Source of the DNA: Paracoccaceae bacterium
GTDB taxonomy: Bacteria; Pseudomonadota; Alphaproteobacteria; Rhodobacterales; Rhodobacteraceae
Assembly (NCBI GenBank): GCA_021775315.1
Contig: JAJFIC010000055.1
Span: 1-54,934, forward strand
Reading direction: 5' to 3'
DNA: 54,934 bases
Position numbers and translations under genes: made by a program
Shown here: positions 1 through 54,934 of the stretch, piece after piece
How the letters are laid out: the number at the start of each line of letters is the position of its first letter
Numbering within the stretch: the stretch's first letter is position 1
The notes under the pieces: generated by a model
The model's database searches: none
Told to the model about the DNA's origin: nothing
What the model saw: only the letters and a program-made list of their open reading frames with translations

Positions 1-89
1 TCATAATTATTCTCATGTTCGAAAACCATCCGCACGGCTCTTGCGCGTACCTCAGGTGAAAACCTGTTTGCTCTGCTGCTTTTTTCCAT
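1..89 (-). mobile_element. IS3-family transposase OrfA, 5' end only (cut by window edge)
   Basis: Reading the minus strand from an ATG at 89 gives MEKSSRANRFSPEVRARAVR and then MVFEHENNY, the usual N-terminus of the small OrfA helix-turn-helix protein of IS3-family elements. The gene runs out of the window, so only about 29 codons are visible. The outer end of the element must lie between about 90 and 109, because type I restriction HsdS coding sequence begins there. I could not define the terminal inverted repeat or a target duplication. The family call rests on the residue pattern alone. The insertion appears to have removed or displaced the 5' part of the hsdS gene. Confidence 0.7.
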
Positions 90-109
90 AGCTCCAATCT
101 TTCCTCGAT

Positions 110-781
110 TTGGAGCCTCCTGAAAACCCGGTGCGGTTCAAGGTGATGCCTGGGGACATTGCCTACAACATGATGCGGATGTGGCAAGGTGCGTCAGGTC
201 TCGCCGATGAAGAAGCCATCGTCAGCCCTGCCTATGTGGTCTTGGCCCCGAAGAACAATATTGACCCCAGGTACGCAGCGTACTTCGACAAGACCCCGAA
301 AATGATCCATCGGTTCTGGGCCTATTCCTACGGTTTGACAAATGATCGCCTGAGACTTTACCCAAAGGATATCCAGCGCGTTCCGGTGGAAATCCCCCCA
401 CTCCCCGAACAACGGAAGATCGCGGAAATCCTCTCGACCTGGGATCGGGCCATCAAGACAACCGAGGCCCTGCTGGCCACTGCCCGTAATCAGAAACTCG
501 CCCTCATGCAATCCCTGTTGACCGGTAACCGCCGGTTTCCAGAGTTTGTGGGGCAGGAGTGGAAGGAGGTGCGGTTGGGGGATGTGGCTGACATAGTGTC
601 CGGTCCTGCGTTTAAGTCGGATGGGTTCGTTTCGGAAGGTTTTAGACTAGTCCGTGGATCAAACGTGAAACGCGGCCACTTAGATTGGTCTCCGTCAATC
701 ACAATGCATTGGCCGAATGACGATAACGTTTCTGAATACAGGATTGGGGCCGGGGATAGATGTCACCTACAACTGAGATGA
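110..781 (+). pseudogene. Type I restriction specificity subunit HsdS, fragment lacking both ends
   Basis: HsdS recognises the DNA target of a type I restriction-modification complex through two target-recognition domains joined by conserved helices. Visible here are the end of the first domain (GDIAYNMMRMWQG, IVSPAYVVL), the central conserved region with its helix (PLPEQRKIAEILSTWDRAIK, then ALMQSLLTG) and the start of the second domain (EVRLGDVADIVSGPAFKS). The reading frame is open upstream of the TTG at 110, up to the IS3 element. At the other end homology stops near 758 after the G-A-G-D motif, where integrase-derived sequence begins on the opposite strand. A full HsdS is about 400-450 residues, so this is roughly half. 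No hsdM or hsdR is in the window. It is not expected to work. Confidence 0.8.
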
Positions 782-1184
782 ACTCCTGGATATGGCCGTT
801 CGCCCCGTTTTTCGTTTTCTCCCGGTTCCAATTTCGTTCATTGATATATTGTGGTCGTACCCGCGACAGGCGCATCGCTGGGTCCTGCTTTGGGATTTCT
901 GGTCTGGGTCGGAAATTAAACAGTGGATCAGGTGGGCCGGTGAGGAAGGTGAACTTCACTGGTGGTTGGGGCTTCAGTTCATCCAATTGCCGGTCGAATT
1001 CTGCGTATATTTGTTGGGCAATCCGATGTTCGCTCCGTTCAGCTTGTTTTCGGTCTGTTGTTCCAGTCGAGCGGCGAATTTGCTTGTCTTTTCCAGCCTG
1101 TAGCCCCAAGGGCTTGGTGACTTGGACATACCACTTGTTTCCTTTGGCCTTTAGCCGGATCAGTTTTGAAGTGTGAAAGTTCAT
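699..1184 (-). pseudogene. Tyrosine-recombinase integrase, N-terminal fragment
   Basis: The 161-residue frame starts at ATG 1184 with MNFHTSKLIRLKAKGNKWYV and contains IRRSTGTTDRKQAERS. This is the N-terminal DNA-binding arm (DUF6538-like) seen in many island and phage integrases of alphaproteobacteria. The core-binding and catalytic domains with the R-H-R-Y residues are absent. The last residues, after VVGD, come from sequence antisense to the hsdS fragment, so integrase homology ends near 758-765. The gene starts about 100 bp from the 3' end of tRNA-Cys, the normal place for an integrase that used that tRNA as attachment site. I infer an integrase inactivated by an internal deletion. Confidence 0.6.
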
Positions 1185-1201
1185 TGCCTTTTTCCCAGCC
1201 C

Positions 1202-1224
1202 AATAGGGTCCAAAATAGGGTCCA
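1202..1224. repeat. Tandem 11-bp direct repeats next to integrase start
   Basis: The sequence AATAGGGTCCA occurs at 1202-1212 and again at 1214-1224, one base apart, between the integrase fragment and the tRNA-Cys gene. Short direct repeats at this place fit arm-type integrase binding sites, but that role is inferred from position only. Confidence 0.4.
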
Positions 1225-1287
1225 TTGCAGGGTCTGACTCCTGCTATAGTCCTTATTTTAATACATTAAAGAGGTGCTGAGTGTCAA

Positions 1288-1361
1288 TGGAGGCGAGTAC
1301 CGGAATCGAACCGGTGTACACGGATTTGCAATCCGCTGCGTCACCACTCCGCCAACTCGCC
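1288..1361 (-). tRNA. tRNA-Cys (anticodon GCA)
   Basis: The minus strand from 1361 folds as a tRNA. The acceptor arm GGCGAGT pairs with ACTCGCC at 1298-1292, the anticodon loop sits in GGATTGCAAATCC, and the T arm contains GGTTCGAATCC. The discriminator is T at 1291 and CCA is encoded at 1290-1288. The 3' end faces the integrase fragment, so this is the likely integration site of the degraded island on its left. Confidence 0.93.
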
Positions 1362-1539
1362 TCGCTTGTGGTGGCCCCGTCGGGCGACGCTGGCTATAAC
1401 AAGGGGCTTGCAGGCGTGCAAGCGACTTCTCTGGAATGTGACGGCCTCAACACCAGATACTGCGGATGGTTGAGTTGCCGTGCCTTTGTTTCTGTGGCAA
1501 GACTGTCGGAACCAATAAACCCGATTCTTGAGCAGCATT

Positions 1540-2205
1540 ATGACAGATTTCACAGCCCTTCGCACAGCCATGGTTGATTGTCAGGTCAGGCCTTCTGACG
1601 TGACGAAATTCCCAATTATCGAGGCGATGCTTAAAACCCGTCGCGAGGCGTTTGTGCCAAGCCATTTGCGCGAAATCGCCTATGCAGGCGAGCACCTTGC
1701 GCTGGGGAACAAGCGGATCGTCATGGACCCGCGTGTACTGGCCAAGATGCTGGATGCGTTGGATATTGGACCGGACGCGCTGGTGTTGGACCTTGGCTGT
1801 GGCCTTGGCTATTCGACGGCGATTATTGCCCATATGGCCGAGGCTGTGATTGCGGTTGAACAAGACGAAGAACTGGCGGCTGAGGCCGAGGCGAATTTGG
1901 CGGCCGAGGCGGTTGATAACGCGATTGTCACCAAAGCAGCGCTTACTGACGGCGCGGCCAAGCATGGCCCTTATGACGTCATCACCATCAATGGCGGCGT
2001 TGAACAGGTGCCCGAATCTGTGCTGGCACAGCTGAAAACAGGTGGGCATATTGCCGCGATTTTTATGGATAGCGCACGCGGGCAGGGCGCTGGCCATTGC
2101 CGGGTTGGCACCAAAACACCAAGTGGCGTTGCATGGCGCACGGTTTTTGACGCGACCGCCCCGGTTTTGCCGGGATTTGAACGCGACGCCGAATTCGCAT
2201 TGTAA
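1540..2205 (+). CDS. pcm: Protein-L-isoaspartate O-methyltransferase family protein
   Basis: This methyltransferase family uses S-adenosylmethionine to methylate isoaspartyl residues in damaged proteins so that they can return to aspartate. The 221-residue product has the SAM-binding motif I VLDLGCGLGYS at about residues 82-92, and the upstream helix containing MVDCQVRPSDVT is typical of the alphaproteobacterial members. I use ATG 1540; an in-frame TTG at 1528 would add four residues. The gene is followed 73 bp later by tolC. The pcm-tolC-PopZ order is common in alphaproteobacteria. Members of this subgroup are shorter than enterobacterial Pcm in the catalytic tail, so repair activity is a family inference. 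Confidence 0.85.
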   Translation: MTDFTALRTAMVDCQVRPSDVTKFPIIEAMLKTRREAFVPSHLREIAYAGEHLALGNKRIVMDPRVLAKMLDALDIGPDALVLDLGCGLGYSTAIIAHMAEAVIAVEQDEELAAEAEANLAAEAVDNAIVTKAALTDGAAKHGPYDVITINGGVEQVPESVLAQLKTGGHIAAIFMDSARGQGAGHCRVGTKTPSGVAWRTVFDATAPVLPGFERDAEFAL

Positions 2206-2278
2206 TGCCTATTGAGAATAAGACGGCGATCCCCATCTTCTAGGATGCAGTGATTGTCTGGGGCAGGTTGAGGGTAAA

Positions 2279-3649
2279 ATGAACGTATTAAAGACAGCTA
2301 TGGTTGCAGTCACCCTTGGGGCATTTCTGAGCAGTGCAACGGCTGGGGCCGCGCATACGCTGACCGACGCGCTGATCAACGCTTATCGCAACTCAGCACA
2401 GCTCAAAAGCGAGCAGGCGGCGCTGCGCGGAACCGACGAAGGTGTCGCTCAGGCTTGGGCGGCGTTGCGTCCATCTGTGAATGCCAGCGCAACCTCGGGC
2501 TATTCGCATTCTTATAACACCGGTGTGAATTCCAGGGTGTCAAACCTGACACTCAGCCTGGATCTTTTGGTCTGGGATGGCGGCGCAACCGAATTGGCGG
2601 TCGAAGCTGCGCGTCTGAATGTTGTCGCTGCACGTGAAAATCTGGTCGACACGGAACAAACCGTTCTGTTGAACGCCGTAATTGCCTTTATGGATATGCG
2701 CCGCGACGCGCAATTCCTGGAACTCGCTGAAAACAACCGATCGGTGATTGCCCGTCAGGTGCAAGCCGCGCGCGACCGGTTTGAAGTTGGAGAGGTTCGC
2801 CGCACTGACGTTAGCCAGGCAGAGGCGCGATTGGCCGGGGCTTTGGGCACGGTTGCATTACGCCAGGGCACGCTTGAGATTTCGCGTGAGGCTTATTTCG
2901 TCGCAATTGGCAAATATCCCGGTGTCTTACAGGCACCACCACCGCTGCCACGCATTCCCAATACAGTAGAGGCCGCGAAATCCATTGCCTTGCGCGGCCA
3001 TCCGTCCATTTTGCGGGCCCAGCATGGCGTGAAGATCGCCGAGATTAATGTTTATCGGGCTGAGGCCGCGATGAAGCCGAAAATTTCACTATCAGGTAGC
3101 CTGAGCATCAATCCCAAAGCATTTTCTGGGGACACGGCTGGCCTGTCGATCAAGGGCACCGCGCCTATTTATCAGGGCGGGCGGCTGACATCTGCCTACC
3201 GCCAGGCGCTGGCACTGGAAGAGAAATCACGCTCGGACCTGCAATTGGCCGGTTTGCTGGTGGCGCAGAACACGCATCGGTTCTGGGCGCAATTGCAGAT
3301 CGCTCGCGCATCTATCACTGCGCGCCAGAAAGAGGTGCGCGCCTCACGTGTTGCCCTGCGTGGTATCCGGGAAGAGGCCAATCTGGGTGCCCGCACAACA
3401 CTTGATGTTCTGGATGCCGAACGTGAAATGGTTCAGGCAGAAACCAATCTGGTCGAAGCACGACGAAACGAATCTGTAGCAGTTTATTCGCTTTTGTCCG
3501 CTATGGGTTTGTTGACCGTGAACCATTTGCAGTTGGGAATTAAGACCTATGACGCGAACGTCAATTACAACAAGGTTTCGACCGCACCAAAACCAACGAA
3601 CCGGGCCAAGCTCCTGGATAAAATATTTACACGCGCCGGTAAGAAGTAA
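2279..3649 (+). CDS. tolC: TolC-family outer-membrane efflux channel
   Basis: TolC proteins form trimeric tunnels through the outer membrane and periplasm for multidrug efflux and type I secretion. The 456-residue product begins with a signal peptide (basic MNVLK, then a hydrophobic run, cleavage probably after ATAGA near residue 23). It has two related halves typical of the outer-membrane efflux protein family: LTDALINAYRNSAQLKSEQA early, and the second-half coiled-coil segment around GARTTLDVLDAEREMVQAET. Length matches the family. The start has an upstream GAGGGT-like ribosome site. It lies between pcm and the PopZ-like gene. No partner periplasmic adaptor or inner-membrane pump is encoded nearby. 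Confidence 0.92.
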   Translation: MNVLKTAMVAVTLGAFLSSATAGAAHTLTDALINAYRNSAQLKSEQAALRGTDEGVAQAWAALRPSVNASATSGYSHSYNTGVNSRVSNLTLSLDLLVWDGGATELAVEAARLNVVAARENLVDTEQTVLLNAVIAFMDMRRDAQFLELAENNRSVIARQVQAARDRFEVGEVRRTDVSQAEARLAGALGTVALRQGTLEISREAYFVAIGKYPGVLQAPPPLPRIPNTVEAAKSIALRGHPSILRAQHGVKIAEINVYRAEAAMKPKISLSGSLSINPKAFSGDTAGLSIKGTAPIYQGGRLTSAYRQALALEEKSRSDLQLAGLLVAQNTHRFWAQLQIARASITARQKEVRASRVALRGIREEANLGARTTLDVLDAEREMVQAETNLVEARRNESVAVYSLLSAMGLLTVNHLQLGIKTYDANVNYNKVSTAPKPTNRAKLLDKIFTRAGKK

Positions 3650-3665
3650 AATTATAATCAAGGTG

Positions 3666-3694
3666 TTGTGTGCTGACAATGCTGGGGCTACTAT
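3666..3694 (+). promoter_or_regulatory. Candidate sigma-70 promoter for the PopZ-like gene
   Basis: TTGTGT at 3666-3671 and TACTAT at 3689-3694 are 17 bp apart, about 26 bp upstream of the start codon at 3721. Each box matches the sigma-70 consensus only in part. Confidence 0.35.
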
Positions 3695-3720
3695 CAGTGT
3701 AATGGCCGAAAGGGAGCAAT

Positions 3721-4857
3721 ATGTCTGATCCTGTTTCAACAATGGATGTCGAGGACGTCTTGTCCTCCATTCGACGTCTGGTTTCTGAAGAAGCAAAAGG
3801 CGCCGGTCATGCAGGCGAATCAGCAAGTGGAATTTCATCTGCGGGCTTGCACGAAGAGGCTGAAAATGCTGCTTCCGACGCGCTGTCGGAACTTGTGCAG
3901 GCGGTCGAGGGCGGCGCTGACATGTCTTTGGGCGATACGGAATCCCGGTATTCCGACGACGAAGATGACGCTTTGGATTCAGAAACAGATTATGAAAGTG
4001 ATCCGCAGGTTTCATTCCGGCATCAGGCCGCAAGCGCGAACAGGCGCAATGATGACCAAAAACTGGTTTTGACCGCAGCTTTGCGGGTGGCTGATCCTGA
4101 ACCCTTGGAAAACACATCGGGATCATTTGGAACGGCCCCGCATGTCGCAGACGAAGATCTGGCAGACGACAGCGCTGCAAATGGTTCTGGTGCCGCGTCG
4201 GAAGCTTCGGATGCACCGTATTCCTACCCGCACTTGCGCCCGGTTGACGATGTGCAGGACGAGAATACGCAGCCCGAAAATACCGACCCACAATCGGAAA
4301 AGCCCGCACCTTTTGATTATGCCCCAGAAGACACGCTATTTGATCGCGCCAAACAAGCGATGGAGGCTGTCAAAGATGGTCGCGTCGCGCGTGGCGATCT
4401 GGCGTCAACAATTGCCCGCCCGCAACCTGACTCGGTTGCACCTTTGCGCGCTGTTGAGGCTGCGAACCACGATGGGCCAGTATCTGGCAACGTTGAAGAG
4501 GTCGCAGAGGCCGAAACGGCTGAGATGTCTGAGGCAGAGGCTGAGGAAAACACATCCGGGGAAACCGCCGATATTTCACCAACTTCCCCTTTCCGCGCGG
4601 CAGGTGGTGCGTTTGCGCGAACCGAAGCCGTTAACGCCGACGCAGAAACTGACGAGTTTGATGAAGGCGAGCCTTCGACAATTAACTTTGCTGAGGCTGA
4701 CGACTCGATCCTTGACGAAGACACCCTGCGTGATCTGGTGTCGGATATGGTGCGCGAGGAATTGCAGGGCGAGCTGGGCGACCGGATCACGCGAAACGTG
4801 CGCAAACTTGTCCGTCGGGAAATTCAACGTGCCATGGCCAGCCGCGAATTTGAATAG
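3721..4857 (+). CDS. PopZ-like (DUF2497-related) acidic polar-organising protein candidate
   Basis: The 378-residue product has three parts. Residues about 8-24 form a helix, MDVEDVLSSIRRLVSEE, resembling the N-terminal helix of Caulobacter PopZ (EEILASIRRIISED). A long central region of about 300 residues is very rich in Asp, Glu, Ala and Ser with little order, apart from a conserved KLVLTAALRV motif near residue 118. The C-terminus from about residue 325 (LDEDTLRDLVSDMVREELQG, then RNVRKLVRREIQRAMA) is a predicted helical oligomerisation region. PopZ self-assembles at cell poles and anchors the chromosome origin. Position after pcm and tolC matches popZ loci elsewhere, where valS follows. 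Homology is limited to short ends, so the function is inferred. Confidence 0.6.
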   Translation: MSDPVSTMDVEDVLSSIRRLVSEEAKGAGHAGESASGISSAGLHEEAENAASDALSELVQAVEGGADMSLGDTESRYSDDEDDALDSETDYESDPQVSFRHQAASANRRNDDQKLVLTAALRVADPEPLENTSGSFGTAPHVADEDLADDSAANGSGAASEASDAPYSYPHLRPVDDVQDENTQPENTDPQSEKPAPFDYAPEDTLFDRAKQAMEAVKDGRVARGDLASTIARPQPDSVAPLRAVEAANHDGPVSGNVEEVAEAETAEMSEAEAEENTSGETADISPTSPFRAAGGAFARTEAVNADAETDEFDEGEPSTINFAEADDSILDEDTLRDLVSDMVREELQGELGDRITRNVRKLVRREIQRAMASREFE

Positions 4858-4863
4858 CGGATT

Positions 4864-6315
4864 TTAACCCGCAGCAGCCAGTTTTAACAGCAAATCAAGG
4901 TCCATGTGGGTTTCCAGATGGGTCGCGAGGTCGTCCAGGCTCTGCTCGACGGTTTGGCCGTATTCCAGCCCGGTATCATGTACCCCCAGCGTTTCCAAAA
5001 AAGCCGCCCTAAACGCGTCAGATGTGAACAGGCCGTGCAGGTAGCAGCCTTTTATTTGCCCATTCGCTGACTGCGCCCCTTCAGCGCGCGAACCGATGGA
5101 CAGCCACGCGTTGTCACAATCCGGTCCAGAGGTTTTGCCAATATGGATTTCATAACCTTCCAGCATGATTTTGCGCGGCAGGTATTGCGCGCTGACATTG
5201 GCCAGACGTTTTTCCGGGTGCATTTGTGTGACCACATCAAGATGGCCAAGGCCCTGAACCCGGCCGGGCGCACCTTCGATACCGTCGGCATCGATGATTT
5301 CGCGCCCCAGCATTTGGTAGCCTCCGCAAATTCCCAGCACGTGACCGCCGCGCCGGATATGTGCGGCCAGATCAATGTCCCAACCCTGCGCGCGGAAATA
5401 GGCCAGATCGGAAATTGTGGATTTCGTGCCGGGGATTAAAACCAGATCGGCATCGCCGGGCAGGGCGCGTCCGGGTTCAACCATGTCGATGCTGACCGAA
5501 GGCTCCAGGCTGAGCGGATCAAGATCATCAAAATTGGCGATCCGCGACAGACGAGGCACGGCGATCTTGAACTTGCCGCCGCTGGTGGATGCGATGTCCA
5601 TGACATCTTCGGCTGGCAGTTTCCATGCATCTGCAAACCAAGGCACGACGCCCAGTGAATGCCACCCGGTGCGGGTTACAATCTCCTGTAACCCCTGATC
5701 GAACAAGCTGACATCGCCGCGGAACTTGTTGATAACAAAACAACAAATACGGGCACGATCCTCTGACGACAAGACAGAATGGGTGCCGACGATTTGCGCG
5801 ATAACGCCGCCGCGATCAATATCACCTGTCAGGATCACAGGCACATTTGCCGCCTCAGCAAAGCCCATATTGGCGATGTCGCCCGCCCTTAGATTGATCT
5901 CAGCCGGGCTGCCTGCGCCCTCGATCAGAACCAGATCGGCGTCTTTGCGCACCCGATCATAACTTTCGATAACGGCGCTCAGTAATTGCGGTTTCAGGGC
6001 CGCATAGTCGCGCGCCTGAACCGTCGCCACGCGATTTCCCTGCAAAATGACTTGCGCCCCGATTTCGGATTCAGGTTTCAGCAGGACCGGATTAAAATCT
6101 GAATGCGGGGCGACCTTAGCGGCCAGTGCTTGAAGGGCTTGCGCGCGGCCAATTTCGCCGCCATCGGTCGTCACGGCCGCGTTGTTGGACATGTTTTGCG
6201 GCTTGAAGGGTCGCACTGTCAAACCGCGATGCCAATAGGCGCGGCACAACCCGGCCACCAGCATCGACTTGCCGACGTTTGAACCTGCGCCTTGAATCAT
6301 TATCGCTTTGGTCAT
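4864..6315 (-). CDS. cobQ: Cobyric acid synthase
   Basis: CobQ amidates the b, d, e and g carboxylates of adenosylcobyrinic acid a,c-diamide, using glutamine and ATP, in cobalamin synthesis. The 483-residue product has the N-terminal P-loop GAGSNVGKS (residues about 9-17), the [10 protein letters not shown] motif, and a C-terminal class I glutamine amidotransferase domain with nucleophile Cys330 in [10 protein letters not shown] and His427 in GCYLHGLF. Length is normal. It ends six bases from the stop of the PopZ-like gene, tail to tail. No other cobalamin genes are in the window, and I see no cobalamin riboswitch in the 68 bp upstream. Confidence 0.95.
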
Positions 6316-6383
6316 GGACCCTCCGCCTCTGGCTTTAGCGGATCACAGGAACTGGGAAAAGCCGGAAGTTGCGGGCAGCACCG

Positions 6384-7442
6384 TTAAACTGTTTTGGTGA
6401 TCGTGGCCGGGGCCGGTTCAATTTCAGGCGCGGCGGACGCATCGGAACCTGAACGGTCATTGGACACAACATCCGATTTTTTTGCAGCCAGGTTGGCTGC
6501 AACGCTGGCGTGGATGTATTCCGATTTGTCCGCCAGCGTGATGCGTTTTTTGCGATAAAGGAAAAACTTGGCCGAACCTCGCGTTGATCCATGGGCCAGT
6601 GCCGAGGGGTCCGTTGGGAAATCCTGTCGCCAATTGTCAGGCAAAGGCAGACCGCAGGCCTCGGCATGGTCCAGCATCCAGACAAGTGGAATGTTTGACA
6701 GCGCGCGGGCCTGTTGGAACGCGCCTAAATGACCACCAACATCCGCATGGCCGCCGCGAAACCAGGCCTGTTCCAACCGACCAGACCAGTCTCCGCGCGA
6801 CTTCCACAGAACCGGGGCAAAAGCCGTGCGGTTTTCATCCATCGCCAGCGCCTGAAACCCGTTGCGCGTGGCGTTACCCAGCGCATGATTGTGAAAATCA
6901 GTTGGCCGGGGCGCCAGCCGCCACAACAGCGGATACTGAATACCAAGCGCTTTGACCGTGTCCCAGACACCGACCATTTCGATGCGTACATCTTTGCAGC
7001 AAAACGCCTTGGTGAATTGCGCAGCCGAATTTGTAATTTGGTCCTTCCGGTAGTACCGAAAAGCCTGCCGGACATTGCTTTCGGTGGCATGCTGACGCCT
7101 AAGCAGGCCGATCTGGTCGATAATGCCAGCCAGCGACCGAACGGCATAGGCGCCTCGGGAAAAGCCGAACAGAAAGATGCGGTCGCCCGGTCGGTATCGC
7201 GCGGCAATGAAACCATAAGCCCGTCGGATTTGGCGTGTCAGGCCGCGCCCGGCGACGACATCAAGCATGCTGCGCCATGTGCACCATTGAATGCCTTCCT
7301 CGTACCTCAGCGACATGTGGTTCGAGGGCTGCATGCTGCACAGCAATCGAAAGGTCAGACCTGCATTGCTTTCGCGCGCGGGGCTGAGCGAACTGAGGGT
7401 GCCGTCGATGATGACGACATGGGTGATAGGCGGGCGGGTCAT
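6384..7442 (-). CDS. DUF2235 alpha/beta-hydrolase-like protein
   Basis: DUF2235 proteins have an alpha/beta-hydrolase core; some members are type VI secretion phospholipases of the Tle1 class, but most are uncharacterised. The 352-residue product begins with HVVIIDGTLSSL (the family's start strand and DGT motif) and carries the nucleophile elbow GFSRGA with Ser95. A later VGVWDTVKALG and HALGNATRNGFQALAMDENR follow the family pattern. There is no signal peptide and no neighbouring secretion gene, so an intracellular lipase or esterase role is more likely than an effector. It is read in the same direction as cobQ, 68 bp upstream of it. The last 40 residues are low complexity. Confidence 0.75.
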   Translation of the reverse strand: MTRPPITHVVIIDGTLSSLSPARESNAGLTFRLLCSMQPSNHMSLRYEEGIQWCTWRSMLDVVAGRGLTRQIRRAYGFIAARYRPGDRIFLFGFSRGAYAVRSLAGIIDQIGLLRRQHATESNVRQAFRYYRKDQITNSAAQFTKAFCCKDVRIEMVGVWDTVKALGIQYPLLWRLAPRPTDFHNHALGNATRNGFQALAMDENRTAFAPVLWKSRGDWSGRLEQAWFRGGHADVGGHLGAFQQARALSNIPLVWMLDHAEACGLPLPDNWRQDFPTDPSALAHGSTRGSAKFFLYRKKRITLADKSEYIHASVAANLAAKKSDVVSNDRSGSDASAAPEIEPAPATITKTV

Positions 7443-7597
7443 GGTGTGAACAGACTAGTGCGGTCGCGGCCCTACAGGAAATCAATTTGGTGGCAACAAG
7501 GGTGAATATGCAGGCCGCGTATGTTTGGCCTCTTTACCGAAATCCTTGCCAAGTTCGCGTGGCTGGTCTTTGATACAGCGCATATTAGGAGGTCAGC

Positions 7598-8332
7598 ATG
7601 GAAACGCTTGCAGGATTTGAGAGATACGATTTTCAAGGGCCATTGGCAGACGGTAATTCCGTCAGTCACCCGGTTTATTTCATAGGGCAGGGGCCGCCGA
7701 TTGTGATCTGGCAGGAATTGCCGGGAATTGGTCCAGAAACCATTGAGCTGGCGATCAAAATTTCCGACGCCGGGTACAAGGTTTATCTGCCGCATTTGTT
7801 TGGCCCTTTGGGTCGGATGAGCTTTGTCGGCAATATCGCCCGTCTGTTTTGCATGCGGCGCGAGTTTCATTTGTTTGCCGCCAACAAGGCCAGCCCAATT
7901 GCCAATTGGATGGCAGCACTTTGCCGGGATGTGCGGGCGCGCAATGATGGCGCGCAGGTGGGTACGCTTGGCATGTGCCTGACCGGCGGTTTTGCTTTGA
8001 CGCTGATGGCTGATGATGCGGTGATCGGCGGGGTCGCCAGCCAGCCGTCGCTGCCCATAATGAAACAAACTGCCCTGCACATGAGTGCGCGGGAAATCAG
8101 TGACGCAAAAGCGGGCATGCAGGCCAAAGGCCCCGCCCTTGCGATGCGATATTCCGGCGACCCTTTGTGCAAGGCCGCCAAGCTTGACACGATCAAGGAC
8201 ACGTTTGGCGACGGTGTTGTCACGCATACGGTTCCCGGCAAAGGCCACGCGATGCTGACTGCCCATTGGAGCGATGAGGCTTTTGAAAAAACCATCGGCT
8301 ATTTTAACGACCGCTTTGCCAGCAAGCTCTGA
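7598..8332 (+). CDS. Dienelactone-hydrolase family protein
   Basis: The product is 244 residues with an alpha/beta-hydrolase fold of the dienelactone hydrolase type, which uses a Cys-Asp-His triad. The nucleophile is Cys127 in GTLGMCLTGG, the His is probably His217 in GKGHAML, and Asp188 in YSGDPLC is a likely acid. A perfect AGGAGG ribosome site precedes the ATG at 7598. The substrate is unknown; no aromatic-ring catabolic genes are near. It lies 109 bp upstream of the PhyH/HD pair on the same strand and might share transcription with it, which is inference. The gene is divergent from the DUF2235 gene across 155 bp. Confidence 0.8.
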   Translation: METLAGFERYDFQGPLADGNSVSHPVYFIGQGPPIVIWQELPGIGPETIELAIKISDAGYKVYLPHLFGPLGRMSFVGNIARLFCMRREFHLFAANKASPIANWMAALCRDVRARNDGAQVGTLGMCLTGGFALTLMADDAVIGGVASQPSLPIMKQTALHMSAREISDAKAGMQAKGPALAMRYSGDPLCKAAKLDTIKDTFGDGVVTHTVPGKGHAMLTAHWSDEAFEKTIGYFNDRFASKL

Positions 8333-8441
8333 CGCCTCAGTTCAAGGTCAAATTACGGCGTAAACGGCGTCGTATTTATGGCAGACCGTGTTAGATTCGG
8401 TATCCCATTCTGGTTGACGAAAAACCGGTTGGGAGGAAATA

Positions 8442-9326
8442 ATGCTGGCACCAATTCCCATGGAGAATGGTCATTTGTCGGCTTCATTGGTCGCGCAATA
8501 TTGGCAGGATGGGTATCTTTTCCCGCTTGAAATCACGCCACCGGATCAGGCGCAGGAATGGCGGCAGGCCTTTGAAGACATGGAACGCGACTGGCTGGCG
8601 TCAGATTTGCCGTTGCCGCTCAATTCCTACAAACGTTTGAACGCGCAATGTGTGATGCCGCTGGCGTGGGAAATTGGTTCAAACAAGGCGGTGCTTGACG
8701 TTGTTGAAGGCGTGCTCGGCCCGGATATTTTGCTTTATGCAGTTGAGTTTTTTGTCAAAGAACCCGGAACAACACATACCGTCAGCATGCATCAGGATCT
8801 GACATATTGGGGCATGGGCGCGATTGACGGGTTGTTGACCGCATGGATTGCGCTTAGCCCGGCAACGCCGCAATCAGGGTGCATGGATTTTGTCCGGGCC
8901 AGCCACAAAAACGCGATTTTACCGCATAGTGATACGTTTGACGCAAACAACCTTTTGTCACGTGGTCAGGAAGTCAGCGTCGAGGTTGCAGACAAAGACA
9001 AAGTTGCGATCGAAATTCACCCCGGACAGATGAGCCTGCATCACGGTCTGACCATCCACGGCTCTGGGCCAAACACATCAGACGATCGCCGGATCGCGGC
9101 GGTCGTGCGGTATTTGACACCAGAGGTCGCGCAAGAGCATGGTAATAAGGACTACGCTATTCCAGTGCGTGGGCAGGATACCGGCGGCAATTTCAGGCAC
9201 TATCAGCCAGCGCAGGATTGGTTCACAACGCAGGGCTTGTCGATGCATGACGAAATCAGGGCGCATCAGGCGCAGGTAACTATGGCCGGGGCACGGAAAA
9301 AATCAATGTATGAAGGGGCAAAGTGA
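8442..9326 (+). CDS. Phytanoyl-CoA dioxygenase (PhyH) family Fe(II)/2-oxoglutarate oxygenase, PhnY/TmpA-like candidate
   Basis: The 294-residue product is a 2-oxoglutarate-dependent hydroxylase. The iron triad is visible as His117 and Asp119 in SMHQDL and His206 in TIHGSGPN, with Arg216 or Arg217 positioned to bind 2-oxoglutarate. Length fits the PhyH family (about 250-300). Its stop codon overlaps the start of an HD-domain gene by one base (TGATG), so the two are translationally coupled. A PhyH hydroxylase coupled to an HD-domain oxygenase is the arrangement of PhnY-PhnZ and TmpA-TmpB, which hydroxylate and then cleave aminoethylphosphonates. The substrate here is unknown. GGGAGG precedes the start. 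Confidence 0.85.
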   Translation: MLAPIPMENGHLSASLVAQYWQDGYLFPLEITPPDQAQEWRQAFEDMERDWLASDLPLPLNSYKRLNAQCVMPLAWEIGSNKAVLDVVEGVLGPDILLYAVEFFVKEPGTTHTVSMHQDLTYWGMGAIDGLLTAWIALSPATPQSGCMDFVRASHKNAILPHSDTFDANNLLSRGQEVSVEVADKDKVAIEIHPGQMSLHHGLTIHGSGPNTSDDRRIAAVVRYLTPEVAQEHGNKDYAIPVRGQDTGGNFRHYQPAQDWFTTQGLSMHDEIRAHQAQVTMAGARKKSMYEGAK

Positions 9327-9943
9327 TGGAACAAGTCAAATTTACGCAGATGAAAGACGGCGACAAGGAAGACTACGATTTCCTGACAAAGCACGAGATT
9401 GACTATACCAAAGGCACCGCAGATCGCCTGCTAAAGGCGCTGGTCGAGCTTGATGACAGCATGTCAGGCTATCAGATCACCCGCCTTGGCCATTCTGTGC
9501 AATCGGCTACGCGAGCTTGGCGGGATGGGGCGGATATCGATTGGGTGGTCTCGGCCCTGCTGCACGATATTGGCGATATATATGCGCCTTACAATCACGA
9601 CGAATACGCGGCGACGATTCTGCGCCCGTTCGTGCGCGAACAATGCAGTTGGTGCGTTGAGACCCACGGTGATTTTCAGATGTTGTTCTATGGCGAACAT
9701 CTTGAGGGCGGCAATCCCCACAAACGCGACCGCCACAAGGGCCACATGTATTTCGACGATTGCGCCGCGTTTTGCGAACGCTGGGATCAAAGCAGTTTTG
9801 ACCCTGACTATGACACCCTGCCGATCTCGTTTTTTTCCCCGATGGTGCATGAGGTTTTTGCCCGCACACCATATGATCCGGACGTTATTCAGGCCGGAAA
9901 GCGGCAGCCGTTGCAAGATGCCGAAATCGCCGCCACGCGGTAA
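9326..9943 (+). CDS. HD-domain protein, PhnZ/TmpB-like mixed-valence diiron oxygenase candidate
   Basis: Counting from ATG 9326 (a GTG at 9323 would add one residue), the 205-residue product carries His56 (LGHS), His80-Asp81 (LLHDIGD), His91 (NHDEYA), His114 (VETHGD) and Asp154 (ERWDQS). This order, and the 24-residue gap from the first His to the HD pair, match what I recall of PhnZ, whose diiron site cleaves the C-P bond of a hydroxylated phosphonate. The RWD context of the last Asp also resembles PhnZ. Ordinary HD phosphohydrolases usually lack the extra His ligands. The protein is coupled to a PhyH hydroxylase. The PhnZ-type reaction is inferred, and a different substrate is quite possible. 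Confidence 0.7.
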   Translation: MEQVKFTQMKDGDKEDYDFLTKHEIDYTKGTADRLLKALVELDDSMSGYQITRLGHSVQSATRAWRDGADIDWVVSALLHDIGDIYAPYNHDEYAATILRPFVREQCSWCVETHGDFQMLFYGEHLEGGNPHKRDRHKGHMYFDDCAAFCERWDQSSFDPDYDTLPISFFSPMVHEVFARTPYDPDVIQAGKRQPLQDAEIAATR

Positions 9944-10015
9944 GCCCCTTTCCCTTGCCGCGTGCATTCGCTAGATGATCCTGCAAACCGCAGATTTGAT
10001 ATGGGGTCATCCCGA

Positions 10016-13009
10016 ATGCCGATGGAAAAGAATTTTGACGCTGCCGCCGCTGAGGCCGCGATTTACGCCAATTGGGAAAGCTCTGGCGCTTTCAAGGCTG
10101 GTGCAAACGCCAAACCGGGGGCTGAGACTTTCAGCATCATGATCCCGCCACCGAATGTGACGGGCGCTTTGCATGTGGGGCATGCGTTCAACAACACGTT
10201 GCAGGATATTCTGATCCGCTGGCACCGGATGCAGGGGCACGACACCCTGTGGCAGCCCGGGCAGGATCACGCGGGCATTGCCACGCAGTTGCAGGTCGAA
10301 AAGATGCTGGCGGCCAATCAGGAACCTTCAAGGGCTGAAATGGGGCGCGAGGCGTTCACGGCTAAGGTTTGGGAATGGAAAGAGCAATACGGCTCAACCA
10401 TCATCAACCAGCTCAAACGCCTTGGTGCGAGCTGCGATTGGGACCGCAATGCGTTCACGATGTCCGGCGCGCCCGGCGCGCCAAAATCCGATGAGGGGCA
10501 GTTCCATGATGCCGTCCTGAAAGTTTTTGTCGATCTTTACAACAAAGGTCTGATCTATCGCGGCAAACGCCTCGTAAACTGGGACCCGCATTTTGAAACC
10601 GCGATTTCCGATCTTGAGGTCGAGAATATCGAAGTTGACGGCCATATGTGGCACTTCAAGTACCCGCTGGCGGGTGGGGCGACTTATGAATATGTCGAAA
10701 AGGACGCGGACGGCAATGTAACCCTGCGCGAAACCCGCGACTACATTTCCATCGCCACGACGCGGCCTGAAACCATGCTGGGTGATGGCGCGGTTGCGGT
10801 GCATCCTGATGATGAACGCTATGCGCCTATCGTTGGCAAGCTGTGTGAAATTCCTGTGGGGCCGAAAGAACACCGCCGGATGATCCCGATCATTACGGAT
10901 GACTATCCCGACATGGATTTTGGATCAGGTGCGGTGAAAATCACCGGTGCGCATGACGCGAATGATTACGGCGTGGCCGAACGTGGAAATATCCCAAAGT
11001 ACCGCCTGATGGATACCCGCGCCAATATGCGCGACGACGGCGCGCCTTACAGCGAAACCGCAGCACGGGCGCGGGCGATTTCCGAAGGGGCAGACTGGGA
11101 CGGGGCCGAGGTTGATACGCTTAATCTGGTGCCGGACGTTTATCGCGGCATGGACCGGTTTGAGGCGCGTAAAGCGGTGATTGCGGATATTGATGCCGAG
11201 GGTCTGATGATCGTCGTTGAAGATAAAAAGATCATGCAGCCGTTTTGCGACCGCTCCAAAGTCGTGATGGAACCGATGCTGACCGATCAATGGTACGTGG
11301 ACGCGGCCAAGCTGGCAGGGCCTGCGCTTGAGGCGGTCAGGGATGGCCGGGTCGAGATTATGCCGGAAAGCGGCAAGAAGGTCTATTTCCACTGGATGGA
11401 GAATATTGAGCCTTGGTGTATCTCGCGGCAGCTTTGGTGGGGGCATCAGATTCCGGTTTGGTATGGGCCGTCCAAAGAAAATTACAAAGATTCTATTTCC
11501 TTCTGCGCGCCGAGCTTCGCTGAGGTCACGAAACAGGCAGAAATCTATTACGGTTTTGGAATGGAAATTCACGAAGGTGGTGAAAAGCCGAATCTTGAAA
11601 AAAAGCTACAGGAAAAGGGCCTTCTCAGAAGCTTTAACGGATGGGGTTATAGGCGAACGGGAGATGAAGAAAACTCTGTCGATGCGGTTTTCCTCCAACG
11701 CGACCCTGACGTCCTAGACACATGGTTCTCCTCCGGTCTCTGGCCGATCGGCACGCTCGGCTGGCCGAATTGGGGCGAGGACACCAAGAAATACTTCCCG
11801 ACTTCCACCCTTGTCACCGGCCAGGACATCCTGTTCTTCTGGGTCGCCCGCATGATGATGATGCAGCTTGAAGTGGTTGATGACATCCCTTTTGATACCG
11901 TCTATCTGCACCAACTGGTGCGAGATGAGGCGGGCGTGAAAATGTCCAAAACGCTGGGCAATGTCATTGATCCGTTAGAGATGATTGACGAATACGGCGC
12001 CGATGCAGTGCGGTTCACCATGACCTCGATGGCGGCGCTTGGTGGCAGCCTGAAACTGTCGATGGAGCGGGTCAAAGGCTATCGTAACTTCGGCACTAAG
12101 CTCTGGAATGCCGCGCGGTTTGCCGAGATGAACGAATGCAAACCGAGTGCGGATTTTGACCCCACGAAGGTCAACCAGACCGTCAATAAATGGATCATCG
12201 GCGAAACCGCCCGCACGCTGGCAACCGTTGACACAGCCCTAAAACAATACCGTTTCAACGACGCGGCAGGCGCGCTTTATGCCCATGTCTGGGGCAAGGT
12301 TTGCGACTGGTATGTCGAACTGGCCAAACCGCTGTTTCAAGGCGAAGACGCCGCAGCCAAGGCGGAAACGCAGGCAACAATGGCTTGGGCGATCGACCAA
12401 TGCCTGATCCTGCTGCATCCGATCATGCCCTACATCACCGAACAGTTATGGGGTGACATTGCCCCACGCGACAGCCAGTTGGTTCACGCCGATTGGCCGA
12501 CTTACACGCAGGCTGATTACGTGGATGGGGTGGCCGACCGGGAAATGAACTGGGTCATTGCGCTTATTGAACAGGTGCGTTCGGTGCGGACCGAGCTTCG
12601 GGTCAATGCCGGTGCCAAAATCCCGATGATCCAGCTTGATCTTGATGCCGCCGCGCAAAAGGCCCTTGATGGCAACCTTGGTATGATAAAACGACTGGCG
12701 CGCATCGAACAGGTTCTGACTGCAACGGACGCGCCAAAAGATGCGATCACCTTAGCGGTCGAAGGCGGTACGTTCTGTTTGCCCTTGGCCGATATTATTG
12801 ACGTGGCAGCGGAAAAAGCGCGGCTTGAAAAGGCGCTTGAAAAGCTTGGAAAAGAGGCGGGCGGTTTGAAAGGTAAACTTAACAACGAAAAGTTTCTGGC
12901 CAACGCCCCGGCTGAAGTGGTGGAAACCCAGCGGGTAAGGCTGGCCGCGATTGACGAAGAAACCGAAACCCTGAACGCCGCCTTTGAGCGGATTAACGCG
13001 CTGGGCTAA
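10016..13009 (+). CDS. valS: Valyl-tRNA synthetase
   Basis: ValRS charges tRNA-Val and edits mischarged threonine. The 997-residue product (start MPMEKNF at 10016; an upstream GTG frame lacks support) has the HVGH signature at residues 53-56, the editing domain, the KMSKT loop near residue 641, an anticodon-binding domain and a C-terminal coiled coil (EKARLEKALEKLGKEAGGLK). Bases 11472-11698, between WYGP and RDPDVLDTWFSSG, encode an unusually long, A/T-rich stretch with codons AGA, AGG and CTA that are rare around it. The frame stays open, so the enzyme is probably active. In many alphaproteobacteria valS directly follows popZ; here five genes lie between. Confidence 0.96.
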   Translation: MPMEKNFDAAAAEAAIYANWESSGAFKAGANAKPGAETFSIMIPPPNVTGALHVGHAFNNTLQDILIRWHRMQGHDTLWQPGQDHAGIATQLQVEKMLAANQEPSRAEMGREAFTAKVWEWKEQYGSTIINQLKRLGASCDWDRNAFTMSGAPGAPKSDEGQFHDAVLKVFVDLYNKGLIYRGKRLVNWDPHFETAISDLEVENIEVDGHMWHFKYPLAGGATYEYVEKDADGNVTLRETRDYISIATTRPETMLGDGAVAVHPDDERYAPIVGKLCEIPVGPKEHRRMIPIITDDYPDMDFGSGAVKITGAHDANDYGVAERGNIPKYRLMDTRANMRDDGAPYSETAARARAISEGADWDGAEVDTLNLVPDVYRGMDRFEARKAVIADIDAEGLMIVVEDKKIMQPFCDRSKVVMEPMLTDQWYVDAAKLAGPALEAVRDGRVEIMPESGKKVYFHWMENIEPWCISRQLWWGHQIPVWYGPSKENYKDSISFCAPSFAEVTKQAEIYYGFGMEIHEGGEKPNLEKKLQEKGLLRSFNGWGYRRTGDEENSVDAVFLQRDPDVLDTWFSSGLWPIGTLGWPNWGEDTKKYFPTSTLVTGQDILFFWVARMMMMQLEVVDDIPFDTVYLHQLVRDEAGVKMSKTLGNVIDPLEMIDEYGADAVRFTMTSMAALGGSLKLSMERVKGYRNFGTKLWNAARFAEMNECKPSADFDPTKVNQTVNKWIIGETARTLATVDTALKQYRFNDAAGALYAHVWGKVCDWYVELAKPLFQGEDAAAKAETQATMAWAIDQCLILLHPIMPYITEQLWGDIAPRDSQLVHADWPTYTQADYVDGVADREMNWVIALIEQVRSVRTELRVNAGAKIPMIQLDLDAAAQKALDGNLGMIKRLARIEQVLTATDAPKDAITLAVEGGTFCLPLADIIDVAAEKARLEKALEKLGKEAGGLKGKLNNEKFLANAPAEVVETQRVRLAAIDEETETLNAAFERINALG

Positions 13010-13042
13010 AGGGGTATCTTATGGCTACGCGCGTGTAGGTGG

Positions 13043-13567
13043 TTACTCGAGCTTTAGCCCTTTGGTCTGGAGCGCTTTGTTTAAGTTTGTAAGCAAAAGG
13101 GTGACGCGGTTAGAATACTGTGTCACATGAAAACCATACTGGTCGGAGAATAAGAAACATCCGTCCCGCTCTATCGTGTGCATTGTATCACCGAACTTGA
13201 ACCAGATATAATCCAGTCCGGCGTCAAGACATTGCGGAGTTTCGCCAGTCGGAGGCTTTGACAAAATCGGATCACTCAAAGCAGTATCCGCGATTGCCCG
13301 CGCGCGTGCATAGGCGCCTTTATTCCGAAACCGTGCTTTACCTTCGAATTTTGCCCAATTCTTCCATCGCCAGCCCGGCATATTTTCATAAACGCCGTCA
13401 AAACCGGCTTCGTATTCCATGACGTCATCCTGCCAAATCGTCCAATACCCATAGCCCCAAATTGTTCCGCCCCATCCGAATTTTATGCTGTCTAAATGTT
13501 CATCTGCATTGACTGTCGTGCCAAAAAGAATGAACATCGCTGAAGCAATAACGAGTATTTGTTTCAT
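13043..13567 (-). CDS. Small secreted protein of unknown function
   Basis: I do not recognise a family. The ATG at 13567 has AGGAG ten bases upstream and gives 174 residues beginning with a clear signal peptide (MKQILVIASAMFILFGTTVNA). The mature part is rich in aromatic residues (FGWGGTIWGYGYWTIW, WRWKNWAKFEG) with two cysteines (PQCLDAG, RDGCFLF) that could pair in the periplasm. Base composition is visibly richer in A and T than the neighbours. It sits tail to tail with valS, divergent from the aminotransferase gene. It may be a transferred or lineage-specific gene. Confidence 0.65.
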   Translation of the reverse strand: MKQILVIASAMFILFGTTVNADEHLDSIKFGWGGTIWGYGYWTIWQDDVMEYEAGFDGVYENMPGWRWKNWAKFEGKARFRNKGAYARARAIADTALSDPILSKPPTGETPQCLDAGLDYIWFKFGDTMHTIERDGCFLFSDQYGFHVTQYSNRVTLLLTNLNKALQTKGLKLE

Positions 13568-13725
13568 AATATCTTGGCTCCTAAAAGACCGGAGAAACCA
13601 AAAGCGTAGCTGTTGAGCGGTGATTTGTCCAAGCCTGTATTTGCCCTGCGCCTGTTCAGTGAATTGTTTGTGTTTTCCATTTTGCGGACTTGCTGACCGT
13701 ACCAAATAACCTATATTCGAGCGCT

Positions 13726-14832
13726 ATGACCAGACCCAGATACACCCCGCTTGTCGCCTCGCTGCCTGCAACCGTGCCCTTTGTCGGGCCCGAAACGCAG
13801 GAACGCGCCCTTGGCAAGCCATTCGCCGCGCGGCTTGGCGCGAACGAAAACGTGTTTGGGCCGTCCCCGCGTGCGGTGGCTGCGATGAAAAAGGCCGTGG
13901 CCGGGGTCTGGCAATATGGTGACCCGGAAAACTTTGACCTTAAGGCCGCGTTGGCGTCGCATCATCGCGTGCCCGCAGAAAACATCGTGGTGGGTGAAGG
14001 TATCGACGCTTTGCTGGGGTATTTGTGCCGCATGGTTTTGGAACCGGGTGACAAGGTTGTGACATCCGCAGGCGCCTATCCGACTTTCAATTTTCATGTG
14101 GCGGGGTTCGGCGGCGAGCTGATCACCGTGCCTTATAAAGGCGATCACGAAGACCCGGTTGCGTTGATCGAAAAGGCAACCGAATGTGGGGCCAAGCTGA
14201 TCTATCTGGCCAACCCGGACAACCCGATGGGAACGCGCCACCCGGCAAATGTTATCGCCGCCGTGATCGCTGCTGTGCCTGATGGGGCATTGCTGGTGCT
14301 GGACGAGGCCTATCTTGAATTTGCCCCGGAAGATACGGCACCCGCCCTTGACCCCGACGACGACAAAGTCATCCGCTTTCGCACCTTTTCAAAGGCCTAC
14401 GGCATGGCGGGTGCGCGGGTTGGCTATGGTGTCGGTGCGGCTGGCTTGATCGACAGTTTCAACAAGATCCGCAACCATTTTGGCATGTGCCGGATTTCTC
14501 AGGCAGGCGCGCTAGAAGCCCTTGCCGACCAGCGCTACCTGACCCAAACCATCCAGAACGTCAGCGATGCACGCGACAGGATCGGCGTGATCGCGGCTGA
14601 AAACGGGCTGGTCGCGCTGCCGTCGGCCACCAATTTCGTGGCTGTCGATTGCGGCTCTGACGGGGCCTTTGCCAAGCGGGTTTTGGACGCGTTGGTTGCC
14701 CGGGGCATATTTGTGCGCATGCCTTTTGTTGAACCGCAAAACCGCTGTATCCGGTTGTCTGCGGGGACCGAGGCTGATCTTGATCTGTTTGCGGCTGCAT
14801 TGCCCGACGCACTGGCGGAGGCCCGTGGATGA
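13726..14832 (+). CDS. PLP-dependent class I/II aminotransferase, histidinol-phosphate-aminotransferase-like
   Basis: The 368-residue product (start MTRPRYTPLV) has the HisC-type fold. It shows LGANENVFGPSP near residue 38, Asn166 in NPDNPMG, Asp193 and Tyr196 in LDEAYLEF, and the cofactor lysine Lys223 in TFSKAYGMAGARVGY. Its last bases overlap the start of puuE (ATGA-type), so it is the first gene of the ureide operon. No other histidine genes are near, so a role in histidine synthesis is doubtful. An amino-group transfer connected with ureidoglycine or glyoxylate is possible, though known ureidoglycine-glyoxylate aminotransferases belong to class V. Substrate is open. Confidence 0.8.
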   Translation: MTRPRYTPLVASLPATVPFVGPETQERALGKPFAARLGANENVFGPSPRAVAAMKKAVAGVWQYGDPENFDLKAALASHHRVPAENIVVGEGIDALLGYLCRMVLEPGDKVVTSAGAYPTFNFHVAGFGGELITVPYKGDHEDPVALIEKATECGAKLIYLANPDNPMGTRHPANVIAAVIAAVPDGALLVLDEAYLEFAPEDTAPALDPDDDKVIRFRTFSKAYGMAGARVGYGVGAAGLIDSFNKIRNHFGMCRISQAGALEALADQRYLTQTIQNVSDARDRIGVIAAENGLVALPSATNFVAVDCGSDGAFAKRVLDALVARGIFVRMPFVEPQNRCIRLSAGTEADLDLFAAALPDALAEARG

Positions 14833-15731
14833 GCGACTATCCCCGTGACATGATCGGCTATGGTGCCAAACCTGCCAAAGCGAACTGGCCCGATAGCGCC
14901 CGGATCGCGCTCAATTTTGTGATCAATTACGAAGAAGGCGGCGAAAATAATATCCTGCACGGCGACGCCGCGTCCGAGGCATTCCTGTCAGAAATCGTCG
15001 GTGCCGAGCAATGGCTGGGCCAGCGTCACATGAACATGGAATCGATCTATGAATTCGGCTCGCGGGTCGGGTTCTGGCGTTTGCACACCATGTTCACCAC
15101 GCGCGACATGCCGGTCACGGTTTTTGGCGTGGCCACCGCGCTTGAAAAAAACCCCGACGTCGTGGCTGCAATGAACGCTGCCGATTGGGAAATCGCCAGC
15201 CACGGTCTGAAATGGATCGATTATCGCAACGTCCCTGAAAAGGTCGAGCGTGACCACATCGCAAAGGCGATCCAAATACATACCGAAGTGATGGGTAAAC
15301 CCCCGGCGGGGATGTATCAGGGCCGCAGCTCGGAAAACTCGATACCGCTGACGATGCAGGCAGGTTTTGAATATTCCGCCGACAGCTATGCCGACGAACT
15401 GCCCTATTATGTTGACGGGCCAGACGGGCCGTTTCTGATGGTGCCCTATACACTAGACGTCAACGACATGCGCTTTGCTTCGCCTCAGGGGTTTAACTCC
15501 GGCGATCAGTTTTTTGCGTACCTCAAAGACAGCTTTGACGTGCTTTACGCCGAAGGCGGGCGCATGATGTCCGTGGGCCTGCATTGTCGGCTTGTCGGGC
15601 GGCCGGGCCGCGCGGCGGCGCTGATGCGGTTTCTGGACTATGTGCAAAGCCACAAGGATGTGTGGGTCACAAGACGCATTGATATCGCCCGCCATTGGCG
15701 TGCTGAACATCCGGCTGCAAAAGGGGAATGA
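14829..15731 (+). CDS. puuE: Allantoinase PuuE (polysaccharide-deacetylase fold)
   Basis: PuuE hydrolyses allantoin to allantoate and is unrelated to the amidohydrolase AllB. The 300-residue product shows the family's features: YPRDMIGYGAKP at the start, LNFVINYEEGGENN (metal-site strand), YEFGSRVGFWRL, WEIASHGLKWIDY and VGLHCRLVGRPGR. These are the signatures of the PuuE branch of the deacetylase fold. Length is normal. It overlaps the aminotransferase upstream and is separated by one base from allE. The order puuE-allE-allA covers most steps from allantoin to glyoxylate and urea; an allantoate amidohydrolase must be encoded elsewhere. Confidence 0.92.
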   Translation: MSDYPRDMIGYGAKPAKANWPDSARIALNFVINYEEGGENNILHGDAASEAFLSEIVGAEQWLGQRHMNMESIYEFGSRVGFWRLHTMFTTRDMPVTVFGVATALEKNPDVVAAMNAADWEIASHGLKWIDYRNVPEKVERDHIAKAIQIHTEVMGKPPAGMYQGRSSENSIPLTMQAGFEYSADSYADELPYYVDGPDGPFLMVPYTLDVNDMRFASPQGFNSGDQFFAYLKDSFDVLYAEGGRMMSVGLHCRLVGRPGRAAALMRFLDYVQSHKDVWVTRRIDIARHWRAEHPAAKGE

Positions 15732-15732
15732 C

Positions 15733-16560
15733 ATGACCGCAAGGCACTATTTCACGCCCACAGGTGGCCTGCCTTCGCAAAGCGATCTGATGACGGGGCG
15801 TGCGGTGTTCACTGATGCGTACGCGGTCATTCCCAAAGGCGTGATGCGCGATATCGTCACCAGCGCTTTGCCGCATTGGCAAGGCGCGCGCGCTTGGATT
15901 TTGGCCCGGCCCCTAAGTGGATTCGCCGAAACATTTGCACAATACATAGTCGAGCTGGCCCCCGGCGGCGGTTCAGACCGTCCAGAACCGGATACCGAGG
16001 CCGAGGCGGTGTTGTTCGTCGTCGCCGGTGAAATGCAACTGACGCTAGCGGGTAAGGTCCATGTTCTGACGCCGGGCGGCTATGCTTACATTCCCGCAGG
16101 CGCCTCTTGGCAGGTCAGGAATACCGGAAGCGCGCCCGCTAGTTTCCATTGGATTCGCAAGGCTTATGAACCGGTAGATGGGCTGCAAGCCCCTACGGCT
16201 TTCGTGACGTCCGATCAAGCACATGAACCTTTGGCGATGCCCGACACAGATGGGCGCTGGGCCACCACGCGCTTTGTCGAACCGGATGATCTTAGCCATG
16301 ACATGCATGTCAATATCGTCACGTTTCAGCCCGGCGGGGTGATCCCGTTTGAAGAAACCCATGTGATGGAACACGGGCTTTACGTGCTGGAAGGCAAGGC
16401 GGTCTACAAGCTCAACCAAGATTGGGTCGAGGTCGAAGCGGGCGATTTCATGTGGCTGCGCGCCTTTTGCCCGCAAGCCTGTTACGCCGCCGGTCCGGGG
16501 CCGTTTCGTTACCTGCTATATAAAGACGTGAACCGCCATCCGGCGCTGAGGCTCAAGTGA
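15733..16560 (+). CDS. allE: (S)-ureidoglycine aminohydrolase (bicupin)
   Basis: This enzyme (YlbA/AllE/UGlyAH) converts (S)-ureidoglycine, made from allantoate, to (S)-ureidoglycolate with release of ammonia, using Mn(II). The 275-residue product has two cupin halves: LFVVAGEMQLTLAGKVHVL with GGYAYIPAGASW in the first, and PFEETHVMEHGLYVLEGKAVY with VEAGDFMWLRAFCPQACYA in the second, where the metal ligands Glu/His reside. Start ATG 15733 is one base after the puuE stop. Its last bases overlap the GTG start of allA, so the operon is translationally coupled. Confidence 0.92.
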   Translation: MTARHYFTPTGGLPSQSDLMTGRAVFTDAYAVIPKGVMRDIVTSALPHWQGARAWILARPLSGFAETFAQYIVELAPGGGSDRPEPDTEAEAVLFVVAGEMQLTLAGKVHVLTPGGYAYIPAGASWQVRNTGSAPASFHWIRKAYEPVDGLQAPTAFVTSDQAHEPLAMPDTDGRWATTRFVEPDDLSHDMHVNIVTFQPGGVIPFEETHVMEHGLYVLEGKAVYKLNQDWVEVEAGDFMWLRAFCPQACYAAGPGPFRYLLYKDVNRHPALRLK

Positions 16561-17039
16561 TCCTCAGACCCGAACCGTTGACGCCGGCGGCATTTGCACC
16601 ATTTGGCGATGTGATTGCGTGCGACCCAACCAAAGCGTTTGACATCAATGATGGATTTACCACGCGCCATCACGCGCTGGCCACCGTTGAAACCGACGTG
16701 CTGGCGATCCTGTCGATCTTTCAGGGTCGCGTCCGCCCGCTGAGCGTTGCCATGCTTGAATGCCACCCCAAGGGGTCACAAGCCTTCATGCCGCTGGATG
16801 GTCAGGACTGGCTGGTTGTGGTGGCCGGGCAACCCGTTTCGTCGGCGTGTCGCTTGTTTCGCTGTCGTGGCGATCAGGGCGTCAATTATCGCGCGGGCGT
16901 CTGGCATCATCCTTTGTTGGTGATTGATCGGGCGCAAAGCTTTTTGGTGGTGGATCGCCAAGGCGAGGGCGCAAATCTGGACGAAGTGTTCTTTGACGCG
17001 CCGCTTGAAATAGATCTGACGCAATCCGGAGCCGATTAG
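16557..17039 (+). CDS. allA: Ureidoglycolate lyase
   Basis: AllA splits ureidoglycolate into glyoxylate and urea, the last step of this route. The 160-residue product begins with GTG at 16557 (overlapping the allE TGA) and reads MILRPEPLTPAAFAPFGDVI, typical of the family, followed by ECHPKGSQAFMPLDGQDWLVVVA and YRAGVWHHPLLVI. Length is normal for AllA (about 160). It ends the operon; a hairpin-containing repeat follows. Urease or glyoxylate-using genes are not in the window. Confidence 0.92.
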   Translation: MILRPEPLTPAAFAPFGDVIACDPTKAFDINDGFTTRHHALATVETDVLAILSIFQGRVRPLSVAMLECHPKGSQAFMPLDGQDWLVVVAGQPVSSACRLFRCRGDQGVNYRAGVWHHPLLVIDRAQSFLVVDRQGEGANLDEVFFDAPLEIDLTQSGAD

Positions 17040-17059
17040 GCTCTTTCCCCCTGCGCCCC

Positions 17060-17085
17060 TCATTGTTCAAAAAATACTCCCGCCG
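17060..17085 (-). repeat. Intergenic repeat copy B with terminator-like hairpin
   Basis: On the minus strand a CTCC-GGCG-GGAG hairpin is followed by AGTATTTTTTGAACAATGA (17078-17060). The 19-base tail is identical to copy A at 41505-41523. For the minus-strand reading it lies beyond the stop of the DUF374 gene and could act as its intrinsic terminator. Confidence 0.5.
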
Positions 17086-17124
17086 GAGGCTCCGACCTTT
17101 CGGCCAACGCTGCCCCGTCGGATT

Positions 17125-17793
17125 TCACGACGTCCGGTCAGCCAGCGCAAAAGCGCGCGCCTGCACTTTGTCAAGCGCCGCTTTCAATTCCGCTTGATAC
17201 CCCGCAAGCGGGCTGCCGTCATCGGGAACCTTGATTTCCGGACCTGCCACATAGGCCAGCCGCGAAAAGGGCAGATGCAATTGTGTCTTGTCCCAGTTGC
17301 GCAAGATTTTTCGGTTGGATGTGGCAATGGCCACGGGAACAATCGGGGCGCCGCTTTTTCGGGCCAGCAGCAAGATGCCTTCACCGACCTTCAGCGCCTC
17401 TTTTGGCACATCCGCCGTTGTCAGAACGCTTTCACCACCCCGCAGGGCGCGCAGCATTTGCAGAAAGGCACGCGCACCACCCTTGCCGGTTTGGGTTTTG
17501 TCGGTGTTGCCGCTGCCGTGGATCAGTTTCAGGCCCAGAATGCCAACAGCCCCGCCAATCATCTGGCCGTCGCCGTGCAGTGCCACCAGCGCATAGGGGC
17601 GCGGTTTGCCGTGGAACCAGAATGGAAACAGAAAATTCTGACCATGCCAATTGGCGTAAATTGTCGATGCCGGATCGTTTTGAATCTTCGGTTCAATAAT
17701 TTTGCGCGACGTATAATAAACCAGCCGCAAATAGGTCGCGACCACATAGCGCCCAAACGGCCCACGCAAAAAAGACTTAAGCGAGTGTTTCAA
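17125..17793 (-). CDS. DUF374 lysophospholipid acyltransferase family protein
   Basis: DUF374 proteins resemble the acyltransferases that add acyl groups to lipid precursors such as KDO-lipid A or lysophospholipid. The 222-residue product from TTG 17793 starts with a basic amphipathic helix and ATYLRLVYYTSRK, then YANWHGQNFLFPFW (the family's HGQ in place of the usual NHxxxxD), LVALHGDGQMIGGAVG, a GKGGARAFLQMLRAL segment and LTTADVPKEA. I chose TTG because GGAG lies ten bases upstream and the length fits the family. The open frame extends to 18027, but that part looks noncoding and overlaps the rpsD promoter. GTG 17826 is another possible start. Confidence 0.75.
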   Translation of the reverse strand: MKHSLKSFLRGPFGRYVVATYLRLVYYTSRKIIEPKIQNDPASTIYANWHGQNFLFPFWFHGKPRPYALVALHGDGQMIGGAVGILGLKLIHGSGNTDKTQTGKGGARAFLQMLRALRGGESVLTTADVPKEALKVGEGILLLARKSGAPIVPVAIATSNRKILRNWDKTQLHLPFSRLAYVAGPEIKVPDDGSPLAGYQAELKAALDKVQARAFALADRTS

Positions 17794-17887
17794 GGTGGGT
17801 CTGCTCCGGTAGGGTAATTCTTGCACGGATATTAGGCTGGAATTCCGCCGCTGTGAATCCCCTAAATCAAGCGAGCGGCGACTCGGC

Positions 17888-17915
17888 TTGACACCGGGGA
17901 TCAGATGCCTATAAC
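17888..17915 (+). promoter_or_regulatory. Sigma-70-type promoter of rpsD
   Basis: A perfect TTGACA at 17888-17893 is followed after 16 bp by TATAAC at 17910-17915. Transcription would start near 17922, leaving a leader of about 165 bases before the rpsD GTG at 18089. Confidence 0.65.
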
Positions 17916-17958
17916 CCGCGCATCCGGCATGAAAAGGCTGGATCATATTGGTGTTGGT

Positions 17959-18060
17959 GGCCCCCGCAAGGGGATGCCTGTCGCCCGGAAACGGGAAAGG
18001 ACAACGCCCTTCACATAGCGTTTGCATCCCGGGAACCTGAATTGGTTTTCAAATGGGGGC
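17959..18060 (+). promoter_or_regulatory. Structured leader of rpsD (candidate S4 autoregulatory element)
   Basis: Three successive hairpins can be drawn. The first is GGC-CCCC-GCAA-GGGG-(AU)-GCC at 17959-17978, closed by a GNRA loop. The second is CCCG-GAAA-CGGG at 17984-17995 with an outer GUC/GAC pairing (17980-17982 with 18000-18002), again a GNRA loop. The third is a long hairpin at 18024-18060 whose inner arm pairs AACC with GGTT. S4 controls its own synthesis through leader structures in other bacteria. Whether this leader binds S4 is inferred; I know of no described family that it matches. Confidence 0.4.
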
Positions 18061-18088
18061 AAAAGCACTCAAACGAAGGAGATCAGCC

Positions 18089-18709
18089 GTGACCAAACGC
18101 ACCGCTGCCAAATACAAACTTGACCGCCGGATGGGCGAAAACATCTGGGGCCGTCCTAAATCCCCCGTCAATCGTCGTGAATATGGCCCGGGCCAGCACG
18201 GTCAGCGCCGCAAAGGCAAATTGTCCGATTTCGGCCTGCAGCTGCGCGCCAAGCAAAAGCTTAAAGGCTATTACGGCGACCTGACCGAAAAACAGTTCCG
18301 CCGGATTTACACAGAGGCCGAGCGGGTCAAAGGCGACACAGGTGAAAACCTGATCGGCTTGCTGGAACGCCGTCTGGACGCCGTTGTTTACCGCGCCAAA
18401 TTCGTACCTACGATTTTTGCTGCGCGCCAGTTTGTAAACCACGGCCACGTGACTGTGAACGGCAAGAAGGTTAACATTCCTTCCTACCGGGTTAAAGAAG
18501 GCGACGTGATCACCGTGCGCGACAAATCCAAGCAAATGGGTCTGGTGCTTGAGGCCGTGGCCTCGGCCGAGCGTGACACACCGGAATACATGAATGTTGA
18601 CCACAGCAAGATGTCGACTGAATTCATTCGTACCCCCGGCCTGTCTGACGTGCCATATCCGGTCATGATGGAACCAAATCTGGTCGTCGAATTCTACGCC
18701 AAGAACTGA
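18089..18709 (+). CDS. rpsD: 30S ribosomal protein S4
   Basis: S4 is a primary 16S rRNA-binding protein that starts assembly of the small subunit body. The 206-residue product begins with GTG at 18089 ([16 protein letters not shown]), preceded by AAGGAG. It has the N-terminal domain, the S4 RNA-binding domain ([15 protein letters not shown], then [20 protein letters not shown]) and the C-terminal tail ending in VEFYAKN. In Rhodobacterales rpsD stands apart from the main ribosomal clusters, as here. It has its own promoter and terminator. Confidence 0.98.
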
Positions 18710-18734
18710 TCCAAACAGATCGCAGAAATTCCAG

Positions 18735-18763
18735 AAAGGCCGCGCATCGTCGCGGCCTTTTTG
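18735..18763 (+). terminator. Intrinsic terminator of rpsD
   Basis: AAAGGCCGCG (18735-18744) pairs perfectly with CGCGGCCTTT (18751-18760) around a six-base loop, and the T run continues to 18763. The stem starts 25 bases after the rpsD stop. Confidence 0.9.
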
Positions 18764-18770
18764 ATTGCCG

Positions 18771-19235
18771 CTATAGGGGCAAGGGGCGCTGTTCCAATAT
18801 CGCCTCCATAGCAAAATACGATGTGACACTGTCCAGTTCGACCTTGGAAATCAGCCGCTGATAAACCGCGTCATAGCTGGTCATATCGCTGGTCACTACT
18901 TTCAGCATATAGTCATAGTCGCCACCAATCCGAAAGAAATCGGTGACCTCAGGTATCGTGCTGACATGGCGGCGAAAACTGTTCAGCCAGTCCGCCGAAT
19001 GATGCCGTGTCCGCAGCATGACAAAGACCACCAGCCCCAATCCCAGCATGTCACGGTCAAGCCGGGCGGTTGATCCGCGCAATACGCCCGACGCGTTCAG
19101 GGCCTGCAATCGCCGCCAGCAGGCGTTTTGTGACAACCCCACCTGATCGGCCAATTCGCGTTGCGACAGGGACGAATCCTTTTGCAGTTGCGCCAAAATG
19201 CTGCGGTCAATTTGATCTACATTATGATGTTTCAT
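18771..19235 (-). CDS. Lrp/AsnC-family transcriptional regulator
   Basis: The product of about 154 residues (ATG 19235; a GTG at 19250 would add five) starts with an Lrp helix-turn-helix: IDRSILAQLQKDSSLSQREL, then GLSQNACWRRLQALNASGVL. It ends in the RAM ligand-binding domain (FRIGGDYDYMLKVVTSDMTSYDAVYQRLIS). Lrp/AsnC regulators bind DNA as octamers and respond to amino acids. It is divergent from the class V aminotransferase gene across about 100 bp, so that gene is the likely target; this is inferred from position. Confidence 0.9.
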   Translation of the reverse strand: MKHHNVDQIDRSILAQLQKDSSLSQRELADQVGLSQNACWRRLQALNASGVLRGSTARLDRDMLGLGLVVFVMLRTRHHSADWLNSFRRHVSTIPEVTDFFRIGGDYDYMLKVVTSDMTSYDAVYQRLISKVELDSVTSYFAMEAILEQRPLPL

Positions 19236-19335
19236 TCGATCATATGACACAAGTTATCCGACTTAGGCAATGATTTAGGGGCAGTTATTGCACGGTAAAC
19301 CAGTTCAAATGCTGCAAGCAATGGGAAAACGCATC

Positions 19336-20730
19336 ATGCCTTTGAATGAATTCCGAAACAGCCTGAAATCCTTCTCGATCATTGACGACCTGCACAGCGG
19401 CCTGATCGGTGAGGGGCAGCTTATCGCCGGCTCGCTTGGTGACGTGCCGCTGATCTATGCAGATTACGTTGCCTCTGGTCGGGCCTTGCGGCAGGTCGAA
19501 ACCTTCATCATGGATCATGTGCTGCCATTCTATGCCAACACCCATACCGAAGACAGCTTTTGCGGTCATTACACCACCAGATTGCGCGAAGATGCGCGTG
19601 CGGAAATTGCCCGCCTCACCGGGGCCGGTGCGGGCTGTTCGGTGGTTTTTGCAGGCTCTGGTGCAACGGCGGGATTGAACCGACTGGTGCAGTTGTTTGG
19701 CGTCAATGCGGCCCGGAATCCCGTTGTTCTGGTGGGGCCTTATGAGCACCACTCAAACATTCTGCCATGGCGCGAAAGCAATGCGCGCGTGCTGGAAATC
19801 CCCGAAGCTTCAACCGGCGGTCCAGATCTGGACGCGCTAGAGGCCGCGCTAAAAGACGCCAGCGGTTCCGATCTGGTGATCGGCAGCTTTTCCGCCGCAT
19901 CCAATGTGACCGGCATCGTGACAGATACAACGCCGGTCACCCGGTTGTTGAAACGATACGGGGCGCTTTCGGTATGGGATTACGCCGGTGGCGCGCCTTA
20001 TCTTTCGATTGATATGGCGACCGGAACAGACGCTGAAAAGGATGCGGTGGTTGTGTCGGCGCATAAGTTTCCCGGCGGGCCGGGGGCGTCTGGCGTTCTA
20101 ATCCTGCGCGATGCGGCGGTTGTTTCCAAGGTTCCAACATGGCCCGGTGGCGGCACGGTTTCGTATGTTTCGCCCTGGGATCATGACTATATTGATGACA
20201 TCCCAACCCGTGAAGAGGCCGGAACGCCAAATGTTGTAGGCGACATTCGCGCAGCATTGGTATTCATGGTCAAAGACGCGATCGGGCAACGCAGGATTGC
20301 CACGCGTGAGTCCGAATTGAACGCGATGGCGCTAGCAGGCTGGGGTGATAACCCGGCTTTGCAATTGCTGGGCGTGGATAATCCGCATCGTTTGCCGATC
20401 TATTCGTTTCTTGTTCACGGTTTGGATGGAGCTTTGGTGCACCACAAGGACTTCACACAGATGCTCAGCGATCTATATGGCATCCAGACCCGGGGCGGTT
20501 GTGCCTGCGCCGGGCCTTACGGGCATTGTCTGTTGAACGTTGATCGTAAGACTTCCGAGGCTTTGCGGCTTGAAGTTCTGTCAGGCAACGATCGGGCGAA
20601 ACCGGGCTGGGTCCGCCTGAATTTCAGCTATTTGATGAGCGATGAAACCGCGCACTACATCATTGATAGCGTGAATGATTTGACCCGGCGGATGATGGAA
20701 ACGGTGCCCGAGACCCAGATTTCCGCCTGA
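19336..20730 (+). CDS. Class V aminotransferase fold protein, cysteine-desulfurase-like
   Basis: The 464-residue product (start MPLNEFRNS at 19336; ATG 19321 and TTG 19288 are alternatives) has the fold of NifS/SufS. It shows FAGSGATAGLNRLVQL, VGPYEHHSNILPWRE, VWDYAGGAPY (Asp215) and the cofactor lysine Lys244 in SAHKFPGGPGASG. A cysteine-rich loop RGGCACAGPYGH (Cys389, Cys391) lies where desulfurases carry the catalytic Cys. It is longer than typical SufS (about 400-410). No Suf or Isc scaffold gene is adjacent. It faces the YeeE-like sulfur transporter gene tail to tail with eight bases between, and has an Lrp regulator upstream. It could be a cysteine lyase or desulfurase outside Fe-S assembly. 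Confidence 0.8.
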   Translation: MPLNEFRNSLKSFSIIDDLHSGLIGEGQLIAGSLGDVPLIYADYVASGRALRQVETFIMDHVLPFYANTHTEDSFCGHYTTRLREDARAEIARLTGAGAGCSVVFAGSGATAGLNRLVQLFGVNAARNPVVLVGPYEHHSNILPWRESNARVLEIPEASTGGPDLDALEAALKDASGSDLVIGSFSAASNVTGIVTDTTPVTRLLKRYGALSVWDYAGGAPYLSIDMATGTDAEKDAVVVSAHKFPGGPGASGVLILRDAAVVSKVPTWPGGGTVSYVSPWDHDYIDDIPTREEAGTPNVVGDIRAALVFMVKDAIGQRRIATRESELNAMALAGWGDNPALQLLGVDNPHRLPIYSFLVHGLDGALVHHKDFTQMLSDLYGIQTRGGCACAGPYGHCLLNVDRKTSEALRLEVLSGNDRAKPGWVRLNFSYLMSDETAHYIIDSVNDLTRRMMETVPETQISA

Positions 20731-20738
20731 AACCTTTG

Positions 20739-21797
20739 TCATGCAGTTGCAGCCAGCACATGTCGCCGGTCAACCAAAATGTCGGTGGCGATTGCACCGA
20801 CCCACATGGAAAACAGGGCGATCCATGCTGTTTGTGCAAAGATTGACGCCCCGGTAAGGCCGTTGCCGATGGCGCAGCCACCCGCCAGCATGCCGCCAAA
20901 ACCCATGAGTGCTGCCCCAATCATGCCGCGGCGCATTGGGGCCGGGCCGTCAAAACCCTGAAACCGGAATTCGCGCGTTGCCATTGAAGCCAGAAAAGCC
21001 CCAAGGAAGACACCGGGCACGAGGCCGATCTCAAATTTCAGGACCGGATCGCTTGTCAGAAAATACATCAGCGTCGTGGCCGATGGCCCGGTAAAGGTAG
21101 CGCTTTGCACGGTCACAGGCTCAAAACTGACCTCAGCCAGGATCGAGGTCATGATCCAGCCCAAAGCGACGGCAAAGCCAACCCCTGATGCCATGACCAA
21201 TCGCCCATAGCCGATCTTGTTCTGGTGCGACAGAACAAGCGCCAGCGCTGCCACACTCAGCCCCAAAACCAGTCCGGTAGATGCCGGCAAGTGCATGTCG
21301 GCCAAAATATGCACATTGCGGCCTGACGGTGTGATCCATAATCCGGCAAGCCAATTGCGCAAAGGTGCCAGCCAACCGGCCATCGCCATTTGTGCAAATA
21401 CCGCAAAGACCAGGCCGTTTGTCACAGACCTAAGGTTCCCGGTCGCTGCCAGCACAAGCATCCGGCCAGAACAACCGCGCGCCAAAATCATCCCCATGCC
21501 AAACAGCAAACCGCCGATAATGGCGCCGGAATAAGACCCGGCCACCGACATAATCCGGGCTTGCGATGTGGAAATGATCCCGGCCAGTTCAGCGCTTTGG
21601 GTCCAGATAACAGCGGTGGAAAAGGTCAACAGCCACACAGACATCCTCGGGCCCATCTGAATGCGCGCAAATTCGACGCAAGCGGCGCGCAAACAGAACC
21701 GCGAACGCTGTGCCGCGATGCCAAAGACCAGACCGACCAACAGCCCAACAAGGCCAGCAGCCAATTCTTCGTCAAGCGTTTCGACAAGCCAGAGCAA
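20739..21797 (-). CDS. YeeE/YedE family membrane transporter (TsuA-like, thiosulfate or related sulfur uptake)
   Basis: The 352-residue integral membrane protein has about nine or ten hydrophobic segments and three conserved cysteine motifs: SRFCLR (Cys35), ARGCSGR (Cys109) and AGGCAIGNGLTG (Cys308). In TsuA three cysteines in these settings hand thiosulfate through the protein. The start is TTG 21797 with AAGGAGG a few bases upstream. A palindrome, TATTAG-N6-CTAATA, lies 38-55 bp upstream of the start. Some YeeE members carry a partner TusA; none is adjacent here. Substrate among thiosulfate, sulfide or selenium species cannot be decided from sequence. Confidence 0.85.
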   Translation of the reverse strand: MLWLVETLDEELAAGLVGLLVGLVFGIAAQRSRFCLRAACVEFARIQMGPRMSVWLLTFSTAVIWTQSAELAGIISTSQARIMSVAGSYSGAIIGGLLFGMGMILARGCSGRMLVLAATGNLRSVTNGLVFAVFAQMAMAGWLAPLRNWLAGLWITPSGRNVHILADMHLPASTGLVLGLSVAALALVLSHQNKIGYGRLVMASGVGFAVALGWIMTSILAEVSFEPVTVQSATFTGPSATTLMYFLTSDPVLKFEIGLVPGVFLGAFLASMATREFRFQGFDGPAPMRRGMIGAALMGFGGMLAGGCAIGNGLTGASIFAQTAWIALFSMWVGAIATDILVDRRHVLAATA

Positions 21798-21834
21798 ACC
21801 GGCCTCCTTAAAAAATGGCTGCGTGCTGTTTGTT

Positions 21835-21852
21835 TATTAGCAATACCTAATA
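21835..21852. promoter_or_regulatory. 18-bp palindrome upstream of the YeeE-like gene
   Basis: TATTAG (21835-21840), six bases, then CTAATA (21847-21852) form a perfect inverted repeat in the AT-rich gap between the divergent YeeE-like and MFS genes. It is a plausible repressor operator. Which regulator binds it is unknown; sulfide-responsive ArsR-type regulators often control such genes elsewhere. Confidence 0.35.
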
Positions 21853-21967
21853 TTCATACTTTGATCTATGTCACAAAAATCCACATTTCAGTCGGGTTCG
21901 ACAGGTTCAAGCGCTTGGCATGTAATCAGTTCTGGTGCGCCCTAGGCGAAAGGTCTAATGCGGTTAG

Positions 21968-23218
21968 ATGACACGTTTTCTGAAACCCGATTTTTACGGC
22001 CTGGAAGAGGCAAAGTCGCTGCCGCGTTGGCGTCAGCCGATTGTCTTGCTGTTTGTCATGGCTGCTGCCATGCCGCTGGCCTTTTCGGTCTGGAGTGCGC
22101 TTTTAAACAATTTCGTTATCGAAATTGCCAGCTTTGACGGTGTCAAAATTGGCTGGCTACAGACAGTGCGTGAAATTCCGGGGTTTCTTGCGATTGGCGT
22201 GATCGCCATCATCATATTTATGCGCGAACAGGTTCTGGGTCTTGTGTCCCTGATCGCACTTGGACTTGCGACGGCCGTTACGTCGTATTTCCCAGCTTTC
22301 GAGGGATTGCTGGTGACGACGATGATCAGTTCGATCGGGTTTCACTATTATGAAACAGTGAATCAGTCGCTGCAATTGCAGTGGATCGACCGCGATAAGG
22401 CGCCTCAAGTGTTGGGCTGGCTGGTCGCCGCAGGTTCGGCGGCTTCTTTGTTTGCCTATGCGGGTATCGTTCTGGGCTGGAAATACTGGGGCCTGACCTA
22501 TGAAATGGCGTATCTGCTGGGGGGTGGCCTGACCATTCTGCTGGCGCTATTTTGTCTGTTGGCCTATCCGCAATTTGACGCGCCGACACCGCAATTAAAG
22601 CGCATGATCCTGCGCAAACGTTATTGGCTGTATTACGCATTGCAATTCATGGCCGGTGCCCGGCGGCAAATTTTTATCGTGTTTGCAGCGTTCATGATGG
22701 TCGAAAAATTCGGGTTTGAGGTGCATACCCTGACCGCGCTGTTTCTGATCAACTTTGTCGCCAACATCATTTTTGCGCCGATAATGGGCCGCGTGGTCAC
22801 CCTTTTTGGCGAGCGCAATGCGTTGGCCTTTGAATATATCGGTCTGATCGGCGTATTTTTGGCCTATGGCGGCATTTATTATTTCGGTTGGGGGGCGACA
22901 TTGGCGGCGACGCTTTATGTCGTGGATCATTTGTTTTTCGCGCTGGCATTTGCCCAAAAAACCTATTTCCAGAAAATTGCTGACGCGAGGGACATCGCGC
23001 CAACGGCTGCGGTTGCCTTTACCATCAATCACATCGCTGCCGTGTGCTTGCCAGCATTGCTTGGCTATTTGTGGATCACCTCGCCGGGTATGGTGTTTGG
23101 ACTGGCTGCGGGCATGGCGCTGGCGTCTTTGTTGTTGGTTTTACTGATACCGCGACATCCAAGTCAGGGTAACGAGACGATTTTTTCACGCCGTTCGGCG
23201 CCCGTTCTGGCGGAATGA
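21968..23218 (+). CDS. Major facilitator superfamily (MFS) transporter
   Basis: The 416-residue product has about twelve hydrophobic segments in two groups of six, joined by a charged loop around residue 210 (PQFDAPTPQLKRMILRKRYW). The N-terminal cytoplasmic part precedes IVLLFVMAAAMPLAFSVWSALL. It lacks features that name a substrate. Internal segments include FHYYETVNQSLQLQW and the second-half loop GRVVTLFGERNAL, which resembles the MFS signature loop. It is divergent from the YeeE-like gene and three bases upstream of the MATE gene, so the two transporters are probably co-transcribed. Confidence 0.8.
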   Translation: MTRFLKPDFYGLEEAKSLPRWRQPIVLLFVMAAAMPLAFSVWSALLNNFVIEIASFDGVKIGWLQTVREIPGFLAIGVIAIIIFMREQVLGLVSLIALGLATAVTSYFPAFEGLLVTTMISSIGFHYYETVNQSLQLQWIDRDKAPQVLGWLVAAGSAASLFAYAGIVLGWKYWGLTYEMAYLLGGGLTILLALFCLLAYPQFDAPTPQLKRMILRKRYWLYYALQFMAGARRQIFIVFAAFMMVEKFGFEVHTLTALFLINFVANIIFAPIMGRVVTLFGERNALAFEYIGLIGVFLAYGGIYYFGWGATLAATLYVVDHLFFALAFAQKTYFQKIADARDIAPTAAVAFTINHIAAVCLPALLGYLWITSPGMVFGLAAGMALASLLLVLLIPRHPSQGNETIFSRRSAPVLAE

Positions 23219-23221
23219 TAA

Positions 23222-24577
23222 ATGTCTGAAAGCGCGGGTCGTTTTCTGACAGGATCCACAATGGGCCACGTGGTGAAGATGACACTGACCGGATCGGTTG
23301 GCGTTTCCTTCATGTTTCTGGTGGATGCTGCAAATCTGTTCTGGGTGTCCCTATTGGGGGTCGAACAGTACATGGCCTCGCTTGGTTTTGCCTGGGTGAT
23401 CCAGTTTTTTTCGGTTTCCTTCGGCATGGGCATGATGATCGCGGTGATTGCGTCGGTGTCGCGTCTGATTGGGCGCGGCGACCGGGCTGATGCGCGGCGG
23501 CAAACCACGGTGTGTGCGATTTCGGCCTTTCTGTTGCAGCTTTTGGTCGCCAGCCTGACCCTATTTTATCGCCATGAATTGTTGGCGCTGGCCGGGGCCG
23601 AGGGGCAGACGGCGATTGATGCCGCGCGCTATCTGATGATCTCGATGCCGTCGTTGCCTTTCATGGCGCTGGGTATGGTCGGTTCGGCGGTTTTGCGGGC
23701 CGAAGGCGACGCGTGGCGGGCGATGACGGTGACATTGTCGTCAGGTGTGGTTTCGATGGTTATCGACCCGTTTTTGATTTTCGGCCTTGATCTTGGCCTT
23801 GACGGGGCGGCGTTGGCTGTGGTCACGGCCCGGGTTTTGTCCGGGGCGATCTCGATCTATTTCGTTTTGCGGGTTCACGATCTGGCGGGGCGGATCAGCT
23901 GGTCAGATTTCACCCGGCTTTTCCCACCTTTCGCGGTCATCGCCGTGCCCGCAGTTCTGACCCAGTTGTCGACACCATTTGGCAATTATGTCGTCACAAC
24001 GGTGATTGCCGGGTTCGGCGACGGTGCGGTTGCCGGTTGGGCCGTGGTGGCGCGACTGACGGTTTTGGCCTTTGGTGGGTTATTTGCGCTTTCCGGGGCC
24101 ATTGGCGGCATTTTCGGGCAAAACTACGGGGCTGGTCGGTTTGATCGGGTCAAACGCACGTATCGGGACGCCTTGGTGTTTTGCGTGATCTACACGCTGA
24201 TCGCGTGGTCGTTGCTGGCCTTTGCCACCAGTTATATCATTGCGGCCTTTGGGCTGGGTGCAGAGGCGTCGCAGGTGATCTCGGCCTTCACTTTGCTGGC
24301 GGCGGGTGGTTGGGTCTTTACCGGCGCTTTGTTTGTTGCCAATTCGGCGTTCAACTCGTTATCCCGCCCGTTATGGTCGACGCTGTTTAACTGGTCGCGG
24401 GACGGCCTTCTGTTGTGGCCCTTGGTTGTTCTGTTCAGCGGCTGGTTTGCCTCATCCGGCGCGATTTATGGCCAGGCATTATCCAGCGTGATTGTCGGGA
24501 TCATAGCAGGGGTGGTTGGCTGGCTTTATGTTGCCCGTCTGGACAGGCAAAGCACCGCGGTTTATGCATCCGATTAA
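23222..24577 (+). CDS. MATE family efflux transporter
   Basis: MATE proteins expel cationic compounds using Na+ or H+ gradients. The 451-residue product has twelve hydrophobic segments in two related halves: GSVGVSFMFLVDAANLFWVS opens the first and VPAVLTQLSTPFGNYVVTTV the second, with the GRFDRVKRTYRDALVF loop between helices 8 and 9. Length is typical. It begins three bases after the MFS stop and ends twelve bases before msrA, so it is part of the MFS-MATE-msrA-prmA transcription unit. Confidence 0.9.
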   Translation: MSESAGRFLTGSTMGHVVKMTLTGSVGVSFMFLVDAANLFWVSLLGVEQYMASLGFAWVIQFFSVSFGMGMMIAVIASVSRLIGRGDRADARRQTTVCAISAFLLQLLVASLTLFYRHELLALAGAEGQTAIDAARYLMISMPSLPFMALGMVGSAVLRAEGDAWRAMTVTLSSGVVSMVIDPFLIFGLDLGLDGAALAVVTARVLSGAISIYFVLRVHDLAGRISWSDFTRLFPPFAVIAVPAVLTQLSTPFGNYVVTTVIAGFGDGAVAGWAVVARLTVLAFGGLFALSGAIGGIFGQNYGAGRFDRVKRTYRDALVFCVIYTLIAWSLLAFATSYIIAAFGLGAEASQVISAFTLLAAGGWVFTGALFVANSAFNSLSRPLWSTLFNWSRDGLLLWPLVVLFSGWFASSGAIYGQALSSVIVGIIAGVVGWLYVARLDRQSTAVYASD

Positions 24578-24589
24578 AGGAGAGGCCAA

Positions 24590-25240
24590 ATGAACCCACA
24601 TTTTCACAGAAAGCAGGAATTGCCGGACGCGGCCTCGGCCATTCCTGGGCGCACGACGCCACTTGCAACCGCCGAAACCCATTTCGTAAATGGCAGACCG
24701 CTGAAAGGCGGCATTCCCGCTGGGTTTGAAACCGTGTTTTTTGGCATGGGCTGCTTTTGGGGTGCCGAACGTCTCTTGTGGGAACTGGACGGTGTCTGGG
24801 TCACCTCGGTTGGGTATGCAGGCGGGCTGACGCTAAACCCGACTTATGAGGAAACCTGCACCGGTCAAACCGGCCATACAGAAGTGGTGCAAGTTGTTTT
24901 TGACCCCGCCGCGATTGCATTTGCTGACTTGTTGAAGGCTTTTTGGGAAAACCATGATCCGACGCAAGGCATGCGGCAAGGCAACGATCTGGGCACGCAA
25001 TACCGGTCTGCGATTTACACCACGGGGGACGCACAGGCCGAGGTGACACTTGCCTCGCTGCAAATCTATAACGAACGACTTGCGGAGTCTGGTCACGGGG
25101 CGATAACGACTGAGATCGGGCCAATGGGCGTCTACTATTACGCCGAAGAATACCACCAGCAATATTTGGCGAAAAACCCGGGCGGATATTGCAATATCGG
25201 CGGCACCGGTGTCAGTTGCCCAGCCGGATTACAGGATTAA
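24590..25240 (+). CDS. msrA: Peptide-methionine (S)-S-oxide reductase
   Basis: MsrA reduces S-methionine sulfoxide in oxidised proteins and free methionine. The 216-residue product has the active-site motif [10 protein letters not shown] with Cys55, followed by VGYAGG and [20 protein letters not shown]-terminal cysteines near residues 204 and 211 ([13 protein letters not shown]) are the recycling pair. The N-terminal 45 residues before the motif are a common extension of this subgroup. An AGGAGA-type ribosome site precedes it. Together with prmA it follows two transporter genes. Confidence 0.96.
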
Positions 25241-25243
25241 TTA

Positions 25244-26122
25244 ATGCCAACTTTTACCGCGCTGACGACGCTGCCGTCCAAAGACAAGGCCGAGGCATTA
25301 AGTGAAGCGATGGAACGCCTGACGCCAGAGCCGACCGGGGTCGGTGTGCTGGAGGTTGAAGATGGCTCTGACCTGTGGGAGGTCGGTGGCTATTTCATCG
25401 AGCCACCGGATCAGGCGGGTCTGGCCCTGCTGGCCAATGTTTTTGACGCGCGGCCGTTTGTGATTTCTGAATTGCCCGAAACCGATTGGGTGGCGCATGT
25501 GCGTCGCGAATTGGCCCCGATCAGGGCTGGCCGGTTCTTTCTGTTTGGCAGCCATGATGCGGACAAAGTACCGATGGATGTGGTGCCGCTCGCCGTTGAT
25601 GCGGCATTGGCATTTGGCACGGGCCATCACGGCACGACACAAGGCTGCCTGATCGCCCTTGATCGGCTGGCGGAGCAGGGTTTTGTCGGGCGCAATGTGG
25701 CCGATATCGGTTGTGGCACGGCTGTTTTGGCGATGGCGGCTGCGAAGATCTGGCCCGACAGCGCCGTTTTGGCCAGCGATATAGACCAAATTGCAATCGA
25801 CACCTCGCTGGCCAATCTTGGATTTAACGGGCTTGAGGGGGGTATCGACTGCGTGACCTGCCCGGGGTTTGACCACCCGAACGTGACAGGTGCTGCACCT
25901 TTCGATTTGATCTTTGCCAATATCCTGAAGGCGCCTTTGATTGCACTGGCAGCGGATATGGGGAAATACGCGGCACCAGCTGGCTATGTTATCTTGTCAG
26001 GTATACTCAACACTCAAGCGGATGATGTCATTGAGGCCTATCAGCCAGAAGGTTTTGCGTTGGTCCAAAGGGACGAAATAGGCGAATGGACAACACTGAG
26101 CCTGCAAAAAGCGCCAGGTTAA
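25244..26122 (+). CDS. prmA: Ribosomal protein L11 methyltransferase
   Basis: PrmA trimethylates ribosomal protein L11 at lysines and its N-terminus. The 292-residue product has the alphaproteobacterial PrmA layout: an N-terminal substrate-recognition domain (VLEVEDGSDLWEVGGYFIEP), the linker motif LAFGTGHHGTTQGCL, the SAM motif VADIGCGTAVLAMAAAKIWP and the FANILKAPL motif that replaces NPPY. It starts three bases after msrA. Confidence 0.93.
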   Translation: MPTFTALTTLPSKDKAEALSEAMERLTPEPTGVGVLEVEDGSDLWEVGGYFIEPPDQAGLALLANVFDARPFVISELPETDWVAHVRRELAPIRAGRFFLFGSHDADKVPMDVVPLAVDAALAFGTGHHGTTQGCLIALDRLAEQGFVGRNVADIGCGTAVLAMAAAKIWPDSAVLASDIDQIAIDTSLANLGFNGLEGGIDCVTCPGFDHPNVTGAAPFDLIFANILKAPLIALAADMGKYAAPAGYVILSGILNTQADDVIEAYQPEGFALVQRDEIGEWTTLSLQKAPG

Positions 26123-26187
26123 TTGTTTGGTGACGCGAATTGGGGTAGCGTTCGGAAAACAACAACAACGGTGTAGGGGAGCAGCCC

Positions 26188-26526
26188 ATGGCCGGAAAGA
26201 ACCTAAGCGAATTTAACAGGCGCGTAAAACACTACGCGAAAACCCATAAAGACGGACCAGTGCCGGTCGACGCCTATGGCAAACCGGTTTACAAAACCCG
26301 GATGCCGCGTCTGCGCCTTCCGTGGGGTGCGATGGTTATGGTCCTGACGCTGGCCTTTGCCCTGAAGGCATTCATCGTTTTGCGCATTGGCGAAGATCAA
26401 TACCGAAACCGACTGGCAGCCCTTGACGGTCCGGGCTTTGGCAAGCGGGTTGGCAAATTTGTCATGCAGCCTGACCCCCTGACATTAAAACTCAGGGATC
26501 TGGCGCGCCCGATCATAGGGCAATAA
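26188..26526 (+). CDS. Small single-pass membrane protein of unknown function
   Basis: The 112-residue product has a basic cytoplasmic N-terminus of about 45 residues, one transmembrane helix (LPWGAMVMVLTLAFALKAFI, near residues 50-70) and a periplasmic tail with RIGEDQYRNRLAALDGPGFG and GKFVMQPDPLTLKLRD. I recognise no named domain. Similar short proteins occur beside prmA in related genomes as far as I recall. The start has GGGGAGC just upstream. It is 65 bp after prmA and may be its own unit. Confidence 0.7.
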   Translation: MAGKNLSEFNRRVKHYAKTHKDGPVPVDAYGKPVYKTRMPRLRLPWGAMVMVLTLAFALKAFIVLRIGEDQYRNRLAALDGPGFGKRVGKFVMQPDPLTLKLRDLARPIIGQ

Positions 26527-26550
26527 TGCGAAAAGCGACTGGCGATAATG

Positions 26551-26580
26551 AAAAAGGCCGCACCCTTGCGGACACGGCCC
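26551..26580 (-). terminator. Intrinsic terminator of the DUF1127 gene
   Basis: On the minus strand GGCCG (26579-26575) pairs with CGGCC (26560-26556) around a 14-base loop with some internal pairing, and TTTTT follows at 26555-26551. It lies 27 bases past the DUF1127 stop. Confidence 0.6.
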
Positions 26581-26606
26581 TAATTCATTCGGGGTTTGCA
26601 GTCGGT

Positions 26607-26828
26607 TCAGAAGAACCGGTACGCAGGGCCCGAGATCACGTCAACGTCGCCGCGTGACAGGCCGATATCGGCCAGTTCGTGGTTGCTGAGTTTGCTCAGC
26701 GCGTTGCGTGTTACGCGATTGTTATTCCATTCAACCAGCGATGCGCGTTTTGCGTCAAGATATGACACAAAGCGAAATGTAATTTCGGCCCCGAAAGGTG
26801 CCGGGCGAGTGGTTTCAAAAGTTGCCAT
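26607..26828 (-). CDS. DUF1127 domain protein
   Basis: The 73-residue product ends in a DUF1127 motif: NRVTRNALSKLSNHELADIG followed by LSRGDV. Small DUF1127 proteins in alphaproteobacteria are often stress-induced; some bind RNA and affect phosphate or RNA metabolism. The N-terminal half carries an extra basic segment. It has a terminator after it and a 348-bp intergenic region before it, so it is a monocistronic gene with room for regulation. Confidence 0.85.
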   Translation of the reverse strand: MATFETTRPAPFGAEITFRFVSYLDAKRASLVEWNNNRVTRNALSKLSNHELADIGLSRGDVDVISGPAYRFF

Positions 26829-27176
26829 TTTGCAGTCCTTTAGTTTGTGTTGGCCGGATATATGCCGGTTTCATTCAGCGCACATACGCCTTGATTCGCG
26901 CCCAAACAATTGGCATTTTTGCATGTCTGTAATGCAGTTTTTGCATAGGAGGGCACGTTTGGATCAAAAGCGACAAAACCGTTGATAAACAATGCAAAAA
27001 CCGACACTTCCGACACAATTTGAACAAACTATTTGCGGTCATTTTTTACGATTTTTCTGCGTTCAATGCAGGCGGCGGACTTGCCAAACACAACACTGGC
27101 CAATGTTCTTGTTTCGTGCTACTGAAACAGGCAAGCAAAAAGACGACAATAATCATTGCGAAAGAGCAGGGGCGAC
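26829..27176. promoter_or_regulatory. 348-bp intergenic region with three copies of a 9-mer
   Basis: No gene is seen here. TTTTTGCAT occurs at 26916-26924 and 26938-26946, 22 bp apart, and inverted (ATGCAAAAA) at 26992-27000. The region separates the divergent DUF1127 and ruvC genes and is AT-rich. The spacing of about two helical turns fits cooperative regulator binding, but no regulator is known for it. Confidence 0.4.
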
Positions 27177-27683
27177 ATGCGTGTCATTGGAATTGATCCT
27201 GGGCTCAGGAATATGGGCTGGGGCATTGTGGATGTTGAAGGCTCGCGGTTGAGCCACGTTGCAAACGGGTGTTGCACCTCTAAATCCGGCGATCTGGCCA
27301 GTCGTTTGCTTAGTCTGCATGTGCAACTGGCCGAGGTTTTTGCCGAGTACCATCCCGAAACCGCCGCGGTCGAGCTGACCTTTGTCAATTCCAACGGTGC
27401 TGCGACGCTGAAATTGGGACAGGCCCGTGCGATTGCGCTGCTTGTTCCGGCCCAGGCTGGCTTGACGGTGGCCGAATATGCCCCCAACACGGTCAAGAAG
27501 GTCGTGGTCGGGGTTGGCCACGCGCAAAAGGAACAGGTCGCGCATATGGTCCGCACCCAGCTACCCTCGGCCAAGCTAACCGGTCCGGACGCCGCCGATG
27601 CCTTGGCGATCGCGCTGTGCCACGCGCATCATGCGCAATTTTCCGGCAGGTTAGAGGCAGCCTTGGCTAAGGCAGACAAATGA
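27177..27683 (+). CDS. ruvC: Crossover junction endodeoxyribonuclease RuvC
   Basis: RuvC cuts Holliday junctions during recombination. From ATG 27177 the 168-residue product begins [15 protein letters not shown], with catalytic Asp7, Glu66 in AAVELTFVN, and the C-terminal acidic pair in [18 protein letters not shown]. An upstream in-frame start at 27156 would add seven residues before the conserved first strand and is unlikely. Its stop overlaps the ruvA start (ATGA), and ruvB follows. Confidence 0.97.
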
Positions 27684-28357
27684 TCGGGAAAATTACAGGG
27701 CGGCTGGATTATCGCGGCGAAGATCATGCGCTGATAGATGTGCAGGGCGTTGGCTATATTGTTTATTGCGCCCGCCCGACGCTTGCCATGATGCCTGCAC
27801 CGGGTGGTGTCGTCGCCCTTTATACCGATTTGCTGGTGCGCGAGGATAACCTGCAATTGTTTGGCTTTCCGACATTGGCCGAAAAGGAATGGCACCGCTT
27901 GTTGACCAGCGTTCAGGGGGTTGGTGCCAAAGCGGCGCTTGCCATTGCAGGAACACTTGGCGTCGAAGGCGTGGCCCGCGCGATTTCGTTGGGTGATGTG
28001 ACATCAATCAAAGCCGCCCCCGGCGTTGGCCCGAAACTGGCGCAAAGGGTGGTTATCGAACTTAAGGACAAAGCCCCGGCCATTATGGCGCTGGGCGCGG
28101 CTGGCGCGGCCCGGGCCGAAGCGGACGCCGCTGTTGTGATCGAACCTTCGTTTGAGGCGCGGCCGGCGCCCTCGCAGGGCGACGACGCGGGATCCGGTGC
28201 GGCGGCGCGGGCCGATGCCCTGTCCGCGCTGGTTAATCTGGGATACGGCATGGGCGAAGCGGCTGGCGCAATTGCTGAGGCGATGGGCGACACGCCTGAA
28301 GCCGACACCCAAGTCCTGATCCGCCAATGTCTGCGGCTGCTGGCGCCAAAAGGCTAG
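27680..28357 (+). CDS. ruvA: Holliday junction branch-migration protein RuvA
   Basis: RuvA binds the four-way junction as a tetramer and guides RuvB. The 225-residue product has the OB-fold domain I ([20 protein letters not shown]), helix-hairpin-helix motifs in domain II ([18 protein letters not shown] and [19 protein letters not shown]), an acidic linker rich in Ala, and domain III ([19 protein letters not shown]). The linker is longer than in E. coli (203 residues total there). It overlaps ruvC. Confidence 0.97.
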
Positions 28358-28366
28358 GGGATTGAT

Positions 28367-29401
28367 ATGACCGAACCCGACCCGACCCTGCGACCAGAAC
28401 CGCGCCTAGGCGACGCTGACCGGGCGTTGCGACCACAAAGTCTGGATGAATTTGTCGGGCAACGCGAATTACGCTCAAATTTGAACGTGTTCATTGAAAG
28501 TGCGCGGATGCGCAATCAGGCGATGGATCACACGTTGTTTTACGGCCCGCCCGGCCTTGGCAAAACCACATTGGCGCAGATCATTGCCCGCGAGCTGGGT
28601 GTAAATTTTCGCATGACATCGGGGCCGGTTCTGGCGCGGGCAGGTGATCTGGCGGCGATCCTTACCAATCTTGACGAACGCGATGTGTTGTTTATCGACG
28701 AAATCCACCGCCTGAATCCGGCTGTGGAAGAGGTTCTGTATCCAGCGCTTGAAGATTTTGAACTTGATCTTGTGATCGGCGAAGGCCCTGCCGCCCGCAC
28801 CGTTCGCATTGATCTGCAACCCTTTACGTTGGTCGGCGCAACAACGCGGTTGGGTCTGCTGACCACACCCTTGCGGGATCGCTTTGGCATCCCGGCGCGA
28901 CTGGAGTTTTACACCGAAGACGAACTGTTGCAGATCGTCACCCGTGGTGCGGCCCTGATGGGGGCCAATGCCGATCCTGATGGGGCGCGGGAGATCGCGC
29001 GCCGGGCACGCGGCACGCCACGTGTTGCCGGTCGATTGCTGCGCCGGGTGGTGGATTTTGCTGTGGTCGAAGGCGACGGGACCGTCAGCAAAGCGGTTGC
29101 CGATCGGGCGCTGACCCGGCTTGGCGTTGACCATATCGGGTTGGACAGCGCGGATCGGCGATATTTACGGTTACTTGCAGAACATTATGGCGGCGGCCCG
29201 GTTGGGGTTGAGACCATTTCTGCCGCATTGTCCGAGGCGCGTGATGCTGTAGAAGAGGTGATTGAACCCTATTTGCTGCAACAAGGGCTGATACAGCGCA
29301 CTCCACGGGGGCGCATGTTGGCCGCTCGTGCGTGGCGACACCTTGGTCTGGAAGCCCCGGCGGCACCCGGCCAAACTGACTTGTTTGGAGGCCCGAAATG
29401 A
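28367..29401 (+). CDS. ruvB: Holliday junction branch-migration ATPase RuvB
   Basis: RuvB is the hexameric AAA+ motor that drives branch migration. The 344-residue product has [11 protein letters not shown], Walker [13 protein letters not shown], Walker [13 protein letters not shown], sensor [20 protein letters not shown] and the winged-helix C-terminus with [14 protein letters not shown]. Its last bases overlap the following gene (ATGA). Confidence 0.98.
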
Positions 29402-30078
29402 CTGACACGATGACCCAGATTACCGCCCTGAAACCCGGCCGGGTTGAAGAATTGTTCACCGCCGAAAACGGCACTTACCGGTTTTCCCGCTGGGGTCGCC
29501 CGATTGCGCCGGTGGTGTTTGGCATTGATGACGACACGTTGGGCCATCTGAAAGACGCCATGGCCTCGGTCGCGTTGATCGCGAATATGGAGTTCGTGGA
29601 AACCGATCCGGAACTTGGTGCCAACCTGATGATGTTCTTTTGCACCGATTGGGACGAACTGGATATGGTTCCGAACCTCGATCAGTTGTTGCCGGATTTT
29701 GATGTGCTGAAAGCTTCGCTCAAACGCACGGGTGCCAATCAATACCGCACGTTTTCGTTTGATGAAAACGGTGCCATCAAGGTGTGCATTGTTCTGCTGC
29801 GGTTTGACGATCATATGGCGCAAACCTCGGTCCAGACGCTGGGTGTTGGCCAAATGGCACAATGCATTTTGCTGTGGGGCGATGGCGCTTTTGATGATGA
29901 AAGCCCGATTGCAATCGTGCCGGAGAACGCCATGTGCATCGTCAAACCGGATCACGCCGCGCTGATTGCCGCCGCATATGACCCGGCGTTGCCGCCCTCT
30001 GCAACCGAGGCCAGCCACGCCATGCGATTGGCGGCCAGAGCGGCCAAATTGTTGGAAGAAGTGGTTAACAGTGCATAA
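29398..30078 (+). CDS. Conserved protein of unknown function between ruvB and ybgC
   Basis: The 226-residue product has no signal peptide or membrane helix and no motif I recognise. Visible features are [21 protein letters not shown], several aromatic-acidic segments ([19 protein letters not shown]) and [17 protein letters not shown]. It overlaps both ruvB (ATGA) and ybgC (8 bp), so it is tightly coupled to these genes. In my recollection a similar gene holds this position in many Rhodobacterales, which suggests conserved function, but none has been assigned. Confidence 0.75.
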
Positions 30079-30469
30079 GTTTTCGCTGCGGGTCTATTAC
30101 GAAGATACCGATCTGGCGGGCATCGTCTATTACGCCAATTACCTGAAATTCATCGAACGGGCGCGGACGGAATTCATTCGCGAACTGGGTGTTGATCAGA
30201 CGCAAATCCGCGAACAATTGGGCGTGGTCTTTGCTGTCCGTCGGGTTGCGGCGGATTATCTGGTGGCCGCAAAGTTTGACGATCAGTTGGTGGTTGAGAC
30301 ATCCGTCAGGCAGGTTTCCGGCGCACGGATCGGCCTGAAACAAGAGGTTTTGCGCGGCGATGCGCGACTGTTTAGCAGTGATGTGACACTGGTCAGCCTG
30401 ATGGATTCCGGCAAACCCGCCCGCATTCCAGCGGATATTCGCCGAATATTAACGGAAAAAATCACCTAA
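30071..30469 (+). CDS. ybgC: Tol-Pal-associated acyl-CoA thioesterase YbgC
   Basis: YbgC is a hotdog-fold thioesterase found at the head of tol-pal operons. From GTG 30071 the 132-residue product reads [20 protein letters not shown] with the catalytic Asp in EDTDLAGIVYYANYL, then KFIERARTEFIRELG, as in the family. The track-length frame starting upstream has no homology before this GTG. It overlaps the previous gene by eight bases; tolQ follows after 110 bp. Confidence 0.93.
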   Translation: MHKFSLRVYYEDTDLAGIVYYANYLKFIERARTEFIRELGVDQTQIREQLGVVFAVRRVAADYLVAAKFDDQLVVETSVRQVSGARIGLKQEVLRGDARLFSSDVTLVSLMDSGKPARIPADIRRILTEKIT

Positions 30470-30579
30470 GCCGCTGTGAATCCGTTGAAATGTTGCTATT
30501 GAATGCGAAATTTCGATACTGTCGTGGATGTAACCGGGGCCGTTGACAGATACGGTAATTGCGAAAAAAGAGCAGATAG

Positions 30580-31275
30580 ATGGAAACCGAAACCCTCACG
30601 GCCCTTCAAACCGTGGATTATTCGCTGTTGGCGCTGTTCTGGCGCGCGTCCTTTATTGTCAAATTGGTTTTGCTGGCACTTGTTGCCTCGTCCTTCTGGT
30701 CATGGGCAATAATTTTCCAGAAATTCATCAATTTCCGGGTGGCGCGACGCGACGCGACGATGTTTGACCGGGCTTTCTGGTCGGGCGAGCCGTTGGATGA
30801 ATTGTTTGAAAAGGTCGGTGAAAAGCCGCGTGGTGCTTCGGAAAAGATTTTTTGTGCCGGGATGTCGGAATGGCATCGCTCGCACCGCTCAGACGGTGGG
30901 CTGATTGCCGGGGCGCAGGCCCGGATTGACCGGTCGATGGATGTGGCGATCGCGCGCGAAAACGAGCGGCTTAATCAAGGCCTGACATTTCTGGCCACAG
31001 TCGGGGCAACCGCGCCATTTGTCGGGCTGTTCGGGACTGTTTGGGGCATCAAGAATTCGTTTCAGGAAATTGCAGCCCAGCAAAGCACCAATCTGGCCGT
31101 AGTTGCGCCCGGCATTGCCGAGGCGCTGGTGGCAACCGCGCTGGGTCTGGCTGCGGCGATCCCGGCGGTGATCTTTTACAATAAACTGTCGGCAGATGCA
31201 GATCGAATGGGCGCGGGCCTTGACAGTTTTGCCGATGAATTCTCGACGATCCTGTCGCGCCAGTTGGACATTTAG
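30580..31275 (+). CDS. tolQ: Tol-Pal system proton-channel protein TolQ
   Basis: TolQ and TolR use the proton gradient to energise TolA during envelope constriction at division. The 231-residue product has three membrane helices: residues about 20-45 (ASFIVKLVLLALVASSFWSW), and a pair in the second half (FLATVGATAPFVGLFGTVWG and VAPGIAEALVATALGLAAAI) as in TolQ/ExbB/MotA. A TTGACA at 30543-30548 lies upstream but no good -10 is seen. tolR starts three bases after it. Confidence 0.95.
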   Translation: METETLTALQTVDYSLLALFWRASFIVKLVLLALVASSFWSWAIIFQKFINFRVARRDATMFDRAFWSGEPLDELFEKVGEKPRGASEKIFCAGMSEWHRSHRSDGGLIAGAQARIDRSMDVAIARENERLNQGLTFLATVGATAPFVGLFGTVWGIKNSFQEIAAQQSTNLAVVAPGIAEALVATALGLAAAIPAVIFYNKLSADADRMGAGLDSFADEFSTILSRQLDI

Positions 31276-31278
31276 CCA

Positions 31279-31749
31279 ATGGGTGCGGGGGCAATTGAAA
31301 CAAGCCAACGGGGCAAACGGCGGGCGCGGCGTCAGCGATCCAAACCGATGGCCGAGATCAATGTCACCCCATTTGTTGATGTTATGCTGGTGTTGCTGAT
31401 CATTTTCATGGTGGCCGCCCCCTTGCTGACGGTCGGTGTGCCGGTTGAGTTGCCAAAAACTGCCGCCACTCCGCTGCCCAGCGAAGACGAGGAACCGTTG
31501 ACGCTGGCAATTACAACGGATGGTCAATTGGTTTTGCAAAAAACTGCGATCGAGCGGAATGAACTGATCCCGCGCCTGCGCGCCATTGCGGCGGAACGGC
31601 AGGACGACAAGATATTTCTGCGGGCTGACGGGGCGGTCGCCTACGAGGTCGTCATGCAGGTCATGGGTGCCCTTAACGCGGGCGGGTTTCGCAATATTGG
31701 TCTGGTTACCGATAGCGGAGGCCCCCGATTGGATGGGCAGAAAAACTAG
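31279..31749 (+). CDS. tolR: Tol-Pal system protein TolR
   Basis: TolR is the single-pass partner of TolQ. The 156-residue product has a basic cytoplasmic start, MAEINVTPFVDVMLVLLIIF with the conserved channel aspartate in the membrane helix, and a periplasmic domain (TLAITTDGQLVLQKTAIERN and AVAYEVVMQVMGALNAGGF). It sits between tolQ and tolA. Confidence 0.95.
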   Translation: MGAGAIETSQRGKRRARRQRSKPMAEINVTPFVDVMLVLLIIFMVAAPLLTVGVPVELPKTAATPLPSEDEEPLTLAITTDGQLVLQKTAIERNELIPRLRAIAAERQDDKIFLRADGAVAYEVVMQVMGALNAGGFRNIGLVTDSGGPRLDGQKN

Positions 31750-31758
31750 GCGTGGGCG

Positions 31759-32910
31759 ATGGAAACGGGGACTTATATATCCGGTCTAGGCCACGTCGCG
31801 GTGGTCGGTTGGGCCATTTTGGGAGGGGCAATGTCAAGCGATAGCCAGCCACCGGAATTTCAGGTGACGGATATTTCGGTTGTGTCCGAAGCTGCTTTTG
31901 CCGCGCTGATCTCTGACGCTCCGTTGATCGCGACCAACATCAACCAGCCCAGTTCGCCGGATGTTTCCGAGGCCGCCCCCGACGCGCCCAAGGCTGGGGA
32001 ATTGCCGCAGCTGTCCAGCTTTGCCCAACCTGAGGCGCCCCAAGCTGCGGGAACAAGCCCGGACCTTGCGTCAGTCAAGGACTCGCCCCGTGCCAGCGCG
32101 CAGACTGATGCGCCGCAATTGGCCGAACAGCCAACCACTGACGTTCAGGGCGCGACCCTGATCGTGCCAACGGCACCCTTGGCCAATCGTGACCGCAACG
32201 GGCTGAAGCAGCCGGATCAGCTGGCCATGATCGCGCCAGAACCCCCGGCGCCACGTGTCGACGTGACCCCGGCCCCTAAGCCGCCAACGGATGCCGAAAA
32301 AGCCCAAGAGGCCGAAAAGGCGACAACGCCGGATCCAGAAGCCAGCAAACCGGCCGAAAAAGCCGACGAAAAGGCGCCGGATCAGGCCGCGACCGAAATT
32401 ATTACCGAGGCGAAGGAGCAGGAAAAAACGGCGGCACCTGTGCGCTCGTCCCGCCCGAAAGGCCGCCCGGCCAAGCTGGCGGAAAATTCAAGTGCGGCCA
32501 CAGGAATAGAACAGGCCATCGCCAAGGATCAGGCCCAGACCGGAAATGGGGCTGGCGCTACCACACCGGTTCGAGCATCGGTACCAAGTGGACCACCTTT
32601 GTCGCAAAACGAACGTGAGGGGCTGCGCCTTGCAGTGCGCGATTGCTGGAACGTGAACCCTACGTCTGATGCCGCGCGGATCACGGTCACTATTGCCGTG
32701 ACAATGGATCGGTCAGGCAAGCCAAGCGGACCTGTCCAGTTTTTGTCGGCCACCGAAGGCTCTCAGGCGGCCAAGGACAGCGCCTTTGAAGCCGCCCGCC
32801 GCGCTGTTCTACGCTGTGGTAGGACTGGCTTTGACTTGCCTGCGGAAAAATACGACCAGTGGCGTGATATCGAAATGACTTTTAATCCCGAAAAAATGAG
32901 GCGCAAATGA
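31759..32910 (+). CDS. tolA: Tol-Pal system protein TolA (TonB-like)
   Basis: TolA spans the periplasm from its inner-membrane helix to TolB/Pal. The 383-residue product has one N-terminal hydrophobic helix ([17 protein letters not shown], about residues 9-26), then a long Ala/Pro/Glu/Lys-rich domain (roughly 60-270), and a C-terminal globular domain from [20 protein letters not shown] with two cysteines (RDCWNV and VLRCGRTG) that may form a disulfide. The stop overlaps the tolB start (ATGA). Confidence 0.9.
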
Positions 32911-34247
32911 CACCTCTTGTTAAACTTCTGACTGTTAAACTTGTGGCCGCGGTTTTTATGACAGTGACGGCTGTGCCTGCACTGGCGCAAACCACCGGGC
33001 CGCTTAAGATCGAAATCACCGAAGGTGTGATCGAACCGATGCCATTCGCGGCACCGGCGTTTGTGGCGCAAAATTCCAACGCCCGACAATTGGCCGAGGA
33101 TCTGGCGGCTGTCGTCGCTGCTGATCTAATAGGGTCTGGCATATTTCGCGAAATTCCACGTGCTGCCCATATTTCCGGGATCAGTAATTTTGACGCCCCC
33201 GTGCAGTTTTCCGACTGGAAGGCGATCAACGCGCAGGCGTTGGTGACAGGGGCCGTGACCTTGCGCAGTAACGGACAGATCGCGGTCAAGTTCCGCCTGT
33301 TTGATGTGTTTGCCCAAGCGGCGTTGGGCGAAGGTCTGCAATTCGTCGGCACCAAGGAAGATTGGCGGCGCATGGCCCACAAAGTGGCAGATGCGGTTTA
33401 TTCAAGGCTGACGGGCGAGACCGGGTATTTCGACAGTCGCGTGGTGTTTGTCGCGGAAACCGGGCCAAAAAACGCAAGGCGCAAGCGCCTGGCGATTATG
33501 GATTATGATGGCGCAAATGTCCGCAATCTGACCGATGACGCCTCGATCGTGTTGGCTCCGCGGTTTTCACCAGACGGCAACAAGGTGCTGTACACGTCCT
33601 ATGAAACCGGAATGCCCCGGGTTTTTGTGCTTAACCTGAACACGATGCGACGCCGCGCGCTGGACGATTTGCCGGGCATGACGTTCGCCCCCCGGTTCTC
33701 GCCAGATGGTAAAACCGTGGTGATGTCACTGTCCGAAGGTGGCAACACCGATATTTACACCGTCAATGTCGCCAGCGGTAAACGCAGCCGCATGACCTCG
33801 TCTCCGTCAATCGAAACTGCACCCAGCTATTCGCCGGATGGCCGACAGATCGTGTTTGAAAGCGACCGCGCGGGCAGTCAGCAGCTTTATATCATGTCCG
33901 CAAATGGCGGCGAGGCGCGGCGGATCAGTTTCGGTAAGGGCCGTTATGGCACGCCGGTCTGGTCGCCAAGGGGCGATCTGGTGGCCTTTACCAAGATCAA
34001 CAAAGGCCGCTTTCATATTGGAGTGATGCGGGTTGATGGCAGTGAAGAGCGCCTGTTGACCGCGTCCTTTCTGGACGAGGGGCCGACGTGGTCGCCAAAC
34101 GGTCGGATGCTGATGTTTTTCCGCGAAACACGTGGGGCAAACGGCGCACCTTCGATCTATTCAGTCGATACCAGCGGGCGCAGCTTAAAGAAGGTCGCGA
34201 TACAAGGTTTCGGTTCTGATCCTTCGTGGTCGGCTTTGCTGAAATAG
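32907..34247 (+). CDS. tolB: Tol-Pal system beta-propeller protein TolB
   Basis: TolB is a periplasmic protein that shuttles between TolA and Pal. The 446-residue product has a signal peptide ([19 protein letters not shown], cleavage after ALA), an N-terminal domain ([20 protein letters not shown]) and a six-bladed propeller shown by repeated PRFSPDG, PSYSPDG and PVWSPRGD motifs. Length is normal. It overlaps tolA upstream; pal follows. Confidence 0.96.
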
Positions 34248-34333
34248 TTGGATTCACAAAACGCGCCATGAATGGTATAAGAACCTAAATGGCTGAACTG
34301 GCCAAAGCGACAGGCAGACAAAGGAAACAGGAA

Positions 34334-34810
34334 ATGAAACGCACTCTGATTGGATTACTGGCCGTATGTGTGCTGGCTTTGGCGGGATGTAGTACCGGCA
34401 TTCCGGATTCCGGCGCGAATGCAGGTGAGAATTTCAAACAAGACAGCCCGCAGTTTTTCATGGCCTCAGTTGGTGATCGGGTTTTGTTCGCGGTTGATCA
34501 AAGCACACTTGGCGCTGAAGCGATGTCGATTTTGGATGCTCAGGCCGGGTGGATGATGCAAAACGGCGAATTCAGTGCGATCATTGAGGGTCACGCCGAT
34601 GAGCAGGGCACGCGGGAATACAACCTCGCACTTGGTGCGCGCCGGGCAACTGCGGTGCAAAACTATTTGGTCAGCAAAGGCGTTGCCGCAGGCCGCCTGC
34701 GCACTGTAACCTTTGGTAAAGAGCGCCCGCTTGAGATTTGTTCGACCGAGGCGTGCTGGTCCAAAAATCGCCGTGCCGTGTCTGTCGTATCGGCCGGTGG
34801 CACGAGTTAA
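34334..34810 (+). CDS. pal: Peptidoglycan-associated lipoprotein Pal
   Basis: Pal anchors the outer membrane to peptidoglycan. From ATG 34334 the 158-residue product has a lipoprotein signal (MKRTLIGLLAVCVLALAGCS, lipid Cys in LAGC) and an OmpA-like domain with IIEGHADEQGTREYNLALGA and RRATAVQNYLVSKG, the diaminopimelate-binding region. The frame's upstream start at 34289 would bury the signal and is rejected. AAACAGGAA-type ribosome site precedes it. Confidence 0.96.
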   Translation: MKRTLIGLLAVCVLALAGCSTGIPDSGANAGENFKQDSPQFFMASVGDRVLFAVDQSTLGAEAMSILDAQAGWMMQNGEFSAIIEGHADEQGTREYNLALGARRATAVQNYLVSKGVAAGRLRTVTFGKERPLEICSTEACWSKNRRAVSVVSAGGTS

Positions 34811-34820
34811 TCGGAGTGAC

Positions 34821-35642
34821 ATGATGTTTTGGCGAAGCCTTTCGATTTTTCTGATGCTGACGCTGGCGGCGCCGTCAGCGGTCGCGCAATCGCGTGCGGA
34901 AACGCTGGCGGATATTCGTCAGGACCTCAGCTTCCTGCATGTCGAAATCCAACGTCTGAAACAGGAATTGTCTACGACCGGAACCAGCGATGTTTCAACC
35001 AGCGGCACGCAACTTCAACGTCTCGACACGCTGGAAGGGGAATTGCGTCGGATCACTGGCAAGGTTGAAGAGCTGGAATTCCGCATCGACCGGATTGTTC
35101 AGGACGGCACGAATCGCATCGGGGATCTGGAATTTCGACTGGTGGAGCTTGAAGGCGGCGATATTTCAACGCTTGGCGCGACCTCGACCCTTGGCGGTGA
35201 CGTAGACACAAATACCGTGGCTGTTGTCACGCCGCCGAACACAACAACCGAACTGGCCGCCAGCGAAGAGATTGATTTTGCCAATGCTAAAGACAGCTTT
35301 GATCAGGGCGATTTCCAACGCTCGGGTGATTTGTTTGTCGCGTTCGTTGAAAATTACCCCGGCGGACCACTGACCGCAAAAGCCCAGTTTTGGTTGGGGG
35401 AATCGCTTGCCGCACAGGATGATTGGTCTGGGGCGGCAACGGCTTTTTTGCAAAGTTTCTCAAGCTCACCAGATGCCGATCCCGGTGCGCGGGCTTTGTT
35501 TCGACTGGGCATCAGCCTTGATCGCATCGGCAAAACCAGCGAGGGCTGCATTATGCTGGATCAGGTCGACGCACTTTTCCCGGGCACGCCCGAGGCATTT
35601 GATGCCAAGGCCCAGATGCTTGCCTTGAACTGTCCAACTTGA
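34821..35642 (+). CDS. cpoB: Tol-Pal-associated TPR protein CpoB/YbgF
   Basis: CpoB coordinates Tol-Pal energy with peptidoglycan synthesis at division. The 273-residue product has a signal peptide (LSIFLMLTLAAPSAVAQ), a coiled-coil (LADIRQDLSFLHVEIQRLKQ and LEGELRRITGKVEELEFRID) and C-terminal tetratricopeptide repeats (FANAKDSFDQGDFQRSGDLF and AKAQFWLGESLAAQDDWSGA). ATG 34821 or 34824 is the start, both after CGGAG. It completes the operon order tolQRAB-pal-cpoB. Confidence 0.93.
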   Translation: MMFWRSLSIFLMLTLAAPSAVAQSRAETLADIRQDLSFLHVEIQRLKQELSTTGTSDVSTSGTQLQRLDTLEGELRRITGKVEELEFRIDRIVQDGTNRIGDLEFRLVELEGGDISTLGATSTLGGDVDTNTVAVVTPPNTTTELAASEEIDFANAKDSFDQGDFQRSGDLFVAFVENYPGGPLTAKAQFWLGESLAAQDDWSGAATAFLQSFSSSPDADPGARALFRLGISLDRIGKTSEGCIMLDQVDALFPGTPEAFDAKAQMLALNCPT

Positions 35643-35685
35643 CACTGACAGCCTCGTGAATAGCAGCATTGTGAATGGCAACACT

Positions 35686-36924
35686 ATGAATTTCGCCCAT
35701 GATATGGAGCGTTGTTTGGCTGGCCAAAGGCCGGTGCGCATAGGTGTTGCCGTGTCCGGTGGCAGCGATTCAACCGCTTTGCTGGTTTTGCTTGCTGATT
35801 GGGCGGCGCAAAACGACGTTGTCTTGTCCGTCGCAAGCGTTAATCACGGATTGCGTTCCGCGGCGGCTGACGAGTTGGCGCAGGTTTCAAAGCTGTGCCG
35901 GGACTTGCGGGTTGAACACGATATCTTGCACTGGACGGATTGGGATGGCGCGGGAAACCTTCAGGATAAGGCCCGCCAAGCCCGGAATGAATTGATTGCT
36001 GACTGGGCGCAGGCCAATGATATCAAGCATATAGTGCTTGGCCATACGGCGAACGATCAGGCGGAAACCGTGCTGATGCGCCTGATGCGTGGCTCGGGCG
36101 TGGACGGATTGGCCGCAATGACGCCCACGCGGCATCACCTGAATTTGCAGTGGATCCGGCCCTTGCTGGATTACACGAGGGATGAACTGCGCGCCGTTCT
36201 GACGGCGCAGAAAATCTGCTGGTCTGATGATCCGAGCAATCTTGATGACCGGTTTGACCGGGTTCAGACCCGCAAAGTGATCGAGGCGTTGAACCTGTCG
36301 GTTTCCGGTCTGGTGGAAACGGCCAACCGAATGCGCGAAACCCGCAGCTATCTGGAGGCGCAAACCGAGGCTGCGGCGCGCAATCTGGCCAAGGTCACAC
36401 CCGTCGGCGATGTCGAGGTTGATTTTGACGGGTTTCTGGAACTGCCGCTTGAACTGCGTCAAAGGTTGATGTCCCATTGCCTGAAATGGGTGGCGTCCTG
36501 CCCTTATCGGCCAAGGATCGCGGCATTGCGACGGTTTCTGGGCCAGATCGACCAGCGGCGCAAAGCCACATTGGTCGGATGCGTCGGCGAGGTGCTGACA
36601 ACGGGTCAAATCAGAATATCGCGCGAATTTCAGGCCGTCAGCAAGGTTTCAGTTGCCACTGGGCAGGTCTGGGACGGGCGCTGGCGGCTGCAAACGGACG
36701 TGGCCACACCGGATCATACAGTTGCGGCCCTTGGGCAGGCAGGGCTGGCACAATGTGAAAACTGGCGCCAAACCGGGCATGCGCGCACCAGTTTACTGGC
36801 CGCACCTGGCGTGTGGTTGGGCGATGCGCTGGTGGCCGCACCGTTGGCTGGATGGAAACAGGGATGGACCTGTGAGTTGATTAACGGGCGAAATAGCTTC
36901 TATTCCTCTGTTTTATCGCATTGA
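35686..36924 (+). CDS. tilS: tRNA(Ile)-lysidine synthase
   Basis: TilS modifies C34 of the CAU-anticodon tRNA-Ile to lysidine so that it reads AUA. The product of about 412 residues has the PP-loop GVAVSGGSDSTALLVLLADW near the start, then VASVNHGLR, LGHTANDQAETVLMRLMRGSG and GLAAMTPTRH, followed by a TilS C-terminal part. The start is uncertain: ATG 35686 is used, while GTG 35656 would add ten residues. It lies between cpoB and ftsH, a common order. Confidence 0.92.
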   Translation: MNFAHDMERCLAGQRPVRIGVAVSGGSDSTALLVLLADWAAQNDVVLSVASVNHGLRSAAADELAQVSKLCRDLRVEHDILHWTDWDGAGNLQDKARQARNELIADWAQANDIKHIVLGHTANDQAETVLMRLMRGSGVDGLAAMTPTRHHLNLQWIRPLLDYTRDELRAVLTAQKICWSDDPSNLDDRFDRVQTRKVIEALNLSVSGLVETANRMRETRSYLEAQTEAAARNLAKVTPVGDVEVDFDGFLELPLELRQRLMSHCLKWVASCPYRPRIAALRRFLGQIDQRRKATLVGCVGEVLTTGQIRISREFQAVSKVSVATGQVWDGRWRLQTDVATPDHTVAALGQAGLAQCENWRQTGHARTSLLAAPGVWLGDALVAAPLAGWKQGWTCELINGRNSFYSSVLSH

Positions 36925-36948
36925 AGAATTCGCAAGGATGCCTATGTT
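36921..36948 (+). promoter_or_regulatory. Candidate promoter of ftsH
   Basis: TTGAAG at 36921-36926 and TATGTT at 36943-36948 are 16 bp apart, 55 bp before the ftsH TTG start. The CCTATGT context also resembles a heat-shock sigma-32 -10 element. The -35 box overlaps the tilS stop codon. Confidence 0.35.
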
Positions 36949-37003
36949 ATGCCCAACTTCGGCTGGCTATTGCTGGCTCGTCCCTCTTTAAGGAGCAGGT
37001 GTT

Positions 37004-38923
37004 TTGGGAAACACACGAAATATTGCGTTCTGGGTTATCCTTTTCATGTTGGTCCTTGCGCTATTCAACATGTTCAATTCAAGCCAATCGTCGTTAAGCA
37101 CGAACTATGAAAACTTTTCGACGTTTATGAACCGGGTTGACCGCGGTGAGGTTGAAAGCGTTCGACTGGATGGCGAAAAGATTTACGTCACCGCTGCGAA
37201 TGGGCTCGAATTTATAACGATCCGCCCGGTGGGTGCTGAATTCACAGACAAATTGCTGGCGTCAAACGTTGAAATCAAGGCAGAGCCGCAGGAAACCTCG
37301 GGCTTCCTCAGCTTTTTGACTTTGTTCGGCCCAGTATTGCTGCTGGTCGGGGTCTGGGTATTTTTCATGAACCGGATGCAGGGCGGCGGTCGTGGCGGCG
37401 CGATGGGCTTTGGTAAATCCAAAGCAAAGCTGCTGACAGAAAAGTCGACGCAAGTGTCGTTTGACGATGTTGCTGGTATCGACGAGGCCAAAGAAGAACT
37501 TGAAGAGATCGTTGAATTTCTGCGCGATCCCGGCAAATTCACCCGCCTTGGCGGCATGATCCCCAAAGGTGCGTTGCTTGTTGGCCCTCCGGGCACTGGT
37601 AAAACGTTGCTCGCCCGCGCCATTGCAGGCGAGGCAGGGGTGCCGTTCTTTACGATCTCAGGGTCTGACTTTGTTGAAATGTTCGTTGGTGTCGGTGCAA
37701 GCCGGGTGCGCGATATGTTCGAGCAGGCCAAGAAAAACGCGCCTTGCATCGTGTTCATCGACGAAATTGATGCGGTTGGTCGCCATCGTGGTGCCGGTTA
37801 CGGCGGCGGCAATGACGAGCGTGAACAGACATTGAACCAGTTGCTGGTGGAAATGGATGGTTTTGAAGCCAATGAAGGCGTGATTCTGATCGCAGCCACC
37901 AACCGGCCAGACGTACTTGACCCGGCGCTGTTGCGTCCCGGTCGATTTGACCGTCAGATTCAGGTGCCAAACCCCGACATCAAAGGCCGTGAAAAGATTT
38001 TGGGTGTACATGCGCGTAAAACGCCGCTGGCACCGGATGTTGACCTTAGGATCATCGCGCGTGGCACACCGGGCTTTTCGGGTGCAGATCTGGCCAATCT
38101 GGTGAACGAGGCAGCCTTGATGGCGGCGCGCACCGGCAAACGATTTGTGACGATGGACGATTTTGAAAATGCCAAGGACAAGGTCATGATGGGGGCAGAA
38201 CGCCGCTCAATGGTGATGTCTGAGGATGAGAAAAAGCTGACAGCGTATCACGAAGCTGGCCATGCCGTTGTCGGGCTGAATGTGCCGCAGCATGACCCTA
38301 TTCACAAAGCGACAATCATTCCGCGCGGCCGTGCCCTGGGTCTGGTTCTGTCTTTGCCTGAACGGGATCAGCTTTCGGTTACCAAGACCAAATACACCTC
38401 AAAAATCGCTATGGCGATGGGCGGTAAAGTGGCCGAAGAACTGATCTTTGGCCCTGAAAACGTCACCTCTGGGGCGTCCTCGGATATTCAGCAGGTCACA
38501 CGCATTGCACGGGCAATGGTCACGCAATTTGGGATGTCAGAAAAGCTGGGCAACATCGAATATGCCAGCGAACAGCAGACCTATATTGGTGGGCAGGGTG
38601 CGCAGTTTACGGCCGGTCCGGAAGCTCGAAAAGAGATCGACAATGAAGTGCGCAAGCTCGTCGATACGGGATATGAAACCGCCAAACGGATTCTGACGGA
38701 AAAAGCTGATGATCTGGAGCGGTTGGCGCAAGGGCTTTTGGAATATGAAACCTTGACCGGCTCTGAAATCACCAAGGTGATTGCTGGTGAGGCTTTGAAG
38801 CGTGGCGAGGACGAAGATGACACCCCCGCCAGCGGCAATTCGGCCAGCGTTACAGCCATTCCGAAGACCAAAAAGCCAAAGCCACCGAAAGATAACGGGT
38901 TGGAGCCTGAGCCGACAACTTAG
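37004..38923 (+). CDS. ftsH: ATP-dependent zinc metalloprotease FtsH
   Basis: FtsH is the membrane-anchored hexameric AAA+ protease that removes misassembled membrane proteins and regulators. The 639-residue product starts at TTG 37004 (AAGGAG nine bases upstream) with two membrane helices ([34 protein letters not shown]). It has Walker [14 protein letters not shown] near residue 194, Walker [13 protein letters not shown], the second region of homology [19 protein letters not shown] and the zinc motif HEAGHA near residue 416. A low-complexity tail follows. A terminator follows the stop. Confidence 0.98.
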
Positions 38924-38946
38924 GCCAAGTAAACCAAATGACATCA

Positions 38947-38981
38947 AACCCGTCCGGACGAAATTCCGGGCGGGTTTTTTT
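38947..38981 (+). terminator. Intrinsic terminator of ftsH
   Basis: AACCCG-T-CCGGA pairs with TCCGG-G-CGGGTT across a six-base loop, followed by a run of T to 38981. It begins 24 bases past the ftsH stop. Confidence 0.9.
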
Positions 38982-39040
38982 GCGGCTTGTGATTTCGCGC
39001 CCAGAGCGGCAGTTTCAACCAAACAACTTCAAGGAACATC

Positions 39041-39628
39041 ATGCCGGCCCTCAAACCCACAAAGATAACCGGAACTGTAACATTTCTGGGGCATGTCGCG
39101 GATAGGCAAGCCCAACTTGCCTCGACCCCTTTGACCCGCATTGACGCAAATTTTGCCGGATATGCGGCGGAATCCCACGGCGGCCTGACCCGACCATCAG
39201 ACAGCCGGGTGCTCAGCCAATATCCACGCAACACGGAAATCCGCAACACAAGGCAGTTCAGTATCTTGTCAGAAGAGGAACTTGCCTTGATCGCCAAGGA
39301 AATGGGTGTGAAAACCTTTGATCCCCAATGGCTGGGCGCGTCGATGGTGATCAGCGGTATTCCTGATTTCACCCATATCCCGCCGTCCTCGCGGCTGCAA
39401 TTTTCCAGCGGCGCGACGCTGACTGTAGACATGGAAAACCGGCCCTGTGTTCTGCCGGGCCCGGTGATTGAGCGCGCACATCCCGGATTGGGCAAGCTGT
39501 TCAAACCCGCAGCGTTAGGGCGTCGCGGCGTCACCGCATGGGTCGAGCGCGAGGGGGTAATTTCGCATGGCGATCAGGTCAGCCTGCATGTGCCGGATCA
39601 ACGCCCCTGGAACCATGTTCCGGACTAA
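39041..39628 (+). CDS. MOSC-domain protein
   Basis: MOSC domains (molybdenum cofactor sulfurase C-terminal) occur in proteins that handle sulfur or nitrogen compounds on a molybdenum cofactor. The 195-residue product shows a first-strand GTVTFLGHVADRQ, then GLTRPSDSRVLSQYPRNTEI, QWLGASMVISGIPDFTHIPP and ENRPCVLPGPVIE, where the conserved Cys sits. It is a stand-alone MOSC domain. It has no molybdenum gene near it, and the substrate is unknown. Confidence 0.75.
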   Translation: MPALKPTKITGTVTFLGHVADRQAQLASTPLTRIDANFAGYAAESHGGLTRPSDSRVLSQYPRNTEIRNTRQFSILSEEELALIAKEMGVKTFDPQWLGASMVISGIPDFTHIPPSSRLQFSSGATLTVDMENRPCVLPGPVIERAHPGLGKLFKPAALGRRGVTAWVEREGVISHGDQVSLHVPDQRPWNHVPD

Positions 39629-39772
39629 GACGTTTGTTTCCGAAACGAAAATACGAAATGCGTGTTAGGCGATTCCAAGCCCGGAAATGTCGTAAAGTGT
39701 GCGATTGCACACCAAATTGAGGTTATAGGCACTGAGAAGAGTTTATTGAACCCCGGGGAAGGGACCAAAGCG

Positions 39773-41449
39773 ATGGCCTATAAGTCAGATATCGAGATTG
39801 CACGCGAAGCCAAAAAACGCCCAATTCAAGAAATTGGGGCCAAGCTTGGCATTCCGACTGAGCATTTGCTGCCGTTTGGTCATGACAAGGCGAAAGTGTC
39901 TGACGAGTTCATCAAAGCCCAACGCGGTCGCGAAGACGGCAAGCTTATTTTGGTCACAGCGATTAACCCAACACCTGCGGGTGAAGGTAAGACAACCACA
40001 ACAGTCGGCTTGGCTGATGGATTGAACCGCATCGGAAAGCAGGCCGCGATCTGTATTCGCGAGGCGTCGCTTGGTCCGTGTTTCGGAATGAAGGGCGGGG
40101 CCGCAGGTGGCGGGTACGCTCAGGTGGTTCCAATGGAAGAGATGAACCTGCATTTCACCGGCGATTTCCACGCGATAACATCGGCGCATAACCTGCTGAG
40201 CGCCATGATCGACAACCATATCTATTGGGGCAACGAGCTGGAAATTGACGAACGCCGGGTGGTTTGGCGTCGGGTTTTGGATATGAACGACCGGGCGTTG
40301 CGGGACGTTGTGACCTCGCTTGGTGGGGTTTCAAACGGCTTTCCACGCCAGACCGGATTTGATATCACGGTGGCCTCGGAAGTGATGGCGATCCTGTGTT
40401 TGTCGACAGATCTTAACGATCTTGAAAAACGACTGGGCGACATCATCGTGGCCTACCGCCGCGACCGCACACCGATCTACTGCCGCGATATCAAGGCTGA
40501 TGGTGCAATGACCGTGCTGTTGCAGCAGGCGATGCAGCCAAATCTGGTGCAAACACTGGAAAACAATCCGGCATTTGTGCATGGCGGACCATTCGCCAAT
40601 ATCGCGCATGGCTGTAACAGCGTTGTGTCGACGACCCTCGCGCTGAAGCTTGCGGATTACGTGGTGACCGAGGCGGGCTTTGGGGCCGATCTGGGTGCCG
40701 AAAAGTTCATGAACATCAAATGCCGCAAGGCAGGCTTGGCGCCGTCAGTTGTGGTTTTGGTGGCAACGGTTCGCGCGATGAAAATGAACGGTGGCGTTGC
40801 CCGTGCTGATCTGGGCGCTGAAAATGTCGAGGCCGTCATCGGTGGTTGCCCGAACCTTGGCCGCCACATCGCCAACCTCAAATCGTTTGGCGTGCCGGTT
40901 GTGGTCGCGATCAACCACTTTGTCACCGACACAGATGACGAAGTGCAGGCGATCAAAGACTACGTGAACACCCACGGGTCTGAGGCGATCCTGTGCCAGC
41001 ATTGGGAAAAGGGCAGTGAAGGTACGGTTGATCTGGCCACGCGGGTTGCGGAAATCGCCGATGCGGATATCGCCAGCTTTGCACCGATCTATCCTGACGA
41101 AATGCCGTTGATGGAGAAAATCGAAACCATCGCCAAGCGGATTTATCATGCCGACGAAGTTTTGGCCGATAAGAAAATCCGCGACCAACTGCGTCAATGG
41201 GAAGAAGCTGGTTATGGCGACCTGCCTGTTTGCATGGCGAAAACGCAATACTCCTTTTCAACGGACCCAAATCTGCGCGGCGCACCGACAGGCCATTCCG
41301 TGCCTGTGCGCGAAGTACGGCTTTCAGCAGGGGCCGGGTTCGTCGTGGCGATCTGCGGCGAGATCATGACCATGCCGGGCCTTCCACGCACCCCAGCGGC
41401 CGAGGCGATCATGTTGAATGATGATGGCGAGATCGAAGGTTTGTTCTAA
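39773..41449 (+). CDS. fhs: Formate-tetrahydrofolate ligase
   Basis: Fhs makes 10-formyltetrahydrofolate from formate and ATP, linking formate to one-carbon metabolism. From ATG 39773 the 558-residue product begins [22 protein letters not shown] and has the P-loop [37 protein letters not shown]-type substrate loop (with Lys) and [21 protein letters not shown]. The longer frame upstream of 39773 lacks homology. It is followed by folD, so the pair gives 10-formyl- to methylene-THF interconversion, typical of roseobacters that oxidise methylated compounds. Confidence 0.97.
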
Positions 41450-41456
41450 GCGGGTT

Positions 41457-41523
41457 GGCGGGCGGCGCGGCATTGAGCCCCGCCGCCCGCCTGCCTTTGG
41501 CAAGAGTATTTTTTGAACAATGA
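41457..41523 (+). repeat. Intergenic repeat copy A with perfect hairpin
   Basis: GGCGGGCGGCG (41457-41467) pairs perfectly with CGCCGCCCGCC (41481-41491). A small TGCC/GGCA hairpin follows, then AGTATTTTTTGAACAATGA at 41505-41523, identical to copy B at 17078-17060 (minus). It could stop transcription after fhs. Confidence 0.6.
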
Positions 41524-41536
41524 TGAGGGTAGTGCA

Positions 41537-42439
41537 ATGAGCGCGAAGATTATCGACGGCAAGGAATTCGCCGCAACCGTGCGCGAAAAAGTCGCCACAC
41601 ATGTGACGCGCTTGAAGGCTGATCACGACATAACGCCTGGGCTGGCTGTTGTGCTGGTTGGCGAAGATCCGGCCTCAGAAGTTTACGTGCGTTCCAAGGG
41701 AAAGCTGACCGTCGAGGTAGGCATGAATTCCTATGAGCACAGACTAGATGCCACCACATCTGAGGCTGACTTGCTGGCATTGATCGAAAAGCTTAACGCG
41801 GATCCTGCGGTGCACGGCATCCTGTGCCAGCTGCCTTTGCCCAAGCATCTGAACGAAGATTTGGTGATTAATTCGATTGATCCGGCAAAGGACGTGGATG
41901 GGTTTCACATCAGCAATGTCGGATTGCTGGCGACCGGGCAAAAATCCATGGTGCCGTGCACGCCGCTCGGCTGTCTGATGATGCTGCGGGACCATCTCGG
42001 TTCCCTGTCTGGTCTGAATGCGGTCGTGGTCGGTCGGTCCAACATTGTGGGCAAACCCATGGCGCAATTGCTGTTGCGTGACAGTTGCACGGTCACGATT
42101 GCCCATAGCCGCACAAAGAATATTGAAGCGCTGTGTCGCGGCGCCGATATCGTGGTTGCCGCTGTTGGGCGGCCCGAAATGGTCACGGGCGAATGGATTG
42201 CAAAGGGTGCGACCGTGATTGATGTTGGTATTAACCGCATTCCGGCCCCTGAAAAAGGCGAAGGCAAGACGCGACTGGTTGGTGATGTCGATTTTGCCAG
42301 TGCGTCGGCTGTTGCCGGTGCGATAACGCCGGTTCCGGGTGGCGTTGGGCCGATGACGATTGCCTGTTTGCTGGCCAATACGGTCACCGCTTGCTGCCGG
42401 GCAAATGGATTGGATGAGCCTGAGGGCTTGACGGCTTAA
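41537..42439 (+). CDS. folD: Bifunctional methylenetetrahydrofolate dehydrogenase / methenyltetrahydrofolate cyclohydrolase
   Basis: FolD interconverts methylene-, methenyl- and 10-formyl-tetrahydrofolate with NADP. The 300-residue product from ATG 41537 has [20 protein letters not shown] (with the catalytic Lys in the YVRSKGK stretch), [42 protein letters not shown] and [19 protein letters not shown] frame start at 41513 would run into the repeat. It pairs with fhs. Confidence 0.97.
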
Positions 42440-42459
42440 GTTTGGGCTTTGTCAATCGA

Positions 42460-42491
42460 CGCGGGCAATCACCGAAAGAGTGTTGCCCGCG
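42460..42491. terminator. Hairpin after folD
   Basis: CGCGGGCAA (42460-42468) and TTGCCCGCG (42483-42491) form a perfect nine-pair stem extended by an inner CAC/GTG. No T run follows, so termination might need Rho or the hairpin may only protect the 3' end. Confidence 0.45.
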
Positions 42492-42651
42492 AATTCAACA
42501 GGAGTCTGCCCAAGTTTGACCGCTGGACAGGCCTAAATCTCATGCCTGACGTGACCATGTACGGAAATAATTCATAACGATTGCGTGTGTTTAGCGCATG
42601 CACTCCGCTCACTGGTTGTAATTTATTCAAAAAATCGAATATTACTTGGCC

Positions 42652-43383
42652 ATGTATGTGGCGTTTCAAGAATTGCGCAGTCGTTTAACCAGTAGATCAC
42701 GAATTTCCATCTGGATTGGTGCGTCGATTGCTTGTGCTATTTCCGACCCGTTTGGCCTTGGGCTAATTTTTGGCGAGATCGGCAAGGGATTTTTCTGGTT
42801 CTTTGCAATCGCAATGGCGATCGTGTTTGGCAATATTTCAGAATTGTTCGTCAGGCGCACTTTCCCCGGCGTCTCGATCGTTTTGGCACTGGTTCTTCAG
42901 GCCATCGGTTTCACCTTCTTTTACAGTTTGCTTGTCGTCAGTATTTTGCTGGGTTTTTCGCCGAATTGGGCTGAGATGGGCATAGCTTTTAGCGAGATTG
43001 CCGTGAATTGCGGGATGATTTATCTGGTGGTCACGGTCATCAAGGAACTTTTCATACATAGCACGACCCCCGCACCCGCGATCTTTAACCGATTGCCGGA
43101 CGCATTGGGCACCGAGCTGCTTTGGGTGTCCAGCCGCGATCATTATGTTGAGGTTTGCACCAAACTCGGCAAAGAACAAATCCTGATGCGGTTTTCTGAT
43201 GCCCTAAATGAACTGGAAGGCTGTGCCGGATTTCAGGTGCACCGTTCGCACTGGGTGGCGCGCGCGGCAATTGTTGGCGTTCAGCGCAGCAGCGCCAAAG
43301 TCGAACTTGACTTGTCGGACGGCACGACCATTCCGGTCAGCCGCAGCTACCATGAAGTTGTTGAAAAGGAGGGTATTCTTTAA
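42652..43383 (+). CDS. Membrane-bound LytTR-domain transcriptional regulator
   Basis: The 243-residue product (ATG 42652; a TTG at 42646 would add two) has four hydrophobic segments in residues about 20-130 and a C-terminal LytTR DNA-binding domain: LLWVSSRDHYVEVCTKLGKE, FSDALNELEGCAGFQVHRSH and VELDLSDGTTIPVSRSYHE. Membrane-tethered LytTR proteins act as one-component regulators without a kinase. The signal is unknown. The last bases overlap the stop region of pdeM, tail to tail. It follows folD by 212 bp with a hairpin between. Confidence 0.85.
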   Translation: MYVAFQELRSRLTSRSRISIWIGASIACAISDPFGLGLIFGEIGKGFFWFFAIAMAIVFGNISELFVRRTFPGVSIVLALVLQAIGFTFFYSLLVVSILLGFSPNWAEMGIAFSEIAVNCGMIYLVVTVIKELFIHSTTPAPAIFNRLPDALGTELLWVSSRDHYVEVCTKLGKEQILMRFSDALNELEGCAGFQVHRSHWVARAAIVGVQRSSAKVELDLSDGTTIPVSRSYHEVVEKEGIL

Positions 43384-44042
43384 AACATCATTGGCACGGC
43401 GGTTGCTGTCTTGCCCGTCAGAACGGCAATAGATTGGGGTGCCATCAGCTCTTGCAAAACAGGGGTGTCAGTACGCAATCCACCGGTATATTGGCCGTAA
43501 GCTGGCAGGATCACCCGGGATTTATCAATCAGAAAACAAGGCCGCGAGATACTGCGCCCTTTGGCGTTTACGCGGGTTTTCGGGTGGAAATGGCCAGAGA
43601 TTTCACCGGATTTGTCAGGGTCCGCAATGTGCCGAAAGACCAATGGACCCTCTGTGTGGGTGGCAACATGTGTGCCACCGATATCCACCGGACCCGGATC
43701 ATGGTTGCCTTCGATCCAAATCCAACGCCTGCCAGCGATCAGGCAGGTCAACCAGCGATGGTCTTCTTCCTCCATTTCCTCAAACGCTGCCAGATCGTCA
43801 AAACTGTCGCCGAGACAAATGATTGTTTGTGGGTTCCGGGTCAGGATATCGCGCTCAAGGCGGGCCAGAGTTTCGGCGTTTTCATATGGCGGCAACAAGG
43901 TCCCGCCCTTGCGGGCGATACGCCCGGATTTGCCAAAATGCAAATCGGAAACGCAAAGCAACCCGCGTTCGGCCCACCATAATGCGCCACTTGGTAAGGC
44001 GGTCAGATGGGCGTCGTTCAAGATAAATTCATAGGTTCGCAT
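43380..44042 (-). CDS. pdeM: Ligase-associated DNA-damage-response endonuclease PdeM
   Basis: PdeM is a calcineurin-like metallophosphoesterase found in an operon with an ATP-dependent ligase, an exonuclease and an Lhr-like helicase. From ATG 44042 the 220-residue product has the metal motifs CVSDLHFGKSGR, CLGDSFDDL, IEGNHD and ISGHFHPK. Upstream in-frame codons to 44078 are not needed. It follows the Lhr-like helicase gene by 72 bp on the same strand. Here the ligase and the exonuclease of the usual cluster are absent. Confidence 0.88.
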   Translation of the reverse strand: MRTYEFILNDAHLTALPSGALWWAERGLLCVSDLHFGKSGRIARKGGTLLPPYENAETLARLERDILTRNPQTIICLGDSFDDLAAFEEMEEEDHRWLTCLIAGRRWIWIEGNHDPGPVDIGGTHVATHTEGPLVFRHIADPDKSGEISGHFHPKTRVNAKGRSISRPCFLIDKSRVILPAYGQYTGGLRTDTPVLQELMAPQSIAVLTGKTATAVPMMF

Positions 44043-44114
44043 TGCAGCAGAAAACACCGGAACGGGCAGCGGGTGCAAGGGCTAGGATGATGGGGGGGCA
44101 GAATTAGCTAAGTG

Positions 44115-46517
44115 TCAACTCAGCCCCGCCTTGGCCATCATTTGCTCGGCAGCCTCGGCCAGCAAGCGTTCTTCGGCTTGGCCCCGGATCGGCACTTTGC
44201 CAATTTCCAGCAACAACGGTGCTGCCAGCGGGGTCAGGTGTGGGGCGTGAACGTGATCGATCTTTCCGGCGACGCGGCTAAGCATCTCTTCGATCCGGGT
44301 GAAATCGACCAATCCGCGCATGGCCTCTTGTCGGGTCAGGCGCATGAGCAGGTGGTCAGGTTCGTATTTAAGTAAAGTGTCGTAAAGGATATCGGACGAA
44401 AATGTTGCTTGGCGACCCGATTTGCGTTTGCCCGGCAGGTTTTTTTCAATCAGGCCGGCAATGGTGGCCACATTGCGAAAACTGCGCTTCATTACGGCGT
44501 TGCCTGCAAGCCAGGTTTCCAAACCATCCAGCATGCCTTCACGTGCCAGAAATCGCGCGGGATCGGTGATTTCCTCAAGCCCCCAGATAAGCAACGCATA
44601 GTCGGTTGATACAAATCCCAAGGGGTGCAGTCCGGCATTTTCCATGCGTCGCGTTAGTAATAAGCCCAATGTTTGCAAGGCATTGCGACCGGCAAAGCCA
44701 TAAAAGCAGGTGAACTGGCGGCTGTCCAAAGGAAAGCTTTCGACCAGCAAACGGTCAGGGCTGGGCATGCTGGAAATTCGGCGTTGCAGGTGGAGCCAAT
44801 CCGCAGTGTGAGCGGGTAATTCGGGCCAGTCTTTGGCTTGTAGTTTTGCCAGAACGCGGTGCGACAAGACGGTTGAGGTTGCGAATTTGGTGCCTGAAAA
44901 CACGGCGATCTTGGGCTTTTTGGTGGCCTCGCGCGTCACTTGCACTGTCATTTCGCGGATGTTTTCATAGCGGACCACTTCGCCGCCTATCAAAAACGTG
45001 TCGCCCGGGGTTAGGGTGGCGGCAAAGGATTCCTCGACTTCGCCAAGCGGGCGACCGCCGCGCCGGTTTTTCAGGCGAACGGCCAGTGTTTCGGTGTCGA
45101 CAATGGTGCCAAGGTTCATTCGGATTTGGCGAGTTGCCCGTGGATCGCGCAAGGCATAGGTGCCGTCAGGCCGGGTGATCAACCGTTGCCATTTGTCATA
45201 AGCCTGCAGGGCGTAACCACCGGTTGCACAAAAGGACAGGCAGTCATCAAACTCTGCCCGGCTGAGATCGCGGTAAGGGCCAGCGCGGCGAAACTCATGA
45301 TAAAGAGCCGTTGCATCGAACGGGCCGGAACAGGCGGTGATCAGGATGTGCTGGCACAAAACATCGCGCGGGCCTGTGCCGCGCGGTTCGCCGTCAAGTT
45401 CATGGGCATACACGGCCTCTAGCGCGGCGCGGCATTCGATGACTTCAAACCGGTTTGCAGGCACCAGAATGGCGCGGGATGGGGCGTTGTAGCGGTGATT
45501 GGCGCGGCCGATACGCTGGACAAGACGTTTGATGTTTTTTGGCGCACCGATCTGAATCACCAGATCCACATCGCCCCAGTCAATGCCAAGATCCAGCGTC
45601 CCCGTACACACGATTGCACGCAAAGAATTACTGACCATGGCCAGTTCGACCTTTTCACGGGCCTCGCGCGAGAGTGAGCCATGATGCAGCCCGATGGCCA
45701 ACCCATCATCATTGGCCATCCAAAGCGCGCGAAAGAAGAGCTCAGCTTGGGCGCGGGTGTTGATGAAAATCAGGCTGGTGCCAGCCTTTTTAACTTCGGC
45801 CAATACCTCTGGAATGGCGTAATGGGCGCCAGCGCCGTTCCAGGGCGGGGCCGCGCTGGTTTCCAAAATGGTGACATCCGGATCCGGGCCGGGATCGGCC
45901 AACAGGATGTTTGTGCTGTGATCACCGGGTGACATGTATTCAGCAAGGGCTGGTGGATTTTCTACCGTCGCTGACAGGCCGATGCGGCGCAGATTTGGCG
46001 CGAGCGTTTCCAGCCGTGCAAGGGCAAGCATCATCTGATCGCCGCGTTTGCTTTCTGCCAGCGCATGGATTTCATCGACGATAACCCGTTGAAGTGAGGC
46101 AAAAATCTTTGGTGCGTCTTCATAAGACAGCAACAACGCAAGGCTTTCTGGCGTGGTCAACAGGATATGCGGCGGGTCGGCCCGTTGTCTGAGTCGTTTG
46201 GAATAAGAGGTATCACCGGTGCGATCCTCGACCCGGATCGGCAGGGCCATGTCTGCGATTGGAATGCCAAGGTTGCGGCGGATATCCGCGGCAAGAGCTT
46301 TGAGCGGCGAGACATAAAGTGTATGCAAGCCGCGCCCACCGTTGGCGAGTTCCCGGAGGCTGGGCAAAAACCCAGCCAGAGTTTTGCCGCCACCTGTTGG
46401 CGCGATCAGCAAGGTGGATTTATCGCATGCAAGGTCTAACAATGTCTGTTGGTGTGGGTGCAGTGACCAACCTTTTTGGGCGAACCAACTCTCGAAAATT
46501 TTCGGCAGTTTTGTCAT
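44115..46517 (-). CDS. Ligase-associated DEXH-box helicase (Lhr-like)
   Basis: This is the Lhr-type helicase of the ligase-associated DNA repair group. From ATG 46517 the 800-residue product has Walker A APTGGGKTLAGF near residues 39-50, the DEIH box in RVIVDEIHALAESKRGDQ, motif III GLSATV, and motif VI QRIGRANHRYNAPS, followed by a winged-helix and a C-terminal domain of the Lhr family. Length fits this group (about 800). It is followed by pdeM, supporting the name. Confidence 0.92.
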   Translation of the reverse strand: MTKLPKIFESWFAQKGWSLHPHQQTLLDLACDKSTLLIAPTGGGKTLAGFLPSLRELANGGRGLHTLYVSPLKALAADIRRNLGIPIADMALPIRVEDRTGDTSYSKRLRQRADPPHILLTTPESLALLLSYEDAPKIFASLQRVIVDEIHALAESKRGDQMMLALARLETLAPNLRRIGLSATVENPPALAEYMSPGDHSTNILLADPGPDPDVTILETSAAPPWNGAGAHYAIPEVLAEVKKAGTSLIFINTRAQAELFFRALWMANDDGLAIGLHHGSLSREAREKVELAMVSNSLRAIVCTGTLDLGIDWGDVDLVIQIGAPKNIKRLVQRIGRANHRYNAPSRAILVPANRFEVIECRAALEAVYAHELDGEPRGTGPRDVLCQHILITACSGPFDATALYHEFRRAGPYRDLSRAEFDDCLSFCATGGYALQAYDKWQRLITRPDGTYALRDPRATRQIRMNLGTIVDTETLAVRLKNRRGGRPLGEVEESFAATLTPGDTFLIGGEVVRYENIREMTVQVTREATKKPKIAVFSGTKFATSTVLSHRVLAKLQAKDWPELPAHTADWLHLQRRISSMPSPDRLLVESFPLDSRQFTCFYGFAGRNALQTLGLLLTRRMENAGLHPLGFVSTDYALLIWGLEEITDPARFLAREGMLDGLETWLAGNAVMKRSFRNVATIAGLIEKNLPGKRKSGRQATFSSDILYDTLLKYEPDHLLMRLTRQEAMRGLVDFTRIEEMLSRVAGKIDHVHAPHLTPLAAPLLLEIGKVPIRGQAEERLLAEAAEQMMAKAGLS

Positions 46518-46592
46518 TGCGCAAGGGTAGCAAAAGGCGGCCCTGCGGGCCATTCCTTTCAGCCCCTAACGGGGCGATGCGCGCCGCGCGGC

Positions 46593-46611
46593 AGTATTTT
46601 GAGAACAATGA
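46593..46611 (+). repeat. Intergenic repeat copy C
   Basis: AGTATTTTGAGAACAATGA matches copies A and B with changes only in the middle. It is preceded by a GCCG/CGGC hairpin at about 46583-46592 and by GCCCC-TAAC-GGGGC at 46562-46575. Both flanking genes run on the minus strand, so in this orientation it does not terminate a gene. Confidence 0.5.
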
Positions 46612-46620
46612 TATTGGAGT

Positions 46621-47439
46621 TTAGCTGGATTTCGCTTTGAGCCCGGCAACCAGATCGACCAGCAATTCCGGTAAGCGTGTGTCGGCGTCATCCGGGGCTG
46701 CATCAAGGGCGGATTGCACGTCTTTCTTTAGTATGCCGATTGTGTTTTCGGCCTCATAACCATCCCGCGAAAATTCAATCTGGTGAAATGCGGAGGCAAA
46801 CCAGTTCTGGCCGGAACTGTTGTCGATCAGGGTGAGCAGATTTTGTTGGCTGAGATTTTGATCTGCGGCCCAATCCAGCACAAGGCGGGTCATCACCGTG
46901 TTGGACGCCGCAAGCAGGTTGTTCAGGACCTTCGCGCTCATCCCGGCGCCAAAAGGGCCCATCCGGTGAAAGCTTGTGCCCATCGCGGCGAATAGCGGCT
47001 GGAGCGGGTCGAGGTCGTGTGCCGTTCCGCCTAGCATGAAAGACAAGCGACGTTCCTGTGCCGCGATTGCAGCACCTGACATCGGCGCGTCGATCAGCGT
47101 GATGTGTGCGGGAATTCGGGATCGTAAGGCCTGCAAATAGCGCGGTGATAGGGTTGAGCAAATAACGATGACGCGCAATGATTGGGTGCGGTCTATCAGG
47201 TTTTGGGCCGAAAAAAGCAGTTCCTCCGTTTGGGCGATATCGCGCACCACGGAGAAAAGAATGTGCAGGTCTTTGGCAAATATCAAAGCGTCGTTCTGAA
47301 CATGTGGCGCGAGATCGCCATATTGCGAGGCAGGTCGAATGTCAAAACCCCGCGCGTCAAAACCCGCCCCGATCAGGGCACGCAGCATGGGTTCGCCCAT
47401 GCGGCCACACCCGGCCAGACCGATACCTGTCAGGGTCAC
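46621..47439 (-). CDS. NAD(P)-binding beta-hydroxyacid dehydrogenase family protein
   Basis: The 272-residue product belongs to the 3-hydroxyisobutyrate / 6-phosphogluconate dehydrogenase superfamily. It has the nucleotide motif GLAGCGRMGEPMLRALIGAG at the N-terminus, the substrate loop DAPMSGAAIAAQERRLSFML and the catalytic lysine in GAGMSAKVLNNLLAASN. The start GTG 47439 overlaps the upstream ATPase stop (GTGA). Substrate is unknown, and the coupling with an AAA+ ATPase gene is unusual. Confidence 0.85.
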   Translation of the reverse strand: MTLTGIGLAGCGRMGEPMLRALIGAGFDARGFDIRPASQYGDLAPHVQNDALIFAKDLHILFSVVRDIAQTEELLFSAQNLIDRTQSLRVIVICSTLSPRYLQALRSRIPAHITLIDAPMSGAAIAAQERRLSFMLGGTAHDLDPLQPLFAAMGTSFHRMGPFGAGMSAKVLNNLLAASNTVMTRLVLDWAADQNLSQQNLLTLIDNSSGQNWFASAFHQIEFSRDGYEAENTIGILKKDVQSALDAAPDDADTRLPELLVDLVAGLKAKSS

Positions 47440-48737
47440 GGGGTTTCGTTCACGAACAAATTGGCCCAGGCCCGGTCAATCAGGGTTGGTGTCATTTGTG
47501 GCGCTATTCCTTCATAGGCGCAGATTGACAGGATTTGGTCGACCAGAAAAGGACTGTGAAAATTGGCAAAGACATTATCGACTTCTGGATAGCGGTTTTT
47601 CAGCATGTGAACGACCGATTGTTCGTCCAGCGGCACCTTTTTCGCCCGGCAGACGCGCATAAAGATTTGCAGGAACTCTTCCTGATTTGGGCCGTCGATT
47701 TTTACCTTATAGGCGATGCGTCGCAGGGCTGCGGCGTCAAACATTTCGGAAGGCAGGAAGTTGGTCGAGAAAATCACCAATGTGTCAAACGGCACGATGA
47801 ATTTTTCGCCCGATTGCAGCGCCAGAATGTCAAAGCCGCTTTCCATTGGCACAATCCAGCGATTTATCAGCGCCTGCGGTGGCTCAGCCTGACGACCAAG
47901 GTCATCGACGATGAACACGCCACCCGTGGATTTCAGCTGAAGCGACGCCTGATAGGTTCGCGACACGGCATTGTATTTCAAATCCAACATATCAAGCGTC
48001 AATTCACCGCCTGTTATCACGGTCGGGCGGCGACACAGCACGTAGCGGTTGTCAAAACGGTTGCTCGATCGACGCAAAGCACTTGTGTTTTCGTCTTTGA
48101 CCTTTGCCAGTTCATGCACGATCGGGTCGTAAAGGGTGATGACCTGGCCAAGATATTCAATCGCCAATGGCACGTAAATATTGTCGCCAAGCGCGTCCCG
48201 GATGCCATTTGAAATTGAGGATTTGCCGTTCCCGGCGGGGCCATACATCAGGATTGATTTACCCGAATTGATTGCTGGGCCAAGCTCGTCCAGCAGACCA
48301 TCGGGCAGGACAAGGTGGCTCATGGAATCGCTAAGCTGTTGTTTGGAAATGGTTATATCTTTGACCGCTTGGCGTTCAGTCTGGGCTTTGTAGGTTTCCA
48401 GCGGCACCGGCATCGCGCCGTAATATTCCGACTGTTGCAGGGCATCAAGCGCACGGGCCTTGCCAAGATCGGACAATTCATAGGCCATTTCGCTGGAGCC
48501 TTCGGCGTCGCGATTGCCCATCGCCTCAATCAGTTTTTGCTCGCGCACCATTTCAATCAGGTCCTGCGTCAACTGCACCGGCAGGCTGATGGCTTGGGCG
48601 ATGGCGCTGGCCGTGGCCAAATGGCGGCGAAATACTGTTTTCAGAAAGATATCGCGCAACATGACATTGGTCAGGCCGGTATCCGCAAGCGAGGTAGGCT
48701 GCGGCGGGGCTTTGACGTCGATTGCCTGCATGTTCAT
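47436..48737 (-). CDS. AAA+ ATPase of unknown role, Tad-locus neighbour
   Basis: The 433-residue product has an N-terminal helical part resembling a winged helix (LRDIFLKTVFRRHLATASAI), then an AAA+ core with Walker A GPAGNGKSS at residues 166-174, Walker B GGVFIVDDLGRQ at about 272-283, and sensor-I-like VIFSTNFLPSEMFDAAALRR. The C-terminus is a helical lid. No transposase partner is present, so it is not IstB. It lies two genes from cpaA on the same strand. It may serve envelope or pilus functions, but this is inferred from position. Confidence 0.75.
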   Translation of the reverse strand: MNMQAIDVKAPPQPTSLADTGLTNVMLRDIFLKTVFRRHLATASAIAQAISLPVQLTQDLIEMVREQKLIEAMGNRDAEGSSEMAYELSDLGKARALDALQQSEYYGAMPVPLETYKAQTERQAVKDITISKQQLSDSMSHLVLPDGLLDELGPAINSGKSILMYGPAGNGKSSISNGIRDALGDNIYVPLAIEYLGQVITLYDPIVHELAKVKDENTSALRRSSNRFDNRYVLCRRPTVITGGELTLDMLDLKYNAVSRTYQASLQLKSTGGVFIVDDLGRQAEPPQALINRWIVPMESGFDILALQSGEKFIVPFDTLVIFSTNFLPSEMFDAAALRRIAYKVKIDGPNQEEFLQIFMRVCRAKKVPLDEQSVVHMLKNRYPEVDNVFANFHSPFLVDQILSICAYEGIAPQMTPTLIDRAWANLFVNETP

Positions 48738-48884
48738 CGTGGGCCTCGTTTTTATTGTTATTTTGGTCGATTCTATCGGTTTTCATGGTTTCCGCCAACA
48801 AAAACTACATTTGGCTTTAATGCGGGTTTTGCATCCGGACCATAGGAGTTGTAGAGTTGTAAAAAGGTAAATTGGCGGCGAAAA

Positions 48885-50504
48885 ATGGGCAGGCCTTCGG
48901 CAGGGATATTATTCGGTTTTCTGGTGGCGGTGCTGGTGGTTCAGGCCGGGCTTTTGCTTGGAAAAGGCGTGTTGCTGATCGACCAGCACGAAGGTGACGC
49001 GCTGCATTTGATGCAGATTTCGCTGCGGATGGGGCAGGGACAGTGGCCGCATCTGGATTTCATGACCCCAATTGGTGTTTTGGCTTTTGCGCCGGTTTCC
49101 TGGCTTATTTCGCTTGGCGTTGGGGCTGGTAAAGCGATGATGGGCAGTATGCTGATGGTTGCCCTTTTGATGTTGTCCGCGATCTGGTGGGTCGGGTTTT
49201 CACGGTTGTCTTCGGGGTTGGCTTTTGCCTTTGGCGGGTTTTTGATTTTACTGATCACTGCGTTGGTTTATGGCGGTGACGCGCAGGTGGCCTCGATCTC
49301 GATGTATTATAACCGCTGGGCTTGGGCGGTTGTGTTCATGCTGGTGACACTGGTTGTTTTACCTGCCGGTCGCGAGTCCGAGGTTGCTGACGGCTTGGTT
49401 TTTGGCTTTGGCATGGCTTTTCTGGCGCTGTGCAAAATTACCTTTTTCGCGGCCTTCCTGCCGGGTATTTTGTTGGGTCTGATAATACGCAAACAATGGA
49501 CGGCGTTGGGTGTTGGTCTGGCAATTGGCTTGCTGGTCGCGGGTGCGATGACGTTGTTTGGCGGGCCTGAATTCTGGGTCGCTTACATTGGCGATTTGCG
49601 CGCTGTCAGCGGGTCGGGCATTCGCCCTCAGCCCGGTGAAAGCCTGTCTTATCTTTTGATTTCGCCAGTGTTTCTGGCCGGAAACCTGTGCCTGCTGGCC
49701 GGGATTGTTCTGCTCAGGCAGGGCGGTCAGGCGGTTGAGGGGATGCTGTTGCTGGTTTTCGCGCCTGCTTTTATCTATGCCACTTATCAAAATTGGGGAA
49801 ATGACCCTAAATGGCTGATTATACTTGGGTTTATCCTGCTGTCTTTACGACCCGATCGCCACCTGAATAATGCGTTTGGTTGGGATGTGGGCCGCTCTTT
49901 GGGCATCGTTAGTCTGGTTTCCTTTGCTCTGATCCTGCCGACAATTTACACGATCAGCCTTGCGAATGTCCGCCACGCGCGACTGGATCGGGCCGATTTC
50001 TTTCAGGTCTTTCCGGGTGCGAATAATGATGATGTGTTCATGCGCGTGGATCGGATGTACGCAACCGTACGACGCGCGCCGTTTTCTGTGGATAACGCCA
50101 ACATCAGACAGACGGCCGAGGCAGCGATTGCCTTGCCCGAGGATACGCTGTTTGGTCAACCGCTTGGCCTTTGCAAGCTGCATATGGGGCTGGTCGGCAT
50201 GCTGCAACAGATGGCGACTGATCTGGAGGAAATGGATGGGTTGAGCGGCAAATCCGTGTTTGTTGCCGACACGTTTTCAAACCTATGGTTGTTTGGAAAA
50301 ACCACCCCCGTACCAAAGGCCGCGCCGTGGTATTATGGGGTGCAACCGGCCTATAAGAACGCTGATTTTCTGCTGGTGCCGCTATGTCCGGCGACCCCTG
50401 CTGCGCGATCACAAATTCTGGCAGGATTGCCGCTGTCAGGTGTGAATTTTCAAGAGGTCATGCGCAACGAATTGTTCATTTTGTTGCGAGTTTTACCTGA
50501 TTAG
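48885..50504 (+). CDS. Polytopic membrane protein of unknown function
   Basis: The 539-residue product has about ten to eleven hydrophobic segments in residues 1-370 and a periplasmic C-terminal domain of about 170 residues. A loop after the first helix has IDQHEGDALHLMQISLRMGQ and FMTPIGVLAFAP, the kind of acidic loop found in GT-C-type membrane glycosyltransferases. The C-terminal part has two cysteines (LCKLHMGLV, VPLCPATP). It is inserted in opposite orientation between the AAA+ ATPase and cpaA. Sugar transfer to pilin or envelope is a guess from topology. Confidence 0.65.
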   Translation: MGRPSAGILFGFLVAVLVVQAGLLLGKGVLLIDQHEGDALHLMQISLRMGQGQWPHLDFMTPIGVLAFAPVSWLISLGVGAGKAMMGSMLMVALLMLSAIWWVGFSRLSSGLAFAFGGFLILLITALVYGGDAQVASISMYYNRWAWAVVFMLVTLVVLPAGRESEVADGLVFGFGMAFLALCKITFFAAFLPGILLGLIIRKQWTALGVGLAIGLLVAGAMTLFGGPEFWVAYIGDLRAVSGSGIRPQPGESLSYLLISPVFLAGNLCLLAGIVLLRQGGQAVEGMLLLVFAPAFIYATYQNWGNDPKWLIILGFILLSLRPDRHLNNAFGWDVGRSLGIVSLVSFALILPTIYTISLANVRHARLDRADFFQVFPGANNDDVFMRVDRMYATVRRAPFSVDNANIRQTAEAAIALPEDTLFGQPLGLCKLHMGLVGMLQQMATDLEEMDGLSGKSVFVADTFSNLWLFGKTTPVPKAAPWYYGVQPAYKNADFLLVPLCPATPAARSQILAGLPLSGVNFQEVMRNELFILLRVLPD

Positions 50505-50542
50505 CACGCTCTGAAAACCCGGCCTGTTCTTGTGGTCAATCG

Positions 50543-51037
50543 CTAGAGGCCCATCAAGCCCAGGACGAGGTAAAAGATCAACGTACCGGACAGCGCCAGC
50601 CCCATGGGGAAATCTTTGCCCGCGTTCCAGGATTCCCAGCTTTCGGTCATGCGACGGATGGGGCCGATCATGCTGAAGGCCCTGTGGGTTACGTAGGCCG
50701 CTAATAGCATCGCTGCGAATAACAGTAAAACCGCGCGGGTATCGCCATAGGCGAAAAATGGGGCGATTGCCGCTGCGTATTTTGCGTCACCACCGCCGAC
50801 AAGCCGCAGGGCGTTGGCGACAAAGCCAAGCAACAGCACGACGACCAACTGCAACAGGCGCCCCAAATAGGTTTCAAACGGCAGAGCGATTAAACCGAAC
50901 ACCAAAAACACCGCGGCCATGACCATGACGGCGCGGTTGGTGATTTTCATGTATTTAAGGTCGCTCCAGGCCACCCAAAGGGCGACGGGTAGGGCGGCGG
51001 GCAACAGCCAGATCGCTTCAAAAGCAGTGATTTCCAT
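50543..51037 (-). CDS. cpaA: Prepilin peptidase CpaA (TadV)
   Basis: CpaA is the aspartyl membrane protease that cleaves the Flp prepilin leader. The 164-residue product has five or so membrane helices and the two catalytic aspartates, Asp26 in WSDLKYMKITNR and Asp84 in the GxGD-type motif GGGDAKYAAAIAPFF. It lacks the N-methyltransferase domain of PilD, as Tad enzymes do. It ends the minus-strand Tad operon in this window, 19 bp after the TPR lipoprotein gene. Confidence 0.9.
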   Translation of the reverse strand: MEITAFEAIWLLPAALPVALWVAWSDLKYMKITNRAVMVMAAVFLVFGLIALPFETYLGRLLQLVVVLLLGFVANALRLVGGGDAKYAAAIAPFFAYGDTRAVLLLFAAMLLAAYVTHRAFSMIGPIRRMTESWESWNAGKDFPMGLALSGTLIFYLVLGLMGL

Positions 51038-51056
51038 GGGTGTCTATTGCTTGTTT

Positions 51057-51902
51057 CTAGTTTTCGAGAGCGGCAAGCGTGCGCACCGCAACGTCGAAAT
51101 GTTGCGGATGGGTTTCGATGGCCTCTTCCAGCAGGCCACGCCCGATGTCTATATCGCCCTGCCTGATCGCGCTGATGGCCATGGTGTGCAGCAATTCTGC
51201 CCGTTCGATTTGTGTCATACGAATGATCGGCAAGGAATATTTCCGCTGGGAAGCGCGGGCCAGCACAAGGTTGTTTTTTGCGGTAAACATGTCCTTGTCA
51301 TAGGTGATTGCTTGCAGGAAAAGCTTTTCTGCCTGATTGAAATCACCGCGCGTCAGTTTGGAATAGCCCCAGTTGTTGTAAACGCCAGCCGGGGTCGTGG
51401 TCAGCCCCGATGCGGTTTCATAGAAACTGTCGGCTTTGTCCCAATCCTGGTTGCTGTCGGCAATCATTGCCTCTAGCCGGTAGCGTTTATAGGTTTCAAA
51501 GGTGGGCGGCACTTTGTTAAGCTGCGCCTCGGCCTTTGGCCATTCGTTTGTGCGGATCAAGGCATCGGCAAAATCCACCCGGTCGCTGTTGGTTGCCTCT
51601 TTGTCGTCCACAATATCAGCAAAAACCAACACTGCCTCGGACGCGCGTTTTGCCCGCACCAGCGATTTTGCCAAACCACGCTTGAAATCAAGACGACCCG
51701 GTTCCTGCGTCAATGCCCGCTGGAAATAATCCACGGCCTCGTTCGGGTCGGCCACCGTCATCATGATGTCGTTCAGATTTGTTGCATCAATGACGTTCAC
51801 GCCATCGATCTTTTTGTCCACATCCGGCTTTTTCAGCTTTTCACAAGCCGAAAGCCCCAGAACAAGACTGGTGCAAATCACTGTTAAAGAAAAAAGTCTC
51901 AC
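51057..51902 (-). CDS. TPR lipoprotein, TadD-like
   Basis: The 281-residue product has a lipoprotein signal (LTVICTSLVLGLSAC, lipid Cys in LSAC) and tetratricopeptide repeats (AVDYFQRALTQEPGRLDFKR; GVYNNWGYSKLTRGDFNQAE; AEKLFLQAITYDKDMFTAKN). TadD is a pilotin-like lipoprotein of Tad secretion. It is the second of two such genes between tadC and cpaA, 15 bp after the first. Confidence 0.85.
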   Translation of the reverse strand: MRLFSLTVICTSLVLGLSACEKLKKPDVDKKIDGVNVIDATNLNDIMMTVADPNEAVDYFQRALTQEPGRLDFKRGLAKSLVRAKRASEAVLVFADIVDDKEATNSDRVDFADALIRTNEWPKAEAQLNKVPPTFETYKRYRLEAMIADSNQDWDKADSFYETASGLTTTPAGVYNNWGYSKLTRGDFNQAEKLFLQAITYDKDMFTAKNNLVLARASQRKYSLPIIRMTQIERAELLHTMAISAIRQGDIDIGRGLLEEAIETHPQHFDVAVRTLAALEN

Positions 51903-51917
51903 GTTCGGGGACTTCCT

Positions 51918-52508
51918 CTACTGCTCGATGTCTGTTTCCGGTGTTTGCAGCAGCAGATAGCGCCCGTTGCCACGTCGAACCAGTTCAAACTTATCTTCGT
52001 TACGAACAACATACGCGGTATTTTCTGTTCTGGCGATAGCAAGGCGCAAATTTTCGCGAATTTGGTCGGAATTTCCGTTATCTAAGGCATAAGCGTTGCG
52101 AAAAACACGCCTTGCTTCGCCTTCTTCGTTCAATTCCATCAATACAACCCCAAGGTTATTCCATGCCGGAACATGCTCGGGGTCTTTTTCGACTGCTTTT
52201 CTGAGCAGGGTTTCGGCCTGTTTCAGGCGCCCCAGCTTCAAATTGGCCGAACCCAGCGCGCTGAGCACGTCGGCATTGAGGCCGTGATCGACCGCGCCGC
52301 GTGTATACGCCCTGAGGGCAAGTTCATATTCCCCAGCGGCCATCAGACGGTGGCCAACGATCAGGCCATCCACGGCCTCGGTCAATTTGGGGGTGCCCTT
52401 GGGGGCTTTCGGGCCAACCCGATTATTTTGCAGACCATGCGTTGATGATTGGCAAGCCGCTAATGTCAGCATCAATGCCAGACTGATGTGCCTCACCCAG
52501 TGGTGCAA
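51918..52508 (-). CDS. TPR lipoprotein, TadD
   Basis: The 196-residue product has a lipoprotein signal (ISLALMLTLAACQS, Cys in LAAC) and three or so tetratricopeptide repeats (ALRAYTRGAVDHGLNADVLS; LKQAETLLRKAVEKDPEHVP; AWNNLGVVLMELNEEGEARR). It directly follows tadC (three bases between), the usual place of tadD, so it is the best TadD of the two. It supports outer-membrane secretin assembly. Confidence 0.85.
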   Translation of the reverse strand: MHHWVRHISLALMLTLAACQSSTHGLQNNRVGPKAPKGTPKLTEAVDGLIVGHRLMAAGEYELALRAYTRGAVDHGLNADVLSALGSANLKLGRLKQAETLLRKAVEKDPEHVPAWNNLGVVLMELNEEGEARRVFRNAYALDNGNSDQIRENLRLAIARTENTAYVVRNEDKFELVRRGNGRYLLLQTPETDIEQ

Positions 52509-52511
52509 AAC

Positions 52512-53495
52512 CTATCTACCTTCCCCCATCAGAACGACGATATCGTAAATCGATGGCCCGATCAGGATAATCAACAATGGCGGCAGGGTAAACATCATGG
52601 TGCCTAGTGTCAGCTTTGTCGGCAGCACATTTGCCTTTTCTTCGGCGCGCATCACCCGTTTGTCACGCATTTCAGCCGCATAAACCCGCAAAGCGTCCGA
52701 AATGGATGTACCAAAGCTGGCTGACTGGATCAGAACTGTCACAAAGGCAGAAATGTCTTGGGCACCGGCGCGTTCGGCCATGTCGCGCAGAACGTTGACC
52801 CGATCCTTACCGGCCTTCATTTCGTTGGCAACAATACCGAATTCTTCGGCAAGATCGGGAAAACCCGGTTTAATCTCATCTGACACACGCAGAATGGATT
52901 GATCCAGCGATTGGCCAGCCTCGACGCAGACCAGCATCAGGTCCAGCGCGTCCGGGAACCCTTCCATCAGGTTGCCCTGTCTCGTCTGGCGACGACGTTC
53001 CACCCAATAGGTCGGCAGGTAGTATCCGGCACCCGCAGGTATCAGGATCGTCAGCAAGGCCGATTGCATGTTTACACTGTCCAAACGGATCAGAACCAGC
53101 AGGACGCCGAAACACAGCAGACCAATCGCAAGCGCGAATTGGGCGAAATGGAAGGTCCGAACCGAGGATTTTTGCCGATATCCAGCCTGCACCAGCTTAA
53201 GCTGAATGGCTGAATAGGCGGTTTGGTCCTGAGGTTCCAGAAAGGTGGCGTATTTGTCGAGATTGGGGCCTTTTTCCTCGTATCGCAGTTTGGGCTGCGC
53301 GGCCTCGTCTTTCTTTTTCGGGGCTGCCTTCTTGTTCCCGGACACCAGCTTTTTGAATGGATCAGCCTTGCCTTTCAGCATCACTGGCAATGAGCCGAGG
53401 ATCAACAAAAGTCCCAATAAACCGACCGCGAACAGCGGCCCCATTTCACCGAAATTATCGGTTAACCACAGCATTGCCTGATCTACATACCCCAT
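52512..53495 (-). CDS. tadC: Tad pilus platform protein TadC
   Basis: TadC is an inner-membrane protein of the type II secretion F family that works with TadB and the TadA ATPase in Flp pilus assembly. The 327-residue product has an N-terminal membrane helix (LFAVGLLGLLLILGSLPVML), a central pair of helices, the T2SSF domain (FPDALDLMLVCVEAGQSLDQ; FGIVANEMKAGKDRVNVLRD) and a C-terminal helix. It begins eight bases after tadB. Confidence 0.93.
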   Translation of the reverse strand: MGYVDQAMLWLTDNFGEMGPLFAVGLLGLLLILGSLPVMLKGKADPFKKLVSGNKKAAPKKKDEAAQPKLRYEEKGPNLDKYATFLEPQDQTAYSAIQLKLVQAGYRQKSSVRTFHFAQFALAIGLLCFGVLLVLIRLDSVNMQSALLTILIPAGAGYYLPTYWVERRRQTRQGNLMEGFPDALDLMLVCVEAGQSLDQSILRVSDEIKPGFPDLAEEFGIVANEMKAGKDRVNVLRDMAERAGAQDISAFVTVLIQSASFGTSISDALRVYAAEMRDKRVMRAEEKANVLPTKLTLGTMMFTLPPLLIILIGPSIYDIVVLMGEGR

Positions 53496-53503
53496 TTGCG
53501 CAC

Positions 53504-54466
53504 CTATACCTTGATATTGACCATGATTTTCATGAAGACGTAATTCACCACCAAAAACGTGGCGACGACCATACAGGCGGGTATGAAGTACTCAGTTTCC
53601 ATAACCGCGTCGTAATAAGTTGGTTGTGCGACGTTGATGCCGATCAACGCCAGAATGGGAAAGGCCGACAGGAACATGCCGGACCATTTGGCCTCGGCCG
53701 TGATTGCCTTGACCCGGCGAAACAGTTTGAACCGTGCCCGGATCACTTTGGCCAGACCTTCCAGAATTTCGGCCAGATTACCGCCTGATTTTTGCTGGAT
53801 GCTGACGGCGACCGCCAGAAAACGCAAATCCTGCATGTCGATGGTTTCCGCCATTTTATTGAGCGATTCCGTGATTTCCATGCCATAGGCGAACTCGTCA
53901 GCGATGATGCCAAATTCAGACCCCAAAGGATCAGCGACCTCTTGGGCGACGATGTTCACTGTGCTGGAAAACGGATGCCCGACCCGCAGGCTGCGCACCA
54001 TAAGTTCAACGGCATCCGGCAATTGTTCTTCAAGCAGCGACATGCGTGCCTTGGCCTTTTTGCTCAGCCACATCCAAACCGCACCGAAACCCATGACCAC
54101 TGACATTCCAACACGCACAGGCAGGGACGCCCCGGTGCCAATTGTCAGGCCAACAAAGGCGGCGATCGTCAGAATAACCATGACCATTATCAATGCCTTA
54201 GGGCTGAATGCGATGTTTGCCATCGCCGCCTTTTTGCTGATCATTGAAATGATCGGCAGGCGCGGCCCCTCGCGGTGCTGTGCCCTTTCTTTGCGCAAGG
54301 TTTCCAGAACCTGTTCGCGGTCGTTGCCCTTTTCGAGCAGATCAAGGCGGCGGTTTACCCGGCTGTTAAGGCGAATGGATTTTCCAAACACCACCAGATA
54401 CATGCCTTCGACCAGCAACAGGACCGCTATAAAGATGACGCCATAGATGATTGGTTCAGGACTCAT
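53504..54466 (-). CDS. tadB: Tad pilus platform protein TadB
   Basis: TadB is the partner of TadC. The 320-residue product has an N-terminal helix (IIYGVIFIAVLLLVEGMYLV), the T2SSF domain (LPDAVELMVRSLRVGHPFSS; FGIIADEFAYGMEITESLNK) and two C-terminal helices (MFLSAFPILALIGINVAQP; FIPACMVVATFLVVNYVFM). It starts two bases after the cpaF stop. Confidence 0.93.
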   Translation of the reverse strand: MSPEPIIYGVIFIAVLLLVEGMYLVVFGKSIRLNSRVNRRLDLLEKGNDREQVLETLRKERAQHREGPRLPIISMISKKAAMANIAFSPKALIMVMVILTIAAFVGLTIGTGASLPVRVGMSVVMGFGAVWMWLSKKAKARMSLLEEQLPDAVELMVRSLRVGHPFSSTVNIVAQEVADPLGSEFGIIADEFAYGMEITESLNKMAETIDMQDLRFLAVAVSIQQKSGGNLAEILEGLAKVIRARFKLFRRVKAITAEAKWSGMFLSAFPILALIGINVAQPTYYDAVMETEYFIPACMVVATFLVVNYVFMKIMVNIKV

Positions 54467-54468
54467 GG

Positions 54469-54934
54469 TTAGCTCCTTGCCATTGGTGGCTGGGTGTAAA
54501 TGCTTGCTGGAAGATCAAAACCGGAATGTTTGAACCGTTCCGAGAAATGCGACCGCACGCCGGTTGCCTCAAAATGGCCGATGATCTTGCCGTTTTCGTC
54601 CAACCCCTCGCGTTTGAAACGGAAGATTTCCTGCATGGTGATGATTTCACCTTCCATGCCGGTCACCTCGGTGATTGACATCATGCGCCGCGAGCCATCC
54701 ATCAGTCGGCTGGCCTGCACGATCAAATGCACGGCTGATGCGATCTGATTGCGAACTGCCTTTAGCGGCATGTCGATCCCGGCCATTGCCACCATGTTTT
54801 CAAGGCGCGAAACGCCATCGCGCGCAGAGTTGGCGTGAATAGTCGTCATTGAACCGTCATGGCCGGTGTTCATGGCCTGCAACATGTCGATGACTTCTTC
54901 GCCACGGGTTTCCCCAACGATAATCCGGTCTGGC
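54469..54934 (-). CDS. cpaF: Tad pilus ATPase CpaF/TadA, C-terminal part (cut by window end)
   Basis: CpaF is the cytoplasmic secretion ATPase that powers Flp pilus assembly. The last 154 codons are visible. They include [20 protein letters not shown] (Walker B region) and [17 protein letters not shown] (the His box). The gene continues past the right edge, so the Walker A motif is outside. It is the first visible gene of a minus-strand operon cpaF-tadB-tadC-tadD-TPR-cpaA. Confidence 0.95.

Follow-up and report, generated by a model that had tools for sequence, protein, structure and literature searches.

What two adjoining genes of a rhodobacterial contig do in concert, and on which substrate, was examined for positions 8442-9943 of a stretch of DNA of 54,934 nucleotides (the window), where a gene for a PhyH-family hydroxylase is followed by one for an HD-domain protein. 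In PhnY/PhnZ and TmpA/TmpB, hydroxylation is followed by oxidative cleavage of phosphonates, and a preliminary description of the locus had proposed a possible new pair of this type, performing a similar two-step oxidative cleavage. The hydroxylase/HD logic of that proposal was upheld by ligands, folds and pairing, whereas its phosphonate type was not supported, in view of scores, motifs, coexistence with TmpB and carnitine neighbours of some relatives.

Gene layout and predicted active sites

The first gene (8442-9326, forward strand, 294 amino acids) was assigned by Pfam PhyH as a Fe(II)/2-oxoglutarate hydroxylase and the second (9326-9943, forward strand, 205 amino acids) by structure model and profiles as a putative mixed-valent diiron oxygenase, these being the predicted first and second enzymes, respectively. 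As originally described, the two open reading frames overlapped by one base, at a TGATG junction with the HD start at ATG 9326, from which residues of the HD protein are numbered here. With the alternative start GTG, which lies three bases upstream, the overlap would be four bases long. Between 8200 and 10100 a promoter-like site turned up once (1.3 expected) and a terminator-like site once (2.6 expected); both scans, like the repeats, were uninformative.

All six metal ligands predicted earlier for the HD protein were present on the forward strand: His56 (9491-9493), the His80-Asp81 pair (9563-9568), His91 (9596-9598), His114 (9665-9667) and Asp154 (9785-9787), the last in the RWD context noted before (ERWDQ). 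They were invariant in 78/78 rows of alignment A2 (the window protein and 77 of 90 sequences, the other 13 having been dropped by hand without a fixed criterion) and in 20/20 rows of alignment A1, down to 33% identity, and the set is therefore more than a chance resemblance. An invariant Arg53 lies three residues ahead of His56, and the aromatic residues Phe117, Phe149, Phe158 and Phe170 are invariant as well; these, together with Arg53 and Asp84, may line a pocket for a cation. The spacings in the preliminary description were also correct, the first His standing 24 residues ahead of the HD pair and the third His 11 residues behind it; the latter gap is 22 in TmpB by a hand count on the aligned protein, and 22 is also the value given for PhnZ in the preliminary description. 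The PhnZ-type ligand set is given as H...HD...H...H...D in the pertinent passages of PMC8177086.

With the AF2 model of the HD protein (pLDDT 95.7), all ten Foldseek matches to solved structures at E <= 1e-3 were PhnZ or TmpB chains, the next match standing at 0.055. Profile matches to PhnZ and TmpB stood at 1.1e-10 and 4.7e-8, respectively. By its ligands and by the nearest folds of the model, the HD protein is predicted to be a mixed-valent diiron oxygenase.

In the PhyH protein, the iron facial triad consisted of His117-x-Asp119 (8790-8798) and His206 (9057-9059), and was followed by Arg217 (codon 9090-9092), which we take to be the 2-oxoglutarate-binding Arg, all on the forward strand. In alignment A3 (the window protein and 31 of 32 PhyH sequences, L106 at 38% identity being omitted), both His and the Arg were found in 32/32 rows and Asp119 in 31/32, so that the triad, described as complete in the window, was complete in 31 of the 32; the HD-adjacent PhyH of locus L151 has Asn in place of Asp119. 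The protein scored 87 bits against Pfam PhyH (PF05721; cut-off 22), in agreement with its triad. Its AF2 model (pLDDT 90.6) had as nearest solved fold ThoJ (E 1.2e-24, TM 0.81/0.92, 27% identity in the fold alignment). ThoJ and its homologue TsaJ are thioamitide histidine beta-hydroxylases and, unlike the window protein, belong to peptide biosynthesis; we know of no HD partner for either. TsaJ beta-hydroxylates histidine only once methylation has made it permanently cationic, according to the part of PMC8153245 concerned with this enzyme.

Co-conservation of the HD gene with hydroxylases

The HD family is common among the Rhodobacteraceae, the family of the source organism: of 248 genomes, 86 had a match, and 80 of these had close (core) matches after subtraction of five genomes with a distant match only (38-41% identity) and one with a weak match. 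Close PhyH relatives (E <= 4.4e-66, a threshold picked post hoc after inspection of the hit list) occurred in 41/248 genomes, and the HD gene was present in 40 of these 41 versus 46 of the 207 others (Fisher p 6.6e-21). The close PhyH gene lay immediately upstream of HD on the same strand in 34/41 genomes, with match-to-match gaps of -1 to 71 bases. Among 80 named loci, PhyH adjoined HD in 15, with the exact one-base overlap in 11 of the 15, the start codons in neighbour loci being the choice of a simple gene caller. Such co-occurrence and adjacency are too frequent for chance, and the pairing of HD with a hydroxylase is real. Together the two proteins most likely form a hydroxylase and an HD oxygenase acting in sequence, as in the phosphonate-cleaving pairs.

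A close PhyH was missing from 41 of the 80 core HD genomes. Among 26 genomes selected for an HD gene not linked to PhyH, one had a close PhyH (60%), which was unlinked, and the next best matches were at 35-38%. In loci L027 and L098 the partner was swapped, a TauD-type hydroxylase preceding HD; it scored 347 bits to TmpA and 266 bits to gamma-butyrobetaine dioxygenase, both below cut-off, and a choline-binding protein scoring above its cut-off was encoded downstream of HD in L027. Where PhyH copies were unlinked (L179-L181), their neighbours, judged from N-termini, resembled genes of sugar metabolism.

Linkage to carnitine operons

By tblastn, an HD relative (67-75% identical) was located within a carnitine/gamma-butyrobetaine operon in 18 of 103 loci, in the order BKACE, HD, carnitine 3-dehydrogenase, then acyl-CoA dehydrogenase, acyl-CoA ligase and a crotonobetainyl-CoA-hydratase-like gene. 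The carnitine 3-dehydrogenase of L036, the sole one profile-tested, scored 770 bits (cut-off 592). These 18 loci are not 18 independent events, because only a few lineages contributed them, for the most part Mesorhizobium together with some Rhodobacteraceae. Six loci in which HD was broken, incomplete or out of frame (L032, L042, L044, L045, L103 and L118) were kept in the tblastn operon table and left out of the neighbour table and the tree. In that tree, for which the outgroup was TmpB only (five of 12 TmpB sequences), the carnitine-operon HD proteins grouped beside the PhyH-linked clade holding the window protein, with moderate support (SH-aLRT 88 and 85). Carnitine operons of the same gene kinds, with a carnitine dehydrogenase and a divergent AraC-family regulator, have been described, the passages on such operons in PMC5806209 making no mention of an HD gene. 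The source genome had a carnitine operon without HD, on another contig than the PhyH/HD pair, and a carnitine 3-dehydrogenase of 697 bits; within the Rhodobacteraceae, the matches listed showed HD next to carnitine 3-dehydrogenase in two genomes only, G017 and G019. Among the matches listed from the open-licence literature, no paper linked HD oxygenases to carnitine, to trimethyllysine or to quaternary amines; proteome data for Ruegeria pomeroyi growing on carnitine have been published (PMC12478193). The HD relatives in carnitine operons point to an unrecognised step in trimethylammonium breakdown.

At the level of whole genomes, carnitine 3-dehydrogenase was found in 81/86 HD genomes versus 95/162 others, an excess which survived a genome-size term (z 4.8). 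A similar excess was seen for TmpB, with 25/26 genomes versus 151/222 others (the 26 being 25 that passed the TmpB cut-off plus one just short of it, at 299 of 300 bits, and the 222 including 50 outside the TmpB search), so that the co-occurrence is unspecific and weight is placed on the operon linkage instead. The same caveat of unspecificity applies to the acyl-CoA ligase of the operon, present in 68/80 core HD genomes versus 76/168 others.

Proposed reaction and competing substrates

A quaternary amine (trimethylammonium compound) has an even or slightly better chance of being the substrate of the pair, and the best explanation overall, which we would give even odds, is a two-enzyme oxidative C-C cleavage module for trimethylammonium compounds. 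PhyH, with Fe(II), 2-oxoglutarate and O2, would hydroxylate a carbon of such a compound; the Fe(II)/Fe(III) site of the HD protein (His56, His80, Asp81, His91, His114, Asp154) would then take the carbinol hydrogen and O2 would be inserted, the carbinol becoming a carboxylate and the neighbouring bond, C-C rather than C-P, being broken. The product would enter gamma-butyrobetaine/carnitine/glycine-betaine catabolism. In favour of this module stand the profile and fold neighbours and invariant ligands of the HD protein, its conserved pairing with PhyH, the exchange of PhyH for TauD, the 18 operon loci and the place of their HD proteins in the tree, the TmpA-like TauD genes of SAR11 (see below), the likeness of PhyH to ThoJ, and the carnitine 3-dehydrogenase of the source genome. 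Counting against it are the HD genes without PhyH or TauD, the genomes with a TmpA over cut-off, the separation of operon and HD in the source genome, the two Rhodobacteraceae genomes as the sole ones with HD beside carnitine 3-dehydrogenase among the matches listed, the unspecific co-occurrence, the failure of SAR11 genomes to pass the carnitine 3-dehydrogenase cut-off, the Asn of L151 and the sugar-type neighbours of unlinked PhyH copies. As the favoured instance, put forward on chemical analogy and of fairly low probability as a specific proposal, PhyH (or TauD) and the HD oxygenase would lead directly from trimethyllysine to gamma-butyrobetaine by C2-C3 cleavage: PhyH would beta-hydroxylate N6-trimethyllysine to 3-hydroxy-trimethyllysine, which the HD protein would convert with O2 to gamma-butyrobetaine and 2-hydroxyglycine, the latter yielding glyoxylate and NH3 (balanced by hand). 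Such a sequence would make do without the two enzymes, aldolase and aldehyde dehydrogenase, on which the established route relies.

To our knowledge, no HD oxygenase of the PhnZ branch has been described that breaks a C-C bond, and the proposed route, if correct, would provide the first. MIOX, according to the relevant passages of PMC8177086, is a C-C-cleaving HD oxygenase without a YxxE loop, a lack it shares with the HD protein (see below). The HD protein matched Pfam MIOX (PF05153) weakly, at 20.8 bits against a cut-off of 25, and is by this score not a member; no MIOX appeared in the best 50 of 146 fold matches.

Possible, although not probable, is that the HD oxygenase acts on some hydroxylated metabolite that has nothing to do with quaternary amines, perhaps in housekeeping or repair, with PhyH merely widening the substrate supply and the carnitine linkage being a side branch. 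Consistent with this, HD stands alone in many genomes, the neighbours of distant HD members are varied, and in 12 SAR11 loci HD lies downstream of a purF-like gene, in surroundings that are not catabolic; against it, separate branches of the tree repeatedly bring HD together with TauD partners, choline genes or carnitine operons. Seven of the eight SAR11 genomes searched had a TmpA-like TauD elsewhere (331-344 bits in six and 273 in one; cut-off 400). In the genome with the 273-bit TauD (G305), a carnitine-dehydrogenase-like match (283 bits) was found 0.9 kb from it, and the carnitine 3-dehydrogenase cut-off was passed by none of the eight.

Cleavage of carnitine itself, or of a carnitine-like beta-hydroxy betaine, by the HD protein (carnitine + O2 giving glycine betaine + glycolate, balanced by hand), with PhyH or TauD as a gamma-butyrobetaine-type hydroxylase, is unlikely. 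The position of HD between BKACE and carnitine 3-dehydrogenase in the 18 loci and the resemblance of the TauD partners to gamma-butyrobetaine dioxygenase would fit such a reaction, as would HD genes without PhyH, since carnitine requires no dedicated hydroxylase. Four genomes with a carnitine-operon HD (G281 and G293-G295) lacked both a close PhyH and a TmpA-like TauD, so that the HD substrate must be reachable there without these hydroxylases. The dehydrogenase and BKACE of the operon, however, presumably already turn L-carnitine into betaine, judging from what is known of these families, and another route would be superfluous, except for D-carnitine or a homologue.

Relation to phosphonate-cleaving systems and hydrolases

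That an alkyl- or aminoalkylphosphonate is the substrate, hydroxylated by PhyH and then split at its C-P bond by the HD protein, as in PhnY/PhnZ (2-aminoethylphosphonate, with methylphosphonate variants) or TmpA/TmpB (2-trimethylaminoethylphosphonate), is very unlikely in spite of several likenesses. The order of enzymes is shared with PhnY/PhnZ, the nearest folds of the HD model are PhnZ and TmpB, phosphonate HD oxygenases are its only NCBIfam matches, weak as these are, PhyH weakly matches methylphosphonate hydroxylase (22 bits against 500), and some HD relatives are paired with TmpA-like TauD proteins. Every curated score was nonetheless far below cut-off, the HD protein reaching 29.2 bits against 214.6 (TIGR03276), 25 against 300 (PhnZ1) and 24.1 against 300 (TmpB). 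Position HD+3, where the aligned PhnZ and 5/5 TmpB proteins compared have a His that we take to be a phosphonate contact, was Asp in 78/78 rows (Asp84, 9575-9577, forward strand), and the TmpB strings HVAAKRY and LQGGPM had no counterpart in the HD family. The substrate-gating loop YxxE of the phosphonate HD oxygenases PhnZ and TmpB, as given in passages of PMC8177086, was also absent: the window protein has Met46 and Tyr49, position 46 being Leu in 68/78 rows and position 49, that of the Glu, being Tyr in 74 and Phe in four of the 78 and never Glu. The HD gene coexisted with a separate TmpB in 17 genomes, the window partner is PhyH and not TauD, and no phosphonate gene was detected among 18 other open reading frames scanned within the window (by Pfam, and for eight also by NCBIfam). 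Membership in the phosphonate-oxidation type was rejected on curated scores, motifs and coexistence with TmpB, and the doubt already voiced about a phosphonate substrate was justified on these grounds and by the carnitine context. TmpA scored above cut-off in nine of the 26 genomes selected for HD not linked to PhyH, and real phosphonate genes are thus not far from the HD family. Trimethylammonium chemistry is likely a theme common to TmpA/TmpB and the PhyH/HD pair.

An ordinary metal-dependent HD phosphohydrolase beside PhyH by happenstance is highly improbable, and plain phosphohydrolase identity unlikely from profile comparisons, modelled fold and ligands: Pfam HD (PF01966), a domain model unspecific for hydrolases, was the best Pfam match (21.5 bits against a cut-off of 22, and 23 bits, above it, in a six-frame search) and one plasmid record labels a relative as phosphohydrolase, but the two extra ligands His91 and His114 are invariant and so speak against a plain mononuclear hydrolase, the MIOX score nearly equals the HD score, the fold search returned no phosphohydrolase at E <= 1e-3, and pairing with a hydroxylase is too frequent for chance.

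Distribution and implications

HD-domain oxygenases named in the passages concerned of a 2020 review are MIOX, PhnZ and TmpB (PMC8177086), a list that the corresponding part of a 2023 review extends by variants of PhnY/PhnZ, those for methylphosphonate and the PhoF type of fungi (PMC10574752). If the HD family cleaves C-C bonds of trimethylammonium compounds, the chemistry of the diiron cofactor would be extended and a missing step in nitrogen-osmolyte turnover supplied; a trimethyllysine route, if correct, would feed the carnitine and glycine-betaine pathways of roseobacters, rhizobia and SAR11. Tallying HD-family genes as phosphonate genes would in that case mislead marine phosphorus surveys. 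TmpB was found over cut-off in 25/198 Rhodobacteraceae genomes, and at least 580 stretches encoding the HD family, including those of roseobacters, Mesorhizobium and SAR11, were counted in one species-level collection.

Gene pair and its surroundings

The gene for a PhyH-family protein (window positions 8442-9326, plus strand) adjoins the gene for an HD-domain protein (HD), which lies directly 3' of it (9326-9943, plus strand). The one-base overlap reported in the preliminary description was borne out (junction TGATG), and each residue that it named was found in place. A valine-tRNA ligase gene lies directly downstream of the pair. On the upstream side lie a dienelactone-hydrolase-like gene and, on the opposite strand, cobQ and a gene whose product has a Tle1-like lipase catalytic domain (T6SS phospholipase effector type; 6384-7442, minus strand; 211 bits); these four neighbours gave no clue to the substrate. 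Tle1-like look-alikes, judged from N-termini, also occur near PhyH in two compared loci (L067 and L183). Elsewhere on the plus strand, the window carries a purine catabolism run (13690-17039: HisC-like aminotransferase, allantoinase PuuE, (S)-ureidoglycine aminohydrolase and ureidoglycolate lyase) and a 539-aa ORF (48885-50504) with zero Pfam matches at E 1e-5.

Predicted functions of the two proteins

The HD protein scored 21.5 bits with Pfam HD (cut-off 22; 23 bits in a six-frame search) and 20.8 with Pfam MIOX (cut-off 25), and in NCBIfam it matched only the three models for phosphonate HD oxygenases, reaching no more than 24 to 29 bits versus cut-offs of 214.6 to 300. A profile of the window protein and 77 relatives (78 rows) matched PhnZ (1.1e-10) and TmpB (4.7e-8) in the PDB; the next hits were a Cas10 (0.005) and a lipase (0.5). 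All ten fold matches of the AlphaFold2 model (mean pLDDT 95.7) at E <= 1e-3 were PhnZ/TmpB chains (TM-scores 0.57 to 0.71), and the six expected diiron ligands were unchanged in 78/78 rows. We infer that the protein is an HD-type oxygenase. Together with its relatives it is best regarded as forming a widespread HD-oxygenase branch, in which the searches made found no characterised member; among the matches listed, the nearest named relatives were mostly from Rhodobacteraceae and Roseobacteraceae.

The PhyH protein, a clear member of its family (Pfam PhyH, 87 bits; model pLDDT 90.6), has ThoJ as its nearest solved fold (E 1.2e-24; TM 0.81 by query, 0.92 by target), followed by the halogenase SyrB2. 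Asp in the iron triad, as opposed to Gly or Ala, argues for hydroxylation. A passage of PMC8153245 describes TsaJ, a ThoJ homologue, as beta-hydroxylating histidine only after bis-N-methylation has made it permanently positive, a hint, though no proof, that a methylated cationic substrate would suit this branch.

Conservation of the pairing

Of 248 genomes, from 247 genera, that represented the window's family, 41 carried a relative of PhyH classed as close (E <= 4.4e-66; this threshold was chosen after the hit list was viewed). HD matches occurred in 40 of these 41 versus 46 of the 207 others (p 6.6e-21), and PhyH lay immediately upstream of HD on the same strand in 34. The pairing is real, and since in 13 of the 34 paired genomes HD shares only 54-59% identity with the window's HD, it covers both a close clade and a deeper one. 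The seven exceptions comprise L182 (genome G103), with a gene read as an amidase between the two; L183 (G076), where PhyH directly precedes a valS-like gene and the only HD is distant and elsewhere; four genomes with both genes unlinked; and G172, where no HD match was found. Conversely, 41 of the 80 core HD genomes have HD without a close PhyH. The HD gene is broken by stops or split in records L016, L018/L023/L025, L019 and L032; some lineages may be able to do without HD, or the damage may stem from assembly errors.

Exchanged partners and a possible quaternary-amine setting

A TauD-type hydroxylase precedes HD in L027 (Pseudomonas plasmid) and L098 (Oceanospirillaceae), scoring 347 bits with TmpA, 266 with gamma-butyrobetaine dioxygenase and 171 to 177 with trimethyllysine dioxygenase, every one under cut-off and far over chance; genes for a choline-binding protein and choline dehydrogenase follow downstream in L027. 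In 18 of 103 loci (L026-L128; 17 among 80 named; tblastn), HD lies between BKACE and carnitine 3-dehydrogenase, with acyl-CoA dehydrogenase, NDP-forming acyl-CoA ligase and crotonobetainyl-CoA-hydratase-like genes downstream. Profiles on the L036 and L087 examples placed carnitine 3-dehydrogenase above its equivalog cut-off (770 vs 592) and the hydratase-like gene below (315 vs 500). The genes after HD in L073 were read, from N-termini, as encoding a TMADH-like flavoprotein and an MttB-type methyltransferase. In the HD tree, carnitine-operon HDs make up 19 of 22 rows of one group; beside it, with moderate support (SH-aLRT 88 and 85), is a group of 35 rows that includes the window's HD along with 15 further PhyH-linked HDs. 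A TmpA-like TauD occurred away from HD in seven of eight SAR11 genomes searched (six at 331-344 bits, one at 273; cut-off 400). The wider gene setting points to quaternary amines.

Against this reading count the 41 core HD genomes that have no close PhyH. In addition, four carnitine-operon genomes had neither close PhyH nor TmpA-like TauD, HD was not found in the window genome's own carnitine operon, and within the window's family HD lay beside carnitine 3-dehydrogenase in G017 and G019 only, among the matches listed. Carnitine 3-dehydrogenase was present in 81 of 86 HD genomes versus 95 of 162 others, a co-occurrence that is not specific because TmpB matches it (25/26; TmpB genomes being 25 over cut-off and one at 299/300 bits, among 198 searched). 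TmpA passed its cut-off in 9 of 26 genomes examined. The neighbours of distant HD relatives vary, and one HD-paired PhyH (L151, 587-1498), in which the iron-binding Asp is replaced by Asn, was also counted against the reading. None of eight SAR11 genomes passed the carnitine 3-dehydrogenase cut-off (best 283/592 bits, G305).

In G305 (contig C8, 12706-15646), the TmpA-like TauD match (273 bits) is preceded on the same strand, at a distance of 0.9 kb, by the carnitine-dehydrogenase-like match (283 bits). At the SAR11 loci (L100, L107 and ten more), HD directly follows a purF-like gene in 12/12, with a glutamate-cysteine-ligase-like gene downstream in 10/12 and then mostly glutathione-synthetase-like and EamA transporter genes (purF and glutathione names being our reading, EamA by Pfam on L107). 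A gene of the FA_hydroxylase (sterol desaturase) family, identified by Pfam on L067 and by tblastn on L026 and L043, is a possible third type of hydroxylase partner; it adjoins HD, upstream in L043 (7006-8603) and downstream in L026 (8001-10483) and L067 (10001-11662).

Proposed chemistry

In PhnZ, TmpB and MIOX, according to a passage of PMC8177086, a superoxo diiron species takes a substrate hydrogen and oxidative bond cleavage results. The HD step would likewise convert a carbinol carbon to a carboxylate as the bond breaks, so that beta-hydroxylated trimethyllysine, cleaved beside the carbinol, would yield gamma-butyrobetaine. This we take to be the point of entry into the ligase-dehydrogenase-hydratase-carnitine dehydrogenase-BKACE series that holds HD relatives. 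The known stretch from trimethyllysine to gamma-butyrobetaine requires an aldolase and an aldehyde dehydrogenase, and prokaryotic L-carnitine biosynthesis is stated as not observed (PMC8085414). Alternatively, HD may cleave carnitine-like compounds, with glycine betaine and glycolate as the products; by hand, the trimethyllysine and carnitine equations each balance with one O2.

Phosphonates as improbable substrates

The preliminary description had raised the possibility of a phosphonate-oxidizing pair of the PhnY/PhnZ type, allowing that the substrate could be a different one; its observation is sound, and stronger than sequence alone could reveal, with the mechanism type right and the substrate class probably wrong. 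A phosphonate enzyme of known type was rejected on the sub-cut-off scores, the missing YxxE loop, Asp84, the missing TmpB strings and the coexistence with TmpB. The YxxE loop, through which substrate enters PhnZ and TmpB (a passage of PMC8177086), was not found in the HD alignment: the 78 rows have Tyr (74) or Phe (4) in place of its Glu, and 68 of them have Leu in place of its Tyr. Position 84, three past the Asp of the HD pair, is Asp in 78/78 rows, whereas PhnZ and TmpB have His at its equivalent (PhnZ alignment; 5/5 TmpB sequences printed). Comparison of the alignments found no equivalent of the TmpB strings HVAAKRY and LQGGPM, and the His-to-Asp ligand gap, counted by hand on the assumption that HVAAKRY supplies the His ligand and RYLD the Asp ligand, is 57 residues in one TmpB versus 40 in the window HD. 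TmpB and an HD relative are present together in 17 genomes, and the two are therefore not mutual substitutes.
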